Below, piece by piece: positions 1 through 64,000 of a stretch of DNA of 64,000 nucleotides. Source of the stretch: Paenacidovorax caeni. GTDB taxonomy: Bacteria > Pseudomonadota > Gammaproteobacteria > Burkholderiales > Burkholderiaceae_C. The notes beneath the pieces are model-generated. The model made no database searches. It was not told the origin of the DNA and saw only the letters and a program-made list of their open reading frames with translations. Made by a program: the position numbers and the translations under genes. The stretch lies in assembly GCF_001298675.1 (NCBI RefSeq), contig NZ_CYIG01000007.1, forward strand, positions 124,001 to 188,000. The letters run 5' to 3'. Each line of letters starts with the position of its first letter. The first letter of the stretch is position 1.

Positions 1-1074
1 GGTGCCAAGACGCTGTTCGAGTCGGTGCTGGCTGCGCGCAGCGTGCCCTGGGCGCGTACCGGGCTAGGCAAGGTGTATTTCCACCAGGGCCAGTACGAGA
101 TGGCACGCAACCAGTTCCGCCAGGTGCTGGAGGAAAACCGCATGTTCATCGAGGCCGCCGACTGGCTCGCCAAGACCTACGACGCCATGGGAGACAAGCC
201 CCAGGCCCAGCAGGTGTTGCAGGCTGCCGTGAAGCTCTCGCCCAACTCGGCCTATCGCCAGCGGGCCCTGGGTGAGACGGCGTTGCGCAATGGCGCACTC
301 GACGTGGCGCAAAGCGCGTTTGAGAAGACCATCCAGATCAGCGAGTTCTCATCCAATAAGCACCCCGCCGCGTACGTGGCGCTGGCGCGCGTGCTGTCCG
401 AAAACGACAACCCGGAAGAAGCGCTGAAGCTGCTCAAGCGCACCAACGAGGTGTTCAAGGACAGCAAGGACAGCGTCAACATCGCCATCCAGGCCGCCGC
501 CGTGCAAAGTGCCGTGCACCACAAAGCGGGGCAGGCGGAAGAAGCGCAGGCCGCCATGGCGCAGGTCGAGGCGCTGTTGGCCAGCCATGCCGACAAGGCC
601 AGCCCGCAGACCGCGATGGAAGTTGCCCAGAGCATGCTGGCCCTGGGCCGCAAGGAGCAGGCCTGTGCGCTGATGCGCAACCTGGTGAAGTCGAACCATG
701 AGGACACGCAGCTCTCTGGCCAGGTGCAGGCGCTGTTCGAGCAGGCGCAGATGGGCGAGGAGGGGCGCGCGCTCATCGCCGAGTCGCGTGAGGAGGCCAT
801 CAGCATCAATAACCAGGGCGTGCTGCTGGGGCGCCAGGGCCAGTTCGCTGAAGGGGCGCGGTTGCTGCGCATCGCGCTGCAGAACCTGCCGCACAGTGAG
901 GTCATGATGATGAACCTGTGTGGCCTGCTGATTGGGCAGATGCGTGCCGAGGGGCGCTCTGACGCCCTGCTGGCCGAGATCATGGGCCTGCTTGAGCGTG
1001 TGCACGAGATCAACCCCGACAACGCCAAGTACCGCCAGTACATGGCGCTGCTGCGGCCCGCAGGCGGGCGTTGA
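1..1074 (+). CDS. TPR-repeat protein, 5'-truncated by window edge
   Basis: The open frame runs in from base 1 without a start, so this is the C-terminal part (at least 357 residues) of a longer protein. It is built of helical pairs with tetratricopeptide spacing: alternating Ala/Leu/Gly helices, for example around residues 15-50 (GLGKVYFHQGQYEMARNQF), and again near the C-terminus (NNQGVLLGRQGQFAEGARLL). TPR domains mediate protein-protein contacts. In related betaproteobacteria a protein of this kind often carries an N-terminal response-regulator receiver domain; that part lies outside the window, so this is inference. The gene is convergent with hemL, and only a copy of the dispersed repeat separates the two. 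Confidence 0.75.
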   Translation, partial: GAKTLFESVLAARSVPWARTGLGKVYFHQGQYEMARNQFRQVLEENRMFIEAADWLAKTYDAMGDKPQAQQVLQAAVKLSPNSAYRQRALGETALRNGALDVAQSAFEKTIQISEFSSNKHPAAYVALARVLSENDNPEEALKLLKRTNEVFKDSKDSVNIAIQAAAVQSAVHHKAGQAEEAQAAMAQVEALLASHADKASPQTAMEVAQSMLALGRKEQACALMRNLVKSNHEDTQLSGQVQALFEQAQMGEEGRALIAESREEAISINNQGVLLGRQGQFAEGARLLRIALQNLPHSEVMMMNLCGLLIGQMRAEGRSDALLAEIMGLLERVHEINPDNAKYRQYMALLRPAGGR

Positions 1075-1076
1075 GC

Positions 1077-1136
1077 GCTTAATGAGCTTCCAGCGCTTTT
1101 GTAGCAAGCGCTAGATGCTCTTATATTGATAGCATC
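1077..1136 (-). repeat. Dispersed hairpin repeat, copy 1
   Basis: Copy 1 of a roughly 55-60 bp element found eleven times in the window. Its core is AGCGCTT-N7-AAGCGCT (1092-1112), a perfect stem-loop, flanked here by GATGCT...AGCATC arms. It fills the junction between the convergent TPR and hemL genes and encodes the last residues and the stop codon of hemL. Confidence 0.85.
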
Positions 1137-2431
1137 TTGAAGACTTCGCGCGCGGCGGCGACGGTGGCGTCGATGTCCTGCGCGGTGTGCGCGGCGCTCA
1201 CGAAGCCCGCCTCGTACAGTGCCGGTGCAATGTACACGCCACGCTCCAGCAGGCCGTGGAAGAGCTGGTTGAAGCGTGCGCCGTCGGTCTTGAGCACCTC
1301 GGGGTAGTTCTGCGGCAGTTGCGGCAGCAGGAAGAAGCCGAACATGCCGCCCTCGCTGTCGGCGCAGAACGCCACGCCCTCGGCTTGTGCGGCGCCCGCC
1401 AGCCCGTCAATCAATGCGCGAGTGCGTGCGGCCAATTGCTCGTAGAAGCCTGGCTTGGCGATTTCGCGCAGCGTGGCGAGGCCGCAGGCGGTGGCTACGG
1501 GGTTGCCTGACAGCGTGCCGGCCTGGTAGACCGGGCCCAGCGGCGCGAGCTGTTCCATGATGGCGCGCGGTCCACCGAAGGCCGCGAGCGGCATGCCGCC
1601 ACCGATGACCTTGCCCAGCACCGTGAGGTCAGGCGCGAAGCCGGGAATTTGTTGCGCATACAGGCCCTGTGCGCTGCCGAGTCCCACGCGGAAACCCGTC
1701 ATCACCTCGTCGATGACCAGCAGCGCGCCGTGTTGCGTACAGAGTTCGCGTGCGCGGCGCATGAAGGGTACGCTGGCGCGCACGAAGTTCATGTTGCCGG
1801 CAATGGGCTCCATGATCACGCAGGCCACTTCCTTGCCGTGCAGCGCAAAGGCTTCTTCAAGTTGTGCCACGTCGTTGTATTCGAGCACCAGCGTGTGCTG
1901 AACGACCTCGGCTGGCACCCCCGCGCTGGTGGCATGGCCGAAGGTGGCCAAGCCCGAGCCGGCCTTGACCAGCAGCGAATCAGCGTGGCCGTGGTAGCAG
2001 CCGTTGAACTTGATGATCTTGCTGCGCCCCGTGGCGCCGCGTGCCAGGCGGATGGCGCTCATGCCCGCCTCGGTGCCGGAGCTGACGAGGCGGATCATTT
2101 CCATCGACGGCACGTGGCGGATGATCTCCTCGGCGAGCTCCACCTCGCGTTCGGTGGGCGCGCCGAAGCTGAAGCCCTCCAGCGCGGCCTTTTGCACGGC
2201 CTCCAGCACGGCAGGGTGGCCGTGGCCCAGGATCATCGGGCCCCAGGAGCCAATGTAGTCGATGAAGCGCTGGCCATTGGCATCCCACATGTAGGCGCCT
2301 TGCGCACGCGCGATGAAGCGCGGCGTGCCGCCCACGGCGCGGAAGGCGCGCACGGGCGAATTGACGCCACCAGGGATAAGTGCCTTGGCGCGCTCGAAAA
2401 GGGAGAGATTGAGGTCAGTGCTGTGTGTCAT
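1121..2431 (-). CDS. hemL: Glutamate-1-semialdehyde 2,1-aminomutase
   Basis: HemL converts glutamate-1-semialdehyde to 5-aminolevulinate, the last step of the C5 route into tetrapyrroles, in the cytoplasm with PLP. The 436-residue length is normal for the family. Visible signatures are the N-terminal [10 protein letters not shown], the [13 protein letters not shown] segment, [15 protein letters not shown] in the cofactor domain, DEVMTGFR, and the PLP lysine at about K274 in [11 protein letters not shown]. The start ATG lies inside the end of thiD (17-nt overlap), so the two are probably translationally coupled. The final residues (MLSI and stop) come from a copy of the dispersed repeat. The haem made here would serve the cytochrome oxidase operon in the same window, but that link is only functional. 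Confidence 0.97.
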
Positions 2432-3350
2432 GGGGGGGCATCACGAAGCCTTCCAGGGGCTGCGTATCTTCGAAGGGGGTTGCGCTGTCGTCTTCGTCCA
2501 CGCTTTCGGCCCAGAACATGCGGTCGGGCAACACATGGCCCATGCCGGGACGGAAGCCGTGATCCAGGCAGCGGTCAAGATAGGCCAGTGCTTCGCTTGT
2601 GGCCTCGCCCAGGTCGCTGCCGTTGGCAATCAGCGCCGCGAGGGTGGCCGAGAGTGTGTCGCCTGCACCCGCGAAGGTGGCGTCGAACAGCTCGAACTTG
2701 CCGCTGCCCAGTACTGCCTGGGCCGAAGCCAGCACGTTCTCCAGATGCTGTTCGGCGGCGGGGATGCCGGTCACCAGCACATAGGGAACGCCGTGCTCGG
2801 CCGCTGCCTTGGCGATGTCGCGTGCCGAGGGGCTGCGCGTGCTGTTCCACTCGGGCAGCAGCCAGCGCCACAGGGTGCTGTGGTTGCCGACCAACACTGA
2901 GGCCTGCGGTAAAAGTAACTCTCTGAAAGCGTCATGGTACTGATCGACGCGGTCGTCATGCCACCATGACAGGTTGGGCATGTAGGCGACCAGCGGTACC
3001 TCGGCGTAATCGGTGGAGATTTCCGCGATGGCGCTCAGGTTCTCGGGGCTGCCGACAAAGCCGACTTTGATGGCCTGGACCGGAAGATCCTCCAGCACGG
3101 CGCGGGCCTGCTCGGCGATGGCCTCGTCATCGAAGCAAAAATGATCGAATACTTCGGCGGTGTCACGGGCGTAAGCACCCGTTACCACGGCCAGCGGATG
3201 ACCGCCAACGGCGGCGATGCTGGTGATGTCACCCGTGAGCCCGCCGGCACCGCTGGGGTCGCTGGCGTTGAACACTAGAACGCAGGCTGGAAGGGCATTG
3301 CTGGCGTCTTCGCCAGCAGTTGGGGGTAGGGGAGTGGGGGAGTTTGGCAT
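2415..3350 (-). CDS. thiD: Hydroxymethylpyrimidine/phosphomethylpyrimidine kinase
   Basis: ThiD phosphorylates HMP and HMP-P in the pyrimidine branch of thiamine biosynthesis and belongs to the ribokinase fold. Signatures are [15 protein letters not shown] near the N-terminus and the anion-hole motif [19 protein letters not shown] with its catalytic Asp. From the ATG at 3350 the protein is 311 residues. A GTG at 3395 would add 15 residues, but the conserved domain starts well after both. The C-terminal tail (acidic, ending PPHDTQH) extends past the usual domain. Two regions resemble the diverged beta/alphaproteobacterial ThiD group more than the Escherichia coli enzyme. Upstream on the other strand is rubredoxin; downstream hemL overlaps. 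I see no TPP riboswitch in the 86-bp gap. Confidence 0.88.
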
Positions 3351-3436
3351 CCTGGCGACTGGGGGAGCGCCAAAGCCGCAGCCCAGGTTTATCACTAGCT
3401 ACAATCGTTGCATTCTATGTGAAGGCCCATTAAGCT

Positions 3437-3610
3437 GTGACAGAACCTGTAACCTGGGTGTGCGTGATCTGTGGATGGATTTATGACGAGGCAAAAGGTT
3501 CCCCTGAGCACGGCATAGCGTCCGGTACTCCCTGGGGTTCGTCGTCGGCGCATGCGCGTTGTCCCGAGTGTGGTGCGCGTCATGAAGATTTTGAAGAAGT
3601 TCAGGCCTGA
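3437..3610 (+). CDS. Rubredoxin
   Basis: A 57-residue protein beginning at GTG with two iron-binding knuckles, CVICG (residues 9-13) and CPECG, and the ending EDFEEVQA typical of rubredoxin. Rubredoxins carry one electron on a single Fe(Cys)4 centre in the cytoplasm. The middle segment DEAKGSPEHGIASGTPW matches the family, but the usual aromatic and acidic residues just before the second knuckle are replaced by SSSAHAR. A GAAGG 11 nt upstream may be the ribosome site. In betaproteobacteria a rubredoxin gene commonly precedes pilG, as here (51-nt gap). Its electron partner cannot be inferred from the window. Confidence 0.9.
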   Translation: MTEPVTWVCVICGWIYDEAKGSPEHGIASGTPWGSSSAHARCPECGARHEDFEEVQA

Positions 3611-3661
3611 AAAAGGATGTAGCCTGCGCTGTGTGTATTTCTTTGTCAGGAGCTCCAAGAA

Positions 3662-4060
3662 TTGACTACGACCGGCACTTCCTTCAAGGTTCTCGTGGTG
3701 GATGACAGCAATACGATCCGCCGCAGTGCCGAGATTTTTCTCAAGCAGGGCGGCCATGAGGTCTTGCTGGCCGACGATGGTTTCGACGCCTTGGCCAAGG
3801 TCAATGACTACCAGCCCCAGCTGATCTTCTGCGACATCCTCATGCCTAAGCTTGATGGCTACCAGACCTGCGCCATCATCAAGCGCAATGCGCGCTTCGC
3901 GAATACGCCCGTGGTGATGCTGTCCTCAAAGGATGGTGTCTTTGACAAGGCGCGTGGTCGCATGGTCGGGTGCCAAGAATATTTGACCAAACCATTTACC
4001 AAAGACCAGCTGCTGCAGGCCGTGCAGCAATTTGGCAATTCCCAGCAAGGAGTGAAGTAA
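3662..4060 (+). CDS. pilG: Type IV pilus response regulator PilG
   Basis: A single-domain CheY-like receiver of 132 residues. The acidic pair is in LVVDDS (residues 11-16), the phospho-acceptor is about D58 in IFCDILMP, the conserved Thr/Ser switch is LSSKDG, and the Lys is in YLTKPF. Text such as TIRRSAEIFL, GYQTCAIIK and SSKDGVFDKARGR closely follows Pseudomonas PilG, which receives phosphate from ChpA and promotes pilus extension through the motor. The start is TTG at 3662 with AGGAG at 3648-3652. The stop codon overlaps the ATG of pilH (TAATG), indicating coupled translation. Confidence 0.93.
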   Translation: MTTTGTSFKVLVVDDSNTIRRSAEIFLKQGGHEVLLADDGFDALAKVNDYQPQLIFCDILMPKLDGYQTCAIIKRNARFANTPVVMLSSKDGVFDKARGRMVGCQEYLTKPFTKDQLLQAVQQFGNSQQGVK

Positions 4061-4425
4061 TGCCCATTCAGAAAGTCTTGGTCGTTGACGATTCGAAGAC
4101 CGAGTTGATGTTTCTGACCGATTTGCTGCAAAAGAAAGGCATGCAGGTGCGCACGGCAGAAAATGCCGACGAAGCCTTTCGCCGCCTTGCCGAAGAAAAG
4201 CCCGACCTGATTCTCATGGATGTGGTCATGCCAGGCCAGAACGGATTCCAGCTCACACGCGCCATTTCGCGCGACCCGCAGTACGCCGATGTTCCCATCA
4301 TCATGTGTACGAGCAAGAACCAGGAAACCGATCGTGTGTGGGGGATGCGCCAGGGCGCGCGCGGCTACATCACGAAACCGGTGGATCCTGCTGAACTGCA
4401 GGCCAAGATCGACGCGCTGAACTGA
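4060..4425 (+). CDS. pilH: Twitching motility response regulator PilH
   Basis: A second stand-alone receiver domain, 121 residues from the ATG that overlaps the pilG stop. The acidic pocket is in LVVDDSKTE, the phospho-acceptor about D54 in LILMDVVMPGQNG, the switch residue in MCTSKNQETDRVWG, and the lysine in YITKPVD. In Pseudomonas PilH acts with PilG downstream of the ChpA kinase, tuning pilus retraction and cAMP levels or serving as a phosphate sink. A longer in-frame extension upstream exists but lies inside pilG and is not used. The next gene, pilI, follows after 22 nt. Confidence 0.93.
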   Translation: MPIQKVLVVDDSKTELMFLTDLLQKKGMQVRTAENADEAFRRLAEEKPDLILMDVVMPGQNGFQLTRAISRDPQYADVPIIMCTSKNQETDRVWGMRQGARGYITKPVDPAELQAKIDALN

Positions 4426-4447
4426 AGACTCCCAGCCGTCGTCGTCC

Positions 4448-4972
4448 ATGGCCAATCGCGAAGCTCTTAGAGAACTCCAGACCCGGCTCGCTGGCCGCCT
4501 GCAGGCAGCAGGCGAGGGTGTGTCGGTTTCATCCTGGCTGGCGGTCGAATCCGCAGGCCAGCGTTACCTGATGCCATTGGGGCAATCGGGTGAAATTTTT
4601 GCATGGCCGGGCGTGCAGTCCGTGCCGTACACACAGAAGTGGTTTCTGGGTGTTGCCAACCTGCGCGGGACGCTGGTGGGCGTCGTCGACCTCGCGGCGC
4701 TGCTGGGGCAGCCCAGCGTACGCTCTGAGCAGAGCTTGAGCGAAACCAGCCTGCTGGCGTTCAATGCGGCGCTGGAAGTCAACGCCGCGCTGCTGGTTGA
4801 TCGTCTGTCGGGTTTGCGTGGGCTGGATGCCTTCGTCTCCTCCGAGCCTGCGCCCCAGGGGGCGCCTTCTTACTACGGCTCAATCTACGTTGACAGCCAG
4901 GGCCAGCGCTGGCAAGAGCTGAATCTGCAAACCCTCTCGCAGCACCCCACCTTCCTGGGTATCGGTGCTTGA
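4448..4972 (+). CDS. pilI: CheW-like coupling protein PilI
   Basis: A 174-residue CheW-fold adaptor that should link the receptor PilJ to the kinase ChpA at the cytoplasmic membrane. The CheW core begins around residue 30 (VESAGQRYLMPLGQSGEIF) and shows the characteristic GVANLRGTLVGVVDLAALLG strand-turn at about residues 66-85, followed by LLVDRLSGLRGL. It lies between pilH and pilJ, as in other Chp clusters. The 24-nt gap to the chosen pilJ start suggests one transcript. Confidence 0.9.
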   Translation: MANREALRELQTRLAGRLQAAGEGVSVSSWLAVESAGQRYLMPLGQSGEIFAWPGVQSVPYTQKWFLGVANLRGTLVGVVDLAALLGQPSVRSEQSLSETSLLAFNAALEVNAALLVDRLSGLRGLDAFVSSEPAPQGAPSYYGSIYVDSQGQRWQELNLQTLSQHPTFLGIGA

Positions 4973-4996
4973 GTTTTTTCTGTGCAAGGCAGAACC

Positions 4997-7264
4997 ATGT
5001 CTTTCGTCAATCAATTTGGGAAGTTGTTCAACCGCAAAGCCGCTGCGCCAGAGACGCAGGAGGGGGCAGACCCCTTGGATGCTGCAATGGTGCTGGACAA
5101 CTCCCCGTTGCGTGAGGCTTACCAGGCCGACGCCATGAACAGCGTCCAAGGCGAGCCTGATGCTTCGCGGCTTGGCGAGGTGGCGCCTGCCGATGAGGAT
5201 TTGGTGACCCTGCCGGTGCTGGGTAGTGCTACGGCTGCGCAACACCAACGCCGCCTTTTCGCGCTTGCCGGCGTGGGCGCAGTGGTGTTGGCGCTGATTG
5301 CGGGGTGGGTGCTGCAGCAGGCAGAGCGTTCTGGTCGCCAGCTGACGGCGACTGGCCAGTCGCTGATGCAGTCGCAGCGTTTGGCGAAGTCCGTGTCTCA
5401 GGCCTTGGTGGGCAGCCCGCAGGCCTTCCCCGAGGTGGCAGACAGTTCGGGTGTGCTGGCGCGCAACGTGCGCGCGCTCACGATTGGCGATAGCGACCAG
5501 GGGGTGCAAGCGCTGGGCGAATCCTTCAAAACCGACATGGACGCGGTCAATCCCTTGGTGGAGCGTGCCGAGCGCAATGCGGGCGTGGTGATGGGCCAGC
5601 AGAAGATTCTGACCCAGGTGGGTGATGCGCTGCGCACGATCAACCGCCAGTCTGCCGATCTGCTGGAAATCGCGGAAACCGTTTCTTCCCTCAAGCTGCA
5701 GCACAACGCTTCTCCAGCGGAGGTTTCCGCCGCAGGCCAGTTGGTGATGTTGACGCAGCGTATCGGCAAGTCGGCCAACGAGTTCCAGACGACGGAGGGG
5801 GTGAGCCCCGAAGCGGTGTTCTTGCTTGGCAAGGACTTGAACTCTTTCAAGGAGGTGGCACAGGGCCTTCTCGATGGCAGTGCGGAGCTTCGTCTGCCGG
5901 CTGCCAAAGATGCACAGACACGTGAGCAACTGGAGGCGCTGATCCAGCTCTACGAACAAACACGTACCCAGGCCAGTGCCATCTTGGGCAACCTGCAGGG
6001 CCTCGTTTCGGCGCGTGAGGCGCAGACAGCGATCATCGCGGACAGCGAACCATTGCGCCGTCAGCTCGAAGACCTGCAGACGAAGCTCTCGGCGCAGTCC
6101 GGCCTTGGCGCAGGGCAGCTTGCCGCGCTGGTTCTGGCGGGCATGTTCGTGCTGCTGTGCGGTTTTGGGATTTCCCGGGTTCAGCTGCTTGACAGCCGCA
6201 CGCGCCAAGAGGCTGCCGAGCAGCAGCAGCGCGAAGCACGTCGTCAGGAGCAAGAGGCCAAGCGCGTCAACGACGCCAACCAGGCTGCTATTTTGCGTTT
6301 GATGAACGAACTGCAGTCGGTCGCTGAGGGTGATTTGACACAAGAGGCGACTGTGACCGAGGACATTACCGGGGCCATTGCCGACTCGGTGAACTACACG
6401 GTGGAGGAGTTGCGCCTGCTGGTGGGAAGCGTGCAAAACACGGCGACCCGCGTGGCGCAGACGACAGCCCAGGTGGACAGCACTTCCACGGAGCTGTTGG
6501 CGGCGTCCACCGAACAACTGCGTGAGATTCGCGAAACTGGCCGTTCGGTGCTCGATATGGCATCGCGCATCAACGAGGTTTCTTCCCAGGCGCAGGAGTC
6601 TGCTGCGGTGGCGCGCCAGTCTCTGCAAGCGGCAGATTCTGGCCTTGAGGCGGTGCAGAACGCGATTGGCGGTATGAATGCCATCCGTGACCAGATCCAG
6701 GATACGTCCAAGCGTATTAAGCGCCTGGGTGAGTCATCGCAGGAGATTGGTGAAATCACCGAGCTGATTTCTGACATTACCGAACAGACCAACGTGCTGG
6801 CCCTGAACGCCGCCATCCAGGCAGCGTCAGCGGGTGAAGCGGGTCGAGGCTTTTCTGTTGTGGCAGAAGAAGTGCAGCGCTTGGCCGAGCGGTCGGCCGA
6901 CGCGACGCGTCAGATCTCGGCGCTGGTGAAAGCCATTCAGACCGATACCCAGGATGCTGTGGCCGCCATGGAGCGCTCCACGCAGGGGGTGGTGGAAGGA
7001 GCGCGCCTGTCCGATACCGCCGGCACGGCCCTGACGGAAATCGACCGTGTGTCCCGTCGACTTGCCGAACTGATCGAACAGATCTCTTCTTCGACCTCAC
7101 GTGAAGCCGTGCTGGCCAACGAAGTGGCTGACAACATCCAGCATATTTTTGCGGTGACCGAGCAAACTGGCGAAGGTACCCGCACCACGGCACAGCAGGT
7201 GCGCGAGTTGTCGCACATGGCCGAGGAATTGCGTCAGTCGGTGGCACGTTTCAAGATCGCCTGA
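4997..7264 (+). CDS. pilJ: Methyl-accepting chemotaxis receptor PilJ
   Basis: PilJ is the membrane receptor of the type IV pilus chemosensory system. From the ATG at 4997 (CAAGG just upstream) it is 755 residues; a GTG at 4982 would add five. An unusually long N-terminal cytoplasmic segment (about 85 residues) precedes the first membrane helix (87-107). A periplasmic region with two PilJ-type helical modules follows, then a second helix (about 374-396), a HAMP-like stretch, and the signalling hairpin at about 592-628 (TEQTNVLALNAAIQAASAGE and GRGFSVVAEEVQRLAERS). The C-terminus lacks a NWETF-like CheR-docking pentapeptide. No methyltransferase or methylesterase gene (pilK, chpB) accompanies it here. 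Confidence 0.95.
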   Translation: MSFVNQFGKLFNRKAAAPETQEGADPLDAAMVLDNSPLREAYQADAMNSVQGEPDASRLGEVAPADEDLVTLPVLGSATAAQHQRRLFALAGVGAVVLALIAGWVLQQAERSGRQLTATGQSLMQSQRLAKSVSQALVGSPQAFPEVADSSGVLARNVRALTIGDSDQGVQALGESFKTDMDAVNPLVERAERNAGVVMGQQKILTQVGDALRTINRQSADLLEIAETVSSLKLQHNASPAEVSAAGQLVMLTQRIGKSANEFQTTEGVSPEAVFLLGKDLNSFKEVAQGLLDGSAELRLPAAKDAQTREQLEALIQLYEQTRTQASAILGNLQGLVSAREAQTAIIADSEPLRRQLEDLQTKLSAQSGLGAGQLAALVLAGMFVLLCGFGISRVQLLDSRTRQEAAEQQQREARRQEQEAKRVNDANQAAILRLMNELQSVAEGDLTQEATVTEDITGAIADSVNYTVEELRLLVGSVQNTATRVAQTTAQVDSTSTELLAASTEQLREIRETGRSVLDMASRINEVSSQAQESAAVARQSLQAADSGLEAVQNAIGGMNAIRDQIQDTSKRIKRLGESSQEIGEITELISDITEQTNVLALNAAIQAASAGEAGRGFSVVAEEVQRLAERSADATRQISALVKAIQTDTQDAVAAMERSTQGVVEGARLSDTAGTALTEIDRVSRRLAELIEQISSSTSREAVLANEVADNIQHIFAVTEQTGEGTRTTAQQVRELSHMAEELRQSVARFKIA

Positions 7265-7327
7265 CGCGGGCGCGAGCATCAACCAAAAGGGACGGCCTGT
7301 CTGCAGCAGGCCGCCAGGGACGAATCC

Positions 7328-13528
<6,201 letters not shown>

Positions 13529-13547
13529 GTGCATTTGCGGACCCCGC

Positions 13548-13567
13548 CCCGGCCCTTGCGGGCCGGG
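13548..13567 (+). terminator. Strong GC hairpin after chpA
   Basis: A perfect 8-bp stem CCCGGCCC-TTGC-GGGCCGGG lies 20 nt after the chpA stop and before algH. No U-tract follows, so it is at best an imperfect intrinsic terminator or an mRNA 3'-end stabiliser. Confidence 0.4.
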
Positions 13568-13600
13568 CGGCGGTGGGTTGATCGCCGTTAAAATCGCGCC

Positions 13601-14209
13601 ATGCCCGCCGACTTCGCGCCCATCAACCTGACGAACCATTTCCTCATCGCCATGCCGGGCCTTGAGGATGCTTCGTTTGCGCGCAGCGTGGTGTACCTGT
13701 GCGAACACAGCGAGCGCGGCGCGCTGGGCCTGATCATCAACAAGCCCACCGACATCAGCCTGAAGAAGCTGTTCGACAAGGTCGATCTGTCCCTTGGCCG
13801 TGCCGACCTCACGGACCAGCCTGTATACCAGGGTGGCCCGGTACAGACCGAGCGTGGCTTCGTGCTCCATGACCCGATCACCCAAAGTGCAGAGGGCGCT
13901 GAAGAGGCCGAGGAGTCCATTTACGCCTCGACCATGGCGATTCCCGGCGGCCTGGAGATGACCACCTCCAAGGACGTGCTCGAAGCCCTGGCAGAAGGCG
14001 CGGGGCCGCGTCGCGTGCTCGTCACCCTGGGGTACGCCGCCTGGGGCGAAGGCCAGCTCGAATCGGAGCTGGCAGAAAACAGCTGGCTCACCGTCGGCGC
14101 CGACCGCACGGTGATCTTTGATACCCCCGTGGACCAGCGCTACGACCGAGCCCTTGCGCTGCTGGGCCTGCAGGCGTGGATGCTCTCGCCCGAGGCGGGC
14201 CACGCATGA
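13601..14209 (+). CDS. algH: YqgE/AlgH family protein
   Basis: A 202-residue UPF0301/AlgH protein with family-typical text: LTNHFLIAMPGLEDASFARS near the N-terminus, LCEHSERGALGLIINKP, and VYQGGPVQTERGFVLH in the middle. AlgH influences alginate expression in Pseudomonas, but its biochemical role is not settled. It almost always sits beside ruvX (yqgF), as here, with an ATGA overlap (14206-14209). It starts a run of six co-directional genes leading into pyrimidine metabolism. Confidence 0.93.
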   Translation: MPADFAPINLTNHFLIAMPGLEDASFARSVVYLCEHSERGALGLIINKPTDISLKKLFDKVDLSLGRADLTDQPVYQGGPVQTERGFVLHDPITQSAEGAEEAEESIYASTMAIPGGLEMTTSKDVLEALAEGAGPRRVLVTLGYAAWGEGQLESELAENSWLTVGADRTVIFDTPVDQRYDRALALLGLQAWMLSPEAGHA

Positions 14210-14640
14210 GCGGCACCAGCCCCTCTGCCGCCGACCCCGCCGCCGTTCCTGCGCAGTTCCAGTCCTTTCTTGCTTTCGATTTCGGCCTCAAGCGCACCGG
14301 GGTCGCCGTGGGCTCGCGACTTCTGGGCCGGGCCAATCCTTTGCCCACCATCCGTACCGACGCCAAGGAGGCCCGCCTGCAGCAGGCGGGCGAGCGCATC
14401 CGCGAGTGGCAGCCGCATGCGTTGGTGGTGGGCGTGCCTTACCACCCCGACGGCGCTGCGCACGAGAACACCGTGCGGGCGCGCAAATTTGGCCGCCAGC
14501 TGCATGCGCGCTTCGGTCTGCCGGTGTACGAGGTGGACGAGCGCTACAGCACCACCGAGGCCCTGGCGGGCGGCGCGCGCGATGCCGACGCCGCCTCGGC
14601 CTGCATCATCCTGGAACAGTTTTTGAGGAGTCTTGCATGA
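14206..14640 (+). CDS. ruvX: Holliday junction resolvase-like RuvX (YqgF)
   Basis: A 144-residue RNase H-fold protein involved in pre-16S rRNA 5'-end processing and possibly in junction resolution. The first catalytic Asp is in LAFDFGLKRTGVAVG (about residues 22-36). VVGVPYHPDG and VDERYSTTEA supply the later acidic residues, with the final Asp in ARDADAASACIILEQFL. The ATG at 14206 overlaps the algH stop and its own stop overlaps the pyrR ATG, so translation is coupled on both sides. A longer upstream in-frame start lies within algH and is unlikely. Confidence 0.93.
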   Translation: MSGTSPSAADPAAVPAQFQSFLAFDFGLKRTGVAVGSRLLGRANPLPTIRTDAKEARLQQAGERIREWQPHALVVGVPYHPDGAAHENTVRARKFGRQLHARFGLPVYEVDERYSTTEALAGGARDADAASACIILEQFLRSLA

Positions 14641-15176
14641 GTGTTCCCCCGAGTTCGCCCCCCGTGGCCCAGGCCGGAAGCCTGGTTCTCGACGCCGAGG
14701 CCCTGTACCGCGAGCTGCTGCGCGGCGTGCGTGCGCTGATGGCACCGGGCACGCGCCTGGTGGGCGTCGCCTCGGGCGGTGCCTGGCTGGTCGAGCGCCT
14801 GCAGCGCGACCTGGGGCTGGAGGGCGCGCCCAGCGTGCTGTCGTCGGCACTGCACCGCGACGACTTTGCCCAGCGCGGCCTCGCGGCCAGCGCGCAGACG
14901 CAGATCGCCTTTGACGTCAACGGTGCCGACGTGCTGGTGCTGGACGACGTGCTCTATACCGGGCGCACGGTGCGCGCGGTCATCAACGAATTGTTCGACT
15001 ATGGCCGTCCCGCCTGCGTGCGCCTGGCGGTGCTCGTCGATCGGGGCGGGCGCCAGTTGCCCGTGCAAGCCGACTTCGCCGCCGCCCGCGTGGCCTTGCC
15101 AGCCAGCCAGTCGCTGGCACTGGCGCGCGCGGCCGACGGCACCTTCCAGTTCCAAGTCAACGCCATGGAGGCCTGA
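14637..15176 (+). CDS. pyrR: Bifunctional pyr operon regulator / uracil phosphoribosyltransferase PyrR
   Basis: A 179-residue type I phosphoribosyltransferase. The PRPP-binding motif is [16 protein letters not shown] (about residues 99-114), and SSALHRDDF near residue 77 matches PyrR rather than Hpt or Upp. In Gram-positives PyrR attenuates the pyr operon by binding RNA. In Gram-negative bacteria next to pyrB it may be regulatory or only a salvage enzyme. I see no obvious attenuator hairpin between pyrR and pyrB, which are 2 nt apart. The start overlaps the ruvX stop (ATGA). Confidence 0.92.
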
Positions 15177-15178
15177 CC

Positions 15179-16141
15179 GTGCTGTACAAGCGCAATCCCC
15201 AGCTCAACAAAAACGGCGAGCTGATCCACCTGCTCTCCACCGAGGGCCTGCCGCGTGACATTCTCACGCACATCCTGAATACCGCCGACAACTTCGTCTC
15301 GGTCAACGACCGCGAGGTCAAGAAGGTGCCGCTGCTGCGTGGCAAGAGCGTGTTCAACCTGTTCTTCGAGAACAGCACGCGCACGCGCACCACGTTCGAG
15401 ATTGCGGCCAAGCGCCTCTCGGCGGACGTGTTCAACCTCGACATCGCGCGCAGCTCCACCGCCAAAGGCGAGACACTGCTCGACACCATCGACAACCTCT
15501 CTGCCATGGCTGCCGACATCTTCGTCGTGCGCCACAGCGAGTCGGGTGCGCCGTACCTGATCGCGCAGCACGTCGCACCGCACGTGCATGTGGTGAACGC
15601 GGGCGACGGGCGGCATGCCCACCCCACCCAGGGGTTGCTCGACATGTACACCATCCGCCACTACAAGAAGGATTTTTCCAACCTGACGGTGGCCATCGTG
15701 GGCGACGTGCTGCACTCGCGTGTGGCGCGTTCCGACATCCATGCGCTCACCACCCTGGGCTGCGCCGAGGTGCGCGTGGTGGGCCCGCGCACGCTGGTGC
15801 CGGCAGACTTGTCGCACATGGGCGTGCGCGTGTTCTATACGCTGGAGGAAGGCATCCAGGGCTGCGACGTGGTCATCACGCTGCGCCTGCAGAACGAGCG
15901 CATGAGCGGCGCGCTGCTGCCGTCGAGCCAGGAGTATTTCAAGAGCTTTGGCCTGACGCCCGAGAAGCTGCGCCTGGCCAAGCCCGACGCCATCGTCATG
16001 CACCCGGGGCCGATCAACCGCGGCGTGGAGATTGACTCCGCCGTGGTCGACGGCCCGCAGGCCGTGATCTTGCCGCAGGTCACCTTCGGCATTGCGGTGC
16101 GCATGGCGGTGATGTCCATCGTGGCGGGCAACGAGGCCTGA
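15179..16141 (+). CDS. pyrB: Aspartate carbamoyltransferase, catalytic chain
   Basis: PyrB joins carbamoyl phosphate and aspartate, the first committed step of pyrimidine synthesis. The carbamoyl-phosphate loop [18 protein letters not shown] is at about residues 62-79. [12 protein letters not shown] and [13 protein letters not shown] mark the second half, and [13 protein letters not shown] the C-terminal aspartate site. The length of 320 residues is typical. The start is GTG (15179), two bases after the pyrR stop. No regulatory pyrI is present; instead a dihydroorotase-like gene follows, the arrangement known for pseudomonads where the inactive PyrC' holds a PyrB dodecamer together. Confidence 0.96.
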
Positions 16142-16149
16142 GGACTCCT

Positions 16150-16200
16150 GTTTTCATAGCTGCTAGCGCTTGATTGGTAAGGGCTAGCGGCCAATTTGGC
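16150..16200 (+). repeat. Dispersed hairpin repeat, copy 2
   Basis: This copy fills the gap between pyrB and pyrC'. The left arm AGCGCTT is intact (16165-16171), but the right arm is degraded to AAGGGCT. The trailing CCAATTTGGC forms a small palindrome of its own. Confidence 0.75.
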
Positions 16201-16208
16201 TTGAAACC

Positions 16209-17501
16209 ATGAAAATCCTGATTGAGAACGGCCGGGTCATCGACCCCGCCAGCGGGCTGGACAAGGTGTGCAGCGTGGCCCTTGCCGCGGGGCGCATCAT
16301 CGCCGTGGACCGCCAGCCCAAGGACTTCGCGCCCGCGCGCGTCATCGACGCCACGGGCTGCATCGTGCTGCCGGGCCTGGTGGACCTGGCCGCGCGCATG
16401 CGCGAGCCGGGGCATGAGCATGAGCGCATGCTCGAATCGGAAATGGCCGCTGCTGTCGCCGGGGGCGTGACCAGCCTGGTCTGCCCGCCCGACACCGACC
16501 CCGTGCTCGACGAGCCCGGCCTGGTGCAAATGCTCAAGTTCCGCGCCGAGAAGCTGCACCAGGCACGCCTGTTCCCCCTCGGGGCACTCACGCGCAACCT
16601 GGCGGGCGAGGTATTGACCGAGATGGCCGAGCTGACCGAGTCGGGCTGCGTCGGCTTCGGCCAGGCCGACGTGCCGCTGGCCAGCACGCAGACGCTGCAG
16701 CGCGCGTTGCAGTACGCCGCCACCTTTGGCTACACCGTATGGCTGCGCCCGCAGGAGCTGCACCTGGGCAAGGGTGTGGCCGCCAGCGGTGCGCTGGCGA
16801 CGCGCATGGGCCTGTCGGGCGTGCCGGTGGCGGCCGAAACGATTGCGCTGCACACCATTTTCGAGCTGCTCAAGAGCACCCAGGCGCGCGTGCACCTGTG
16901 CCGCCTCTCCAGCGCGGCCGGGGTCGAGCTGGTGCGCCAGGCCAAGGCCGCCGGCCTGCCAGTGACCTGCGACGTCAGCATCAATTCGCTGCACCTGACG
17001 GAGAACGATATCGGCTACTTCGACAGCAGTGCACGCCTGACGCCGCCGCTGCGCCAGCAGCGCGACCGCGACGCGCTGTCGCAGGCGCTGCGCGACGGCA
17101 CCATCGATGCGCTGGTGTCCGACCACACGCCGGTGGACGAGGACGCCAAGGCACTGCCGTTCGCCGAGGCCGAGCCCGGCGCCACCGGGCTGGAGCTGCT
17201 GCTGGCGCTGGCCTTCAAGTGGTCGCAGGATCAGGGTGTGCCGCTGGCGCGCGCGCTGGCCGTGGTGACCAACGAGCCCGCGCGCGTGCTGGGCAACGCG
17301 CTGGGCACGCTGCAGGCCAGCGTGGGCCAGATCGTCGAGGGCGGCGTGGGCGACCTGTGCATCGTCGATCCGCAGGCCGCCTGGGTGGTGCGCCCTGACG
17401 CGCTGACCAGCCAGGGCAAGCACACGCCCTTTGCCGGCTACGAGCTGCCGGTGCGCGTGCGCGCCACGCTGGTTGGCGGGCACGTCGCCTTCGAGCGCTA
17501 A
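16209..17501 (+). CDS. pyrC': Dihydroorotase-like, probably inactive PyrC' (PyrX)
   Basis: A 430-residue amidohydrolase-fold protein clearly homologous to type I dihydroorotase (DATGCIVLPGLVDL, REPG, LTENDIGYF, SDHTPVDEDAK, EPARVLG). The metal-binding HxH that should follow GLVD is replaced by LAARM. The later histidines also differ: VHLCRLSS where active enzymes have a His-containing segment, and DVSINSLHL in place of the PHH-type motif. With these ligands gone, hydrolysis is not expected. The known precedent is the Pseudomonas pyrBC' operon, where the non-catalytic subunit is needed for PyrB assembly. An active dihydroorotase should be encoded elsewhere in the genome. Confidence 0.9.
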   Translation: MKILIENGRVIDPASGLDKVCSVALAAGRIIAVDRQPKDFAPARVIDATGCIVLPGLVDLAARMREPGHEHERMLESEMAAAVAGGVTSLVCPPDTDPVLDEPGLVQMLKFRAEKLHQARLFPLGALTRNLAGEVLTEMAELTESGCVGFGQADVPLASTQTLQRALQYAATFGYTVWLRPQELHLGKGVAASGALATRMGLSGVPVAAETIALHTIFELLKSTQARVHLCRLSSAAGVELVRQAKAAGLPVTCDVSINSLHLTENDIGYFDSSARLTPPLRQQRDRDALSQALRDGTIDALVSDHTPVDEDAKALPFAEAEPGATGLELLLALAFKWSQDQGVPLARALAVVTNEPARVLGNALGTLQASVGQIVEGGVGDLCIVDPQAAWVVRPDALTSQGKHTPFAGYELPVRVRATLVGGHVAFER

Positions 17502-17509
17502 GCCAGCGC

Positions 17510-18256
17510 ATGCGCCTTTTGCGCGCCCTGGGGCGCACGCTGCGTATGCTGGCGCACCTGCTGCACGGGCTGTGGGTGGTCACATGGCACTTTCCGCGCC
17601 TCTCGCCTGAGCAGCAACAGGCCCGGGTGCAGGCCTGGTCGCTGGGGCTGCTGGCGCGCGCCGGCATCACGCTGCAGGTGCAAGGCACGCCGGTGCTGCA
17701 GGGGCCGGCACTGCTGGTGGCGAACCACATTTCGTGGCTCGACATCCCGGTGCTGCACGCGGCGCGCTATTGCCGCTTCGTCTCCAAGTCAGACGTGCAG
17801 GCCTGGCCCGTCGTCGGCACCCTGGCCACGGCCGGCGGCACGCTCTACATCCAGCGCGAATCGCGGCGCGATGCGCTGCGCATGGTCAAGCGCATGGCGG
17901 CGGCGCTGCAGCAAGGCGAGGTACTGGCCGTGTTCCCCGAGGGCACCACGGGCGACGGGCGCACGCTGCTGCCGTTCCACGCCAATTTGCTGGAGGCCGC
18001 GCTGGCGGCCGATGCGCCGGTGCAGCCCGTGGGGCTGCGCTTCATTGACCGTGCCACCGGGGCGACGAGCTTCGCACCCAGCTACATCGGCGACGAAACT
18101 TTGATCGGCTCGATCTGGCGCACGCTCTCCGCCCCCGCCATCACCGCCGTGGTGCACTTTGGCCCGCCCGAGCACGCCCAGGGCCGCGAGCGGCGCGCTT
18201 GGAGCGCGCACCTGCATGGCGTCGTCGATGCGCTGCGCCAGGTTGATTGCTCTTAA
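17510..18256 (+). CDS. plsC: 1-acyl-sn-glycerol-3-phosphate acyltransferase
   Basis: A 248-residue membrane-associated lysophosphatidic acid acyltransferase for phospholipid synthesis. The catalytic HX4D motif is NHISWLD (about residues 71-77), and the substrate motif is FPEGTTGDGRTLLPF (about 143-157). An N-terminal hydrophobic stretch (LGRTLRMLAHLLHGLWVVTW) anchors it. Some LPLAT-family members of this type acylate other substrates such as ornithine lipids, so the substrate is inferred. It follows pyrC' after 8 nt. Its last codons and stop (CTC TTA A) lie in the next copy of the dispersed repeat. Confidence 0.88.
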   Translation: MRLLRALGRTLRMLAHLLHGLWVVTWHFPRLSPEQQQARVQAWSLGLLARAGITLQVQGTPVLQGPALLVANHISWLDIPVLHAARYCRFVSKSDVQAWPVVGTLATAGGTLYIQRESRRDALRMVKRMAAALQQGEVLAVFPEGTTGDGRTLLPFHANLLEAALAADAPVQPVGLRFIDRATGATSFAPSYIGDETLIGSIWRTLSAPAITAVVHFGPPEHAQGRERRAWSAHLHGVVDALRQVDCS

Positions 18257-18303
18257 AAAAATAGCTGCCAGCGCTTGCCTGTAAAGCGCTGGAAGCCCAA
18301 AAG
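18247..18303 (+). repeat. Dispersed hairpin repeat, copy 3
   Basis: This copy lies between convergent plsC and the ABC ATPase gene. The core CAGCGCTT-N6-AAAGCGCTG is preceded by ATAGCTGC and followed by GAAGCCCAAAAG. It supplies the plsC stop codon. Confidence 0.85.
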
Positions 18304-18311
18304 ACTGTGAA

Positions 18312-19379
<1,068 letters not shown>

Positions 19380-19402
19380 GGCGCGATTGTAGGGTGGTGC
19401 AA

Positions 19403-21118
19403 ATGCTTAGAATTCCTGTTTGCAATCGTGGCCGCAAACGCTCTGACGGGCCCTTGCATCCTCTTTCTCCCACCGACGGATTCGCCTTGCGCCCCCCTCC
19501 TTCCGCCTTGCGTTTTTTTCCGCTGCTGCTGCTCGCGCTCGTGTTGTCGCTGCCCGTGCTGGCGCTGCTGGCAGCCTGGCTGCCCTGGGGGCAGGGCGGG
19601 GCGCAGGCCGTGGCGATCCTGCGCGAGATGGCGTCCACCGTGCTGCCGGGGTATTTCTGGACGACGCTGTGGCTGGGGCTGTGGGTGGCCCTGGGGGCCG
19701 CCTGCGTGGGCATGGCGACGGCCGCGGCGGTGACGCTTTTCGATTTTCCGGGGCGCCGCCAGATGGAGTGGCTGCTGCTGCTGCCCCTGGCCATGCCGGC
19801 CTACGTCACGGCCTATGCCTACACCGACTTCCTGCAGTTCAGCGGCCCGCTGCAAACCTGGCTGCGCGCGGGCTTCGGCCTGGAGGGGCGCGTGCTGCCC
19901 GAGGTGCGCAGCCTGGGGGGCGCGGTGTGGGTCTTCATCTTCGCGCTCTACCCTTATGTGTACCTGCTGGCGCGCACCGCTTTGGGCGAACGCGCCGCGC
20001 ACCTGATGGAGGCCGCGCGGCTCATGGGCGCACCGCTGTCCCGGCGCGTGCGCACGGTGGCGCTGCCACTGGCGCGCCCGGCGGTGGCAGCGGGCGTGGC
20101 GCTGGTGCTGATGGAGACGCTGGCCGACTTCGGCGTCGTCAGCTACTTCGGCATCCAGACCTTTACCACGGGCATCTACAAAGCCTGGCTGGCCATGGAC
20201 AACCGTTTGGCCGCCGCCCAACTCGCCACCATGCTGCTGGCACTGGTGCTGGTGCTGCTGTGGCTGGAGCAGCGCGCGCAGCGGCGCATGCGTTTCGCCA
20301 CCAGCACCACGGGGCGCGCAGGTTCGGTCGAGGCCCAGCCGCAGCGCCTGGCAGGCTGGCGCTGCGCGGGGGCCTGGGCGGTGTGCCTGCTGCCGGTGCT
20401 GATGGGGTTTGTGGCACCCGTGGCCTTCATGCTGCGCCCGCTGGCGGCCGATTGGTCGGTGCTGCCGTGGGATCGCTTCGTCGAATGGGCGGCTAACAGC
20501 GTGCGCCTGGGCGCTATCACCGCCGTGCTGGCTGTGGCACTGGCCATGGCGCTGGCCTTCGCCGTGCGTCGCCGTGCTGACCGCATTACCCACGCCGTGG
20601 TGCGCTTGGCCAGTGTGGGCTACGCCGTGCCGGGCGCGGTGATCGTCGTGGGCCTGCTGCTCCCGGTCGGCTGGCTGCAGGCGGCCCTGCCCGAGTGGGG
20701 CGTTGGTGCGCTGTTCACCACCACGGCGGTGGGCATCGTCTGGGCCTACCTGGTGCGCTTTTGCGCGGTGGCGCTGCAATCAGTGCAAAGCGGCTATGCG
20801 CGCATTCCGGCCAGCTTCGACGACGCCGCGCGCATGCTGGGCACGGGGGGCTGGGGGCTGCTGCGGCGCGTGCACTGGCCACTGCTGCGCCGCTCGACCG
20901 CAGCCGCGCTGCTGCTGGTGTTCGTGGACGTAATGAAGGAACTGCCTGCGACCATCGTGCTGCGCCCCTTCAACAGCGACACCCTCGCCGTGGTGGCGTA
21001 CCAGTTGGCGCGCGATGAACGCCTGGGCGAGGCCGCGCTCCCATCGCTGGCGCTGGTTGCCGTGGGGCTGGTGCCGGTGATCCTGCTGAGCCGCACGCTG
21101 CGCGCGCGCGAACCTTGA
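19403..21118 (+). CDS. fbpB: Iron ABC transporter permease, fused two-domain
   Basis: A 571-residue integral membrane protein with about twelve hydrophobic helices in two homologous halves, as in FbpB/SfuB. Each half carries an ATPase-coupling loop of the EAA type: AARLMGAPLSRRVRTVALP near residue 210 and AARMLGTGGWGLLRRVHWP near residue 475. The start is uncertain. The ATG at 19403 gives a hydrophilic, Arg-rich N-terminal 30 residues not expected for the family, while a TTG at 19487 would begin just before the first helix and leave a normal regulatory gap to the divergent ATPase gene. Together the two genes form a transporter lacking a local substrate-binding protein. Confidence 0.87.
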   Translation: MLRIPVCNRGRKRSDGPLHPLSPTDGFALRPPPSALRFFPLLLLALVLSLPVLALLAAWLPWGQGGAQAVAILREMASTVLPGYFWTTLWLGLWVALGAACVGMATAAAVTLFDFPGRRQMEWLLLLPLAMPAYVTAYAYTDFLQFSGPLQTWLRAGFGLEGRVLPEVRSLGGAVWVFIFALYPYVYLLARTALGERAAHLMEAARLMGAPLSRRVRTVALPLARPAVAAGVALVLMETLADFGVVSYFGIQTFTTGIYKAWLAMDNRLAAAQLATMLLALVLVLLWLEQRAQRRMRFATSTTGRAGSVEAQPQRLAGWRCAGAWAVCLLPVLMGFVAPVAFMLRPLAADWSVLPWDRFVEWAANSVRLGAITAVLAVALAMALAFAVRRRADRITHAVVRLASVGYAVPGAVIVVGLLLPVGWLQAALPEWGVGALFTTTAVGIVWAYLVRFCAVALQSVQSGYARIPASFDDAARMLGTGGWGLLRRVHWPLLRRSTAAALLLVFVDVMKELPATIVLRPFNSDTLAVVAYQLARDERLGEAALPSLALVAVGLVPVILLSRTLRAREP

Positions 21119-21165
21119 TGGCCCCGCGCCTGCGGCCGGTTGGGCGGCCTGCATACACTGCGCGC

Positions 21166-21525
21166 ATGAGCGATATCACGATTTACCACAACGCCCGCTG
21201 CAGCAACTCGCGCGGTGCCCTGGCCCTGCTGCGCGAGCGCGGCCTGGAGCCTGTCGTCATCGACTACATCAAAGAGCCGCTGAACGTGGCGCAGCTCACG
21301 GCGCTGGTCGCGCGCCTGGGTGTGCCGGTGCGCGAGCTGCTGCGCGCCAAAGAGGCAGCCTACCAGGCGCTCGACCTGGGCAACCCGCGGCACAGCGATG
21401 CGGATGTGCTCGAAGCGGTGGCAAACCATCCAGAACTGCTGAACCGGCCCATCGTGGTGACGCCCCGGGGGGCGCGCCTGTGCCGGCCGCCGGAGATGGT
21501 GCTGGAACTCTTAAGCGCCGCCTAA
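21166..21525 (+). CDS. arsC: ArsC-family arsenate reductase
   Basis: A 119-residue glutaredoxin-coupled ArsC-type protein. The catalytic Cys is C12 in YHNARCSNSRGAL, in the same position as in the plasmid R773 enzyme. Basic residues that bind the oxyanion appear in VRELLRAKE and NRPIVVTPRGARLCRPPE. It would reduce arsenate to arsenite in the cytoplasm. No arsR, arsB or acr3 gene is adjacent, so it is a stand-alone chromosomal copy, and an uncharacterised ArsC-like role (the YfgD group) is possible. An upstream in-frame extension to 21115 has no family similarity, so ATG 21166 is preferred. Confidence 0.87.
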   Translation: MSDITIYHNARCSNSRGALALLRERGLEPVVIDYIKEPLNVAQLTALVARLGVPVRELLRAKEAAYQALDLGNPRHSDADVLEAVANHPELLNRPIVVTPRGARLCRPPEMVLELLSAA

Positions 21526-21579
21526 GTTCGCCCGCCCACACTGCCTTTCCATCGCACAACGGTTTTGGAAAGGCACACC

Positions 21580-23076
21580 ATGAACACTCTTCTCTCTTCT
21601 CCCCGGCGGCTGGTCGTGGCCCTAGTGGCCGCAGGCGCTTTGGGGGCCACGGGTGCGGGCCTCATCACCGCGCGCGAAGTGCGTGCGCAGGCGGGCATAC
21701 CAGCGGCGGCGGCGCCCGCACTCCTATCGGCATCCGTAGCCCTGCCGGACTTTTCGCAGATCACGGCGCGCTATGGCGCGGCCGTGGTCAACATCAGCGT
21801 CAGCGGCATGCGCAAGGCGTCCGATGCCGAGGACGATGACGGCGCAGCCGCGCAGCCGCCGCGCGGCATAGACCCCGAGGATCCTTTCTATGAGTTTTTC
21901 CGCCGCTTTGGCATGCCCGGCATGGGCGCGTCTGGCGGGCGCGCGTTGCCCATGCGCGGGCAGGGCTCGGGGTTCATCATCGACCCGAGCGGCATCGTCC
22001 TGACCAACGCCCACGTGGTCAAGGGGGCCAGCAGCGTCACCGTCAAGCTGACGGACCGGCGCGAGTTTCAGGCCCAGGTGCTGGGCGCCGACCCGAAGAC
22101 GGACATTGCCGTCCTGAAGATCGACGCGCACGACCTGCCCACGGTGAAACTGGGCAATTCGCGTGATCTGCAGGTGGGCGAGTGGGTGCTGGCCATCGGC
22201 GCGCCTTTTGGTTTCGAGAACACGGTGACGGCCGGTGTGGTCAGCGCCAAGGGGCGCTCGCTGCCCGACGACAGCTATGTTCCCTTCATCCAGACCGACG
22301 CAGCCGTTAACCCCGGCAACTCGGGCGGGCCGCTGTTCAATGCGCGCGGCGAGGTGGTGGGTATCAACGCGCAGATCTACTCCCGCTCCGGTGGGTTCCA
22401 GGGCCTGTCGTTCGCCATTCCGATCGAGGTGGCGTCGAAGGTGGGGCAGCAAATCCGCGCCACCGGGCAGGCGCACCATGCCCGCCTTGGCGTGGCGGTG
22501 CAGGAGGTGAACCAGGCGCTGGCGGACTCGTTCCAGTTGCCACGTCCCGAAGGCGCCCTGGTGGCCAGCGTGGAGCACGGTGGTCCGGCCGACCAGGCCG
22601 GCCTGCAGGTGGGCGACGTGATCCGCAGCGTGGATGGCCAGCCCGTGGTGGCGTCGGGCGATTTGCCGGCAATCGTTGGACAGGCCGCGCCGGGGCAGAA
22701 AGTGCAGGTCGAAATCTGGCGCCAGGGCCAGGCCCAGACGCTGGTTGCCACGCTCGGGAATGCCCGCGATAAGGCCGCACCGGTCGCTCAGGCCGAAGGG
22801 CCCGTGGGCAAGGGACAGCTGGGGTTGTCGCTGCGCCCCCTGGCCCCGCAGGAGGCCCGCGCCGCTGGGGTGGACAAGGGGCTGCTGGTTGAGGACGTGC
22901 GTGGCCCGGCGGCGCTGGCCGGCGTGCAAGGTGGCGACGTGCTGCTGGCCATCAACGGCACGCCGGTGCAGGGCGTGGCCCAGGTGCGCGCGGCCATGGC
23001 CAAGGCTGGCAAGTCGGTAGCGTTGCTGATTGCGCGCGATGGCGACAAGATCTTCGTGCCGGTGCGCCTGGGCTAG
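21580..23076 (+). CDS. Periplasmic serine protease, DegP/MucD family
   Basis: A 498-residue secreted HtrA protease. It has a hydrophobic signal segment in the first 35 residues, ending near VRAQA, and a trypsin-like domain with the triad H145 (TNAHVV), D175 (KTDIAVLKI) and S248 (GNSGGP). Two PDZ domains follow (about 310-395 and 410-495). It degrades misfolded envelope proteins. The Gly/Met-rich loop [10 protein letters not shown] at about residue 114 resembles the LA loop of DegP/DegS. It is followed, after 73 nt, by a two-component system that may respond to envelope stress. Confidence 0.94.
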
Positions 23077-23149
23077 AGCGTCAATACGTTCTTGGCGTGG
23101 GGCCTGAACTTCACTCTCGCAAGCGGGCATGCCCCGCTATGCTTTCGCC

Positions 23150-23806
23150 ATGCGCTTGCTACTTGTGGAAGACGACCCGATGATCGGCGAAGCCGTGCGT
23201 GACCTGCTGCGCGCGGAGGGCTACGCGGTGGACTGGGCGAACGACGGCGACATGGCTGACGCCGCATTGGCCACGCAGGCCTACGACCTTGTGCTGCTTG
23301 ACCTGGGGTTGCCGCGCCGTGATGGCCTCGCGGTGTTGCGCGACCTGCGGTCACGCAAGGATCGCACGCCAGTTCTGATCGCAACGGCGCGTGACGGCGT
23401 GGCCCAGCGTGTGCAGGGCCTCGACGCTGGGGCCGACGACTATGTGCTCAAGCCCTATGACCTGGAGGAGTTGCTGGCGCGCATCCGCGCACTGCTGCGC
23501 CGCGCAGCAGGGCGCGCAGAGCCGGTGTACGAGCACCAGGGCATTTCCGTCACGCCGGCCACGCGCGAGGTGCTGGTACAGGGGCGGCCCGTGTCGCTGT
23601 CGGCGCGCGAATGGGCGGTGCTGGAGGCGCTGATTGCCCGCCCCGGCACCGTGCTGTCGCGCCAGCAACTGGAGGACAAGCTTTACGGCTGGGACGGTGA
23701 GATCAGCAGCAATGCCGTGGAGGTCTATGTCCACGGCCTGCGCAAAAAACTCGGGGCCCATCTCGTGCTCAATGTGCGCGGCCTGGGCTACATGGTGCCG
23801 CGATGA
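23150..23806 (+). CDS. OmpR-family response regulator (QseB/PmrA-like)
   Basis: A 218-residue regulator: receiver domain 1-115 with acidic pair ED8D9, phospho-acceptor D51 in LVLLDLGLPRRDG, and K in YVLKPYD; winged-helix DNA-binding domain about 125-218 with LSAREWAVLEALIARPG and VEVYVHGLRKKLG. The switch Thr/Ser region reads IATARDG. The start ATG at 23150 is preferred over an upstream GTG or ATG that would add a few residues. The stop overlaps the kinase start (ATGA), so the pair is coupled. Targets are unknown; the neighbouring degP-like and chrA genes are candidates. Confidence 0.92.
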   Translation: MRLLLVEDDPMIGEAVRDLLRAEGYAVDWANDGDMADAALATQAYDLVLLDLGLPRRDGLAVLRDLRSRKDRTPVLIATARDGVAQRVQGLDAGADDYVLKPYDLEELLARIRALLRRAAGRAEPVYEHQGISVTPATREVLVQGRPVSLSAREWAVLEALIARPGTVLSRQQLEDKLYGWDGEISSNAVEVYVHGLRKKLGAHLVLNVRGLGYMVPR

Positions 23807-25212
23807 AAGCGCCGCGCTGGCCCACCTCGCTGCGCTGGCGCCTGCTGGCCCTGCTTTTCACGGCCGTGTTGTGCACTGCGCTGGCGCAGGCCACGCTGGC
23901 GTACCGCAGCGCCCTGGCCGAGGCCGATGCACTGTTCGACCACCAGATGCAGCAAACGGCCTTTGCCTTGCGTGCGGGCCTGCCGCCCGACGCCCAGGCC
24001 TGGGGTGGCGGCCCGCGCGCCGAGTACCAGAACGACGAATTCATTGTTCAGGTATGGACCCATGAAGGCTTGCGCATCTTCGAGTCCGCCGTGGGTACGG
24101 CACTGCCGCAACTGGCCGTGCTGGGCTTCACGAACGTGCAGGTGCGCGACGCCACCTACCGTGTTTTCTCCCTGCAGACGCGGGCGCAGGTCATCCAGGT
24201 GGCACATGACATGGCGGTGCGCCGGGCCATGGCACGCGCCTTGGCGTTGCGCTCGCTGCTGCCGTTGGCAGTCATGGCACCGCTGCTGGCGCTGTGGGTG
24301 TGGTGGACGGTCCGCCATCTGTTGGCGCCTGTAGAGCGCGTGCGCCGCCAGCTCGCGCTGCGCCAGGCCGATGATCTGGTGGCCGTCAGTGAAACAGATT
24401 TGCCCGACGAAGTGCAGCCCCTGGTACAGGAGCTGAATCTGCTGCTGGCGCGTGTGCGCAGCGCCTTCGAGGCGCAGCAGCATTTCGTGGCGGACGCTGC
24501 GCATGAACTGCGCTCGCCGTTGGCCGCGCTCAAGCTGCAGGTGCAGGGCCTGCGCCGCGCACCCGACGATGCCGCACGCCAGCAGGCCGTGGCGCGCCTG
24601 GATGCGGGCCTGGATCGCGCCACACGCCTGGTCGAGCAACTGCTGGTGCTGGCGCGCCAGGAGGCCAGCGCCGCGGCGGTGTCGCCCCTGGTCGCGGTGG
24701 ATTGCGATGCGCTGGTGCGCCAGGCGCTCGCCGATGCGGCGCCGGGCGCGCAGGCGCGTGGCATTGACCTGGGCCTGGCGCCCGCGTGCGCAGCCAACGG
24801 CACCGGCGGCTGGGCCGCCGGGCTGCCCGAGGCCTTGCGCATTCTGCTGCGCAACCTGCTGGACAACGCTGTCAAATACACCCCTGCGGGCGGGCGCATT
24901 GATGCCGGATGGCGCGTTGTGCCCGGCGGTGTCGAACTGTGGGTGGAAGACAGCGGCCCCGGCATTCCAGCCGCCGAGCGGGCGCGCGTGTTGGGCCGCT
25001 TCTACCGCGGGCCCGAGTCTGCCCAAGGCACGCAGGGCAGCGGCCTGGGGCTGGCTATCGTGCAGGCGATTGCCCGGCGGCATGGCACGGCACTCACCCT
25101 GGAGGACGCGCCGCATCTCGGGGGCTTGCGCGCCGCGCTAATCTTGCAGGCATGGGCTGGTTCGGTTGATCCGCATGGCCGTGACACGCGGTTGGCGCCG
25201 GAGAGCGTATGA
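23803..25212 (+). CDS. Sensor histidine kinase (QseC-like)
   Basis: A 469-residue inner-membrane kinase. TM1 is about 13-33 and TM2 about 145-170, enclosing a 110-residue periplasmic sensor. The dimerisation H-box VADAAHELRSPLAALKLQ contains H234; the N-box is LLRNLLDNAVKYTPAGG, the G1 box VEDSGPGIP, and the G2 box GSGLGLAIVQAIA. The first 30 residues carry an unusual positive segment WPTSLRWRLL ahead of TM1. It should phosphorylate the regulator encoded just upstream. The stimulus is not evident from the sequence. Confidence 0.93.
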   Translation: MKAPRWPTSLRWRLLALLFTAVLCTALAQATLAYRSALAEADALFDHQMQQTAFALRAGLPPDAQAWGGGPRAEYQNDEFIVQVWTHEGLRIFESAVGTALPQLAVLGFTNVQVRDATYRVFSLQTRAQVIQVAHDMAVRRAMARALALRSLLPLAVMAPLLALWVWWTVRHLLAPVERVRRQLALRQADDLVAVSETDLPDEVQPLVQELNLLLARVRSAFEAQQHFVADAAHELRSPLAALKLQVQGLRRAPDDAARQQAVARLDAGLDRATRLVEQLLVLARQEASAAAVSPLVAVDCDALVRQALADAAPGAQARGIDLGLAPACAANGTGGWAAGLPEALRILLRNLLDNAVKYTPAGGRIDAGWRVVPGGVELWVEDSGPGIPAAERARVLGRFYRGPESAQGTQGSGLGLAIVQAIARRHGTALTLEDAPHLGGLRAALILQAWAGSVDPHGRDTRLAPESV

Positions 25213-25249
25213 CATGGGGGCTTCCCTCAACACCTTGCAGCAGGAAACC

Positions 25250-26440
25250 ATGGCAGCACCAGGTACCGTAGCCGAAGTCTTTGGCGCGTTTCTAAAACTG
25301 GGCCTGACATCCTTCGGCGGCCCCATCGCCCACCTGGGCTACTTTCGCACGGAGTTTGTCGAGCGCCGCCGCTGGCTGGATGACCGCAGCTACGCCGATC
25401 TGGTGGCCCTGTGCCAGTTCCTGCCCGGTCCGGCCAGCAGCCAGGTTGGCATGGCACTGGGATTGGGCCGCGCTGGCTGGTGGGGGCTGCTTGCGGCATG
25501 GGCCGGGTTCACCTTGCCATCGGCAGTGGCGCTGATCCTGTTCGCCTTTGGCGTCGCGCAGTACCAGGGCCTGGCCCAGTTCGGCTGGGTACATGGGCTC
25601 AAGGTAGTGGCCGTGGCGATCGTGGCGCAAGCCGTCTGGGGCATGGCCAAATCGCTGTGCCCGGACCGCCCGCGCGCCGCACTGGCCATGCTGGCGGCGC
25701 TGCTGACCCTGGCGTTGCCCTCTGCGATGGGACAGCTTGTCGCCATCGCCACGGCGGGACTGCTGGGCTGGTGGACCCTGAAGATCGCACAACCCGGCGG
25801 TGGCCAGGCCCACAGCTACCCGGTCTCGCGCCAACTGGGGAGCGCTGCATTGCTGTTGTTCGCTGTGACGCTCATCGGATTACCCCTGTGGGCCGCAGCC
25901 ACAGGCTCAAGCACGGTGGCGTTGCTGGAGGGGGTGTATCGCGCTGGCGCGCTCGTCTTCGGTGGCGGGCACGTTGTTTTGCCCCTGCTGCAAGCTGCGG
26001 TGGTGCCTGAAGGCCTGGTGAGTAACGCCGACTTCCTGGCCGGCTACGGCGCGGCGCAGGCGGTACCTGGCCCGCTGTTCACGTTTTCGGCCTACCTTGG
26101 CGCTGTCGCCCACGGGCCATTGCATGGCTGGGTGGGTGGTTTCGCGCTGCTGGCCACCATCTTTCTGCCCGCTCTTTTGATTCTGGTGGGTGCCCTGCCA
26201 TTCTGGGAGGCACTGCGTCAGCGTGGGGGGATTCAGGCAGCCATGGCCGGCATCAACGCTGGTGTGGTCGGCATTCTGGCGTCTGCCTTGTACGACCCGG
26301 TGTGGACCAGCGCCATCCACGGCAAAGCGGATTTTGCGTTGGCGTTGCTTGCGTTCGGCCTGTTAACTGTGGGGCGGGTTCCGCCGGCCCTGGTGGTCCT
26401 GCTGGCAGGGCTCTCGGGCTGGCTGATGGCGATGGGCTAA
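25250..26440 (+). CDS. chrA: Chromate transporter ChrA
   Basis: A long-chain CHR-family efflux protein of 396 residues with two homologous halves. The N-terminal half contains FLKLGLTSFGGPIAHLGYF and QFLPGPASSQ; the C-terminal half contains ALVFGGGHVVLPLL and AVPGPLFTFSAYLG. About ten to twelve hydrophobic helices are visible. It expels chromate from the cytoplasm using proton motive force. The ATG at 25250 has AGGAAA at good spacing. An earlier ATG (25214), directly after the kinase stop, would add 12 residues. Being 37 nt after a two-component pair it may be part of that operon, but no chrB regulator is present. Confidence 0.93.
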   Translation: MAAPGTVAEVFGAFLKLGLTSFGGPIAHLGYFRTEFVERRRWLDDRSYADLVALCQFLPGPASSQVGMALGLGRAGWWGLLAAWAGFTLPSAVALILFAFGVAQYQGLAQFGWVHGLKVVAVAIVAQAVWGMAKSLCPDRPRAALAMLAALLTLALPSAMGQLVAIATAGLLGWWTLKIAQPGGGQAHSYPVSRQLGSAALLLFAVTLIGLPLWAAATGSSTVALLEGVYRAGALVFGGGHVVLPLLQAAVVPEGLVSNADFLAGYGAAQAVPGPLFTFSAYLGAVAHGPLHGWVGGFALLATIFLPALLILVGALPFWEALRQRGGIQAAMAGINAGVVGILASALYDPVWTSAIHGKADFALALLAFGLLTVGRVPPALVVLLAGLSGWLMAMG

Positions 26441-26501
26441 GGCCTCTTGCAGCATCTGAACCACTGGGGAGGAGCGCATTTCCATGGCGGAGTCTCCACA
26501 G

Positions 26502-26576
26502 TGGTCCCCCCGACAGGAATCGAACCTGTATCTAGCGCTTAGGAGGCACTCGTTCTATCCATTGAACTACGGGGAG
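26502..26576 (-). tRNA. tRNA-Arg (anticodon CCU)
   Basis: The minus strand folds as a complete cloverleaf: acceptor 5' CTCCCCG pairs with CGGGGGG (one G-U pair), D-stem GTTC/GAAC, anticodon stem AGTGC/GCGCT around loop CTCCTAA (anticodon CCT), T-arm ACAGG-TTCGATT-CCTGT, discriminator A, and an encoded CCA. It reads the AGG codon, rare in this G+C-rich genome. It lies between convergent chrA and tamB, with no sign of an integrated element beside it. Confidence 0.97.
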
Positions 26577-26636
26577 GCCGGCCGGGAATTGTAAGGGCAG
26601 GCTTGGGTGTGCGACGGTACCTTCTTTTGCTCTGCT

Positions 26637-26687
26637 TTTGATAGCTGCTTGCGCTTGCCTATAGAGCCTTGTAGGGCATTTTTGCCC
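26637..26687 (+). repeat. Dispersed hairpin repeat, copy 4
   Basis: A diverged copy between the tRNA gene and tamB: TTTGATAGCTGCTTGCGCTTGCC is recognisable but the right stem arm is degraded. It ends in GGGCATTTTTGCCC, a short stem with a T-run directly before the tamB stop. Confidence 0.7.
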
Positions 26688-29600
26688 TCAGTCGTAGCGC
26701 ACCGTGTAGACCAAATCGAGCGCGCTCACCAGCCCTGTCTGCCCGCGCAGCGTGAGACGGCGCGAGAGATCGTAGAACACGTACAGCGTGCCGAGCGTGC
26801 CCGAGAGGCTGTGTTCGTAGGTCACGTACAGCGCAGACGAAATGCGCTTGCCCAGGGTCAGCGCGGCGGCGCTGGCGTCTTCGCCCTGGCGCGGGCCCTT
26901 GATGCCGATTTCGTCCAGCCCCAGGCTGCGCGAGAGGCCGCCCGTGCCCCCGCCCTGGCGGCCCAGCACGGCGAGCGCCGCCTGCTGCAGCAAAGCGGCT
27001 TCGCTGCCACCGCTGGCGGCGCTGTGGCCCAGCACCACCCATGAGAGCTTTTCGGCATCGGGCAGCTCCGGATCGGCATACAGGCGCACGCGTGGCGCCT
27101 GGGCCGAGCCGGTGACCTGCACCCCTGCGCGCACCGAGATGTTGGGGCGGATGGCCAGGATGTCGAGCGCCGGGTTGTCGTACGGACCGTTGAAGCGCAC
27201 CAGGCCGCTCTCCACGTCCAGTGCCTGGCCCCAGGCGCGGTAGCGGCCTTCCTCAGTGCGGATCTCGCCGGTCACGCGCGGCTGGCCGCCGGTGGCGGCG
27301 CTGGCGCGAATCTCCAGCGTGCCGGTCAGCCGCGTGGTGATGCCTTGGCCTTGTAGGGCGAAGTCGTCGCCCAGGTTCAGGGTGACGGCAATGTCGGGCG
27401 GACGCGCTGCCTGCACGCGGGGGCCGCTTTCCGGGGTGGCCGCTGGGCTGTCGGGGCGCGCACGGCTGCGTACCACCACGTCGTTGCCCAGGCGCGGGGC
27501 GCTGCTGTCGGGCAGGAGGATGGCGGCACGGTCGGCGGTGAGCTGGCCGCGCAGCGTGAACTGGCCCTGCGCCAGCCGCGCCTGCAGCGGGCCTGAGATG
27601 CTGACTTGCCGGTCGGCGCGCACCTGCACCTGCAGGCGCTCGGCCTGGGCGCGCAGGTCCATGCTGATGCCCTCGGCCGCGCTGGCGCCGGCGGCAGGCG
27701 GGCGCCATTGCACCACGCCGCTGGCGGTGAGCAGGCCGCCGTCCTGCGGTGCCTCGGTGCGGTTGCCGCTGCGCCCCAGGATGCGCGCGGCGTTGCCCTT
27801 GCCACCGGCCACGCGCAGCTCGTCGATGGTGAGCTGCGTGCCATCGAGCGTGGCGCGCAGGCGGCCGTCCTTCAGATCCACGCCGTCGATGACCGAGCGC
27901 AGTGCGAACTGTTCGGCCCCCAGCTGCCCGTGCCAGCGCGGATCGGCGCGCGTACCCGACAGCTGCACGTCGGCGTCCAGCGTGCCCTGCACGCGCCAGC
28001 CGGGTGGCGCCATGGCCGACCACACCCCCAGCTCCGGCAACTGGGCCTTCACTCTGGCGGCGAGCGGGGCGTTCTCGGGCCAGCGTGTCTCGCTCCAGCG
28101 CCCGGCGGGGATTTGCAGGGTGCTGCTGCCCTCGGCCTGCAGGCGCCCGGCGCGTGCGCTGTCCCACAGCACGGCGGCGCGCAGGCGCTCGCCCTGGAGC
28201 TCCAGCTCTATCTGTGCTGCCTGCAGGCCCGCTGCCGCGCCCGCCTGCTTGCCCAGCGTGGCAGGCGCATTGCCGCTGCTGCGCACGGTGGTCGTGCCGG
28301 CGCTGTCGATGGCCAGCAGACGCAGCTCGCCGCTGGCGCGGCGCAGCGTGGCGCGGGCGCGCAGGGTGTCCAGAGCCTGCACGTCCCAGCTGCCTTCGAG
28401 CACCACGTCGCCGGCCAGGCCGGTGCGCTCCAGCAGTGCGGGCTGGCGCGTGTCGAAGGCATCGGCCCAGGCCAGGGGCAGGTCGCGCAGCGCGCCGCGT
28501 GTTTGCAGGCGCATGGCGCCCTGCGGGGTCTGGCTCCACTGCGCGGCCTGCCACTGCAGCTGGGCCTGGCCGGGCAGCGGGCCGGTAATCCGGGCCTCTC
28601 CGGCCGAGGCCTCCAGCGCCAGGCCGGTGCGCGGGTGCTGGCGCAGCGTCAGCGCCAGCGGCTGGGCCAGCTGCACAGCCCAGGGGCCGGGCCGGTTGCC
28701 GTCGCGTGCCTGGGCCTGGAATTCGCTCAGCTGCAGTCCCCAGGCGCCGGCGCCCTGGTGCCCACCCTGGGCGCGGGCGCGCAGCTGCAGCTGCTGCGCG
28801 CCGCTGCGCACGCGGCCATCGAGGCTGGCTTGCAGCTGGGGCAGCGAGCCCGAGAGCTGGGCGCGCAGGTCTTGCAGCTGCAGGTCAATGGCGCCCTGGC
28901 CGGCGCTGGCAGGCTGGGCCAGCGTGAGCTGTGGGGCGGCCAGTTCAGCCTGCAGCGTGAAGGCGCTTGGGGCGCCTGCTTCGGGCGGCGTGGCGACCAG
29001 GCCGGCGCTGTGCAACTGGCGCTGCAGGCCCTCCCAGCCGCCGCTCCAGCGCGCGTCCAGGCGGGCCTGGCCTTGCAGGCGCGCGCCGGGCAGTAGCGTT
29101 CCCAGGCCGGGCAGGGCGGCCAGCCAGTCGCGCGTGCGCTGCGGCGTGTCGAGCTGCACGCGCGCCTCGCCCGTGCCGGCGCGCGGCCCCAGGCGGCCCT
29201 GCACCTGGGCGCTGGCGCCGGGTACGGTGAGCTGCAGGGTGCCGTCGAAGGCGCGCGCGGCAGTGTCGATGCGCAGGTTGCGGCCCTCGGCCTGGGCCTG
29301 CAGGGCCTGTACCTGCAGCTGCTGCAACTGCAGCACCGGGGCGTGCCAGCGGCCCTCGGCGCGCACCTGGTCGATGCGCAGGGTGTCGGCGGCGCGCGCG
29401 GTTTTCTCGCCCCGCAGGTCGATGTGGAACTGCACGGCCGCATCGCTGCCCTGGCGCGCGCTCAGGTGGCCTTGCACGGGCTGGCGGTCCAGGGTGCTGT
29501 AGAGGTCGCTGGGGCGCAGGCCGTGCACCTCGGCCTGGCCCTCCACGGTCTGCGTGGCGGGCGTGTAGCGGCCTTGCAGGGTGATACGGCCGTCACCCAG

Positions 29601-30680
29601 GCGGGCCTCGGCGCTGGCAAGGTCCCAGTGCGTGCCGTCGAAGCGTGCCTGCGCGGCGAGGGCGGCCAGCGGCAGGCGCTGGGTGTCCCAGGGGCCGGGC
29701 TGGCCGTTGGTGATCTGGGCGCCCGCCTGCCAGCCGTCTCTGTCTTGCCCCGCGCTGAAGTCGCCGCTGAGCTGCGTGGCTGGAGCCTGGGGCCATAGCG
29801 CGGCCAGGTCCACGTTGGCCAAGTGGCCCTCGGCCTTGTGCAGCGGCTGCGCTGCCCAGGGGGCGACGCTGGCCAGCACGCGGGCGCGCACGCCGGACAG
29901 CGGGGTGGTGCTGGCGTCGGGCTGCAATTCGGCCTGCACCTGCAGCAGCGCATCGGCACCGTCCAGCCGCCCCTGAATGCGGGCCTGGGCTGCGATGCGC
30001 AGCGCCTCGTCGGTGTGGGCGGGATGCGTGGTGTCGATCTGGCCTTGCAGCGTGGCATCGAGCTGCATGGGCGCGGTACCGTCCAGCGTGGCGTTGGCGC
30101 TGTAGCGGCCTTGCGCCAGTTCCAGCCGCGCCAGCGTGGCGTGGTGCTGGCGGCCGTCGTAGCGGTAGCTGGCCTCGATGTGGCGCAGCACCACGGGCGT
30201 GGCGGCGGCCCAGGTCAGTTCGTCGATGCGCAGGGCGGGCAGGGTGATGCGCAGCGGCAGCGCCAGCCCGGCCAGGGGCTGCGGCGGCTCGGTGCTGGGC
30301 GGACCCAGGGGCGTGAGCTGCACGCTGGCGGCAGAGAGCTCGCCCAATTGCAGCGTGCGCTGCAGCAGCGGGCGCAGGCGCCAGCCCAGCGTGGCGTCGC
30401 GCACCTCGACAGCGAGCGTCGGGCTGCTCCAGCGCAGCCAGCCGATGCGCCCGCCCGCGCGCAGCGAGCCGGTGACCTCGCGGCTCTCCAGCTGCTGGCC
30501 TGCGGGCAGGTACTGTGCCGCGCGCTGCAGCGCCGTGGCGAGCGAATCGGCGCTGCCGAGCCACCACCAGGCGCCGCCCAGCGCGAGCAGCGCCAGGCCG
30601 AGCAGGCTGCCCGCCAGCCAGGCCAGGGCGCGGGCGACGCGCCGTGCGCGCGGGGGGGAAGGGGGTGGCGCTTTCGTCAT
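26688..30680 (-). CDS. tamB: Translocation and assembly module protein TamB
   Basis: A 1330-residue inner-membrane-anchored protein that spans the periplasm and works with TamA in outer-membrane protein assembly and, as AsmA-like proteins do, probably in phospholipid transport. A single N-terminal membrane helix (about residues 12-42) is followed by more than a thousand residues of repetitive amphipathic beta-strand sequence, and a C-terminal DUF490/TamB domain ending in LVYTVRYD, the conserved C-terminal strand. It follows tamA with 57 nt between, which a dispersed repeat almost fills. The length is in the normal range for betaproteobacterial TamB. Confidence 0.94.
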   Translation of the reverse strand: MTKAPPPSPPRARRVARALAWLAGSLLGLALLALGGAWWWLGSADSLATALQRAAQYLPAGQQLESREVTGSLRAGGRIGWLRWSSPTLAVEVRDATLGWRLRPLLQRTLQLGELSAASVQLTPLGPPSTEPPQPLAGLALPLRITLPALRIDELTWAAATPVVLRHIEASYRYDGRQHHATLARLELAQGRYSANATLDGTAPMQLDATLQGQIDTTHPAHTDEALRIAAQARIQGRLDGADALLQVQAELQPDASTTPLSGVRARVLASVAPWAAQPLHKAEGHLANVDLAALWPQAPATQLSGDFSAGQDRDGWQAGAQITNGQPGPWDTQRLPLAALAAQARFDGTHWDLASAEARLGDGRITLQGRYTPATQTVEGQAEVHGLRPSDLYSTLDRQPVQGHLSARQGSDAAVQFHIDLRGEKTARAADTLRIDQVRAEGRWHAPVLQLQQLQVQALQAQAEGRNLRIDTAARAFDGTLQLTVPGASAQVQGRLGPRAGTGEARVQLDTPQRTRDWLAALPGLGTLLPGARLQGQARLDARWSGGWEGLQRQLHSAGLVATPPEAGAPSAFTLQAELAAPQLTLAQPASAGQGAIDLQLQDLRAQLSGSLPQLQASLDGRVRSGAQQLQLRARAQGGHQGAGAWGLQLSEFQAQARDGNRPGPWAVQLAQPLALTLRQHPRTGLALEASAGEARITGPLPGQAQLQWQAAQWSQTPQGAMRLQTRGALRDLPLAWADAFDTRQPALLERTGLAGDVVLEGSWDVQALDTLRARATLRRASGELRLLAIDSAGTTTVRSSGNAPATLGKQAGAAAGLQAAQIELELQGERLRAAVLWDSARAGRLQAEGSSTLQIPAGRWSETRWPENAPLAARVKAQLPELGVWSAMAPPGWRVQGTLDADVQLSGTRADPRWHGQLGAEQFALRSVIDGVDLKDGRLRATLDGTQLTIDELRVAGGKGNAARILGRSGNRTEAPQDGGLLTASGVVQWRPPAAGASAAEGISMDLRAQAERLQVQVRADRQVSISGPLQARLAQGQFTLRGQLTADRAAILLPDSSAPRLGNDVVVRSRARPDSPAATPESGPRVQAARPPDIAVTLNLGDDFALQGQGITTRLTGTLEIRASAATGGQPRVTGEIRTEEGRYRAWGQALDVESGLVRFNGPYDNPALDILAIRPNISVRAGVQVTGSAQAPRVRLYADPELPDAEKLSWVVLGHSAASGGSEAALLQQAALAVLGRQGGGTGGLSRSLGLDEIGIKGPRQGEDASAAALTLGKRISSALYVTYEHSLSGTLGTLYVFYDLSRRLTLRGQTGLVSALDLVYTVRYD

Positions 30681-30740
30681 GCTTCAAAAAAAGGAGCTTC
30701 TGGCGCTTGCTGCATAAGCGTTAGAAGCCAATTTGGCTTA
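30681..30740 (+). repeat. Dispersed hairpin repeat, copy 5
   Basis: This copy occupies the tamA-tamB gap, in the orientation opposite to the genes. The core is TGGCGCTTGCTGCATAAGCG followed by TTAGAAGCCAATTTGGC. The tamA stop codon falls in its last bases. Confidence 0.8.
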
Positions 30741-32651
30741 AAAGTTGAAACCCAGGCGCAGGTGCAGGCGCAGGCGCTTGTCCTGCACGCCCCAGGCCAG
30801 GTCGGTCTGCAACGGGCCCACGGGACTGTTCCAGCGCAGGCCCGCACCCACGCCGACCTTGGCCTGGATACTGCCCAGGTCGTCGGTCACGGCGCCGGCG
30901 TCGATGAACACGGCGCTCTCCCAGTGCGTCAGGTCGCCCCGGATGGCGATAGGGCGCTGCCACTCGGCGCTGGCCACGCCCATGTAGCGCCCGCCGTAGA
31001 GCGTGCCGCTGCTGGTGGCCGCGCCAATGGCGCGGTAGCCGTAGCCGCGCACCGTGGTGTCGCCGCCGGTAATGAACAGCTGGCTGGCGGGCACGGCCGC
31101 ATCGGCGCGCGCCAGCACCGCGCCGCCCTCGGCGCGCAGGGCCAGGCGGGCGTTGCGCTGCACGGCGCTGCTGTCGGCACCGCTGCCCACGGCCACCTTG
31201 CCCAGTGGAATGAACGACTGCCAGCGCACCCGCGTGCGCACGAAGGGGTTGCGCTGATTGCGCAGCGTGGTGCCCACGCCCAGCTCCAGGCCCAGGCCGT
31301 AGCCGCGCGTGGGGCTGTTGTTGTTGTTGAAGTAGCGCGCGGTCCAGCCGAAGTTGGCGCTCAGCGCGCCGCTGGAGTCGGGCGCGTCGATGCCGTGGGG
31401 CGTGGCACTGTCGTACTGCAGGTAGTAGTTGCGGTCAATGTGGCCCAGGGTCTGGCTGGTGCCACCGCGCAGCTGCACGCTGTTCACGTCGTAGCTGCCC
31501 ATGACTTCGCGCTTGACCTGGCCGGCGCCGAACCAGCGCCAGCTGTCGTCGTCGGGCAGCGAGACCCATTCGCTGTCGAGCGACTGGGTTTCGCGGTCCA
31601 GCGCGGCCTTGGTGGTGGCACGCCAGCCGAGCCAGGGCAGGCGGTTGTTGATGTGGTTGGCCGACAGGCGCGCACCGCTGTCGGTGGAAATGCCGGCGCC
31701 GAACACCAGCTTGTGCAGCTTGGCCTCGCTCACCTGGGCGATGACGGGCGTGGCCTCGGGCGGGCCGTTCTCGGTGTCGAGCGTGAGGAACACGGTGTCG
31801 TAATAGCCGCTGCTGGCCAGGCGCTGCTGGGCGTCGAGCAGCTCGGCCTCGGAGTAGCCGGCGCCCGTGGGCAGCCGGGCAATGCGGCGCGCGCCGTCGG
31901 GGTCGTAGCGCTCGTTGCCGCGCAGTTGCAGCGGGCCAAAACGGTAGGCCGGGCCGGTGTCGTAGGTCACGTCCAGGGCCGCCTGGGCGGTGTCGGGGTC
32001 GATGTCGGCACGGCTGTCGGCCAGCCGTGCCGTGGGGTAGTCGCGCTCCTGCAGGCGGCGCAGCCCCTGGGTCTTGGCGTTGTCCCAGGCGCTCTGGGTG
32101 AACGTCTGGCCAGGCGGCAGCGCCCAGCTGCGCTCCACGCGCGACTGGCGGCGGCTGAACTCGTCGGCCTGCGCGCCGCTGCCGGTGAAACCGATGTGCG
32201 CGCTGGCCACCGTGGTTTGCGGTCCAGGCTCCACGGCCACCTGCACGGTGCGCGGGGCGTGGCTACCCGCGGGGGCGGTGCGGCTTTCGATGGTGATGTC
32301 GGGGCTGAAGTAGCCCTGGGTGCCCAGCAGCGTGCGCACGTCGGCCTCGGCGGCCACCAGCAAGCGCGAGAGTTCGCTCGGCTGCAGGTCGCCCAGGCGG
32401 GTGTAGCGGCGCAGCTCCATGTTCTGCTCCAGCAGCTCGCGCAGGCCGTCGGGTGCCTGCACCTGCAGCGTGAAGGCCGGCGCTTCATCGGCGGGCGGGG
32501 CGCTGGCGGCTGCGGGGGCTTCTTCTTGTGGTGCGCCCGGCAGCAGGCTGCAGCCGCCGAGAAGCAGGCTGGCGGTGAGCAGCGGCAGCAAGGGGCGCTG
32601 CAGAAAGTGCAACGCCGACCGGAAGGTCGGCGTTGGGCGCGAACGTGGCAT
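30738..32651 (-). CDS. tamA: Outer-membrane Omp85-family protein TamA
   Basis: A 637-residue Omp85 barrel protein: three N-terminal POTRA domains (about 60-300) and a 16-stranded C-terminal barrel ending in LRLHLRLGFNF, the usual terminal aromatic signal. The barrel insertion motif region is TRGYGLGLELGVG, and FITGGDTTVRGYGY contains the VRGY/F sequence diagnostic of the family. It partners TamB. The N-terminus has a signal segment PLLPLLTASLLLGGC that fits a lipobox with cysteine 34, so the protein may be lipidated. The start ATG 32651 lies 5 nt after the VWA gene stop; a much longer upstream open frame overlaps that gene and is not credible. Confidence 0.92.
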   Translation of the reverse strand: MPRSRPTPTFRSALHFLQRPLLPLLTASLLLGGCSLLPGAPQEEAPAAASAPPADEAPAFTLQVQAPDGLRELLEQNMELRRYTRLGDLQPSELSRLLVAAEADVRTLLGTQGYFSPDITIESRTAPAGSHAPRTVQVAVEPGPQTTVASAHIGFTGSGAQADEFSRRQSRVERSWALPPGQTFTQSAWDNAKTQGLRRLQERDYPTARLADSRADIDPDTAQAALDVTYDTGPAYRFGPLQLRGNERYDPDGARRIARLPTGAGYSEAELLDAQQRLASSGYYDTVFLTLDTENGPPEATPVIAQVSEAKLHKLVFGAGISTDSGARLSANHINNRLPWLGWRATTKAALDRETQSLDSEWVSLPDDDSWRWFGAGQVKREVMGSYDVNSVQLRGGTSQTLGHIDRNYYLQYDSATPHGIDAPDSSGALSANFGWTARYFNNNNSPTRGYGLGLELGVGTTLRNQRNPFVRTRVRWQSFIPLGKVAVGSGADSSAVQRNARLALRAEGGAVLARADAAVPASQLFITGGDTTVRGYGYRAIGAATSSGTLYGGRYMGVASAEWQRPIAIRGDLTHWESAVFIDAGAVTDDLGSIQAKVGVGAGLRWNSPVGPLQTDLAWGVQDKRLRLHLRLGFNF

Positions 32652-32656
32652 GGGCG

Positions 32657-33844
32657 CTATTTTGACAAAAGCCGCATGGTTTCTTCGAGGCCCTTGAGTG
32701 ACAAAGGGTACATGCGCTGGCCCATGAGCTGCTGGATGATGCCAATGCTCTGGCGGTACTGCCACACGCCCTGCGGCTCGGGGTTGATCCAGGCGAACTT
32801 GGGAAAGGCGTGGGTGAGGCGCTGCAGCCACTCGGCACCAGGCTCCTCGTTGTTGTATTCCACGCTGCCGCCGGGCTGCAGGATCTCGTACGGGCTCATG
32901 GTGGCGTCGCCCACGAAGATCAGCTTGTAGTCCTTGTTGTACTTGCGGATGATGTCCCAGGTCGGGAACTTCTCGGCAAAGCGGCGGCGGTTGTTCTTCC
33001 ACATGAAGTCGTAGACGCAGTTGTGGAAGTAGTAGAACTCCAGGTGCTTGAACTCGCTCTTGACGGCGGAAAAGAGCTCCTCCACGCGCTGGATGTGGTC
33101 GTCCATCGTGCCGCCCACGTCCATCAGCAGCAGCACCTTCACGTTGTTGTGGCGCTCGGGCACCATCTTGATGTCCAGGTAGCCTGCGTTGGCCGCGGTG
33201 GCGCGGATGGTGTCCGGCAGGTCCAGCTCGAGCTCGTGCCCCTCGCGCGCAAACTTGCGCAGGCGGCGCAGCGCCACCTTGATGTTGCGCGTGCCCAGCT
33301 CCTGGGTGTCGTCGTAGTCGCGGTAGGCGCGCTGCTCCCACACCTTCACGGCGCTGCGGTTCTTGCTGGCGCCGCCGATGCGTACGCCCTGCGGGTTGTA
33401 GCCGCCATGGCCAAAGGGGCTGGTGCCGCCCGTGCCGATCCACTTGTTGCCGCCCTCGTGGCGGCCTTTTTGCTCTTCCAGGCGCTTCTTGAGCGTCTCC
33501 ATCAGCTCGTCCCAGCCCATCTTCTCGATGGCGGCCTTCTGCTCGGGCGTCAGCTCGCGCTCCAGCATCTTGCGCAGCCAGTCGGCGGGGATTTCCTTGG
33601 TGAAGTCGGCCACCAGCTCCACCCCCTTGAAGTAGGCGGCGAAGGCGCGGTCGAACTTGTCGAAGTGCTTTTCGTCCTTCACCAGCGCGGTGCGCGCCAG
33701 GTAGTAGAAGTCGTCCAGGCTCCAGGCGTCGTCGGACTGGGGGCCGACCACGCCTGCCTGCAAGGCTTCGAGCAGCGAGAGGAACTCCTTGACCGAGACG
33801 GGCAGCTTGGCTGCACGCAGGGTGTAGAAAAAGTCGATCAGCAT
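32657..33844 (-). CDS. VWA domain-containing CoxE-like protein
   Basis: A 395-residue cytoplasmic protein of the CoxE/VWA group that pairs with MoxR-type AAA+ ATPases. The N-terminal half is helical (LIDFFYTLRAAKLPVSVKEFLSLLEAL). The C-terminal half is a von Willebrand A fold whose metal site reads LLMDVGGTMDDH, with Gly where the canonical DxSxS has its first Ser. The family usually assists maturation or metal insertion of partner proteins, but no specific target is known here. The partner ATPase gene lies three genes upstream on the same strand. Confidence 0.88.
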   Translation of the reverse strand: MLIDFFYTLRAAKLPVSVKEFLSLLEALQAGVVGPQSDDAWSLDDFYYLARTALVKDEKHFDKFDRAFAAYFKGVELVADFTKEIPADWLRKMLERELTPEQKAAIEKMGWDELMETLKKRLEEQKGRHEGGNKWIGTGGTSPFGHGGYNPQGVRIGGASKNRSAVKVWEQRAYRDYDDTQELGTRNIKVALRRLRKFAREGHELELDLPDTIRATAANAGYLDIKMVPERHNNVKVLLLMDVGGTMDDHIQRVEELFSAVKSEFKHLEFYYFHNCVYDFMWKNNRRRFAEKFPTWDIIRKYNKDYKLIFVGDATMSPYEILQPGGSVEYNNEEPGAEWLQRLTHAFPKFAWINPEPQGVWQYRQSIGIIQQLMGQRMYPLSLKGLEETMRLLSK

Positions 33845-33849
33845 GGTTT

Positions 33850-33905
33850 ATGCATGTTTTTGGCCTTCAGGGCTTATCCAGCAAGCGCTGCAAGCTCCTG
33901 AAGGT
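33850..33905 (-). repeat. Dispersed hairpin repeat, copy 6
   Basis: On the minus strand this reads GCAGCGCTTGCTGGATAAGCCCTGAAGGCC then AAAAAC. It overlaps the 3' end of the GNAT gene and encodes its last residues and stop codon. The right stem arm is partly degraded. Confidence 0.75.
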
Positions 33906-34476
33906 ATAGCAGCTGAGCACGCGCCTCGGGCCATTCGCCGCTGCGCATGCTGTACATCACGGTGTCGCGGATGGTGCCGTCGCGGCGCAGCGCGTGGCCG
34001 CGGATGACGCCGTCTTTCGTGGCGCCCAGGCGCTCGATGGCGCGCTGGCTGGCGAAGTTGAAGTTGTCCGTGCGCCAGCCCACCACGTGGCAGCCCAGCG
34101 TGTCGAAGGCGTGGCCCATCATCAGCAGCTTGGCCGTGGTGTTCACATGGGTGCGCTGGGCACTCAGGGCGTACCAGGTGTAGCCGATCTCGACGCGGCG
34201 CACGGCGGGCAGGATGTCATGGAAGCTGGTGGAGCCGAGTACGCGGTCCGTGGTGTCCTCGATCACGGCGAAGGCGAAGCGATGGCCCTCGGCGCGCATC
34301 TGCAGCGCGGTCTCGATGTAGGCGCGCGTTTCCTGCGGCGTGGGCACCGAGGTGATGCGCAGGCGCCACAGCTCGCCATCGGCGGCGGCGGCGGCCAGGC
34401 CCGCTTCGTGTTCGAGTTCCAGCGGCTCCAGGCGTACGCCGTTGGCGCGCAGGGTGACGGGTTCCACGAAAGCCAT
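33874..34476 (-). CDS. GNAT-family N-acetyltransferase (RimJ/RimL type)
   Basis: A 200-residue acetyltransferase of the Acetyltransf_3 type. The N-terminal LRANGVRLEPLELEHEAGL strand-helix, FAVIEDTTDRVLGSTSFHDI, EIGYTWYALSAQRTHVNTTAK with the acetyl-CoA loop, and FASQRAIERLGATKDGVIRGH match the RimJ/RimL family, which modifies ribosomal or other protein N-termini or small amines. ATG 34476 has AAGGAG at good spacing; a TTG two codons earlier overlaps the preceding stop. The C-terminal eight residues and the stop are encoded by a dispersed repeat copy. Confidence 0.88.
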   Translation of the reverse strand: MAFVEPVTLRANGVRLEPLELEHEAGLAAAAADGELWRLRITSVPTPQETRAYIETALQMRAEGHRFAFAVIEDTTDRVLGSTSFHDILPAVRRVEIGYTWYALSAQRTHVNTTAKLLMMGHAFDTLGCHVVGWRTDNFNFASQRAIERLGATKDGVIRGHALRRDGTIRDTVMYSMRSGEWPEARAQLLYLQELAALAG

Positions 34477-34478
34477 GC

Positions 34479-34712
34479 TCAAGACTCCTTGTTGTTGGTA
34501 GTGAAGGCGCCGCGCACGCGGCGCGCCAGGTGCCGCCCCAGGCCGCAGCCCAGGCCCACCAGCACGATGCCCGTGATGCTGGAGCTGTCGTAGCCCTCGG
34601 TGAAGATGTCCAGCCCCAGCATGCGGCCAATGCCATAGCCCGCCAGGGCGCCGCCCAGGAAGCCCGCGGCGTCGGTCACGCCCTCCAGCAGCAGTTGCCG
34701 GGTGCTTGTCAT
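34479..34712 (-). CDS. Small glycine-rich membrane protein, unknown function
   Basis: A 77-residue protein with two hydrophobic glycine-rich segments, AAGFLGGALAGYGIGRMLGL and TGIVLVGLGCGLG, separated by DIFTEGYDSSS, and a basic end RHLARRVRGAF. It looks like a two-helix membrane hairpin. It lies 21 nt after moxR, and its stop comes 2 nt before the GNAT ATG, so it is part of the same transcript. I do not recognise a named family. The good spacing and absence of an overlapping alternative gene favour a real gene. Confidence 0.7.
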   Translation of the reverse strand: MTSTRQLLLEGVTDAAGFLGGALAGYGIGRMLGLDIFTEGYDSSSITGIVLVGLGCGLGRHLARRVRGAFTTNNKES

Positions 34713-34733
34713 GGCAGGTTCTTTCGCATGTGG

Positions 34734-35576
34734 TCAGCGGTTGCGCTGGTTCATGAATACCAGCTTCTCGAACAGGCTCACGTCCTGCTCGTTCTTCAGC
34801 AGCGCGCCCACCAGCGGCGGCACGGCCACCTTGTTGTCGGCGCTTTGCAGCGCTTCGAGCGGAATCTCTTCGGCCAGAAGCAGCTTGAGCCAGTCGATGA
34901 GCTCGCTGGTCGAGGGCTTTTTCTTCAGGCCCGGCAGATTGCGGATGTCGTAGAAGTTCTTCATCGCCACGGTGAGCAGCTCGCTCTTGAGCGTGGGGAA
35001 GTGCACGTCGACGATCTTCTTCATCGTCTCGGCCTCGGGGAACTTGATGTAGTGGAAGAAGCAGCGGCGCAGGAAGGCGTCGGGCAGTTCCTTTTCGTTG
35101 TTCGAGGTGATGAACACCAGCGGACGGTGCTTGGCGCGGACCATCTCGCGCGTCTCGTAGCAGTAGAACTCCATGCGGTCGAGTTCACGCAGCAGGTCGT
35201 TGGGGAATTCGATGTCGGCCTTGTCGATTTCGTCGATCAGCAGTGCCACCGGCTGGTCGGCGGTGAAGGCCTGCCACAGCACGCCTTTGACGATGTAGTT
35301 CTGGATGTCCTTGACCTTTTCGTCGCCCAGCTGCGAATCGCGCAGGCGGCTCACCGCGTCGTATTCGTACAGGCCCTGCTGCGCCTTGGTGGTGGACTTG
35401 ATATGCCACTGCAGCAGCGGCATGCCGAGCGCCTGCGCCACTTCCTCGGCCAGCATGGTCTTGCCCGTACCGGGCTCGCCCTTGACCAGCAATGGGCGCT
35501 GCAGCTTGATGGCCGCGTTCACGGCCAGCATCAAATCCTGGGTGGCAACGTAATTCTGGGAACCTTGGAATTTCAT
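34734..35576 (-). CDS. MoxR-type AAA+ ATPase
   Basis: A 280-residue AAA+ ATPase with Walker A GEPGTGKT (33-40), Walker B ALLIDEID (111-118), sensor 1 in VFITSNNEKELPDAFLRR, and the MoxR-type insert LYEYDAVSRLRDSQLG. MoxR proteins act as chaperones with VWA partners to mature or activate multi-protein complexes. The partner here is probably the CoxE-like VWA protein encoded downstream on the same strand. The start is ATG 35576; an upstream in-frame extension enters the intergenic region and has no similarity. The gene is divergent from a dihaem cytochrome c with 106 bp between. Confidence 0.93.
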   Translation of the reverse strand: MKFQGSQNYVATQDLMLAVNAAIKLQRPLLVKGEPGTGKTMLAEEVAQALGMPLLQWHIKSTTKAQQGLYEYDAVSRLRDSQLGDEKVKDIQNYIVKGVLWQAFTADQPVALLIDEIDKADIEFPNDLLRELDRMEFYCYETREMVRAKHRPLVFITSNNEKELPDAFLRRCFFHYIKFPEAETMKKIVDVHFPTLKSELLTVAMKNFYDIRNLPGLKKKPSTSELIDWLKLLLAEEIPLEALQSADNKVAVPPLVGALLKNEQDVSLFEKLVFMNQRNR

Positions 35577-35682
35577 GGATTGCGCAACGGGTGGAATATT
35601 GATAAAAGTGCTTGACAAGCGTCTTTGGCAATTGCCGACGGCTTTTGCCAGGGCAACCGATCCACCTGATTGTGCGCGCAAA

Positions 35683-36339
35683 ATGACCAAAACCTGGACC
35701 ATCCTCGCTGGCTTGTCGGTCGCATGGGCGACGGGCGCTCTTCATGCGGCTGAGATTCAAGGCGATGCCGGCGCGGGCGCGCAGAAGAACGCCCAGTGCA
35801 TCGGCTGCCACGGCATACCGGGCTACCGCGCGACCTTCCCGCAGGTGCACCAGGTGCCCATGATCTCCGGCCAGGGCGCGGGCTACATCGCCGCGGCCTT
35901 GCATGCCTACAAAAAGGGGGAGCGCAAGCACCCTACCATGCGCGGCGTGGCCGAGTCGCTGTCCGACCAAGACATTGCCGATCTGGCTGCGTACTACCAG
36001 CAAAGCGCCGGCGCTGCGGCACCGCAGCCCACCCCCGCTCCCACGCCCGAGGTGGCGGCGCTGCTGCAAAAAGGCGGCTGCGTGGCCTGCCACGGCGCCA
36101 ACTTTGCGCAGCCGCTGGACCCGTCCTACCCCAAGCTTGCGGGCCAGCACGCAGACTACCTGTTCGTCGCCCTCAAGGCCTACAAGGGCGAGGGCCGGGC
36201 CTCCCTCATCGGCCGCAGCAACGGCATCATGGCCGGTGTGGCGCAACAGTTCTCCAATGCCGAGCTCCAAGCGCTGGCCGGTTACATGGGCGCGCTCGAC
36301 GGAGGGCTGCGCACGGTGCCCGAGCCGCGCTTTCGTTGA
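35683..36339 (+). CDS. Dihaem cytochrome c (c4-like)
   Basis: A 218-residue secreted protein: signal peptide in the first 20 residues (WTILAGLSVAWATGALHA), then two cytochrome c domains with haem sites CIGCH (about residue 42) and CVACH (about 136), linked by a Pro/Ala/Thr stretch. Candidate axial methionines are in HPTMRGVAESLSDQDI and SNGIMAGVAQQFS. Paired domains of this type are c4 or class I dihaem proteins that shuttle electrons in the periplasm, possibly to the caa3 oxidase encoded about 8 kb away. The stop codon coincides with the first base of a large palindromic element. Confidence 0.92.
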   Translation: MTKTWTILAGLSVAWATGALHAAEIQGDAGAGAQKNAQCIGCHGIPGYRATFPQVHQVPMISGQGAGYIAAALHAYKKGERKHPTMRGVAESLSDQDIADLAAYYQQSAGAAAPQPTPAPTPEVAALLQKGGCVACHGANFAQPLDPSYPKLAGQHADYLFVALKAYKGEGRASLIGRSNGIMAGVAQQFSNAELQALAGYMGALDGGLRTVPEPRFR

Positions 36340-36499
36340 GAACGTGTGAACGAATTCGCCATGCCCGCTCATCACGCCAAAACACGCCCCCTCGGCGTTG
36401 CAAATGCTCGCCATAGCACAAGCTATGGCTGCGCTTTGCGCCTTGATGGGCCGCGTTGTGGCGCGCTGCTCGGCCACGCCGGATTCATTCACACGTTCT
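36339..36499. mobile_element. Putative MITE: 161-bp palindromic element
   Basis: Terminal inverted repeats AGAACGTGTGAACGAATTC (36339-36357) and its near-complement at 36481-36499 enclose a sequence that keeps mirroring itself inwards to an exact 8-bp stem GCCATAGC-ACAA-GCTATGGC at 36410-36429. The centre of that stem is also the centre of the element, so the entire 161 bp can fold into one imperfect hairpin. No transposase is encoded. The left end starts on the last base of the cytochrome c stop codon. Size, symmetry and lack of coding capacity fit a MITE; a large structured RNA is the alternative. Confidence 0.65.
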
Positions 36500-36854
36500 G
36501 ACGCGGCGCGGCGGCAATCTGGCACAGTCCGGTGCGGTATTGTGGCCAAAAAGTGAGTACGGGCTTACAGTTCAGGTCATGCTTTTCTTGGTCTCCACCC
36601 CTTGCGTGCGTATGGCGCGGCTGGCTGCTGCTGCGGCCCGCAGCGCGCGCGTCCTGCGCCGCATCGGGGTCTTGGCACCGGTGTCACCGGCGGCGCACCC
36701 TCGCGCCCGGCGGTCGCTCCACAGCTGAGCGTCATCCAGCCACCGCCGGGCTGGGCCGTGGCCCTTGCAGCCCGGCGTTTTGCAGGGATGACGCGCGCTT
36801 CGGCACCCCTGCTGCGGTGCCGCCTTCCCTCGCCCTGCCTGGAGACCGTTCCCG
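36500..36854. other. Non-coding stretch, no gene recognised
   Basis: 355 bp between the palindromic element and the universal stress gene. Short open frames exist on both strands, but none has recognisable similarity, a convincing ribosome site, or codon bias like its neighbours. It contains GGCACCGGTGTCACCGGC, a small imperfect palindrome. I see no tRNA, riboswitch or clear promoter. Confidence 0.6.
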
Positions 36855-37700
36855 ATGCGCCTGCACACCGTTGTCGCCCTGACTGATTTTTCCACCGCCG
36901 CCGAGCATGCCGTGGACCGCGCCGCCCAACTGGCGGCAGCGCACCAGGCACGCCTGCACCTTTTGTACGCCGCGCAGCACCATGACCCGCGCTTCGCCGA
37001 TCCGCAGGCGCGGCTGGAGCAACGCGCGCGCCAGCTCGGCCGCCGCCATGGCCTGCCGGTCACGGCCTTGCATGGCGCAGGGCAGGGCGTGGTGGCCGAC
37101 GCACTGCAGGCCGCCGCGCAAGCCGACCTGCTGGTGCTGGACCGGCGCATGCAATCAGGCTGGCATGCCTGGTGGCGGCCTTGCGTGCTGGCGCAGCTGC
37201 TGCGGCGCGCACCCTGCCCGGTGCTGGTGGTGCAGCAGCCTGCGCAGGGCGCATACGGGCATGTGCTGGTGGCGCTCGACGCCGCTCCCGCGGTGCCCGC
37301 GCTGCTGCGTTACGCCGGGGCGCTGGAGGTGTCGGCGCGCGTGGAGCTGTTCCATGCCTGCCCGGTGCGCGGGCCGTGCGATGCCACGCTGGCCTACCGT
37401 AGCCAGGAGCAGTGGCGCGTGCGCCTGTCCGACGCCTTCGAGGCACGGCGCAACCGCGTGGATCTGCGCGTGGGCGCGCAGGACCTGGCACGCCAGCTGG
37501 TGGTGCAGCAGGAGCGCGTGGGGGCCGACCTGATCGTGCTCGGCCACCGGCGCCGTGGCCTCCTGACCGAAACCCTGCGGGGCGCGGTAGCGCGGCGCCT
37601 GCTGCAGGGCGTGCGCTGCGACGTGCTGGTGGTGCCGCACGATGGTGCGTCACAGCCCCAGGAGCGCCGCCAGGCCGTGGCGGCGCCCGGGTGGGGCTAG
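36855..37700 (+). CDS. Universal stress protein, tandem UspA domains
   Basis: A 281-residue cytoplasmic protein of two UspA-like alpha/beta domains (about 1-130 and 132-270). The first begins LHTVVALTDFSTAAEHAVDRA and ends CPVLVVQQ; the second begins YGHVLVALDAAP and ends CDVLVVPHD. The second domain has GADLIVLGHRRRGLLTETLRGAVARRLL, close to the ATP-binding G-2x-G-9x-G pattern, whereas the equivalent part of the first (DLLVLDRRMQSGWHAWW) lacks it. Such tandem proteins are linked to stress and redox adaptation. It ends 3 bp from the convergent DUF1841 gene. Confidence 0.88.
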   Translation: MRLHTVVALTDFSTAAEHAVDRAAQLAAAHQARLHLLYAAQHHDPRFADPQARLEQRARQLGRRHGLPVTALHGAGQGVVADALQAAAQADLLVLDRRMQSGWHAWWRPCVLAQLLRRAPCPVLVVQQPAQGAYGHVLVALDAAPAVPALLRYAGALEVSARVELFHACPVRGPCDATLAYRSQEQWRVRLSDAFEARRNRVDLRVGAQDLARQLVVQQERVGADLIVLGHRRRGLLTETLRGAVARRLLQGVRCDVLVVPHDGASQPQERRQAVAAPGWG

Positions 37701-37703
37701 AGG

Positions 37704-38138
37704 TCAGTCGCGCGTGGCGCGGCGCTGCACGGCGGCCACGTAGGCGTCGCCATCGGGCGGGCGGCCCGAGCGCTGGCTCTCCCACAGCATCTGGCCCAGG
37801 CATTCCATGGCGGCGTGGTGCGCGTCGTGCAGCGAGTCCAGCCGCCGCGACAGCAGCTCCACCGCCTGGCGGATGCCACGCGGCTGGTCAATGCTGCATT
37901 GCTCGCTGATCGACAGGTGCATCGACAGGTGCAGGAAGGGATTGGTGCGCTCCGGTTCGGCGTCGTAGTTGCGCGCCAGCGCCGCGTCCAGGTCGGACAG
38001 CTCGGCGTGGTATTCGGGGTGCTCGGCAATCCACAGGCTGGCCAGGGTCTCGATGGCTTCCATCGGCTGGCTGGCCTGGGCCTTGGCATGTACGGCGCAG
38101 AAAAAACGCCGCACGTCGGCTTGGGTGGGGTTGAACAT
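37704..38138 (-). CDS. DUF1841 family protein
   Basis: A 144-residue protein starting MFNPTQADVRRFFC. The conserved core has HPEYHAELSDLDAALARNY and NPFLHLSMHLSISEQ, typical of the DUF1841 family, which is widespread in betaproteobacteria and has no assigned function. The pattern of conserved His and acidic residues suggests a helical, possibly metal-binding fold, but that is conjecture. It lies 32 bp downstream of the Kef-type antiporter on the same strand. Confidence 0.87.
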   Translation of the reverse strand: MFNPTQADVRRFFCAVHAKAQASQPMEAIETLASLWIAEHPEYHAELSDLDAALARNYDAEPERTNPFLHLSMHLSISEQCSIDQPRGIRQAVELLSRRLDSLHDAHHAAMECLGQMLWESQRSGRPPDGDAYVAAVQRRATRD

Positions 38139-38170
38139 AGGGCGCGCAGCGTAGCACGCGGGCGGGGCGA

Positions 38171-40000
38171 TCAACCGGGTGGCGGGGTTTGCCGCGCCTG
38201 CTGCTCCTGGCGTTCCTTGGCTATTTGCTCGACGAGCTGCTGGCGGCCTTGCCGGGCCACGGCGATGAATTTCTCGCGGTTTTTGTGGTGCGGGTACATG
38301 CGCTCGATGAGCGCGGTGTTGTGGCTGCGAAAGCGCTGCGTCACGCGCTGCGCCTCGTCACGGTTCAGCCCCATGCTTTCCAGCACGGTGCGCGCGCTGC
38401 ACAGGCTGGACTCGAACAGCTCGCGCTCGATGTGCGCCACGCCCAGGTCGCGCAGCTGGTTCCAGTGTGTGATGTCGCGCGCCCGCGCCACGATGGTGAG
38501 GTGGGGGAAATGCTTGCGCGCCATCTGCACGATCTTGAGGGACTGCTCCGGCGCATCCACCGCCACCACCAGGATGCGCGCCTGCTGCGCACCCGCGATG
38601 CGCAGCAGGTTCAGCCGCGTGGCGTCGCCATAGTGCACGCGGTAGCCGAAGGTGCGCGCGGCTTCGAGCATCTCCACGCTGTGGTCCAGCACTGTGGTGG
38701 GAATACCCTGCGCCAGCAGCACGCGCGCCACGATCTGCCCATAGCGCCCGAAGCCGGCAATGATGACGGGCGCTTCCTGCGGCTCGGACAGCTCGGGTTC
38801 CGCGCTGGCGGCGGGCTGTGCGGCGAAGCGGCGCAGCAGCACACGGTCGAGCAGCACCAGCAGCAGCGGCGACAGCAGCATGGACAGCGCCACCGCGCCC
38901 GTCAGCAGCGAGGCCGTGGCACGGGTGAGCACCTGTTCGGTGGCGGCGGTCTGGAACACCACGAAGGCAAATTCGCCCCCCTGCGCCAGCAGCAGCGTGA
39001 AGATCGGGCGCTCCTGCCGCGTGATGCCCGCGCCCCAGGCCAGCGCGTAGATCACCACCGCCTTCAGCGCCAGGAAGCCCAGCACCAGCAGCGCCATCAG
39101 CCCCGGCGCGCGCAGCAGCGCGCCGAAGTCGATCGACATGCCCACGGCCATGAAGAACAGGCCGAGCAGCAGGCCCTTGAAGGGTTCGATGTCGCTTTCC
39201 AGTTCGCGCCGGTACTCGCTGTCGGCCAGCAGCACGCCGGCCAGGAAGGCGCCCAGCGCCATCGACAGGCCCACCTGCACCATCAGCATGGCGATGCCCA
39301 CCACCAGCAGCAGCGCCGCGGCGGTGAAGATCTCGGGCGTGCGGCTTTGTGCGATCCAGCGCAGCACCGGGCGCAGCAGCAGGTGCCCGCCGAGAACGAT
39401 GGCGCCCACCACGCCCACGGTCTTGAGGGCCTGCAGCAGCGCGTGTCCGGCCTCGGGGGGCGTGTCGGTGGTATCCACCACGCCGCCCAGCAGCGGCAGC
39501 AGCGCCAGGATGGGGATGGCGGCGATGTCCTGGAACAGCAGGATGGAGAACGTGGCCTGGCCGCTGCCTGAGCGCAGTTGCCCGCGCTCGGCCAGCACCT
39601 GCAGCGCGATGGCCGTGGACGACAGCGCCAGGCCCAGCGCCCCCACCAAGCTCTCGCGCCAGGGCAGGCCCGCCAGCCACCCGGCGCCGTACAGCACGGC
39701 GGCGCAGCCCGCGAGCTGGGCGCTGCCCAGCCCGAGGATGGGGCGGTGCAGGCTCCACAGGCGCTGCGGCTGCAGCTCCAGCCCCACCAGGAACAGCATC
39801 AGCACCACGCCGAATTCGGAGAATTCGAGAATGTTCTGCACGTCGCTCACCAGCCCCAGCCCCCACGGCCCAATGGCAATGCCCGCCGCCAGGTAGCCGA
39901 TGATGGCGCCCAGGCCCAGCGCCCGTGCAATGGGTACGGCCAGCACGGCCGCGGTCAGGTACAGGAAACCGTAGGTGAGCCAGGTCGGTGCGTGGGCCAT
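38171..40000 (-). CDS. Kef-type K+/H+ antiporter (CPA2 family)
   Basis: A 609-residue protein with a CPA2 cation/proton exchanger domain of about 12 helices (residues 5-385) and a cytoplasmic RCK/TrkA-N domain (about 400-520, VIIAGFGRYGQIVARVLLAQG). The family's FLVGLELQPQRLW and the FQDIAAIPILALLPLLG helix with its ion-binding Asp are visible. In Escherichia coli KefB and KefC, glutathione adducts open the system during electrophile stress. Length and RCK domain match KefB/KefC, but no KefF/KefG partner is nearby. ATG 40000 is preferred; two upstream ATGs add a non-conserved Pro-rich extension. Confidence 0.9.
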   Translation of the reverse strand: MAHAPTWLTYGFLYLTAAVLAVPIARALGLGAIIGYLAAGIAIGPWGLGLVSDVQNILEFSEFGVVLMLFLVGLELQPQRLWSLHRPILGLGSAQLAGCAAVLYGAGWLAGLPWRESLVGALGLALSSTAIALQVLAERGQLRSGSGQATFSILLFQDIAAIPILALLPLLGGVVDTTDTPPEAGHALLQALKTVGVVGAIVLGGHLLLRPVLRWIAQSRTPEIFTAAALLLVVGIAMLMVQVGLSMALGAFLAGVLLADSEYRRELESDIEPFKGLLLGLFFMAVGMSIDFGALLRAPGLMALLVLGFLALKAVVIYALAWGAGITRQERPIFTLLLAQGGEFAFVVFQTAATEQVLTRATASLLTGAVALSMLLSPLLLVLLDRVLLRRFAAQPAASAEPELSEPQEAPVIIAGFGRYGQIVARVLLAQGIPTTVLDHSVEMLEAARTFGYRVHYGDATRLNLLRIAGAQQARILVVAVDAPEQSLKIVQMARKHFPHLTIVARARDITHWNQLRDLGVAHIERELFESSLCSARTVLESMGLNRDEAQRVTQRFRSHNTALIERMYPHHKNREKFIAVARQGRQQLVEQIAKERQEQQARQTPPPG

Positions 40001-40080
40001 GGGGAGTGTGGTGGGGAGGGGCGGTGGCATTGTGGCACCGGCCCCCATGCAACGTGCCGCAGGCCCGATTGGTTGACCAG

Positions 40081-40140
40081 GATGCTATCGTTTGAATAGC
40101 TGCTGGCGCCTGATCCGTGGGCGCCAGGGGTACTTTTGGC
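40081..40140 (+). repeat. Dispersed hairpin repeat, copy 7
   Basis: Located between the divergent Kef and LysE genes. Its stem has changed to TGGCGCC...GGCGCCA where other copies have TAGCGCTT...AAGCGCTA; both arms changed together, so base pairing is kept. The leading GATGCTATC is intact. Confidence 0.85.
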
Positions 40141-40191
40141 ATACCATCTTGCCCTTGCCTATTCTTCGCCTGTTTGGCGCTGCGTTTTGCC

Positions 40192-40830
40192 ATGGACCTG
40201 CACACCTGGATCGCCTTCTTCGCTGCCTGCTGCCTGATCGCCATTTCGCCTGGGTCGGGCGCGGTACTGTCCATGAGCCACGGCCTGTCGTTCGGTGTAC
40301 GCCGCACCAGCGCCACCATCCTGGGGCTGCAGCTGGGGCTGCTGCTCATCCTGCTGGTGGCTGGGGCGGGGGTGGGCTCGCTGCTGCTGGCGTCAGAGAC
40401 GGCGTTTTCCCTCGTCAAGGTGCTGGGCGCGTGCTACCTCATCTACCTGGGCTGGATGCAGTGGCGCGCCGGCGCTGCCGCGCCGCTGCTGGGCGAGCAG
40501 GCCGAGCCGGCGGGGTCGTGGCAAAAGCGCTGCCTCACAGGCTTCCTGACCAACGCCACCAACCCCAAGGGCATCATCTTCATGGTGGCGGTGCTGCCGC
40601 AGTTCATGACCGAGGCGCGTCCGCTGTGGCTGCAGCTGCTGGTGATGGCCGTCACCATGCTGAGCGTGGATGTGGTGGTGATGCACGGCTACGCTGCCGG
40701 GGCCAGCGCCATGCGCCGCCTGCTGCGCAGCGCCCAGGCCGTGCGCACGCAGAACCGCGTGTTTGGCGGCCTGCTCATGGCCGTGGGCGCGGGGCTGTTC
40801 TTCGTCAAGCGCGGCGGCGAGCATGCTTGA
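40192..40830 (+). CDS. LysE/RhtB family amino-acid exporter
   Basis: A 212-residue inner-membrane protein with five to six hydrophobic helices. Family marks are the N-terminal FFAACCLIAISPGSGAVLSMSHGLSFG (shown in part: AISPGSG), LGACYLIYLGWMQWR, and FLTNATNPKGIIFMVAVLPQF. RhtB-type proteins expel homoserine, threonine or related compounds; the substrate here is unknown. The ATG at 40192 begins just before the first helix. The stop codon TGA is in the first bases of the next dispersed repeat. Confidence 0.9.
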   Translation: MDLHTWIAFFAACCLIAISPGSGAVLSMSHGLSFGVRRTSATILGLQLGLLLILLVAGAGVGSLLLASETAFSLVKVLGACYLIYLGWMQWRAGAAAPLLGEQAEPAGSWQKRCLTGFLTNATNPKGIIFMVAVLPQFMTEARPLWLQLLVMAVTMLSVDVVVMHGYAAGASAMRRLLRSAQAVRTQNRVFGGLLMAVGAGLFFVKRGGEHA

Positions 40831-40882
40831 TTTTTCATAGCGCCTGGTGCTTGCTGCGCGCGCGCTGGAGGCCATTTGGGCC
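40825..40882 (+). repeat. Dispersed hairpin repeat, copy 8
   Basis: A diverged copy between the LysE and parA genes: TTTTTCATAGCGCCTGGTGCTT then CGCGCTGGAGGCCATTTGGGCC. It starts at the LysE stop codon. Confidence 0.7.
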
Positions 40883-40912
40883 ATGAACGGATGAATTCCA
40901 AAGGAGGTCGAT

Positions 40913-41530
40913 ATGCCGGTGGTCGTGGTGGCCAATCCCAAAGGCGGCGTGGGCAAATCCACGCTGGCGACGAACATCGCTGGCTACTGGGCCAGCCAGG
41001 GGCACGCGGTGATGCTCGGCGATGCCGACCGCCAGCAGTCCTCGCGCCTGTGGCTGTCGCTGCGGCCCGAGAACGTGCGCCCCATCGGCACCTGGGACAT
41101 CCACAGTGACTTCATCGCCAAGCCGCCGCGCGGCACCACACACGTCGTCATCGACACGCCCGGCGGTCTCAACGGCTGGCGCATGGGCGACCTGCTGAAG
41201 ATCGCCGACAAGCTCGTGGTACCGCTGCAGCCCAGCGTGTTCGACATCTTCTCCACGCGCAGCTTTCTCGACGAGCTGGCCACCCAGCGCAAGGGCCACG
41301 CGCTGGAGGTCGGCCTGGTGGGCATGCGCGTGGACCGGCGCACCCTGGCCGCCGACCGGTTGCAGCAGTTCATGGAAGAGCAGGGCCTGCCCGTGCTCGG
41401 CACGCTGCGTCCCACGCAGAACTATGTGCACCTGGCGGCGCACGGCCTGACGCTGTTCGACCTGGCGCCGGGGCGCGTGGCGCGCGACCTGGAGCAGTGG
41501 CAGGGCATTACCGCCTGGCTCGACGCTTAG
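40913..41530 (+). CDS. Orphan ParA-family ATPase
   Basis: A 205-residue deviant-Walker ATPase. NPKGGVGKST at residues 8-17 has the extra signature lysine, DADRQQSS is the switch I region, and HVVIDTPGGLNG the Walker B. C-terminal text VVPLQPSVFDIFSTRSFL matches small ParA proteins of proteobacteria that are not linked to chromosome segregation. No parB or centromere-like repeats are adjacent. Such orphans can position chemosensory arrays, pili or carboxysome-like cargo, or be without known role. A chemosensory system is encoded some 27 kb away, but a link would be speculation. AGGAGG lies 9 nt upstream of the ATG. Confidence 0.9.
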   Translation: MPVVVVANPKGGVGKSTLATNIAGYWASQGHAVMLGDADRQQSSRLWLSLRPENVRPIGTWDIHSDFIAKPPRGTTHVVIDTPGGLNGWRMGDLLKIADKLVVPLQPSVFDIFSTRSFLDELATQRKGHALEVGLVGMRVDRRTLAADRLQQFMEEQGLPVLGTLRPTQNYVHLAAHGLTLFDLAPGRVARDLEQWQGITAWLDA

Positions 41531-41637
41531 GCTGCCGCAGGCTACCGACATGGCGCGTGTCCATGCGGGTTTGTGCGGGGCGCGGGATGTCACGCGGCCG
41601 ACATGCCCGCTGCCTGGGGCGCCGCTACATTGAAGGC

Positions 41638-42102
41638 ATGAAAACCTTTCAGACATATTCCGAAGTCATCGCCAGCGTAGGCCAGGAAGTGGCCGTGACC
41701 GACTGGATCACCATCACGCAGGAGCAGGTCAACCAGTTCGCCGAGGCCACGGGCGACCACCAGTGGATCCACGTCGATCCCGAGCGTGCACGCTCCGGCC
41801 CGTTTGGGGCGCCCATCGCGCACGGTTTTCTCACGCTGTCGCTGATTCCGCGCTTCTTCGAGTCCGCTTTCGCCATTGAGGGCGCGCGCATGGGCGTCAA
41901 CTATGGCCTCAACCGGGTGCGTTTTACCTCTCCCGTGCCCGTGGGCAGCCGCCTGCGTGCCCGCCTGACGCTGCAGGCCGCCGAGCCTCTGGAGCCCGAG
42001 GGCCTGCAGATGACCTGGCTGGTGACCGTGGAGCGCGAGGGCGCGGACAAGCCCGCCTGCGTGGCGGAGTCGCTGGCGCGCAGCTACGGTGCGCGCGCCT
42101 GA
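41638..42102 (+). CDS. MaoC-family (R)-specific enoyl-CoA hydratase-like protein
   Basis: A 154-residue single hot-dog fold protein. The hydratase motif FAEATGDHQWIHVDPERA (about residues 34-51) contains the catalytic Asp and His, followed by APIAHGFLTLSL. Relatives hydrate trans-2-enoyl-CoA to (R)-3-hydroxyacyl-CoA in beta-oxidation or PHA supply. The substrate is inferred only. ATG 41638 is chosen because the conserved region starts there; an open extension upstream to 41497 overlaps the parA end and has no similarity. Confidence 0.9.
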   Translation: MKTFQTYSEVIASVGQEVAVTDWITITQEQVNQFAEATGDHQWIHVDPERARSGPFGAPIAHGFLTLSLIPRFFESAFAIEGARMGVNYGLNRVRFTSPVPVGSRLRARLTLQAAEPLEPEGLQMTWLVTVEREGADKPACVAESLARSYGARA

Positions 42103-42112
42103 TACGCGCTAG

Positions 42113-42172
42113 CTACTTCTTTAATAGCTGCTAGCGCTCTCCAGTAAAGCGCTAGAGGCATTTTTTGTTCTT
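42113..42172 (+). repeat. Dispersed hairpin repeat, copy 9
   Basis: Between convergent MaoC and trmL. The core CTAGCGCTCTCCAGTAAAGCG is followed by CTAGAGGCATTTTTTG, so on the plus strand it has hairpin plus T-run and should act as an intrinsic terminator for the MaoC gene. The trmL stop lies at its edge. Confidence 0.85.
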
Positions 42173-42641
42173 AATCTGGCATGGCGAAGCCGTTTTGCCG
42201 CCAGGCCTCGAACACCGTTACCGCCACGGCGTTGGACAGGTTCAGGCTGCGCTGGCCCGCCACCATGGGCAGGCGCAGGCGCTGGCCGGGCGCGAAGGTC
42301 TCGCGCAGCGCGGGCGCCAGACCGCGTGTCTCGGCGCCGAAGACCAGCCAGTCGCCGGGCTGGAAGGCCGTGGCATGCACCGGCTGGGCACCGTGCGTGG
42401 TCATGGCAAACATGCGCGCCGGGTCGGGCCGTGCATCACGCAGGAAGCTCGGCCAGTCGGCGTGGCGCAGCACGCGCGCGGTCTCGTGGTAGTCCAGTCC
42501 GGCGCGGCGCAGCAGGCGGTCTTCCATCGAAAAGCCCAGGGGCTCGACCAGGTGCAGGGCGCAGCCCGTGTTGGCGGCCAGCCGGATGACGTTGCCGGTG
42601 TTCGGCGGTATTTCGGGTTCAACCAGGACGATGTGGAACAT
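42171..42641 (-). CDS. trmL: tRNA (cytidine/uridine-2'-O-)-methyltransferase TrmL
   Basis: A 156-residue SPOUT methyltransferase that modifies the wobble base of tRNA-Leu isoacceptors. Motifs are VLVEPEIPPNTGNVIRLAAN at the N-terminus, LVFGAETRGLAP in the middle and the C-terminal trefoil-knot motif RSLNLSNAVAVTVFEAWRQ. The ATG at 42641 begins directly at the conserved domain; a longer open frame upstream is not similar to the family. It lies downstream of comF on the same strand after a 195-bp gap in which I see nothing distinctive. Confidence 0.95.
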   Translation of the reverse strand: MFHIVLVEPEIPPNTGNVIRLAANTGCALHLVEPLGFSMEDRLLRRAGLDYHETARVLRHADWPSFLRDARPDPARMFAMTTHGAQPVHATAFQPGDWLVFGAETRGLAPALRETFAPGQRLRLPMVAGQRSLNLSNAVAVTVFEAWRQNGFAMPD

Positions 42642-42836
42642 GCCGCGTATTGTGCGGCCGCGCAGCGGGGCATACGGGTTGGAGTGATCCATGGGGGTGC
42701 GCGCCACCCGCAGCGTTTAAAACTGGCGCGCCCCAGGCTGGGCAGCCGCGCAAGGGCCGCCGCGCTGGCTGCGTCCCCTTTCCATATGCTGCGTGAGCGA
42801 GGGGGAGGGCGCTGAAGGCGACTCAGGGGGTGTTTC

Positions 42837-43547
42837 TCAATCCTGCGGTGTGCGCGCCAGCACCAGCGCGGTAACGCGCGCCGCGCCGGCCTGGCGCAGC
42901 ACGGTGGCAGCGGCCTGCAGGGTGGCGCCAGTGGTCATCACGTCATCGACCAGCAGCACCTGCCGCCCGGCCAGTTGCGCGGCGCACAGTGGCTCCACGG
43001 CGAAGGCGCGTGCCAGGTTGCGCAGGCGTTGGGTGCGGTCCAGCCCGCTCTGGGCCGGGGCGTCGTGCGTGCGCAGTAACAGCCCAGCCTGCACCCGCGC
43101 GGGCGCAAGCGCCTGCGCCAGCAGCAGGGCCTGGTTGAAGCCGCGCATGCGCAGGCGCTGCGGTGCCAGCGGAATGGGCAGCACCATTTCAGCGGCCTCC
43201 AGGGCCGGCTCGACCCAGGGCGTGCTGCGCAGCAGGGTTGCCAGGGCGCCGGCCCAGCCCGGGTCGCCGCGGAACTTGAACGCCTGCAGCACGCCGGACC
43301 AGGGGTAGCCGTAGTCCACGGCAGCGTGGCAGGCGTCCAATCCGTTGGGGTGGCGCAGGCAGGCGCCGCAGTGCGCCACGCCCTCGGGCACGGCCAGGGC
43401 GCAGGTGCGGCAGCGTGGGCGCTGGCGGGCAAAGCGCCGCACGCAGTCGTCGCACAGGCGCTGTGTGGGCCAGGCATGGCAGATGGCGCACTGGCTGGGC
43501 ACCGTGCGCAGGGCCTGTGAAATCCCTTGCAGCCATGGGTGGGGCAT
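42837..43547 (-). CDS. comF: ComF family amidophosphoribosyltransferase-like protein
   Basis: A 236-residue protein with an N-terminal double zinc ribbon (CAICHAWPTQRLCDDC and CRTCALAVPEGVAHCGAC) and a C-terminal phosphoribosyltransferase fold with LLVDDVMTTGATLQAA. ComF is needed for natural transformation in several bacteria, probably for handling incoming single-stranded DNA; its enzyme activity is not established. It is divergent from the BioC-like gene with 26 bp between starts. Confidence 0.9.
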   Translation of the reverse strand: MPHPWLQGISQALRTVPSQCAICHAWPTQRLCDDCVRRFARQRPRCRTCALAVPEGVAHCGACLRHPNGLDACHAAVDYGYPWSGVLQAFKFRGDPGWAGALATLLRSTPWVEPALEAAEMVLPIPLAPQRLRMRGFNQALLLAQALAPARVQAGLLLRTHDAPAQSGLDRTQRLRNLARAFAVEPLCAAQLAGRQVLLVDDVMTTGATLQAAATVLRQAGAARVTALVLARTPQD

Positions 43548-43573
43548 GGGCTCAATATACTCGCCAGCTCTTC

Positions 43574-44458
43574 ATGTCCGAGCACCTTCCTCCCACCATC
43601 GATCCCGTGGCTGCCGCGCGCTGGCAGTCCGCGGCCCCTGCTGCGTCGCCTTGGCTGCACGAAGAGGTGGCGCGCCGCATGGAGGGGCGGCTGCAGTGGA
43701 TTCGCCAGGCACCTGCCGCCTGGTGCCACTGGGAGCCGGTGCGCGGGGGGCTGGAAGGTCATGCCCTGGTGGCGCAGCGCTACCCGCAGGCAGCATGCGC
43801 CGTGTACGAGCACCCGGCGCGCGAGGCGGCGGCGCGCGAGGCCCTGGGTGCCAAGTGGTGGGCGCGCTGGCGCACGGCGGCGCCGCGCTTCGGCCTGCCC
43901 GAGGCGGCCAGCGTGCACATGCTCTGGTCCAACATGGCGCTGCACACGGCGGCCGACCCGCAGGCGCTCATCGCCCAGTGGCACCGCGCCATTGCCGTGG
44001 ATGGCTTTCTCATGTTTTCCTGCCTTGGGCCGGACACCGTGCGCGAGCTGCATGCGCTGTACCGCGACCTGGGCTGGCCGCCTGCCGGCCATGCGCTGAC
44101 CGACATGCACGACTGGGGCGACATGCTGGTGCAGGGAGGCTTTGCCGAGCCGGTGGTGGACATGGAGCGCATCACGCTGACCTTTGCCACGCCGCAGCGG
44201 GCGCTGCAGGAGCTGCGCGAGCTGGGGGTGAATCTGCACCCGCAGCGCTTTGCCGGGCTGCGCGGCCGGGGCTGGCGCGCGCGGCTGGAGCAGGCCATGG
44301 CACAGCGCCTGGCGAGTCCGCAGCATGACGGACAGATCGCGCTCACTTTCGAGATTGTTTATGGCCACGCCTTCAAGCCTGCGCCCCGGGTGCGGGTGGA
44401 GGCGAACAGCACGATTTCCCTGCAAGACATGCGCGCCATGCTGCGCGAGCGGACCTAG
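43574..44458 (+). CDS. BioC-like methyltransferase-fold protein
   Basis: A 294-residue protein resembling malonyl-ACP methyltransferase BioC. The central and C-terminal parts fit (LWSNMALHTAADPQALIAQWH, GFLMFSCLGPDTVRELHALY, DMHDWGDMLVQGGFAEPVVDME). BioC makes malonyl-ACP methyl ester, the primer of pimelate for biotin. The glycine-rich SAM motif I that should open the fold is not recognisable: the corresponding strand reads WCHWEPVRGGLEGHALV. Activity is therefore uncertain. No other biotin gene is in the window. ATG 43574 is chosen; an open extension upstream overlaps comF on the other strand. Confidence 0.8.
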   Translation: MSEHLPPTIDPVAAARWQSAAPAASPWLHEEVARRMEGRLQWIRQAPAAWCHWEPVRGGLEGHALVAQRYPQAACAVYEHPAREAAAREALGAKWWARWRTAAPRFGLPEAASVHMLWSNMALHTAADPQALIAQWHRAIAVDGFLMFSCLGPDTVRELHALYRDLGWPPAGHALTDMHDWGDMLVQGGFAEPVVDMERITLTFATPQRALQELRELGVNLHPQRFAGLRGRGWRARLEQAMAQRLASPQHDGQIALTFEIVYGHAFKPAPRVRVEANSTISLQDMRAMLRERT

Positions 44459-44527
44459 CGCGCGTCGTCCATCCAGTCGCCTGCGCTTTAACCCCATTCC
44501 GGGGTAATGAAAACCGAGTATTTCCCC

Positions 44528-44560
44528 TTGTCAATGATCTAGCGCAATGGGCGCTACAAT
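44528..44560 (+). promoter_or_regulatory. Possible promoter/operator of the cox operon
   Basis: A TTGTCA (44528-44533) and a TACAAT (44555-44560) lie 21 bp apart, too far for normal sigma-70 recognition. Between and overlapping the -10 is a perfect inverted repeat TAGCGC-N5-GCGCTA (44540-44556). The arrangement suggests a regulated promoter, but I cannot name the regulator. Confidence 0.3.
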
Positions 44561-44634
44561 TTTCGCATAACGTACGCAGCTTCTCCCGGCATGGCGCCGT
44601 GGCATGTGGGCAGGGGCAATCCGGCGGGGGACTT

Positions 44635-45804
44635 ATGAGCACCATCTCCAACATGCTGGCGACTGGGCTGCTGCTGGCAGGCTCCTGGGCCAGCAGCGGC
44701 GCATATGCTGTGCAGGATCTGCCGGGCGGCCCCGCAGTGCGCCAGTTGAACCTCCATCCACCCGTGACGCGCATCGCCCAGGAGCAGCATTCGCTGCACT
44801 GGATGATGCTGGTCATCTGCACGCTGATCTTCGTCGCCGTGTTCGCGGTGATGTTTTATTCCATCTGGAAGCACCGCAAGGCGCGTGGCGCGCAGGCGGC
44901 GCATTTCCACGAGTCGGTGGTGGTGGAGCTGGCCTGGACCATCGTGCCCTTTCTCATCATCATCCTGATGGCGCTGCCCGCTACCAAGGTGCTGGTGGCG
45001 CAGAAAGACACCACGAACGCCGACCTGACCGTGAAGGTCACCGGCTACCAGTGGAAGTGGGGCTACGACTACCTGCGCGGCGAGGGCGAGGGGTTGGCCT
45101 ACATCTCCACGCTCGACAGCAGCCACCGCGCCATGTCGAGCAGCGGCAACGTGGCAAACGCGCCCGCCGACTATCTGCTCAAGGTGGACTACCCGCTGGT
45201 GGTGCCGGTGGACAAAAAGGTGCGCATCATCACCACGGCCAACGACGTGATCCACTCATTCATGGTGCCGGCCTTCGGCATCAAGCAAGATGCCATTCCC
45301 GGCTTCGTGCGCGACACCTGGTTCCGCGCCGAGCGCGTGGGCGACTACTACGGCCAATGCGCCGAGCTGTGCGGCAAGGAGCATGCGTACATGCCGATCC
45401 ACGTGCGTGTACTGTCGGCGCAGGACTATTCCGCCTGGGTGGCCGAGGAAAAGAAAAAGGCCGCTGCCAAACAGGACGACCCGGCCAAGGTCTGGACGCT
45501 GGCGGACATCCTGCCGCGCGGCGAAAAGGTGTATGCCGCCAATTGCGCCGCCTGCCACCAGGCCAATGGCAAGGGTGCGGGCGCCATCAAGCCGCTTGAT
45601 GGCTCGGCCATCGTGCGCGACGAGGACCATGCCAAGCAACTGCAGGTGGTGCTGCGCGGCGCGGCCAATGGCGCCATGCCGTCGTGGAAAACACTGAGCG
45701 ACACCGACCTTGCGGCCGTGGTCACCTACACCAAGAATGCCTGGTCGAACCGCACCGGCCAGCTGGTGCAGCCTGCCGAGGTCGTGGCCCAGCGGGCCCG
45801 ATGA
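44635..45804 (+). CDS. coxB: Cytochrome c oxidase subunit II (caa3 type)
   Basis: Subunit II brings electrons to the oxidase. The 389-residue protein has a cleavable N-terminal signal, two membrane helices (about 55-75 and 100-120), a cupredoxin domain with the CuA ligands in [15 protein letters not shown] (C242, C246, H250, M253), and a fused C-terminal cytochrome c domain with CAACH (C304-H308) and a Met in GAMPSWKTL. The fused haem domain marks the caa3 type. ATG 44635 follows a GGCGGGGG stretch. It is the first gene of the operon running to SCO1. Confidence 0.96.
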
Positions 45805-45820
45805 GAACGAGGAGCCGAAT

Positions 45821-47434
45821 ATGAGCGCAGTTCTGGACACCCACGGCCACGCGCATGTGCACCACCCCACGCCCACGGGCTGGCGCCGCTGGCTCTACGC
45901 CACCAACCACAAGGACATCGGCACGCTGTACATGCTGTTTGCCTTCACCATGCTGATGGTGGGCGGCGCGCTGGCCATGCTGATCCGCGCCGAGCTGTTC
46001 CAGCCGGGGCTGCAGATCGTCAACCCCGAGATGTTCAACCAGCTCACCACCATGCACGGCATCATCATGGTGTTTGGGGCCATCATGCCGGCCTTCGTGG
46101 GCTTCGCGAACTGGATGATTCCGCTGCAGATCGGCGCGTCCGACATGGCGTTTGCGCGCATGAACAACTTCAGCTTCTGGCTCATGGTGCCCGCGGCGCT
46201 GCTGCTGGTGGGCTCGTTTTTTCTGCCCGGTGGCGCGCCAGCGGCGGGCTGGACCTTGTATGCCCCGCTGTCGCTGCAGATGGGACCGTCGATGGACGCG
46301 GCCATCTTCTCGCTGCACATCCTCGGGGCCAGCTCCATCATGGGGGCGATCAACATCATCGTTACCATCCTGAACATGCGCGCGCCGGGCATGACGCTGA
46401 TGAAGATGCCCATGTTCTGCTGGACCTGGCTCATTACCGCATACCTGCTGATCGCCGTCATGCCGGTGCTGGCAGGCGCCATCACCATGACGCTGACCGA
46501 CCGCCACTTTGGCACCAGCTTCTTCAGCGCCGCAGGCGGGGGCGACCCGGTGATGTACCAGCACATCTTCTGGTTCTTCGGCCACCCCGAGGTGTACATC
46601 ATGATCCTGCCGGCCTTCGGCATCATCAGCCAGGTGGTGCCAGTGTTCAGCCGCAAGAAGCTGTTTGGCTATGCCTCCATGGTGTATGCCACCTCGTCCA
46701 TCGCGATCCTGTCATTCATCGTTTGGGCACACCACATGTTCACCACCGGCATGCCGGTGACGGGGCAGCTGTTCTTCATGTACGCCACCATGCTGATCTC
46801 CGTGCCCACGGGCGTGAAGGTGTTCAACTGGGTGGCCACCATGTGGCGCGGCTCGATGACGTTCGAGACGCCCATGCTGTTCGCCGTGGGCTTCATCTTC
46901 GTGTTCTCCATTGGCGGCTTCACGGGGCTGATTCTGGCCATGGCGCCGCTGGACATCCAGCTGCAAGACACCTACTACGTCGTGGCGCATTTCCACTACG
47001 TGCTGGTGGCGGGGTCGTTGTTTGCCCTTTTCTCCGGCGCCTACTACTGGCTGCCCAAGTGGACCGGGGTGATGTACAGCGAAACGCGCGGGCGCATCCA
47101 CTTCTGGGGCTCGCTCATCACCTTCAACGTTACCTTCTTCCCCATGCACTTCCTGGGGCTGGCCGGCATGCCACGCCGCTATGCCGACTACCCCATGCAG
47201 TTCGCCGACTTCAACATGGTGGCCTCCATTGGCGGGCTCGGCTTTGGGCTGATGCAGGTGTACTTCTTCCTGGCCATCGTCTGGCCTGCCATGCGCGGAC
47301 GCGGGCCGAAGGCACCGCAGAGCCCTTGGGAGGGGGCCGAGGGGCTGGAGTGGGAAGTGCCATCGCCCGCACCCGCGCACACCTTCGTCACCCCGCCCAA
47401 GCTCGATGCCAGCGCCACGCGCGTGATTGGCTGA
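45821..47434 (+). CDS. coxA: Cytochrome c oxidase subunit I
   Basis: The catalytic subunit, 537 residues and 12 helices, binding haem a and the haem a3-CuB centre where oxygen is reduced and protons pumped. CuB/haem motifs seen include [17 protein letters not shown] (cross-linked His-Tyr) and [30 protein letters not shown] holds an early haem a ligand and [20 protein letters not shown] the last two. GAGGAG lies 9 nt before ATG 45821. It sits 16 nt after coxB. Confidence 0.98.
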
Positions 47435-47448
47435 AAGGAGGCTCCCCC

Positions 47449-47550
47449 GTGGAAAAAAGCAACCTGCGCCTGGCGCTGACGCTGGCCACCGTAGCGGCGG
47501 CATTCTTCCTGGGCTTCATCATCAAGATGGCCTGGCTGGCACCACACTGA
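47449..47550 (+). CDS. Cytochrome oxidase small assembly protein (33 aa)
   Basis: A 33-residue single-helix protein starting at GTG, preceded by the strongest ribosome site in the region (AAAGGAGG, 7-nt spacer). Sequence: basic N-terminus VEKSNLRLAL, hydrophobic helix to about residue 28, end MAWLAPH. A protein of this size between coxA and ctaG is known in Burkholderiales as a cytochrome oxidase small assembly protein. It is often missed by gene callers. Its exact task is not known; a role in copper or haem insertion is inferred from position. Confidence 0.88.
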   Translation: MEKSNLRLALTLATVAAAFFLGFIIKMAWLAPH

Positions 47551-47562
47551 CCGGAGTACGCC

Positions 47563-48159
47563 ATGGGCATTCCACGCGAAAACAGGGCGATGCTGGCCAA
47601 GTTGGGCGTGGTGGCGCTGGGCATGTTCGCCTTCGGCTACGGCCTGGTACCGTTGTACCAGCGCATCTGCGAAGCCATGGGCATCAACATCCTGGCCCTG
47701 TCGGAGCGCCAGGTGCCCGGCAACGCCACGGCGCAGCCCGCCAATACCCAGGTCGATACCAGCCGCACCATCACCGTCGAGTTTGATGCCAATGCGCACG
47801 GCCCCTGGGCTTTCAAACCCGCGCAGCGGGCCGTGCAGGTGCACCCTGGCGAGCTCGCCACCGTGGTGTACGAATTCCAGAACGTGCAGGACCGCCGCAT
47901 GGCCGCCCAGGCCGTGCCCAGCTATGCGCCGCGCCAGGCGGCGGCGTATTTCAACAAGCTGGAGTGCTTCTGCTTCAACCAATACCAACTCGAACCGGGT
48001 GAAAAGCGCCAGTGGCCGGTGACGTTCGTGGTCGATCCGCGCATCTCACACGACGTCAAGACCATCACGCTGTCCTACACCTTCTTTGAGGTGGGCGGGC
48101 GCGCGTTGTCCGCGCCGCAAGCGGCGGTGTCCCTGCGGGGCACGGAGGCCGGATCATGA
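47563..48159 (+). CDS. ctaG: Cytochrome c oxidase assembly protein CtaG/Cox11
   Basis: A 198-residue membrane-anchored copper chaperone that delivers Cu to the CuB site of subunit I. It has one N-terminal helix (about 14-34, ending GLVPLYQRICEAMG), then a periplasmic Ig-like domain with the copper motif ECFCFNQYQLEPGE and VDPRISHDVKTITLSYTFFEV. It follows the small protein after 12 nt and its stop overlaps the DUF2970 start (ATGA). Confidence 0.96.
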   Translation: MGIPRENRAMLAKLGVVALGMFAFGYGLVPLYQRICEAMGINILALSERQVPGNATAQPANTQVDTSRTITVEFDANAHGPWAFKPAQRAVQVHPGELATVVYEFQNVQDRRMAAQAVPSYAPRQAAAYFNKLECFCFNQYQLEPGEKRQWPVTFVVDPRISHDVKTITLSYTFFEVGGRALSAPQAAVSLRGTEAGS

Positions 48160-48356
48160 ATGCGGCGCCGCCACGCAAGGGCTCGTTCCTGCGCACGGTG
48201 CAGGCGGTCGCGTGGTCGCTCATCGGACTGCGCCAGCACAGCGCCTACCAGCAGGACATCGAGAAGCTGCACCCGCTGCACATCGTGCTGGTCGGCCTGG
48301 TGGCCCTGCTGCTGTTCGTGGCCGGGCTGATCGTATTGGTGAAGTGGATCGTTTGA
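48156..48356 (+). CDS. DUF2970 small membrane protein
   Basis: A 66-residue protein with a basic N-terminus (KGSFLRTVQAVAWSLIGLR), a short QQDIEKLHPLHIV segment and one C-terminal membrane helix. The DUF2970 family is regularly found between ctaG and coxC in betaproteobacteria, so a role in oxidase assembly or stability is likely by context. The start overlaps the ctaG stop by 4 nt. Confidence 0.88.
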   Translation: MNAAPPRKGSFLRTVQAVAWSLIGLRQHSAYQQDIEKLHPLHIVLVGLVALLLFVAGLIVLVKWIV

Positions 48357-48379
48357 ATGGATAGGAGAGGAGCGCAGAC

Positions 48380-49261
48380 ATGAGTGCAAGCACCCCCGGC
48401 GCAACGCCGCACTACTACGTGCCCGCCGACTCCCGCCACCCCATCATGGCGGCGGGCGGCCTGTTCTTCGTCATCCTTGGCGCCACCATGTGGATCAATG
48501 GCCACGGCTGGGGCGCATATTCGCTGGCCTTGGGGCTGGCGTGGTGGCTGTTCGTGCTGTTCCAGTGGATGCGCGACGCCGCGCGCGAGAGCGAGGGCGG
48601 CCTGTACGGCCGGCGCATTGACCTGTCGTACCGCTGGAGCATGAGCTGGTTCATCTTCTCAGAGGTCATGTTCTTCGGCGCCTTCTTCACGGCCTTGTGG
48701 TGGGCACGGGCGCACTCGGTGCCGCAGCTCGCCAGCCTTGACAACGCGCTGCTGTGGCCCGACTTCAAGGCCGTGTGGCCAAGCAACGGCGTGGGCGTGA
48801 CGGCGTCGCCCGCGGGCATCGTCGAGCCGTTCCAGACCGTGGGGCCGCTGTGGCTGCCGACCATCAACACCGCGCTGCTGCTGACTTCGGGCGTCACCCT
48901 CACCATCGCCCACCACGCGCTGCGGCTGGGCCAGCGTGCACGCACCATCGGCTTCATGTGGGTGACGGTGCTGCTCGGCGCCGCTTTCCTGGTTCTGCAG
49001 GCCTATGAGTACCACCACCTCTATACCGCGCTGAACCTCAAGCTCAGTTCGGGCGTCTTCGGCTCCACCTTCTTCATGCTCACCGGCTTCCACGGCTTCC
49101 ACGTCTTTCTGGGCATGCTGATGCTGCTGTTCATCACGCTGCGCCTGCACAGCGGCCATTTCACTGCGCAGCGCCACTTTGGCTTCGAGGGGGCTGTGTG
49201 GTACTGGCACTTCGTCGATGTGGTGTGGCTGGGGCTGTACCTGCTGGTGTATTGGTTGTGA
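48380..49261 (+). CDS. coxC: Cytochrome c oxidase subunit III
   Basis: A 293-residue, seven-helix subunit. Typical text: YYVPADSRHPIMAAGGLFFV, RWSMSWFIFSEVMFFGAFF, YEYHHLYTALNLKLSSGVFG, FFMLTGFHGFHVFLG and WYWHFVDVVWLGLYLLVYWL at the C-terminus. It stabilises the core and supports proton uptake. It follows DUF2970 after 23 nt. A dispersed repeat begins 2 nt after its stop. Confidence 0.97.
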   Translation: MSASTPGATPHYYVPADSRHPIMAAGGLFFVILGATMWINGHGWGAYSLALGLAWWLFVLFQWMRDAARESEGGLYGRRIDLSYRWSMSWFIFSEVMFFGAFFTALWWARAHSVPQLASLDNALLWPDFKAVWPSNGVGVTASPAGIVEPFQTVGPLWLPTINTALLLTSGVTLTIAHHALRLGQRARTIGFMWVTVLLGAAFLVLQAYEYHHLYTALNLKLSSGVFGSTFFMLTGFHGFHVFLGMLMLLFITLRLHSGHFTAQRHFGFEGAVWYWHFVDVVWLGLYLLVYWL

Positions 49262-49263
49262 AA

Positions 49264-49320
49264 CTCCTTTTTTGATAGCTGCTAGCGCTTGTCTGGTAAG
49301 CGCTGGAGGCTGTTTTTGCT
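49264..49320 (+). repeat. Dispersed hairpin repeat, copy 10
   Basis: The best-preserved copy: TTTTTTGATAGCTGC, perfect stem TAGCGCTTGTCTGGTAAGCG closing with CT, then GGAGGCTGTTTTTGCT. It lies between coxC and the SURF1 gene. The stem plus T-run could attenuate transcription into the assembly genes. Confidence 0.9.
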
Positions 49321-49333
49321 AGTATCCAGTCGC

Positions 49334-50062
49334 ATGCTTCACACTGTCTCTGCGCGCTGGCGTTTTGCCCTGGTCACGGGCGCTGCCCTGGCGGGGGTGC
49401 TGGCCACGGCGTCCCTGGGGTTCTGGCAGCTCGACCGGGCGGCGCAGAAGGAGGCCCTGCAAGCCGCCATGGACGCGCGCGAGCAGCAGGCGCCTTTGGA
49501 TGGCGCAGCTGCCATCGCGGCGCTGGCGCCGTCAGAGCGGCTGCACCGCGCCGTGTACCTGCAGGGCCGCTGGCAGGCAGAACACACGGTGTACCTGGAC
49601 AACCGGCAGATGCACGGGCGGCCTGGCTTTTACGTGCTCACGCCGTTGCGGCTTGACCCCGGCCCTGGCGTGGTGCTGGTGCAGCGCGGCTGGATTGCGC
49701 GCGACTTCCAGGAGCGCACGCGCCTGGCGCCGGTGGAGACGCCTCCCGGCCTGGTGCGCATCGCCGGGCGCGTGGCTGGCGCGCCCTCGCGCCTGTACGA
49801 CTTCGCGCCAGCCGCAGCGGAGCCAGGGTCTTCGCCCATCCGGCAGAATCTCGACCTTGATGCCTTTCGCGCCCGCACCGGGCTGGATCTGGCGCCCTGG
49901 ACCGTCGTGCAGACAGGCGCGCCCAGCGAAGGGCTGCTGCGCGACTGGCCGTCCGTGGGGTCGGGCGTGCACAAGCACTACGGCTACGCATTCCAATGGT
50001 TCGGGCTTTGCGGCCTGATGGCACTGCTTTATGTCTGGTTCCAATTCGTCCGACGCGCTTGA
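49334..50062 (+). CDS. SURF1 family cytochrome oxidase biogenesis protein
   Basis: A 242-residue protein with an N-terminal and a C-terminal membrane helix and a periplasmic domain between, as in SURF1/Shy1, which aids haem a insertion into subunit I. Family features: GFWQLDRAAQKEALQ after TM1, VYLDNRQMHGRPGFYVLTPL, VLVQRGWIARDF, and the C-terminal HYGYAFQWFGLCGL. The start is ATG 49334, right after a dispersed repeat. The last 32 nt overlap the next gene. Confidence 0.93.
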   Translation: MLHTVSARWRFALVTGAALAGVLATASLGFWQLDRAAQKEALQAAMDAREQQAPLDGAAAIAALAPSERLHRAVYLQGRWQAEHTVYLDNRQMHGRPGFYVLTPLRLDPGPGVVLVQRGWIARDFQERTRLAPVETPPGLVRIAGRVAGAPSRLYDFAPAAAEPGSSPIRQNLDLDAFRARTGLDLAPWTVVQTGAPSEGLLRDWPSVGSGVHKHYGYAFQWFGLCGLMALLYVWFQFVRRA

Positions 50063-50741
50063 CGCTGGCGTGCCCAGCGGCGTGCAGCCCCTGGGGTTGA
50101 CCGTGCACAGCCTGCCCGTGGCCGAGGATGCCCTGGCGGCACAGCGCACGCGCCAGGGCCGCTGGAAGATGCTCGGCGTGCTACTGGCCTGTGCCGCGCC
50201 CGTGATCGCCTCGTACTTCGCTTACTACGTGGTGCGGCCCGAGGGGCGGCGCAACTACGGCGAACTGGTAGAGCCGCAGCGCCCCATGCCCGCGATGGCC
50301 GCGCAGGCGCTGGACGGCACCACGCAGCCCCTGGCGGCATTGCAAGGGCAATGGCTGCTGGTTAGCGTGGCCGGCGGCGCATGCGACGCGCAGTGCCAGG
50401 GCAACCTGTACCTGCAGCGCCAATTGCGCGAGAGCCTGGGCAAGGACAAGGAGCGTGTGGACTGGGTCTGGCTCGTCACCGACGGCGCGCCCATTCCCGC
50501 CACCATCGCGCCCGCATTGCAACCCGCCCGCGTGCTGCGTGTGGACGAGGCCGCGCTGGCGCGCTGGCTGGCGCCGGCACCGGGCCATGCGCTGACGGAG
50601 CACCTTTACGTGGTCGATCCACAGGGGCATTGGATGCTGCGCTTCCCCGCGCACATGGACGCCAAGGATGCCGTGCGCGCGCGGCGCGACCTTGATCGCC
50701 TGCTGCGTGCCTCGGCCTCATGGGACCCACCGGGGCGCTGA
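50031..50741 (+). CDS. SCO-like membrane-anchored thioredoxin-fold protein
   Basis: A 236-residue protein with one N-terminal membrane helix (about 47-67, VLLACAAPVIASYFAYYVV) and a periplasmic domain like a diverged SCO/peroxiredoxin fold. The CxxxC pair is ACDAQCQGN (about residue 118), and a histidine occurs in LTEHLYVVDPQGHW where SCO proteins have their copper His. It is common in betaproteobacterial cox operons as a protein of unknown role, so a second copper or thiol-handling factor is inferred. The start overlaps the SURF1 end by 32 nt and the stop overlaps ctaA (TGATG). Confidence 0.85.
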   Translation: MSGSNSSDALDAGVPSGVQPLGLTVHSLPVAEDALAAQRTRQGRWKMLGVLLACAAPVIASYFAYYVVRPEGRRNYGELVEPQRPMPAMAAQALDGTTQPLAALQGQWLLVSVAGGACDAQCQGNLYLQRQLRESLGKDKERVDWVWLVTDGAPIPATIAPALQPARVLRVDEAALARWLAPAPGHALTEHLYVVDPQGHWMLRFPAHMDAKDAVRARRDLDRLLRASASWDPPGR

Positions 50742-51907
50742 TGGAAACCCCACCGCTGTACGACCTGGCACCGCTGGCGCGCCTGATGCTGCTGGGCGCG
50801 GCCATTGCGCTTGCGCCGCTGGCCTGGGTGTACTGGCGCAGTCGCCACCATGCGCCGCACGATGCGCCTGGCCAGCGCTGGCAGGCGCTGGCGTTGCTCA
50901 CGCTGTTTCTGACCTTCGACCTGGTGCTGTTCGGCGCTTTCACGCGCCTGACGGATTCGGGCCTGGGCTGTCCCGACTGGCCTGGCTGCTACGGCCATGC
51001 CAGCCCCGTTGGCGCCCAGACGCAGATTGCCGCCGCCCAGCAGGCGCTGCCTTCCGGGCCCGTCACGCACGGCAAGGCCTGGGTGGAAATGGTGCACCGC
51101 TACCTGGCCACGGCGGTGGGCGTGCTCATCATCGCCCTCACCGTGGGCGCCTGGCGCCAGCGCGCGCGCGGTGGGCAGGCGGCGCCCAGCCCCTGGTGGG
51201 CTACGGCCACCCTGGTATGGGTGTGCCTGCAGGGCGCCTTCGGCGCGCTGACGGTGACCATGAAACTGTTCCCCGCCATCGTCACGCTGCACCTGCTCGG
51301 CGGCGTGGTGCTGCTGGTGCTGCTGTGCGTGCAGACCGTGCGCCAGGCGCAGCGGGCTCAGGGTGTGGCGCCTGTGCCGGTGGCACGCGGCATGCGTGTG
51401 GCGCTGTGGCTGTGTGCCGGGCTGCTGGCCGGACAAATCGCCCTGGGCGGCTGGGTTAGCACCAACTACGCAGTACTGGCCTGCAGCAGCTTTCCGCAAT
51501 GCCAGGGCAGTTGGTGGCCCGAAATGGCGTGGCGCGAGGCCTTCGTGCTGTGGCGTCCGCTGGGCCTGCTGCCGGATGGCAGCCACCTGGCGTTCGCTGC
51601 GCTCACGGCTATCCACTACGCGCACCGGCTGGCCGCCTATGTCGTTTTGGCAGCGCTGCTGCTGCTGGCCTGGCGGCTGGGGCGCGTGCCGGCGCTGCAG
51701 CCGCAGCGGCGCTGGCTGGCGGGTCTGGCGCTGCTGCAGCTTGCCACGGGGCTGTCCAACGTCGTACTCGGCTGGCCGCTGCTGGCGGCGGTGCTGCATA
51801 CCGGGGGCGCCGCAGCCCTGGCCCTGGTGCTGACCTGGACGCTGTGTGCCAGCCGTGCGGCCCCCGTTTCCCTTGCGCCTGCGGGCGCGAACCGAGTCCC
51901 TGCATGA
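50741..51907 (+). CDS. ctaA: Haem A synthase CtaA/Cox15
   Basis: A 388-residue, eight-helix membrane enzyme that oxidises the C8 methyl of haem O to the formyl group of haem A. Conserved features include [22 protein letters not shown] with its cysteine pair, [46 protein letters not shown] and [13 protein letters not shown]; the His residues in these helices are haem ligands. ATG 50741 overlaps the previous stop; an ATG at 50720 would add seven residues. Confidence 0.96.
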
Positions 51908-52800
51908 GTGCCGTTGCTTCCCCGTCGCCGCCTTCGCGGCTGTCCCAGTTCTACGTGCTGACCAAGCCGCGGGTGGTGCAACTCATCGTTTTCTGTGCCT
52001 TCATCGGCATGGTGCTGGCCGTGCCTGGCATGCCGACGGGCGCCCAATGGGGGCACATGGCACTGGCCAGCCTGGGCATTTGGTTGGTGGCCGGGGCAGC
52101 GGCGGCATTCAACTGCCTGGTGGAGCGTGGCATCGACGCACGCATGAAGCGCACCGCCTGGCGCCCGACCGCGCGGGGCGAACTGACGAGCCTGCAGGCC
52201 CTGGCGTTCTCTGGTCTGCTGTGCGTGGCTGGCTCGGCTTTGCTGTACTGGACAGTCAACCCGCTGACCATGTGGCTCACGCTGGCCACGTTCATCGGCT
52301 ACGCGGTGGTCTACACCGTGGTACTCAAGCCGTTGACGCCGCAGAACATCGTCATTGGCGGCGCCTCCGGGGCCATGCCGCCGGTGCTCGGCTGGGCCGC
52401 CATGGCGGGGGAGGTGGGGCCCGAGGCGCTGATCCTGTTCCTCATCATCTTCCTGTGGACGCCGCCGCATTTCTGGGCCCTGGCGCTGTACCGTGTCGAG
52501 GACTACCGCAAGTCCGGCTTGCCCATGTTGCCGGTGACGCATGGGAACGAATTTACGCGGCTGCAGGTCTTTCTCTACACCTTGATCCTGTTCGCGGGCT
52601 GCCTCATGCCTTTTGTGTATGGTATGAGTTCGTGGATCTACCTCGCGGCAGCGGTGCTCCTGGGCTTGGGCTTCTGCGGTTACGGCTTCGCGCTGTGGCG
52701 CAGGTATTCCGATACGCTGGCGCGCAAGACTTTCCGTTTTTCCCTGATCCACCTGAGCCTGCTCTTTGCGGCGCTGCTGGTGGACCATTACGTTCTGTGA
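51904..52800 (+). CDS. ctaB: Protohaem IX farnesyltransferase (haem O synthase)
   Basis: A 298-residue UbiA-family prenyltransferase that adds farnesyl to haem B to give haem O, the substrate of CtaA. The prenyl-diphosphate motif is [20 protein letters not shown] (about 79-98), the second motif is [19 protein letters not shown], and [13 protein letters not shown] lies between them. About nine helices. Start ATG 51904 overlaps the ctaA stop (ATGA), so both haem-modifying enzymes are translationally coupled. Confidence 0.97.
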
Positions 52801-52812
52801 TGTTGGAGTGGC

Positions 52813-53424
52813 ATGCTCAAACGCGATGCTCTTAGATTGATAGCTGGTTGCGCTTTATCCATAAGCGCTGTAGCCATTTTGGCTGCATGTTCTGAAAAGA
52901 AAGCGCAGTTCCGCGGCGTTGACGTAACGGGCGCGGACTACGCCCGCGACTTGCCGCTGCCGGACCACAATGGCCAGATGCGCAGCCTGCGCGACTTCCG
53001 TGGCAAGGCCGTGGTGGTGTTCTTTGGCTACACCCAATGCCCGGACGTGTGCCCCACCTCGCTGCAAGAACTGGTCGAGGCCAAGCAGTTGCTGGGTGCT
53101 GATGGTGAGCGGCTGCAGGGCGTTTTCGTCACCGTAGACCCTGAGCGCGATACTGCCGAGATGCTCAAGGCCTACATGGCCAACTTCGACCCCAGCTTCT
53201 TGGCGCTGCGCGGCTCGCCCGAGCAGCTCGCTGCCGTGGCCAAGGACTTCAAGGTTTACTACAAGCGCGTCGAGGGCAAGACGCCCACCAGCTACACCAT
53301 GGACCACTCGGCTGGCAGCTACATCTACGACCCGGCCGGGCGGCTGCGCGTGTACCACCGTTACGGCAGCGGCTCTCAGGCATTGGCGGAGGATGTGCGC
53401 ACGCTGTTGCGCGAGACGCCGTAA
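52813..53424 (+). CDS. SCO1/SenC copper chaperone lipoprotein
   Basis: A 203-residue thioredoxin-fold copper chaperone for the CuA site of subunit II. The copper ligands are C76 and C80 in TQCPDVCPTS and H165 in YTMDHSAG. The N-terminus is a lipoprotein signal with lipobox ILAAC, Cys26. Strikingly, residues 5-25 of that signal are encoded by a copy of the dispersed repeat. ATG 52813 has GGAG upstream, and no alternative start downstream would keep a signal. The stop codon TAA lies inside the A-tract that, on the other strand, is the U-tract of the rpoH terminator. Confidence 0.95.
   Translation: MLKRDALRLIAGCALSISAVAILAACSEKKAQFRGVDVTGADYARDLPLPDHNGQMRSLRDFRGKAVVVFFGYTQCPDVCPTSLQELVEAKQLLGADGERLQGVFVTVDPERDTAEMLKAYMANFDPSFLALRGSPEQLAAVAKDFKVYYKRVEGKTPTSYTMDHSAGSYIYDPAGRLRVYHRYGSGSQALAEDVRTLLRETP
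52825..52886 (+). repeat. Dispersed hairpin repeat, copy 11, inside SCO1
   Basis: GATGCTCTTAGATTGATAGC, then TGGTTGCGCTTTATCCATAAGC, GCTGTAGCCATTTTGGCTGC: all consensus blocks are present, including the stem GCGCTT-N7-AAGCGC (52850-52868). It is in frame inside the SCO1 gene and encodes its hydrophobic signal segment. Confidence 0.88.
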
Positions 53425-53460
53425 AAAAACGAGGCGCACGGCCCGAAAGGGCGGTGCGCC
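53423..53460 (-). terminator. Rho-independent terminator of rpoH
   Basis: On the minus strand the stem GGCGCACCGCCC pairs with GGGCCGTGCGCC around a TTTC loop (one G-G mismatch), followed by CTCG and seven Ts. It lies 24 nt after the rpoH stop. On the plus strand no T-run follows, so it does not serve SCO1 well. Confidence 0.88.
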
Positions 53461-53484
53461 TTGGCGGTGGCGGCCAGTGGGGTG

Positions 53485-54420
<936 letters not shown>

Positions 54421-54451
54421 TGCACGATTCCTTTCTTCCAGATAGGGCATG

Positions 54452-54478
54452 TTAGCACTCTATGTGAGAGAGTGCTAA
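54452..54478. promoter_or_regulatory. CIRCE operator (HrcA binding site)
   Basis: A perfect inverted repeat TTAGCACTC-N9-GAGTGCTAA, identical in both 9-nt arms and spacer length to the CIRCE element bound by the HrcA repressor. It lies 31 nt upstream of the rpoH start and overlaps the predicted promoter. Confidence 0.95.
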
Positions 54479-54484
54479 AGACAA
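54457..54484 (-). promoter_or_regulatory. Predicted rpoH promoter overlapping CIRCE
   Basis: On the minus strand, -35 TTGTCT (54479-54484) and -10 TAGAGT (54457-54462) are 16 bp apart, each matching four of six consensus positions. The CIRCE arms cover the spacer and -10, so HrcA binding would block polymerase. Confidence 0.5.
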
Positions 54485-54544
54485 AGTTCCCCACCCGCTA
54501 TGTCTGACGGGCTCAGGAAATCGAGGGGACTTCAATACGCTCGC

Positions 54545-55027
54545 TTACAGCCAGCGCCGCACCTGTTGGCAATAGATATCGAACGACACCCCAAATCGTG
54601 CGCGCAGCGCGTCTTCCTCCGGTCGTATCTGAAAGTGCTGCAGGTAGGCCACAAACAGCGGCACGAGAAGTATCGCCGACATCTTGCCCAGCCACACGGC
54701 AAGGGCCAACAGCAGCAATGCGAAGCCTAGGTACATGGGATTGCGTGTCAGTCGATAGACCCCACACACCACCAGTGCCGTCGAAGCCTCCGGGTTGGTC
54801 GGATTCACTGTGGTGTTTGCATGCCGAAATGCCAGAACGCCAGCCATACAAAGCGAGCCACCTGCCATAGCCAGCGCGCAAGCCACAATCCACACACCGG
54901 GGATCATGATCGATAGGAGAGCGGGCAAAGACCACATGGTGATGGCAAACAGAGCGGCGAGCACCAGGGGTGGCACACGCAGAGACAACCAAGGGTAATG
55001 GTTCCGCGACGGAGATTGAGAAGACAT
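54545..55027 (-). CDS. Isoprenylcysteine carboxyl methyltransferase-like membrane protein
   Basis: A 160-residue, four- to five-helix membrane protein of the ICMT/PEMT superfamily. The SAM-binding C-terminal motif is CGVYRLTRNPMYLGF followed by a hydrophobic segment, and IRPEEDALRARFG plus the ending YCQQVRRWL are typical. Bacterial members have no prenylated-protein substrate known; several are linked to heavy-metal operons. The upstream sequence has a 19-bp-spaced promoter of MerR type, which supports a metal or oxidative signal. I see no metal transporter or merR gene in the window. There is no evident ribosome site before ATG 55027. Confidence 0.87.
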   Translation of the reverse strand: MSSQSPSRNHYPWLSLRVPPLVLAALFAITMWSLPALLSIMIPGVWIVACALAMAGGSLCMAGVLAFRHANTTVNPTNPEASTALVVCGVYRLTRNPMYLGFALLLLALAVWLGKMSAILLVPLFVAYLQHFQIRPEEDALRARFGVSFDIYCQQVRRWL

Positions 55028-55057
55028 GTGAGGGGCGGTGCAGAATGCGGTCGATAG

Positions 55058-55088
55058 ACTTTAAAGCTTGAAGTGACTTTAGGGTCAA
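55058..55088 (-). promoter_or_regulatory. MerR-type promoter with 19-bp spacer
   Basis: On the minus strand, -35 TTGACC (55083-55088) and -10 TAAAGT (55058-55063) are separated by 19 bp containing the imperfect dyad CCTAAAGT-C-ACTTCAAG. The over-long spacer with a central dyad is the hallmark of promoters activated by MerR-family regulators. The gene served is the ICMT-like one, 30 bp downstream. From here to 55307 I see no convincing gene. Confidence 0.6.
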
Positions 55089-55307
55089 CGCATAGGTGCA
55101 GGTATGACCGTAGACTTGCTTAACCTTCTCCAGCCATGGCCGACCAATTCCTCTACCAGCGTTGGACACGTCACAGTTTCCGAGTTTTGCAACGGAATGG
55201 CACCTGCGCAGCTTTCCATGAAGCGGACATCCCTGGAGTCGGGCAAGGCCTGCGGTGTACAGACGAAGCCAGACTGGCGCTCAGCCTGAGGAGGCTGGGG
55301 GCAAGCG

Positions 55308-56360
55308 GTGCCTGCTACCATGCTGCATCGCAACAAAGCTTGCGCCATTGATGCCATGGACCTCGACGACCCATACCACGAACTTGGCCTGGCACCGGGC
55401 TCCAGCGATGCAGAGGTAAAGGTTGCTTGGCGCCGCCTGTCAGCACGTTGGCACCCTGATCGCAACAGCAGCCCGCATGCCTTGCGAAAGATTCAGCGCA
55501 TTAATCGGGCGCTGGAGATGATCCGTAATGCCCGGGGCGAACCGGTGGCTGAAACCGAGAATCCCGCCTCCGATGCGGAAAAATCCATCTTGGAGCACAC
55601 CATCAGCCTCACGCTCGAGGAGGTGGTGACCGGTTGCGTCAGGGAGGTGCGGGGCGAGGTGTCGGAAGACTGTGCGGAGTGCTGCGGCAGTGGCTTGCAA
55701 CTACAGGCGACCCAGTGCGGCGAATGCGGTGGCACCGGCCACCTCCGGCAGCCTCTCTGGTTCGCCTGGGTCTCATCCTCGGTCGAATGCACAGCCTGCC
55801 AGGGGCAGGGGAAGACGCGCCAAGGCTGTGCAGCCTGCGCTGCCAGCGGCAAGGCACCGGCGCGCAAGTACCGCTGCCGGGTGCCGATCGCGCCTGGCGC
55901 GCGCGCTGGCGACCTGCTCGATGTCACAGCCTGGGTGCAAGGCCGTCAACGCCAGCACGCACTGGCGCTGCGCGTGCGTGTGGAATTGCAGCCGCACGCA
56001 TTCTTCAACGCTGAAGCCGACGGAACCTTGAAGTGCGAACTGCCCGTCGATGGTTTTGCATGGATGGCCAATCGCTGGATCGAGGTTCCAACCCCCTGCG
56101 GGCTGCAACAGATGAAGCTACGGCGGGGCCACCTGAACTACCGCATCAAAAACGCAGGCCTTCCGTGGACGAGCCAGGCCGAGGCTGGGGATTGCATCGT
56201 CACCGTCGTGCCGATGTTTCCGCACGAGTTCAGCCAAGAGCAGGAAGCAGCGATAGATCGGCTGGTGGCCAGCAACTCCGGTAGGGCCGATACGTCGGCT
56301 GGCGAGCGCCTGGCGGCATGGAACCAAGTGTTGGACTCCTGGCAGGATCGGCGCACGTGA
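55308..56360 (+). CDS. DnaJ-like J-domain protein with zinc-finger region
   Basis: A protein of about 350 residues with a J-domain (about 18-75, HPD in RWHPDRN), four CxxCxGxG-type zinc modules (CAECCGSG, CGECGGTG, CTACQGQG, CAACAASG, about 120-185), and a C-terminal DnaJ-type substrate domain ending SQEQEAAIDRLV. The Gly/Phe-rich linker that follows the J-domain in true DnaJ is missing; instead there is a short acidic stretch. It would stimulate an Hsp70 ATPase. The start is uncertain: GTG 55308 has AGGAGG 13 nt upstream, ATG 55320 and ATG 55356 are alternatives. No dnaK is near. It is divergent from the ICMT-like gene. Confidence 0.87.
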   Translation: MPATMLHRNKACAIDAMDLDDPYHELGLAPGSSDAEVKVAWRRLSARWHPDRNSSPHALRKIQRINRALEMIRNARGEPVAETENPASDAEKSILEHTISLTLEEVVTGCVREVRGEVSEDCAECCGSGLQLQATQCGECGGTGHLRQPLWFAWVSSSVECTACQGQGKTRQGCAACAASGKAPARKYRCRVPIAPGARAGDLLDVTAWVQGRQRQHALALRVRVELQPHAFFNAEADGTLKCELPVDGFAWMANRWIEVPTPCGLQQMKLRRGHLNYRIKNAGLPWTSQAEAGDCIVTVVPMFPHEFSQEQEAAIDRLVASNSGRADTSAGERLAAWNQVLDSWQDRRT

Positions 56361-56532
56361 GATGGTCAGTGGCCATCAGCATGGCGGACTGATGGTGGCC
56401 GTAAAGCTATGACCGCCTTGTTCAGGCTGAAAGCTGCTATTGCACAGCGTTGGCTTGGGCGGCACAGCTTCCTATCAAGAAAGGCCATGCAGCCGGGCGA
56501 CCCTGCCGCCCGGCTTTGGGCTCACGTTGGGC

Positions 56533-57228
56533 TCAGAGCTGTTCCAGCGTGCTGCGGATCACCTGCTTCCAGACCGAGGGCGGCTGACCGCTGCGCAGGC
56601 GCACCAGGTAGACCTCATCGTTAGCCTGCTTGATGCGCGCCACCGCTTCGGCCACTGGGATGTCGAGCAGGGCTGCAAGTACCAGCGGATTGACGCCACC
56701 ATGGGCCACGATGGCGATGCTGCCGGTGGTGTGGCTGGTAGTGATCTGGCGTACGGCTGCCTTCACGCGGTCGGCTTGGCTCTGCAGCGACTCGCCGCCT
56801 TCCAGGCTGTCGTCCAGCACGGTGCCACGTTTACCGAACTCGGCAAAAAGGGCGGCATCGCGCTGGTCTTCGTAGATGCCTTCAAACTTGCCGAAAGAGC
56901 GTTCGTTGAGGGCAGGCAGCGCAGTCACTGGTGTCGCGCCAGCGAAAGCGGCTGCTGTCTCCTGCGCACGGCGCAGGCCGCTGCTGTAGATGTGGCTGAA
57001 CGACACCCCTGCCAGCCGCTGGGCCAGCTCCGCGGCTTGGCGGCGGCCGGTTTCGTTGAGCACGTTGTCGGTGGCGCCTTGCAGGCGTTTTTCCAGGTTC
57101 CACTGGGTCTGGCCGTGGCGCACGAGGTAGATGTCTAGTGCCTGTGTCTCTGCCGCCACCGGCAGCGCGAGGGCGCAGCTGGCGGCGAGCAAGGCCGAGG
57201 TAAGCAGGGTGCGGCGTTGCATGGTCAT
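56533..57228 (-). CDS. Secreted histidine phosphatase (phosphoglycerate mutase-like)
   Basis: A 231-residue protein with a signal peptide (RRTLLTSALLAASCALALPVAAETQ, in the first 30 residues) and a histidine-phosphatase core: catalytic RHGQ in YLVRHGQTQWN, second arginine in LRRAQETAAA, acid in LNERSFGKFEG, and the second His in VAHGGVNPLV. Export points to a periplasmic phosphatase. It is 15 nt downstream of the esterase/phytase-like gene on the same strand, so the two may act together on organic phosphate. ATG 57228 has AAAGGAG 9 nt upstream. Confidence 0.88.
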   Translation of the reverse strand: MTMQRRTLLTSALLAASCALALPVAAETQALDIYLVRHGQTQWNLEKRLQGATDNVLNETGRRQAAELAQRLAGVSFSHIYSSGLRRAQETAAAFAGATPVTALPALNERSFGKFEGIYEDQRDAALFAEFGKRGTVLDDSLEGGESLQSQADRVKAAVRQITTSHTTGSIAIVAHGGVNPLVLAALLDIPVAEAVARIKQANDEVYLVRLRSGQPPSVWKQVIRSTLEQL

Positions 57229-57243
57229 GTTGCCCAACTCCTT

Positions 57244-58605
57244 TCAGCGTGCCGACAGCAACTCGGGCACGTGCAGCAGGATGAACTCGTTGTCGTCGTT
57301 CTTGCCCAGCTGGCGGCCCGAGGAGTAGGGCAGGTTGTTGTCGTTCGCCACGATGATGTGCTCGGCGTCGACCACATCCACATCCTCAATCGTCACGAAG
57401 GGGAAGGTGAACTTGCCGTTCTGGCCACCGACTTTAGCCACGCCCTTTGGATCCTGGATGTCGAGCAGGTCGATGTAGCCGATCTTGCGCACGAAGCCGT
57501 TGGCATCCGCATCCTTCAGGCTGACCTTGTAGACGCGTTTGAATTTGGCCGGTACGTTTTGGCAGTCCGGGCGCGCCGGGCCGTTGCAGGCCGTGCTTTC
57601 AAGGCCCTCGCCGTTGTCACGCTCGATGATCAGGCCGGTGTCGGCATCGATCATGTTGAAGTCACCGATGTTGTTGCCGTTGAGTTCCAGCGCGTACTTC
57701 CAGGAGCGGCCGGTCCACTCGCCCTTGGCCACGCTGAATTCCAGAATGCGCAGGTACTCGCGGCCATCCTGGGTCTCCCATTTCTTCTCTGCTTCATTCC
57801 ACAATGGGCCTTCGAGCAGTGGGTAGAGATATTGGCCATCCTTTGAAGCGGCCATGCCTTCGTAGCCGCGCGAGCGACGTACCGGGGTGGAGAAGACGCC
57901 GGCCACGGCCGGCGTGGTCACGGAGAAATGGTCGGGCGAACGCACCGTCTTACCGTCGATCTTGGTGTCGAAAACGGCCAGCACCTTGCCCTTGCGGTCG
58001 GTCTTGATCAGGTAGGGGCCGAGTTCGTCACCGAACCAAACATGCTCACCGATGAACTGCATCGACTCGATGTCGAAGTCTGCGCCCGTCAGGTAGCGTT
58101 GCTTCGTGCCTTCGTTGACGATCAGGAAGGGTACCTTCTGGTCAGGGTCGTGCAGGAACACGGTCTGCAGGCGCTGCACGCTGCCACTCTTCCAGTCCGG
58201 CTTGACGTGGTGGAACATCAGCATGGCGTCGGCTGAATTGGCCTTGCTACCAAAGCCGTTGTCCGTCAGCACCCAGTAGCTGCCGTCCTTCATGGTCTTG
58301 ATGCCAGAAAATCCCTGCACCGGCTGGCCCTTGAACGGCAGGCTGATGCCGGTGGGCTTGGGTGCGTCCTTGGCCGAGAGGTAGGAACTCCCGGCAATGG
58401 CGCCCAGACGGTCTTCACGTCGGCCGTCAGCGGTGGTGTACTTGCCCGACGTCTGCAGGCTGGCCGGTGCGTCTTTGGGGGCTGCCACAAAGGTCTGCGC
58501 GGGCAAGGCGGCGTGGCCTACCAGGGTGGCGGGGTAGGCCTGCTGGGCCTGTGCGGTGGCGCAGCTCAGCAAGACCAGGAGGGGAAGCAGAGGTTTCTTG
58601 TGCAT
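57244..58605 (-). CDS. Secreted esterase-like activity of phytase family protein
   Basis: A 453-residue protein with a signal peptide (residues 1-20, ending AQAQ) and a beta-propeller-like domain of the phytase-esterase family (PF13449 type). Marks are GFSGIKTMKDGSYWVLTDNGFG, DIESMQFIGEHVWFGDELGPYL, RGYEGMAASKDGQYLYPLLEG and FVTIEDVDVVDAEHIIVANDNN. Family members are predicted extracellular or periplasmic phosphoesterases, rarely characterised. With the downstream phosphatase it forms a two-gene unit. I looked for a Pho box and found only weak resemblance. Confidence 0.85.
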   Translation of the reverse strand: MHKKPLLPLLVLLSCATAQAQQAYPATLVGHAALPAQTFVAAPKDAPASLQTSGKYTTADGRREDRLGAIAGSSYLSAKDAPKPTGISLPFKGQPVQGFSGIKTMKDGSYWVLTDNGFGSKANSADAMLMFHHVKPDWKSGSVQRLQTVFLHDPDQKVPFLIVNEGTKQRYLTGADFDIESMQFIGEHVWFGDELGPYLIKTDRKGKVLAVFDTKIDGKTVRSPDHFSVTTPAVAGVFSTPVRRSRGYEGMAASKDGQYLYPLLEGPLWNEAEKKWETQDGREYLRILEFSVAKGEWTGRSWKYALELNGNNIGDFNMIDADTGLIIERDNGEGLESTACNGPARPDCQNVPAKFKRVYKVSLKDADANGFVRKIGYIDLLDIQDPKGVAKVGGQNGKFTFPFVTIEDVDVVDAEHIIVANDNNLPYSSGRQLGKNDDNEFILLHVPELLSAR

Positions 58606-58863
58606 GGTTTCCTAGGCGGGTGGTGTGAACAGACTGCCCCATGCTACGAAGTACCCGCGACAGATCGATGAAGCTTTTGCTACAACTTCAAGGCACTGGC
58701 AGGGGGCGGCTACGACCGGGAGCAGCCCCCACGCAGTGAAAAGTAAATACAACGATGTGTACTGCAGGCCCCACTAAGTGCTTGATTTTTCTTGAGCGTG
58801 TGAATGCAACGCTCAGCGCACATTGACACCCGCGAAGCGCGGTGTTGGTGTCCGCCCGAAATG
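58606..58863. other. Intergenic region without recognised gene
   Basis: About 260 bp between the esterase gene and the H1-like gene, both on the minus strand. It contains several small stem-loops (GGGGGC...GCCCCC near 58700-58730; TGAGCG...CGCTCA near 58793-58815; ACACCCGCG-AAG-CGCGGTGT near 58826-58846). Base composition is lower in G+C than the neighbours. No open frame has family similarity. A small RNA is possible but I cannot support it. Confidence 0.5.
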
Positions 58864-58885
58864 AAAAACCCGGCATAAGCCGGGT
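58864..58885 (-). terminator. Rho-independent terminator of the H1-like gene
   Basis: On the minus strand ACCCGGC-TTAT-GCCGGGT forms a perfect 7-bp stem followed by TTTTCATTT, 22 nt after the stop codon of the H1-like gene. Confidence 0.85.
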
Positions 58886-58906
58886 AGTTTGCATGTGCGT
58901 CGGAGT

Positions 58907-59464
58907 TTACGGCTTGCCGCCGGTGGGGAAGGGCCACTTGGCTTGAGGGTTGAGCGTGGTCTGCACGGCAGGAGCGGCTGGTGCCGCCTTGGCTACTGGC
59001 TTGGCGGCGGCTTTCTTCGTTGCCGGGGCTTTTTTCGTGGCGGTACTGGCCTTCGCGGCTACCTTTTTGGTTGCAGGTGCGGTGGCTTTCTTGGCGGGTG
59101 CGGCCGCTTTATTTGCAGCTGTAGGCGCGGCCTTCTTGGCGAGGGTGGCCTTTTTTGCGGGGGCTACGGCCGCTTTTTTCGCGGGCGCAACCGCTGCCTT
59201 CTTGGCGGGAGTGGCAGCCTTGGCTTCTTGCGGTGTGGCTGCTACCGCTTTCTTGGCGGCGGGAGCGGCTTTTTTTGTCGCTACTGTTTTGGCCGGTGCA
59301 GCGGCTTTCTTAGCGGGTGCTGCGGCCTTCTTGGCGGGTGCTGCGGCCTTGGTAGCCGGCGCGGCCTTTTTTGCGGCTACGGTCTTCTTGGCCGGTGCCT
59401 CGGTGGCTGTGGCCTTCTTGGCGGGTGCGGCTTTTTTGGCGGCCGGCTTCTTTGCAGTTGCCAT
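58907..59464 (-). CDS. Histone H1-like DNA-binding protein
   Basis: A 185-residue, almost entirely Lys/Ala/Pro/Thr/Val protein built of tandem AAKKAAPAKK-like units, resembling the C-terminal tail of eukaryotic H1 and the betaproteobacterial H1/HC2-like proteins (AlgP-like). The end LNPQAKWPFPTGGKP is the only non-repetitive part and is typical of the group. It should bind DNA non-specifically and compact the nucleoid or tune expression. AGGAGACC precedes ATG 59464. A 13-bp perfect hairpin lies 60 nt upstream and an intrinsic terminator follows. Repeat number probably varies between strains. Confidence 0.9.
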   Translation of the reverse strand: MATAKKPAAKKAAPAKKATATEAPAKKTVAAKKAAPATKAAAPAKKAAAPAKKAAAPAKTVATKKAAPAAKKAVAATPQEAKAATPAKKAAVAPAKKAAVAPAKKATLAKKAAPTAANKAAAPAKKATAPATKKVAAKASTATKKAPATKKAAAKPVAKAAPAAPAVQTTLNPQAKWPFPTGGKP

Positions 59465-59523
59465 GATGGTCTCCTGGGTCGATGGGCATGGAGCACTTCA
59501 CGCCGAACCGGTGCGAAGCGATC

Positions 59524-59555
59524 CATGGCGTTGGATACGTGCATCCAACGCCATG
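59524..59555. repeat. Perfect 13-bp inverted repeat upstream of H1-like gene
   Basis: CATGGCGTTGGAT-ACGTGC-ATCCAACGCCATG, arms identical over 13 bp, loop 6 nt. It lies between nrdB and the H1-like gene. With no T-run on either side it is not a classical terminator; an operator or 5'-leader hairpin is more likely. Confidence 0.85.
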
Positions 59556-59634
59556 AATGAGGCAAGCCCCTGGGTGCGGCAGCGTGCCAGCCGCCAGTGG
59601 GCTTGGGGAATATTTGCCATCGCCGTGCAGATCA

Positions 59635-60753
59635 TCAGTCCCAGGAGAGTGCACCGCCAGACTGGTACTCGATGACACGTGTCTCGAAGAAGTTGCGTTC
59701 CTTCTTCAGGTCGATCATCTCGCTCATCCAGGGGAACGGATTTTCTTCATTGGGGAAGAGTGCCTCGAGCCCAATCTGGGTGGCACGGCGGTTGGCGATG
59801 TAGCGCAGGTAGCCTTTGAACATGGAGGCGTTCATGCCGAGCACGCCGCGCGGCATGGTGTCTTCGGCGTAGCGGTACTCCAGGTCTACGGCCTTGAGGA
59901 ACAGGGTCTTGATTTCGTCCTTGAACTCGGCTGTCCACAGGTGCGGGTTCTCCAGCTTGAGCTGGTTGATCAGGTCGATGCCGAAGTTGCAGTGCATCGA
60001 CTCGTCGCGCAGGATGTACTGGTACTGCTCGGCCGCGCCCACCATCTTGTTCTGGCGACCAAGCGCCAGGATCTGCGTGAAGCCCACATAGAAGAACAGC
60101 CCTTCCATCAGGCAGGCGAAAACGATCAGGCTCTTGAGCAGCGTCTGGTCGGTCTCTGGGGTGCCGGTGTGGAAGTTCGGATCCATGATCGCGTCGATGA
60201 ACGGGATCAGGAATTCATCCTTGTCGCGGATCGAGGCGATTTCGTTGTACGCGTTGAAGATTTCGCCTTCGTCCAGGCCGATGGACTCGACGATGTACTG
60301 GTAGGCGTGGGTGTGTATGGCTTCCTCGAATGCCTGGCGCAACAAAAACTGACGGCACTCGGGCGCGGTGATGTGGCGATAGGTGCCCAGCACGATGTTG
60401 TTGGCGGCCAGCGAGTCGGCCGTGGTGAAGAAGCCCAGATTGCGCTTGACGATGCGGCGTTCGTCTTCGGTCAAACCGTTCGGGTCCTTCCACAACGCGA
60501 TGTCGCGCGTCATGTTGATTTCCTGCGGCATCCAATGGTTGGCGCAGGTGGCCAGGTATTTTTCCCACGCCCACTTGTACTTGAAGGGGACGAGTTGGTT
60601 GACGTCGGTCTGGCCGTTGATGATGCGCTTGTCGGCGGCGTTGACGCGGCGTTGCTGAGAAGCAGCCGCAGAAGCTTGCGGGCTGTGGGGGGGAGTGCCG
60701 CTTTGCAGGGAATCTTGCGGTGCGGGCTTGGCTTCTTCGTCCCAGGTCAGCAT
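59635..60753 (-). CDS. nrdB: Ribonucleotide reductase, beta subunit (class Ia)
   Basis: The 372-residue small subunit houses the di-iron centre and tyrosyl radical. Iron ligands are in [10 protein letters not shown] (Asp), [14 protein letters not shown] (Glu, His; the Tyr is the likely radical site), [12 protein letters not shown] (Glu) and [10 protein letters not shown] (Glu, His). The N-terminal 45 residues are a variable Pro/Ser/Gln-rich extension. ATG 60753 is chosen over an upstream ATG that would add 23 unlike residues. It is co-transcribed with nrdA, 138 nt away, with a stem-loop between. Confidence 0.96.
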
Positions 60754-60845
60754 AGGTTGTCCAGTGTCCGGATTATGAAAGCAGTGCTGCAAAAAGGAAA
60801 GCGCTGCAGCGTTGTGCAGCAAGGTTTTGTTGCATGGTGGCTGCG

Positions 60846-60873
60846 TGCACGGCCCGGTTTCCCGGGGCGTGCA
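60846..60873 (-). other. Stem-loop between nrdA and nrdB
   Basis: On the minus strand TGCACG-C-CCCGG pairs with CCGGG-C-CGTGCA around a GAAA tetraloop (one mismatch). No T-run follows, so it may act in mRNA processing or stability between the two cistrons rather than termination. Confidence 0.45.
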
Positions 60874-60891
60874 ACGGGCCCTTCCCAGGCT

Positions 60892-63780
<2,889 letters not shown>

Positions 63781-63846
63781 GGTGAATCCTCGGGTTGGGG
63801 TCTTTGGTCAGCCGGGCGCGCGCAGCGGGGGCTGTACCAGGGTGTA

Positions 63847-63862
63847 ACGCTACATCTAGTGG
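63847..63862. promoter_or_regulatory. NrdR box 1 upstream of nrdA
   Basis: ACGCTACATCTAGTGG matches the palindromic NrdR consensus (ACACTATATATAGTGT) at 12 of 16 positions. Its partner lies 32 bp further upstream, three helical turns away. NrdR is the ATP/dATP-responsive repressor of nrd genes. Confidence 0.8.
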
Positions 63863-63878
63863 TTCGCACGAAGGCGAG

Positions 63879-63894
63879 ACGCTACCTGTAGTGT
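63879..63894. promoter_or_regulatory. NrdR box 2 upstream of nrdA
   Basis: ACGCTACCTGTAGTGT matches the NrdR consensus at 12 of 16 positions and shares the ACGCTAC half with box 1. The start-to-start distance of 32 bp is the spacing typical of paired NrdR boxes. The remaining 106 bp to the window end show no gene. Confidence 0.8.
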
Positions 63895-64000
63895 ACCGTC
63901 GTTGCGGTTATCGATGCGGCACCCGGGTCGGGCTGCTGTGGGTAGCGTCGGGGGAGGCTGCGTGCAAAACGCCACGCCATGCGGCTTGCCTGGCCCAAAT

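What the first reader, a model, noticed from the sequence alone, without database searches (positions are those of the whole stretch)
52825..52890. Intergenic repeat turned into a lipoprotein signal peptide (SCO1)
Copy 11 of the dispersed hairpin repeat lies in frame within SCO1 and encodes residues 5-25, the hydrophobic core of the signal peptide, with the lipidated Cys26 codon starting just past its end. The consensus blocks (ATAGCTG, GCGCTT-N7-AAGCGC, GTAGCCATTTTGGC) are all recognisable. No alternative downstream start would keep a signal. This looks like birth of a targeting signal from a non-coding repeat, possibly with the hairpin also affecting translation.
Basis: seen in the sequence. 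Interest (0 to 1): 0.75.

Follow-up and report, generated by a model that had tools for sequence, protein, structure and literature searches.

The report
Repeat DNA reused as signal peptide
In this group of bacteria a short hairpin-forming DNA repeat, normally found between genes, also serves as protein-coding sequence: it encodes the export tag of a copper-handling lipoprotein, SCO1, and apparently of at least eight other exported proteins in the same genome.

Summary
Window 52828-52890 is an in-frame copy of a dispersed ~66-nt hairpin repeat and encodes the core of the SCO1 lipoprotein signal peptide. A model built from the ten other window copies finds it at 34.7 bits, E 1.5e-7. Synonymous recoding never reaches its score (0 of 1000).

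The same frame and register recur in 49 of 110 SCO1 loci from several Comamonadaceae genera, and the copies look orthologous (nearest neighbour another SCO1 in 34 of 36).

SCO1 is one of at least nine exported proteins in this genome whose signal core is the repeat read in one frame; others include GspD, LolA, DsbD and HupE. For GspD, 14 of 14 scored repeat-rich and 0 of 10 scored repeat-poor genomes carry it.

SCO1 orthologues keep rare codons (ATA in 34 of 36 signals, 1 of 132 Ile codons in the bodies), beyond protein need. A separately conserved SCO1 hairpin is not supported. Closest precedents: Rickettsia palindromic elements and the Yersinia RU-2 signal peptide.

The parts
52813..53424 (+). 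SCO1/SenC lipoprotein gene, 203 aa, MLKRDALRLIAGCALSISAVAILAAC...; 12 nt after the cyoE stop
   Evidence: ORF; Pfam SCO1-SenC E 1.4e-44
52828..52890 (+). in-frame copy of the dispersed repeat, codons 6-26, core of the signal peptide
   Evidence: model R1 built without it: 34.7 bits, E 1.5e-7; PWM 48; 0 of 1000 synonymous recodings reach it
52840..52846 (+). ATAGCTG block; ATA GCT = Ile10-Ala11, each codon kept in 34 of 36 repeat-type orthologues
   Evidence: pattern search; codon columns
52850..52855 (+). 5' stem arm GCGCTT of the repeat hairpin
   Evidence: read in sequence; fold
52863..52868 (+). 3' stem arm AAGCGC of the repeat hairpin
   Evidence: read in sequence; fold
52888..52890 (+). 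codon of Cys26, the presumed lipidated cysteine (motif LAAC)
   Evidence: translation; Cys26 invariant in 12 aligned orthologues; lipobox motif recalled
51955..52800 (+). cyoE (protohaem IX farnesyltransferase-like) gene upstream, stop 12 nt before SCO1 start; start approximate
   Evidence: gene; WTPPHFW motif in the ORF; name recalled
1068..1133 (-). repeat copy between convergent genes, overlapping their ends by 7 and 13 nt
   Evidence: 66.8 bits; context
16144..16209 (+). repeat copy filling the gap between genes ending 16141 and starting 16209
   Evidence: 70.8 bits
18249..18314 (+). repeat copy between genes, overlapping their ends by a few nt
   Evidence: 67.4 bits
26629..26694 (+). repeat copy between genes, overlapping one end by 7 nt
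   Evidence: 60.6 bits
30681..30746 (+). repeat copy between genes, overlapping one end by 9 nt
   Evidence: 64.9 bits
33845..33910 (-). repeat copy between minus-strand genes; overlaps the 3' end of the called gene 33874-34476 by 37 nt
   Evidence: 58.7 bits; gene list
40084..40149 (+). repeat copy, intergenic
   Evidence: 63.6 bits
40825..40890 (+). repeat copy between genes, overlapping one end by 6 nt
   Evidence: 60.9 bits
42112..42177 (+). repeat copy between genes, overlapping one end by 7 nt; best-scoring of the listed matches in the genome
   Evidence: 73.7 bits
49263..49328 (+). repeat copy filling the gap between genes ending 49261 and starting 49334
   Evidence: 71.2 bits

Best explanation
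The SCO1 signal-peptide core is an ancient in-frame copy of a palindromic repeat found, in the genomes sampled, only in the window's family (Comamonadaceae by the names of its relatives). The sense frame that is most often open reads roughly A-(L/I)-K-x-I-A-A-S-A-(L)-x-x-(S/G)-A-G-G. That is already a hydrophobic, small-residue stretch of the kind that works as a signal peptide. A copy that landed just behind a start codon and a short basic n-region therefore gave a usable export signal at once. In SCO1 this happened before the repeat-bearing genera split and replaced an older signal core. The same thing happened in a dozen or so other exported proteins (GspD, LolA, DsbD, HupE, M16 peptidase, cupredoxin, substrate-binding proteins and others).

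Shown here: DNA-level identity to the repeat, frame, register, recurrence across genera and genes, and the mutual closeness of the SCO1 copies. Inferred: that the signal works in export, that insertion came first and use followed, and the order of events in SCO1. In lineages that keep many repeats, the rare AT-rich codons of the copy are kept too, so something beyond the peptide (most likely selection on the DNA or RNA motif) conserves them. In lineages with few repeats the peptide is mostly recoded with ordinary codons or replaced.
For: SCO1: model R1 built without it finds it. In 49 of 110 SCO1 loci the PWM score is at least -2.0, against a maximum of -16.3 in 769 windows of SCO1 bodies. All 49 are in frame 0 at one register (-60 from Cys in 43, -69 in 6), and own-codon recoding reaches the score in 0 of 1000 (1 of 1000 for L016). 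L016 and L091 appear to be one record. Nearest neighbour of a SCO1 copy is another SCO1 copy in 34 of 36.

Other genes: in 24 of 25 tested genes 0 of 500 own-codon recodings reach the observed score; GC3 of the segment is 0.25-0.55 against 0.74-0.94 outside. Pfam identities. GspD: 14 of 14 scored repeat-rich genomes carry it (PWM 27-72), 0 of 10 scored repeat-poor ones (all -24 or lower).

Frame: of 32 copies, sense frame 0 is open in 15, frame 1 in 0, frame 2 in 8; frame 0 has the highest mean hydropathy of the six when open.

Codons: ATA at Ile -16 in 34 of 36 and GCT at Ala -15 in 34 of 36, against ATA 1 of 132 and GCT 32 of 581 in the bodies.

Range: none of 24 genomes of other families. 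In one search, 2 of 200 genomes of the order: the own genome and one of the same family.

Copy number and SCO1 score correlate (Spearman 0.73, n 79; GC3 and score -0.01).

Control: in three repeat-poor genomes 26 of 30 examined matches of the same signal profile score -25 or lower.
Against: No experiment and no signal-peptide predictor was run; export is inferred from family, hydropathy and cleavage-like motifs.

Exceptions to the repeat/SCO1 link: four genomes with 6 to 26 copies lack it in SCO1 (Polaromonas OV174, Polaromonas Bin2_6, Comamonas Pcu381, G005); seven with 0 or 1 copy have a repeat-like SCO1 (L014, L020, L048, L053, L054, L063, L076). Phylogenetically independent pairs on supported branches are too few for significance (6 pairs, same direction about 3.6, opposite about 0, median p 0.125).

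In SrkA and the CCA-adding enzyme the native protein already has residues like the repeat peptide at that place, which a simple random insertion does not predict. Three genomes with repeats (G061, G102, G108) lack it in SrkA.

Against the stricter null (codons pooled from repeat-type signals) only 29 of 49 loci stay at 10 of 1000 or fewer. Antisense frames of the repeat are open about as often as frame 0 (16, 21 and 12 of 32). The coding candidates beyond SCO1 were found with a frame-0 protein profile (HupE with the DNA model), so frame and signal preference among coding copies were not measured without bias. Four of 30 control matches score 6 to 60; one is probably that genome's single repeat, the others may be remnants.
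Confidence: 0.77

Rival explanations
1. The repeat is a functional DNA or RNA motif that evolves in place. Coding stretches that already resemble it (signal peptides, A-L-x-x-I-A helices) drift or are converted into it because the motif is selected there. Nothing was inserted in such cases.
For: SrkA and CCA enzymes have native residues matching the repeat peptide. Rare codons are kept far beyond protein need. Some repeat-poor relatives keep the residues with other codons.
Against: SrkA with the repeat is about 10 aa longer than in repeat-poor Acidovorax (counted by eye), so DNA was added at least there. The match spans the whole model, including the AT-rich flank, not just a core. The readable SCO1 outgroups have unrelated signals.
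Confidence: 0.25
2. Codon coincidence: an ordinary signal peptide whose AT-rich 5' codons happen to look like the repeat.
For: Signal peptides are rich in A, L, I and S, as is the repeat's frame 0; some orthologues have the same residues with ordinary codons.
Against: 0 of 1000 synonymous recodings for SCO1; 24 of 25 other genes 0 of 500; other signal-like N-termini of the window are GC-rich; 26 of 30 control matches from repeat-poor genomes score -25 or lower.
Confidence: 0.02
3. Ongoing gene conversion: genomic repeats keep overwriting the SCO1 copy, which explains the kept codons and their loss when the repeats are lost.
For: SCO1 score tracks repeat copy number.
Against: SCO1 copies are nearest to each other, not to genomic repeats, in 34 of 36 (compared with repeats of two genomes only). 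The 3' arm is not restored to the repeat consensus (codon -8 is GGC in 15 and AGC in 9 of 36).
Confidence: 0.1
4. Reverse direction: the repeat family escaped from a signal-peptide gene such as SCO1.
For: The repeat's frame 0 reads like a signal peptide.
Against: Many other gene families carry it in the same frame, and the intergenic window copies fit the model far better than SCO1. The readable outgroup SCO1 signals are unrelated. The other sense frames are mostly or always closed and the copies are palindromic, which a coding origin does not predict.
Confidence: 0.03

Closest known systems
Rickettsia palindromic elements (RPE; Ogata et al. 2000, seen only as cited in PMC2229807 and PMC2759123) and Wolbachia ones (title seen in a reference list)
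   Same: Short palindromic repeats found both between genes and in frame inside unrelated genes, including conserved enzymes
   Different: Here most coding copies found sit at the N-terminus of exported proteins and form the signal peptide (my search favoured these); GC-rich betaproteobacteria; ~66 nt rather than 105-146 bp; no sequence relation was tested
RU-2/YPAL in Yersinia YPO1552 and RU-1f fusions (Delihas 2007, PMC2759123, passages read)
   Different: There a putative exported protein, and other fusions predicted to give transmembrane segments; here conserved exported protein families, at least nine in one genome, several shared across genera
REP elements inside ORFs (PMC3733652, passages read)
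   Same: Dispersed palindromic repeats, mostly intergenic and close to gene ends, some within ORFs
   Different: No GTAG or CGTC tag at the ends of the consensus; a Y1 transposase-like gene occurs in all 15 repeat-rich genomes tested but also in 12 of 15 repeat-poor ones
Beta-proteobacterial repeat element BRE (PMC3110155, section 14 read)
   Same: Repeat reported from Polaromonas, Rhodoferax, Acidovorax, Delftia; some copies within coding sequence
   Different: BRE is ~90 bp, about 69% GC in Bordetella, often tandem, and occurs in Alcaligenaceae; this repeat is ~66 nt, 41-61% GC, dispersed, and was not seen in genomes of other families.

Membership tests
Protein-coding palindromic elements (RPE-like) | same repeat both intergenic and in frame in unrelated genes | tested here: met
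   window: 10 copies between genes or at gene ends, 1 in frame in SCO1; 25 further gene instances, one starting inside the repeat
Protein-coding palindromic elements (RPE-like) | palindromic hairpin core | tested here: met
   mean 12.19 of 13 pairs kept in 32 copies; structure of R1, derived from 10 window copies that are among these
Protein-coding palindromic elements (RPE-like) | insertion relative to repeat-free orthologues | tested here: inconclusive
   SrkA about +10 aa against repeat-poor Acidovorax, but native residues match one end; SCO1 and GspD give no clean empty site
Protein-coding palindromic elements (RPE-like) | sequence homology to RPE | not tested
   RPE sequences not fetched
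REP / RAYT system | GTAG or CGTC tetranucleotide at one end | tested here: not met
   consensus of 29 of the 30 best genomic matches has none at its ends; defining tags from PMC3733652
REP / RAYT system | dependence on a RAYT (Y1_Tnp) | tested here: inconclusive
   Y1_Tnp over cut-off in 27 of 30 genomes: 15 of 15 repeat-rich, 12 of 15 repeat-poor
BRE | ~90 bp, about 69% GC, often tandem | tested here: not met
   66 nt, GC 0.41-0.61, dispersed in the window; definition from PMC3110155
SCO1/SenC | SCO1-SenC domain with CxxxC and a conserved His | tested here: met
   Pfam E 1.4e-44; C76, C80 and H165 invariant in 12 orthologues; role of these residues recalled
Lipoprotein signal peptide (type II) | n-region, hydrophobic core, lipobox with Cys | tested here: met
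   by reading: KR, core hydropathy 2.4, LAAC; no predictor was available and lipidation is untested
Rfam families | match at gathering score | tested here: not met
   only one tRNA in the window

The most novel reading that the evidence does not exclude
The repeat is a portable, ready-made signal peptide. A family-wide non-coding element has supplied the export signal of a substantial set of envelope proteins, and a DNA- or RNA-level function of the element is still selected inside these genes, so that export signals and a genome-wide repeat share one conserved sequence. When the genome loses the element's (unknown) partner, the signals are recoded or replaced.
Probability: 0.4. Interest if true: 0.88.

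Novelty: new variant of a known kind. Interest (0 to 1): 0.7.

Why it matters
It gives a concrete, testable case of non-coding repeats becoming working targeting signals, not once but in many conserved exported proteins and across several genera of one bacterial family. The linked fate of synonymous codons and the repeat family makes it possible to ask what keeps a dispersed bacterial repeat in place, a long-open question for REP-like elements. In practice, gene starts and codon usage near starts in these genomes cannot be read without knowing the repeat.

Tried and rejected
Rfam gave no family for the repeat. A link to a Y1 (RAYT-like) transposase was tested: 15 of 15 repeat-rich and 12 of 15 repeat-poor genomes have one, so it does not separate them. 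Independent selection on the SCO1 hairpin was tested and not seen against column-wise permuted codons (p 0.28), although pairing exceeds a pooled-codon null (0 of 1000). GC3 as a confounder of the copy-number link was tested and not seen (Spearman -0.01). Literature searches for this repeat in the family, or for repeats as signal peptides, gave nothing that describes it; a Rhodoferax genome paper turned out to mention only CRISPR (passages). Only open-licence papers are held, so absence from print is not shown. BRE was considered and set aside on length, GC and arrangement.

Weak points of my own sampling. For one search I chose 50 of the 80 named loci by eye after seeing the SCO1 codons, and one (L042) was not held. 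The thresholds (3 or more copies, score above -10) and the set of 36 (score above 15, register -60) were set after looking. L016 and L091 appear to be one record counted twice. In one search the script stopped with an error at the 28th of 29 SrkA loci; one search then scored G103, while G018 gave no motif. GspD was sought in 30 genomes: 26 had it (not G017, G037, G102, G108) and 2 of the 26 loci, G018 and G103, had no anchor. In one search, 5 of the 15 loci from other families gave no readable SCO1. In one search the 25th gene, L299, starts inside the repeat, so the script scored another place (PWM -35, 9 of 500). Of 109 profile matches in G000 and 143 in G068, 70 each were fetched (30 loci plus 40 stretches, the stretches chosen for long open frames without stops), so gene counts are lower bounds. 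The gene caller is home-made and misplaced the SCO1 start itself.

Full report
What was claimed.

Is it there. SCO1 is a 203-aa ORF at 52813-53424 with a SCO1-SenC domain. Ten other repeat copies lie in the window. A covariance model from these ten finds the SCO1 copy at 52828-52890 with 34.7 bits, E 1.5e-7. It is the weakest of 11. A 52-column PWM from 32 genomic copies (SCO1 not among them) scores it 48; the copies in the window score 37 to 75 and nothing else exceeds -5, with five shuffled windows at -12 or lower. The own genome gave 150 scored matches, which is a ceiling of the tool, all at E 2.4e-8 or better; SCO1 scores below that list. The ten other copies lie between genes, overlapping gene ends by at most 13 nt except 33845-33910, which overlaps the 3' end of a called gene by 37 nt. 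Two fill the gap almost exactly, for example 16144-16209 between genes ending 16141 and starting 16209 (home-made gene caller).

Is it the DNA or just the peptide. Recoding the SCO1 N-terminus with the gene's own codons gave no score as high in 1000 tries (maximum 6.6 against 47.9), and none with codons pooled from repeat-type signals (maximum 33.8). Codons 2-26 have GC3 0.32, the rest of the gene 0.85. Eleven other signal- or membrane-like N-termini among 40 window genes have GC3 0.76 to 0.96 and no ATA codon in the first 26, whereas SCO1 has two.

Relatives. SCO1 was taken from 30 genomes of the own, same-genus and same-family set and from 80 named loci. In 49 of these 110 the N-terminus scores -2.0 or more, all in frame 0, at one register (-60 nt from the Cys codon in 43, -69 in 6). 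769 windows in SCO1 bodies never exceeded -16.3. Own-codon recoding reached the score in 0 of 1000 in all but L016 (1 of 1000). Under the stricter pooled-codon null 29 of 49 stay at 10 of 1000 or fewer. L016 and L091 appear to be the same record. Named genera include Acidovorax, Simplicispira, Alicycliphilus, Polaromonas and Rhodoferax. In other families the readable SCO1 genes (10 of 15 fetched) have unrelated, often shorter signals. The 36 compared repeat-type copies are nearest to another SCO1 copy in 34 cases rather than to repeats of G000 or A. radicis, so they look orthologous rather than newly acquired. The tree places repeat-type and ordinary SCO1 in several clades, at least 17 changes by parsimony. 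With one shared register, the simplest reading is one old origin and several losses; this is inference.

Kept codons. In these 36, Ile at -16 is ATA in 34 and Ala at -15 is GCT in 34, while the bodies of the same genes use ATA for 1 of 132 Ile and GCT for 32 of 581 Ala. Third-base identity at four-fold sites is 0.644 in the segment and 0.550 in the body over 472 pairs with under 80% body identity. Protein constraint does not explain this. Nor is there sign that the hairpin does: pairing is above a pooled-codon null (0 of 1000) but equal to column-wise permuted codons (9.50 against 9.44 of 13 pairs, p 0.28). At codon -8, in the 3' arm, the repeat-like AGC is kept in only 9 of 36.

Link to the repeat family. 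Over 79 genomes with both values, repeat copy number and SCO1 score correlate (Spearman 0.73; SCO1 score and GC3 -0.01). With thresholds of 3 copies and -10 chosen afterwards, 39 have both, 29 neither, 7 a repeat-like SCO1 with 0 or 1 copy, 4 the reverse. On supported branches of the tree only 6 independent pairs exist (about 3.6 the same way, about none opposite; p 0.125), so phylogenetic independence is not shown. A telling clade is Acidovorax Root219, A. soli and CF316: one repeat copy each, inside the otherwise mostly repeat-rich Acidovorax-group clade, same residues KR(H/N)AL(R/K)xIAxG with ordinary codons. None of 24 genomes of other families has the repeat. In a draw of 200 genomes of the order two have it, the own genome and one of the same family (only 26 candidates scored per genome).

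Not only SCO1. A profile of SCO1 signals was run on repeat-rich genomes; 12 gave 86 to 145 matches each, and three repeat-poor ones 13 or 14. Seventy places each in G000 and A. radicis (G068) were fetched and read. In this genome nine exported-type proteins have the repeat in frame 0 as signal core: SCO1, GspD (L192), a periplasmic binding protein of the Peripla_BP_6 family (L247), HupE/UreJ (L134), an M16 peptidase (L277), LolA (L281), DsbD (L272), a cupredoxin (L193) and a polysaccharide deacetylase (L283). In A. radicis ten begin with it: SCO1, GspD (L308), SIMPL (L301), M16 (L287), DsbD (L305), a copper-binding protein (L322), a cupredoxin (L226), DUF1775 (L223), a chalcone-isomerase-like protein whose start lies inside the repeat (L299), and an ABC auxiliary lipoprotein in which the repeat precedes the hydrophobic core (L298). 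G026 adds an NMT1-like binding protein (L160). That these proteins are exported follows from their families, not from a test. For 24 of 25 genes tested none of 500 own-codon recodings reached the score. Cleavage-like motifs (AWA, ASA, AFA, AGA) often lie at or near the end of the repeat, read by eye.

Control. Of 41 profile matches in the three repeat-poor genomes 30 were scored: 26 at -25 or lower, four at 60, 25, 22 and 6. The 60 is probably the single repeat of G077; the others may be remnants.

Orthologue comparison. GspD: all 14 scored repeat-rich genomes carry the repeat (PWM 27 to 72), none of 10 scored repeat-poor ones (-24 or lower). G021 and G083 keep the residues LHSIAAS with other codons; A. 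soli, Root219 and CF316 have another signal. SrkA (an internal, cytosolic case): 14 genomes with repeats score 1 to 69, while G061, G102 and G108, also with repeats, score -39 to -43; ten repeat-poor genomes score -38 or lower and G030 scores 0. The repeat form is about 10 aa longer than in repeat-poor Acidovorax (counted by eye). Yet the native E. coli protein has DELIAAVTAH there, and the CCA-adding enzyme's own TINA(I/M)A motif overlaps the repeat in L248. So in these two cases the coding copy sits where the encoded peptide suits the protein. Whether that is survivorship after insertion or motif evolution in place is open. Other internal copies: SDR (L253, L325), M61 peptidase (L259), ThiL (L296).

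Why signal peptides. In 32 copies not chosen by protein, sense frame 0 is open in 15, frame 1 in none, frame 2 in 8; antisense frames are open in 16, 21 and 12. Frame 0 is the most hydrophobic when open (mean best 12-residue hydropathy 1.3, next 0.85). It reads like ALKxIAASAxxxSAGGxFG. That is close to a complete signal peptide, lacking only a start and basic residues. This is inference from sequence; no predictor or export assay was available.

Known relatives. Protein-coding palindromes are known from Rickettsia (as described in PMC2229807 and PMC2759123, passages read). [quoted passage not shown] REPs within ORFs are described in PMC3733652 (passages). BRE (PMC3110155, section read) appears a different element by length, GC and arrangement. 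I found no description of this repeat in the searches. The kind is therefore known; the number of conserved exported proteins served, the spread over genera and the codon link are what is new here.

Verdict. Real, old and general.

Noticed in passing
window 16141-16209, 49261-49334, 30680-30738: Intergenic repeat copies span almost exactly from one gene to the next, even between co-directional, closely spaced genes.
   Followed up: partly
L250 and L319 codon ~201; L253/L325; L248; L259; L296: In-frame repeat copies inside cytosolic enzymes (SrkA-like kinase, SDR, CCA-adding enzyme, M61 peptidase, ThiL), with native residues matching one end of the repeat peptide in SrkA and CCA.
   Followed up: partly
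L225, L197, L275: Repeat lies in frame just upstream of cytosolic or membrane gene starts (PssA-like, Mpl-like by eye, Hsp70-like); possible N-terminal extensions or mis-called starts.
   Followed up: no
window 33845-33910: Repeat copy overlaps the last 37 nt of a called minus-strand gene, so it may encode a C-terminus there.
   Followed up: no
L020 (G022), L048, L053, L054, L076: SCO1 is repeat-like although no genomic repeats were detected; a diverged repeat variant may exist in these genomes.
   Followed up: no
window 36339-36499: Inverted repeat with 55-nt arms, 76% complementary, 51 nt apart, at the end of a called gene.
   Followed up: no
window 59048-59447: Degenerate coding-type repeats (families D2, D7); Ala/Lys-rich on the minus strand by eye.
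   Followed up: no
window 10450-10527: Short tandem GCCAGA repeat inside a large gene.
   Followed up: no
G000:C43:8184-8693: Second SCO1 paralogue (54% identity over residues 30-201); its N-terminus was not examined.
   Followed up: no
G018: 18 Y1 transposase matches, several identical, unlike the one to five in the other genomes that have any.
   Followed up: no
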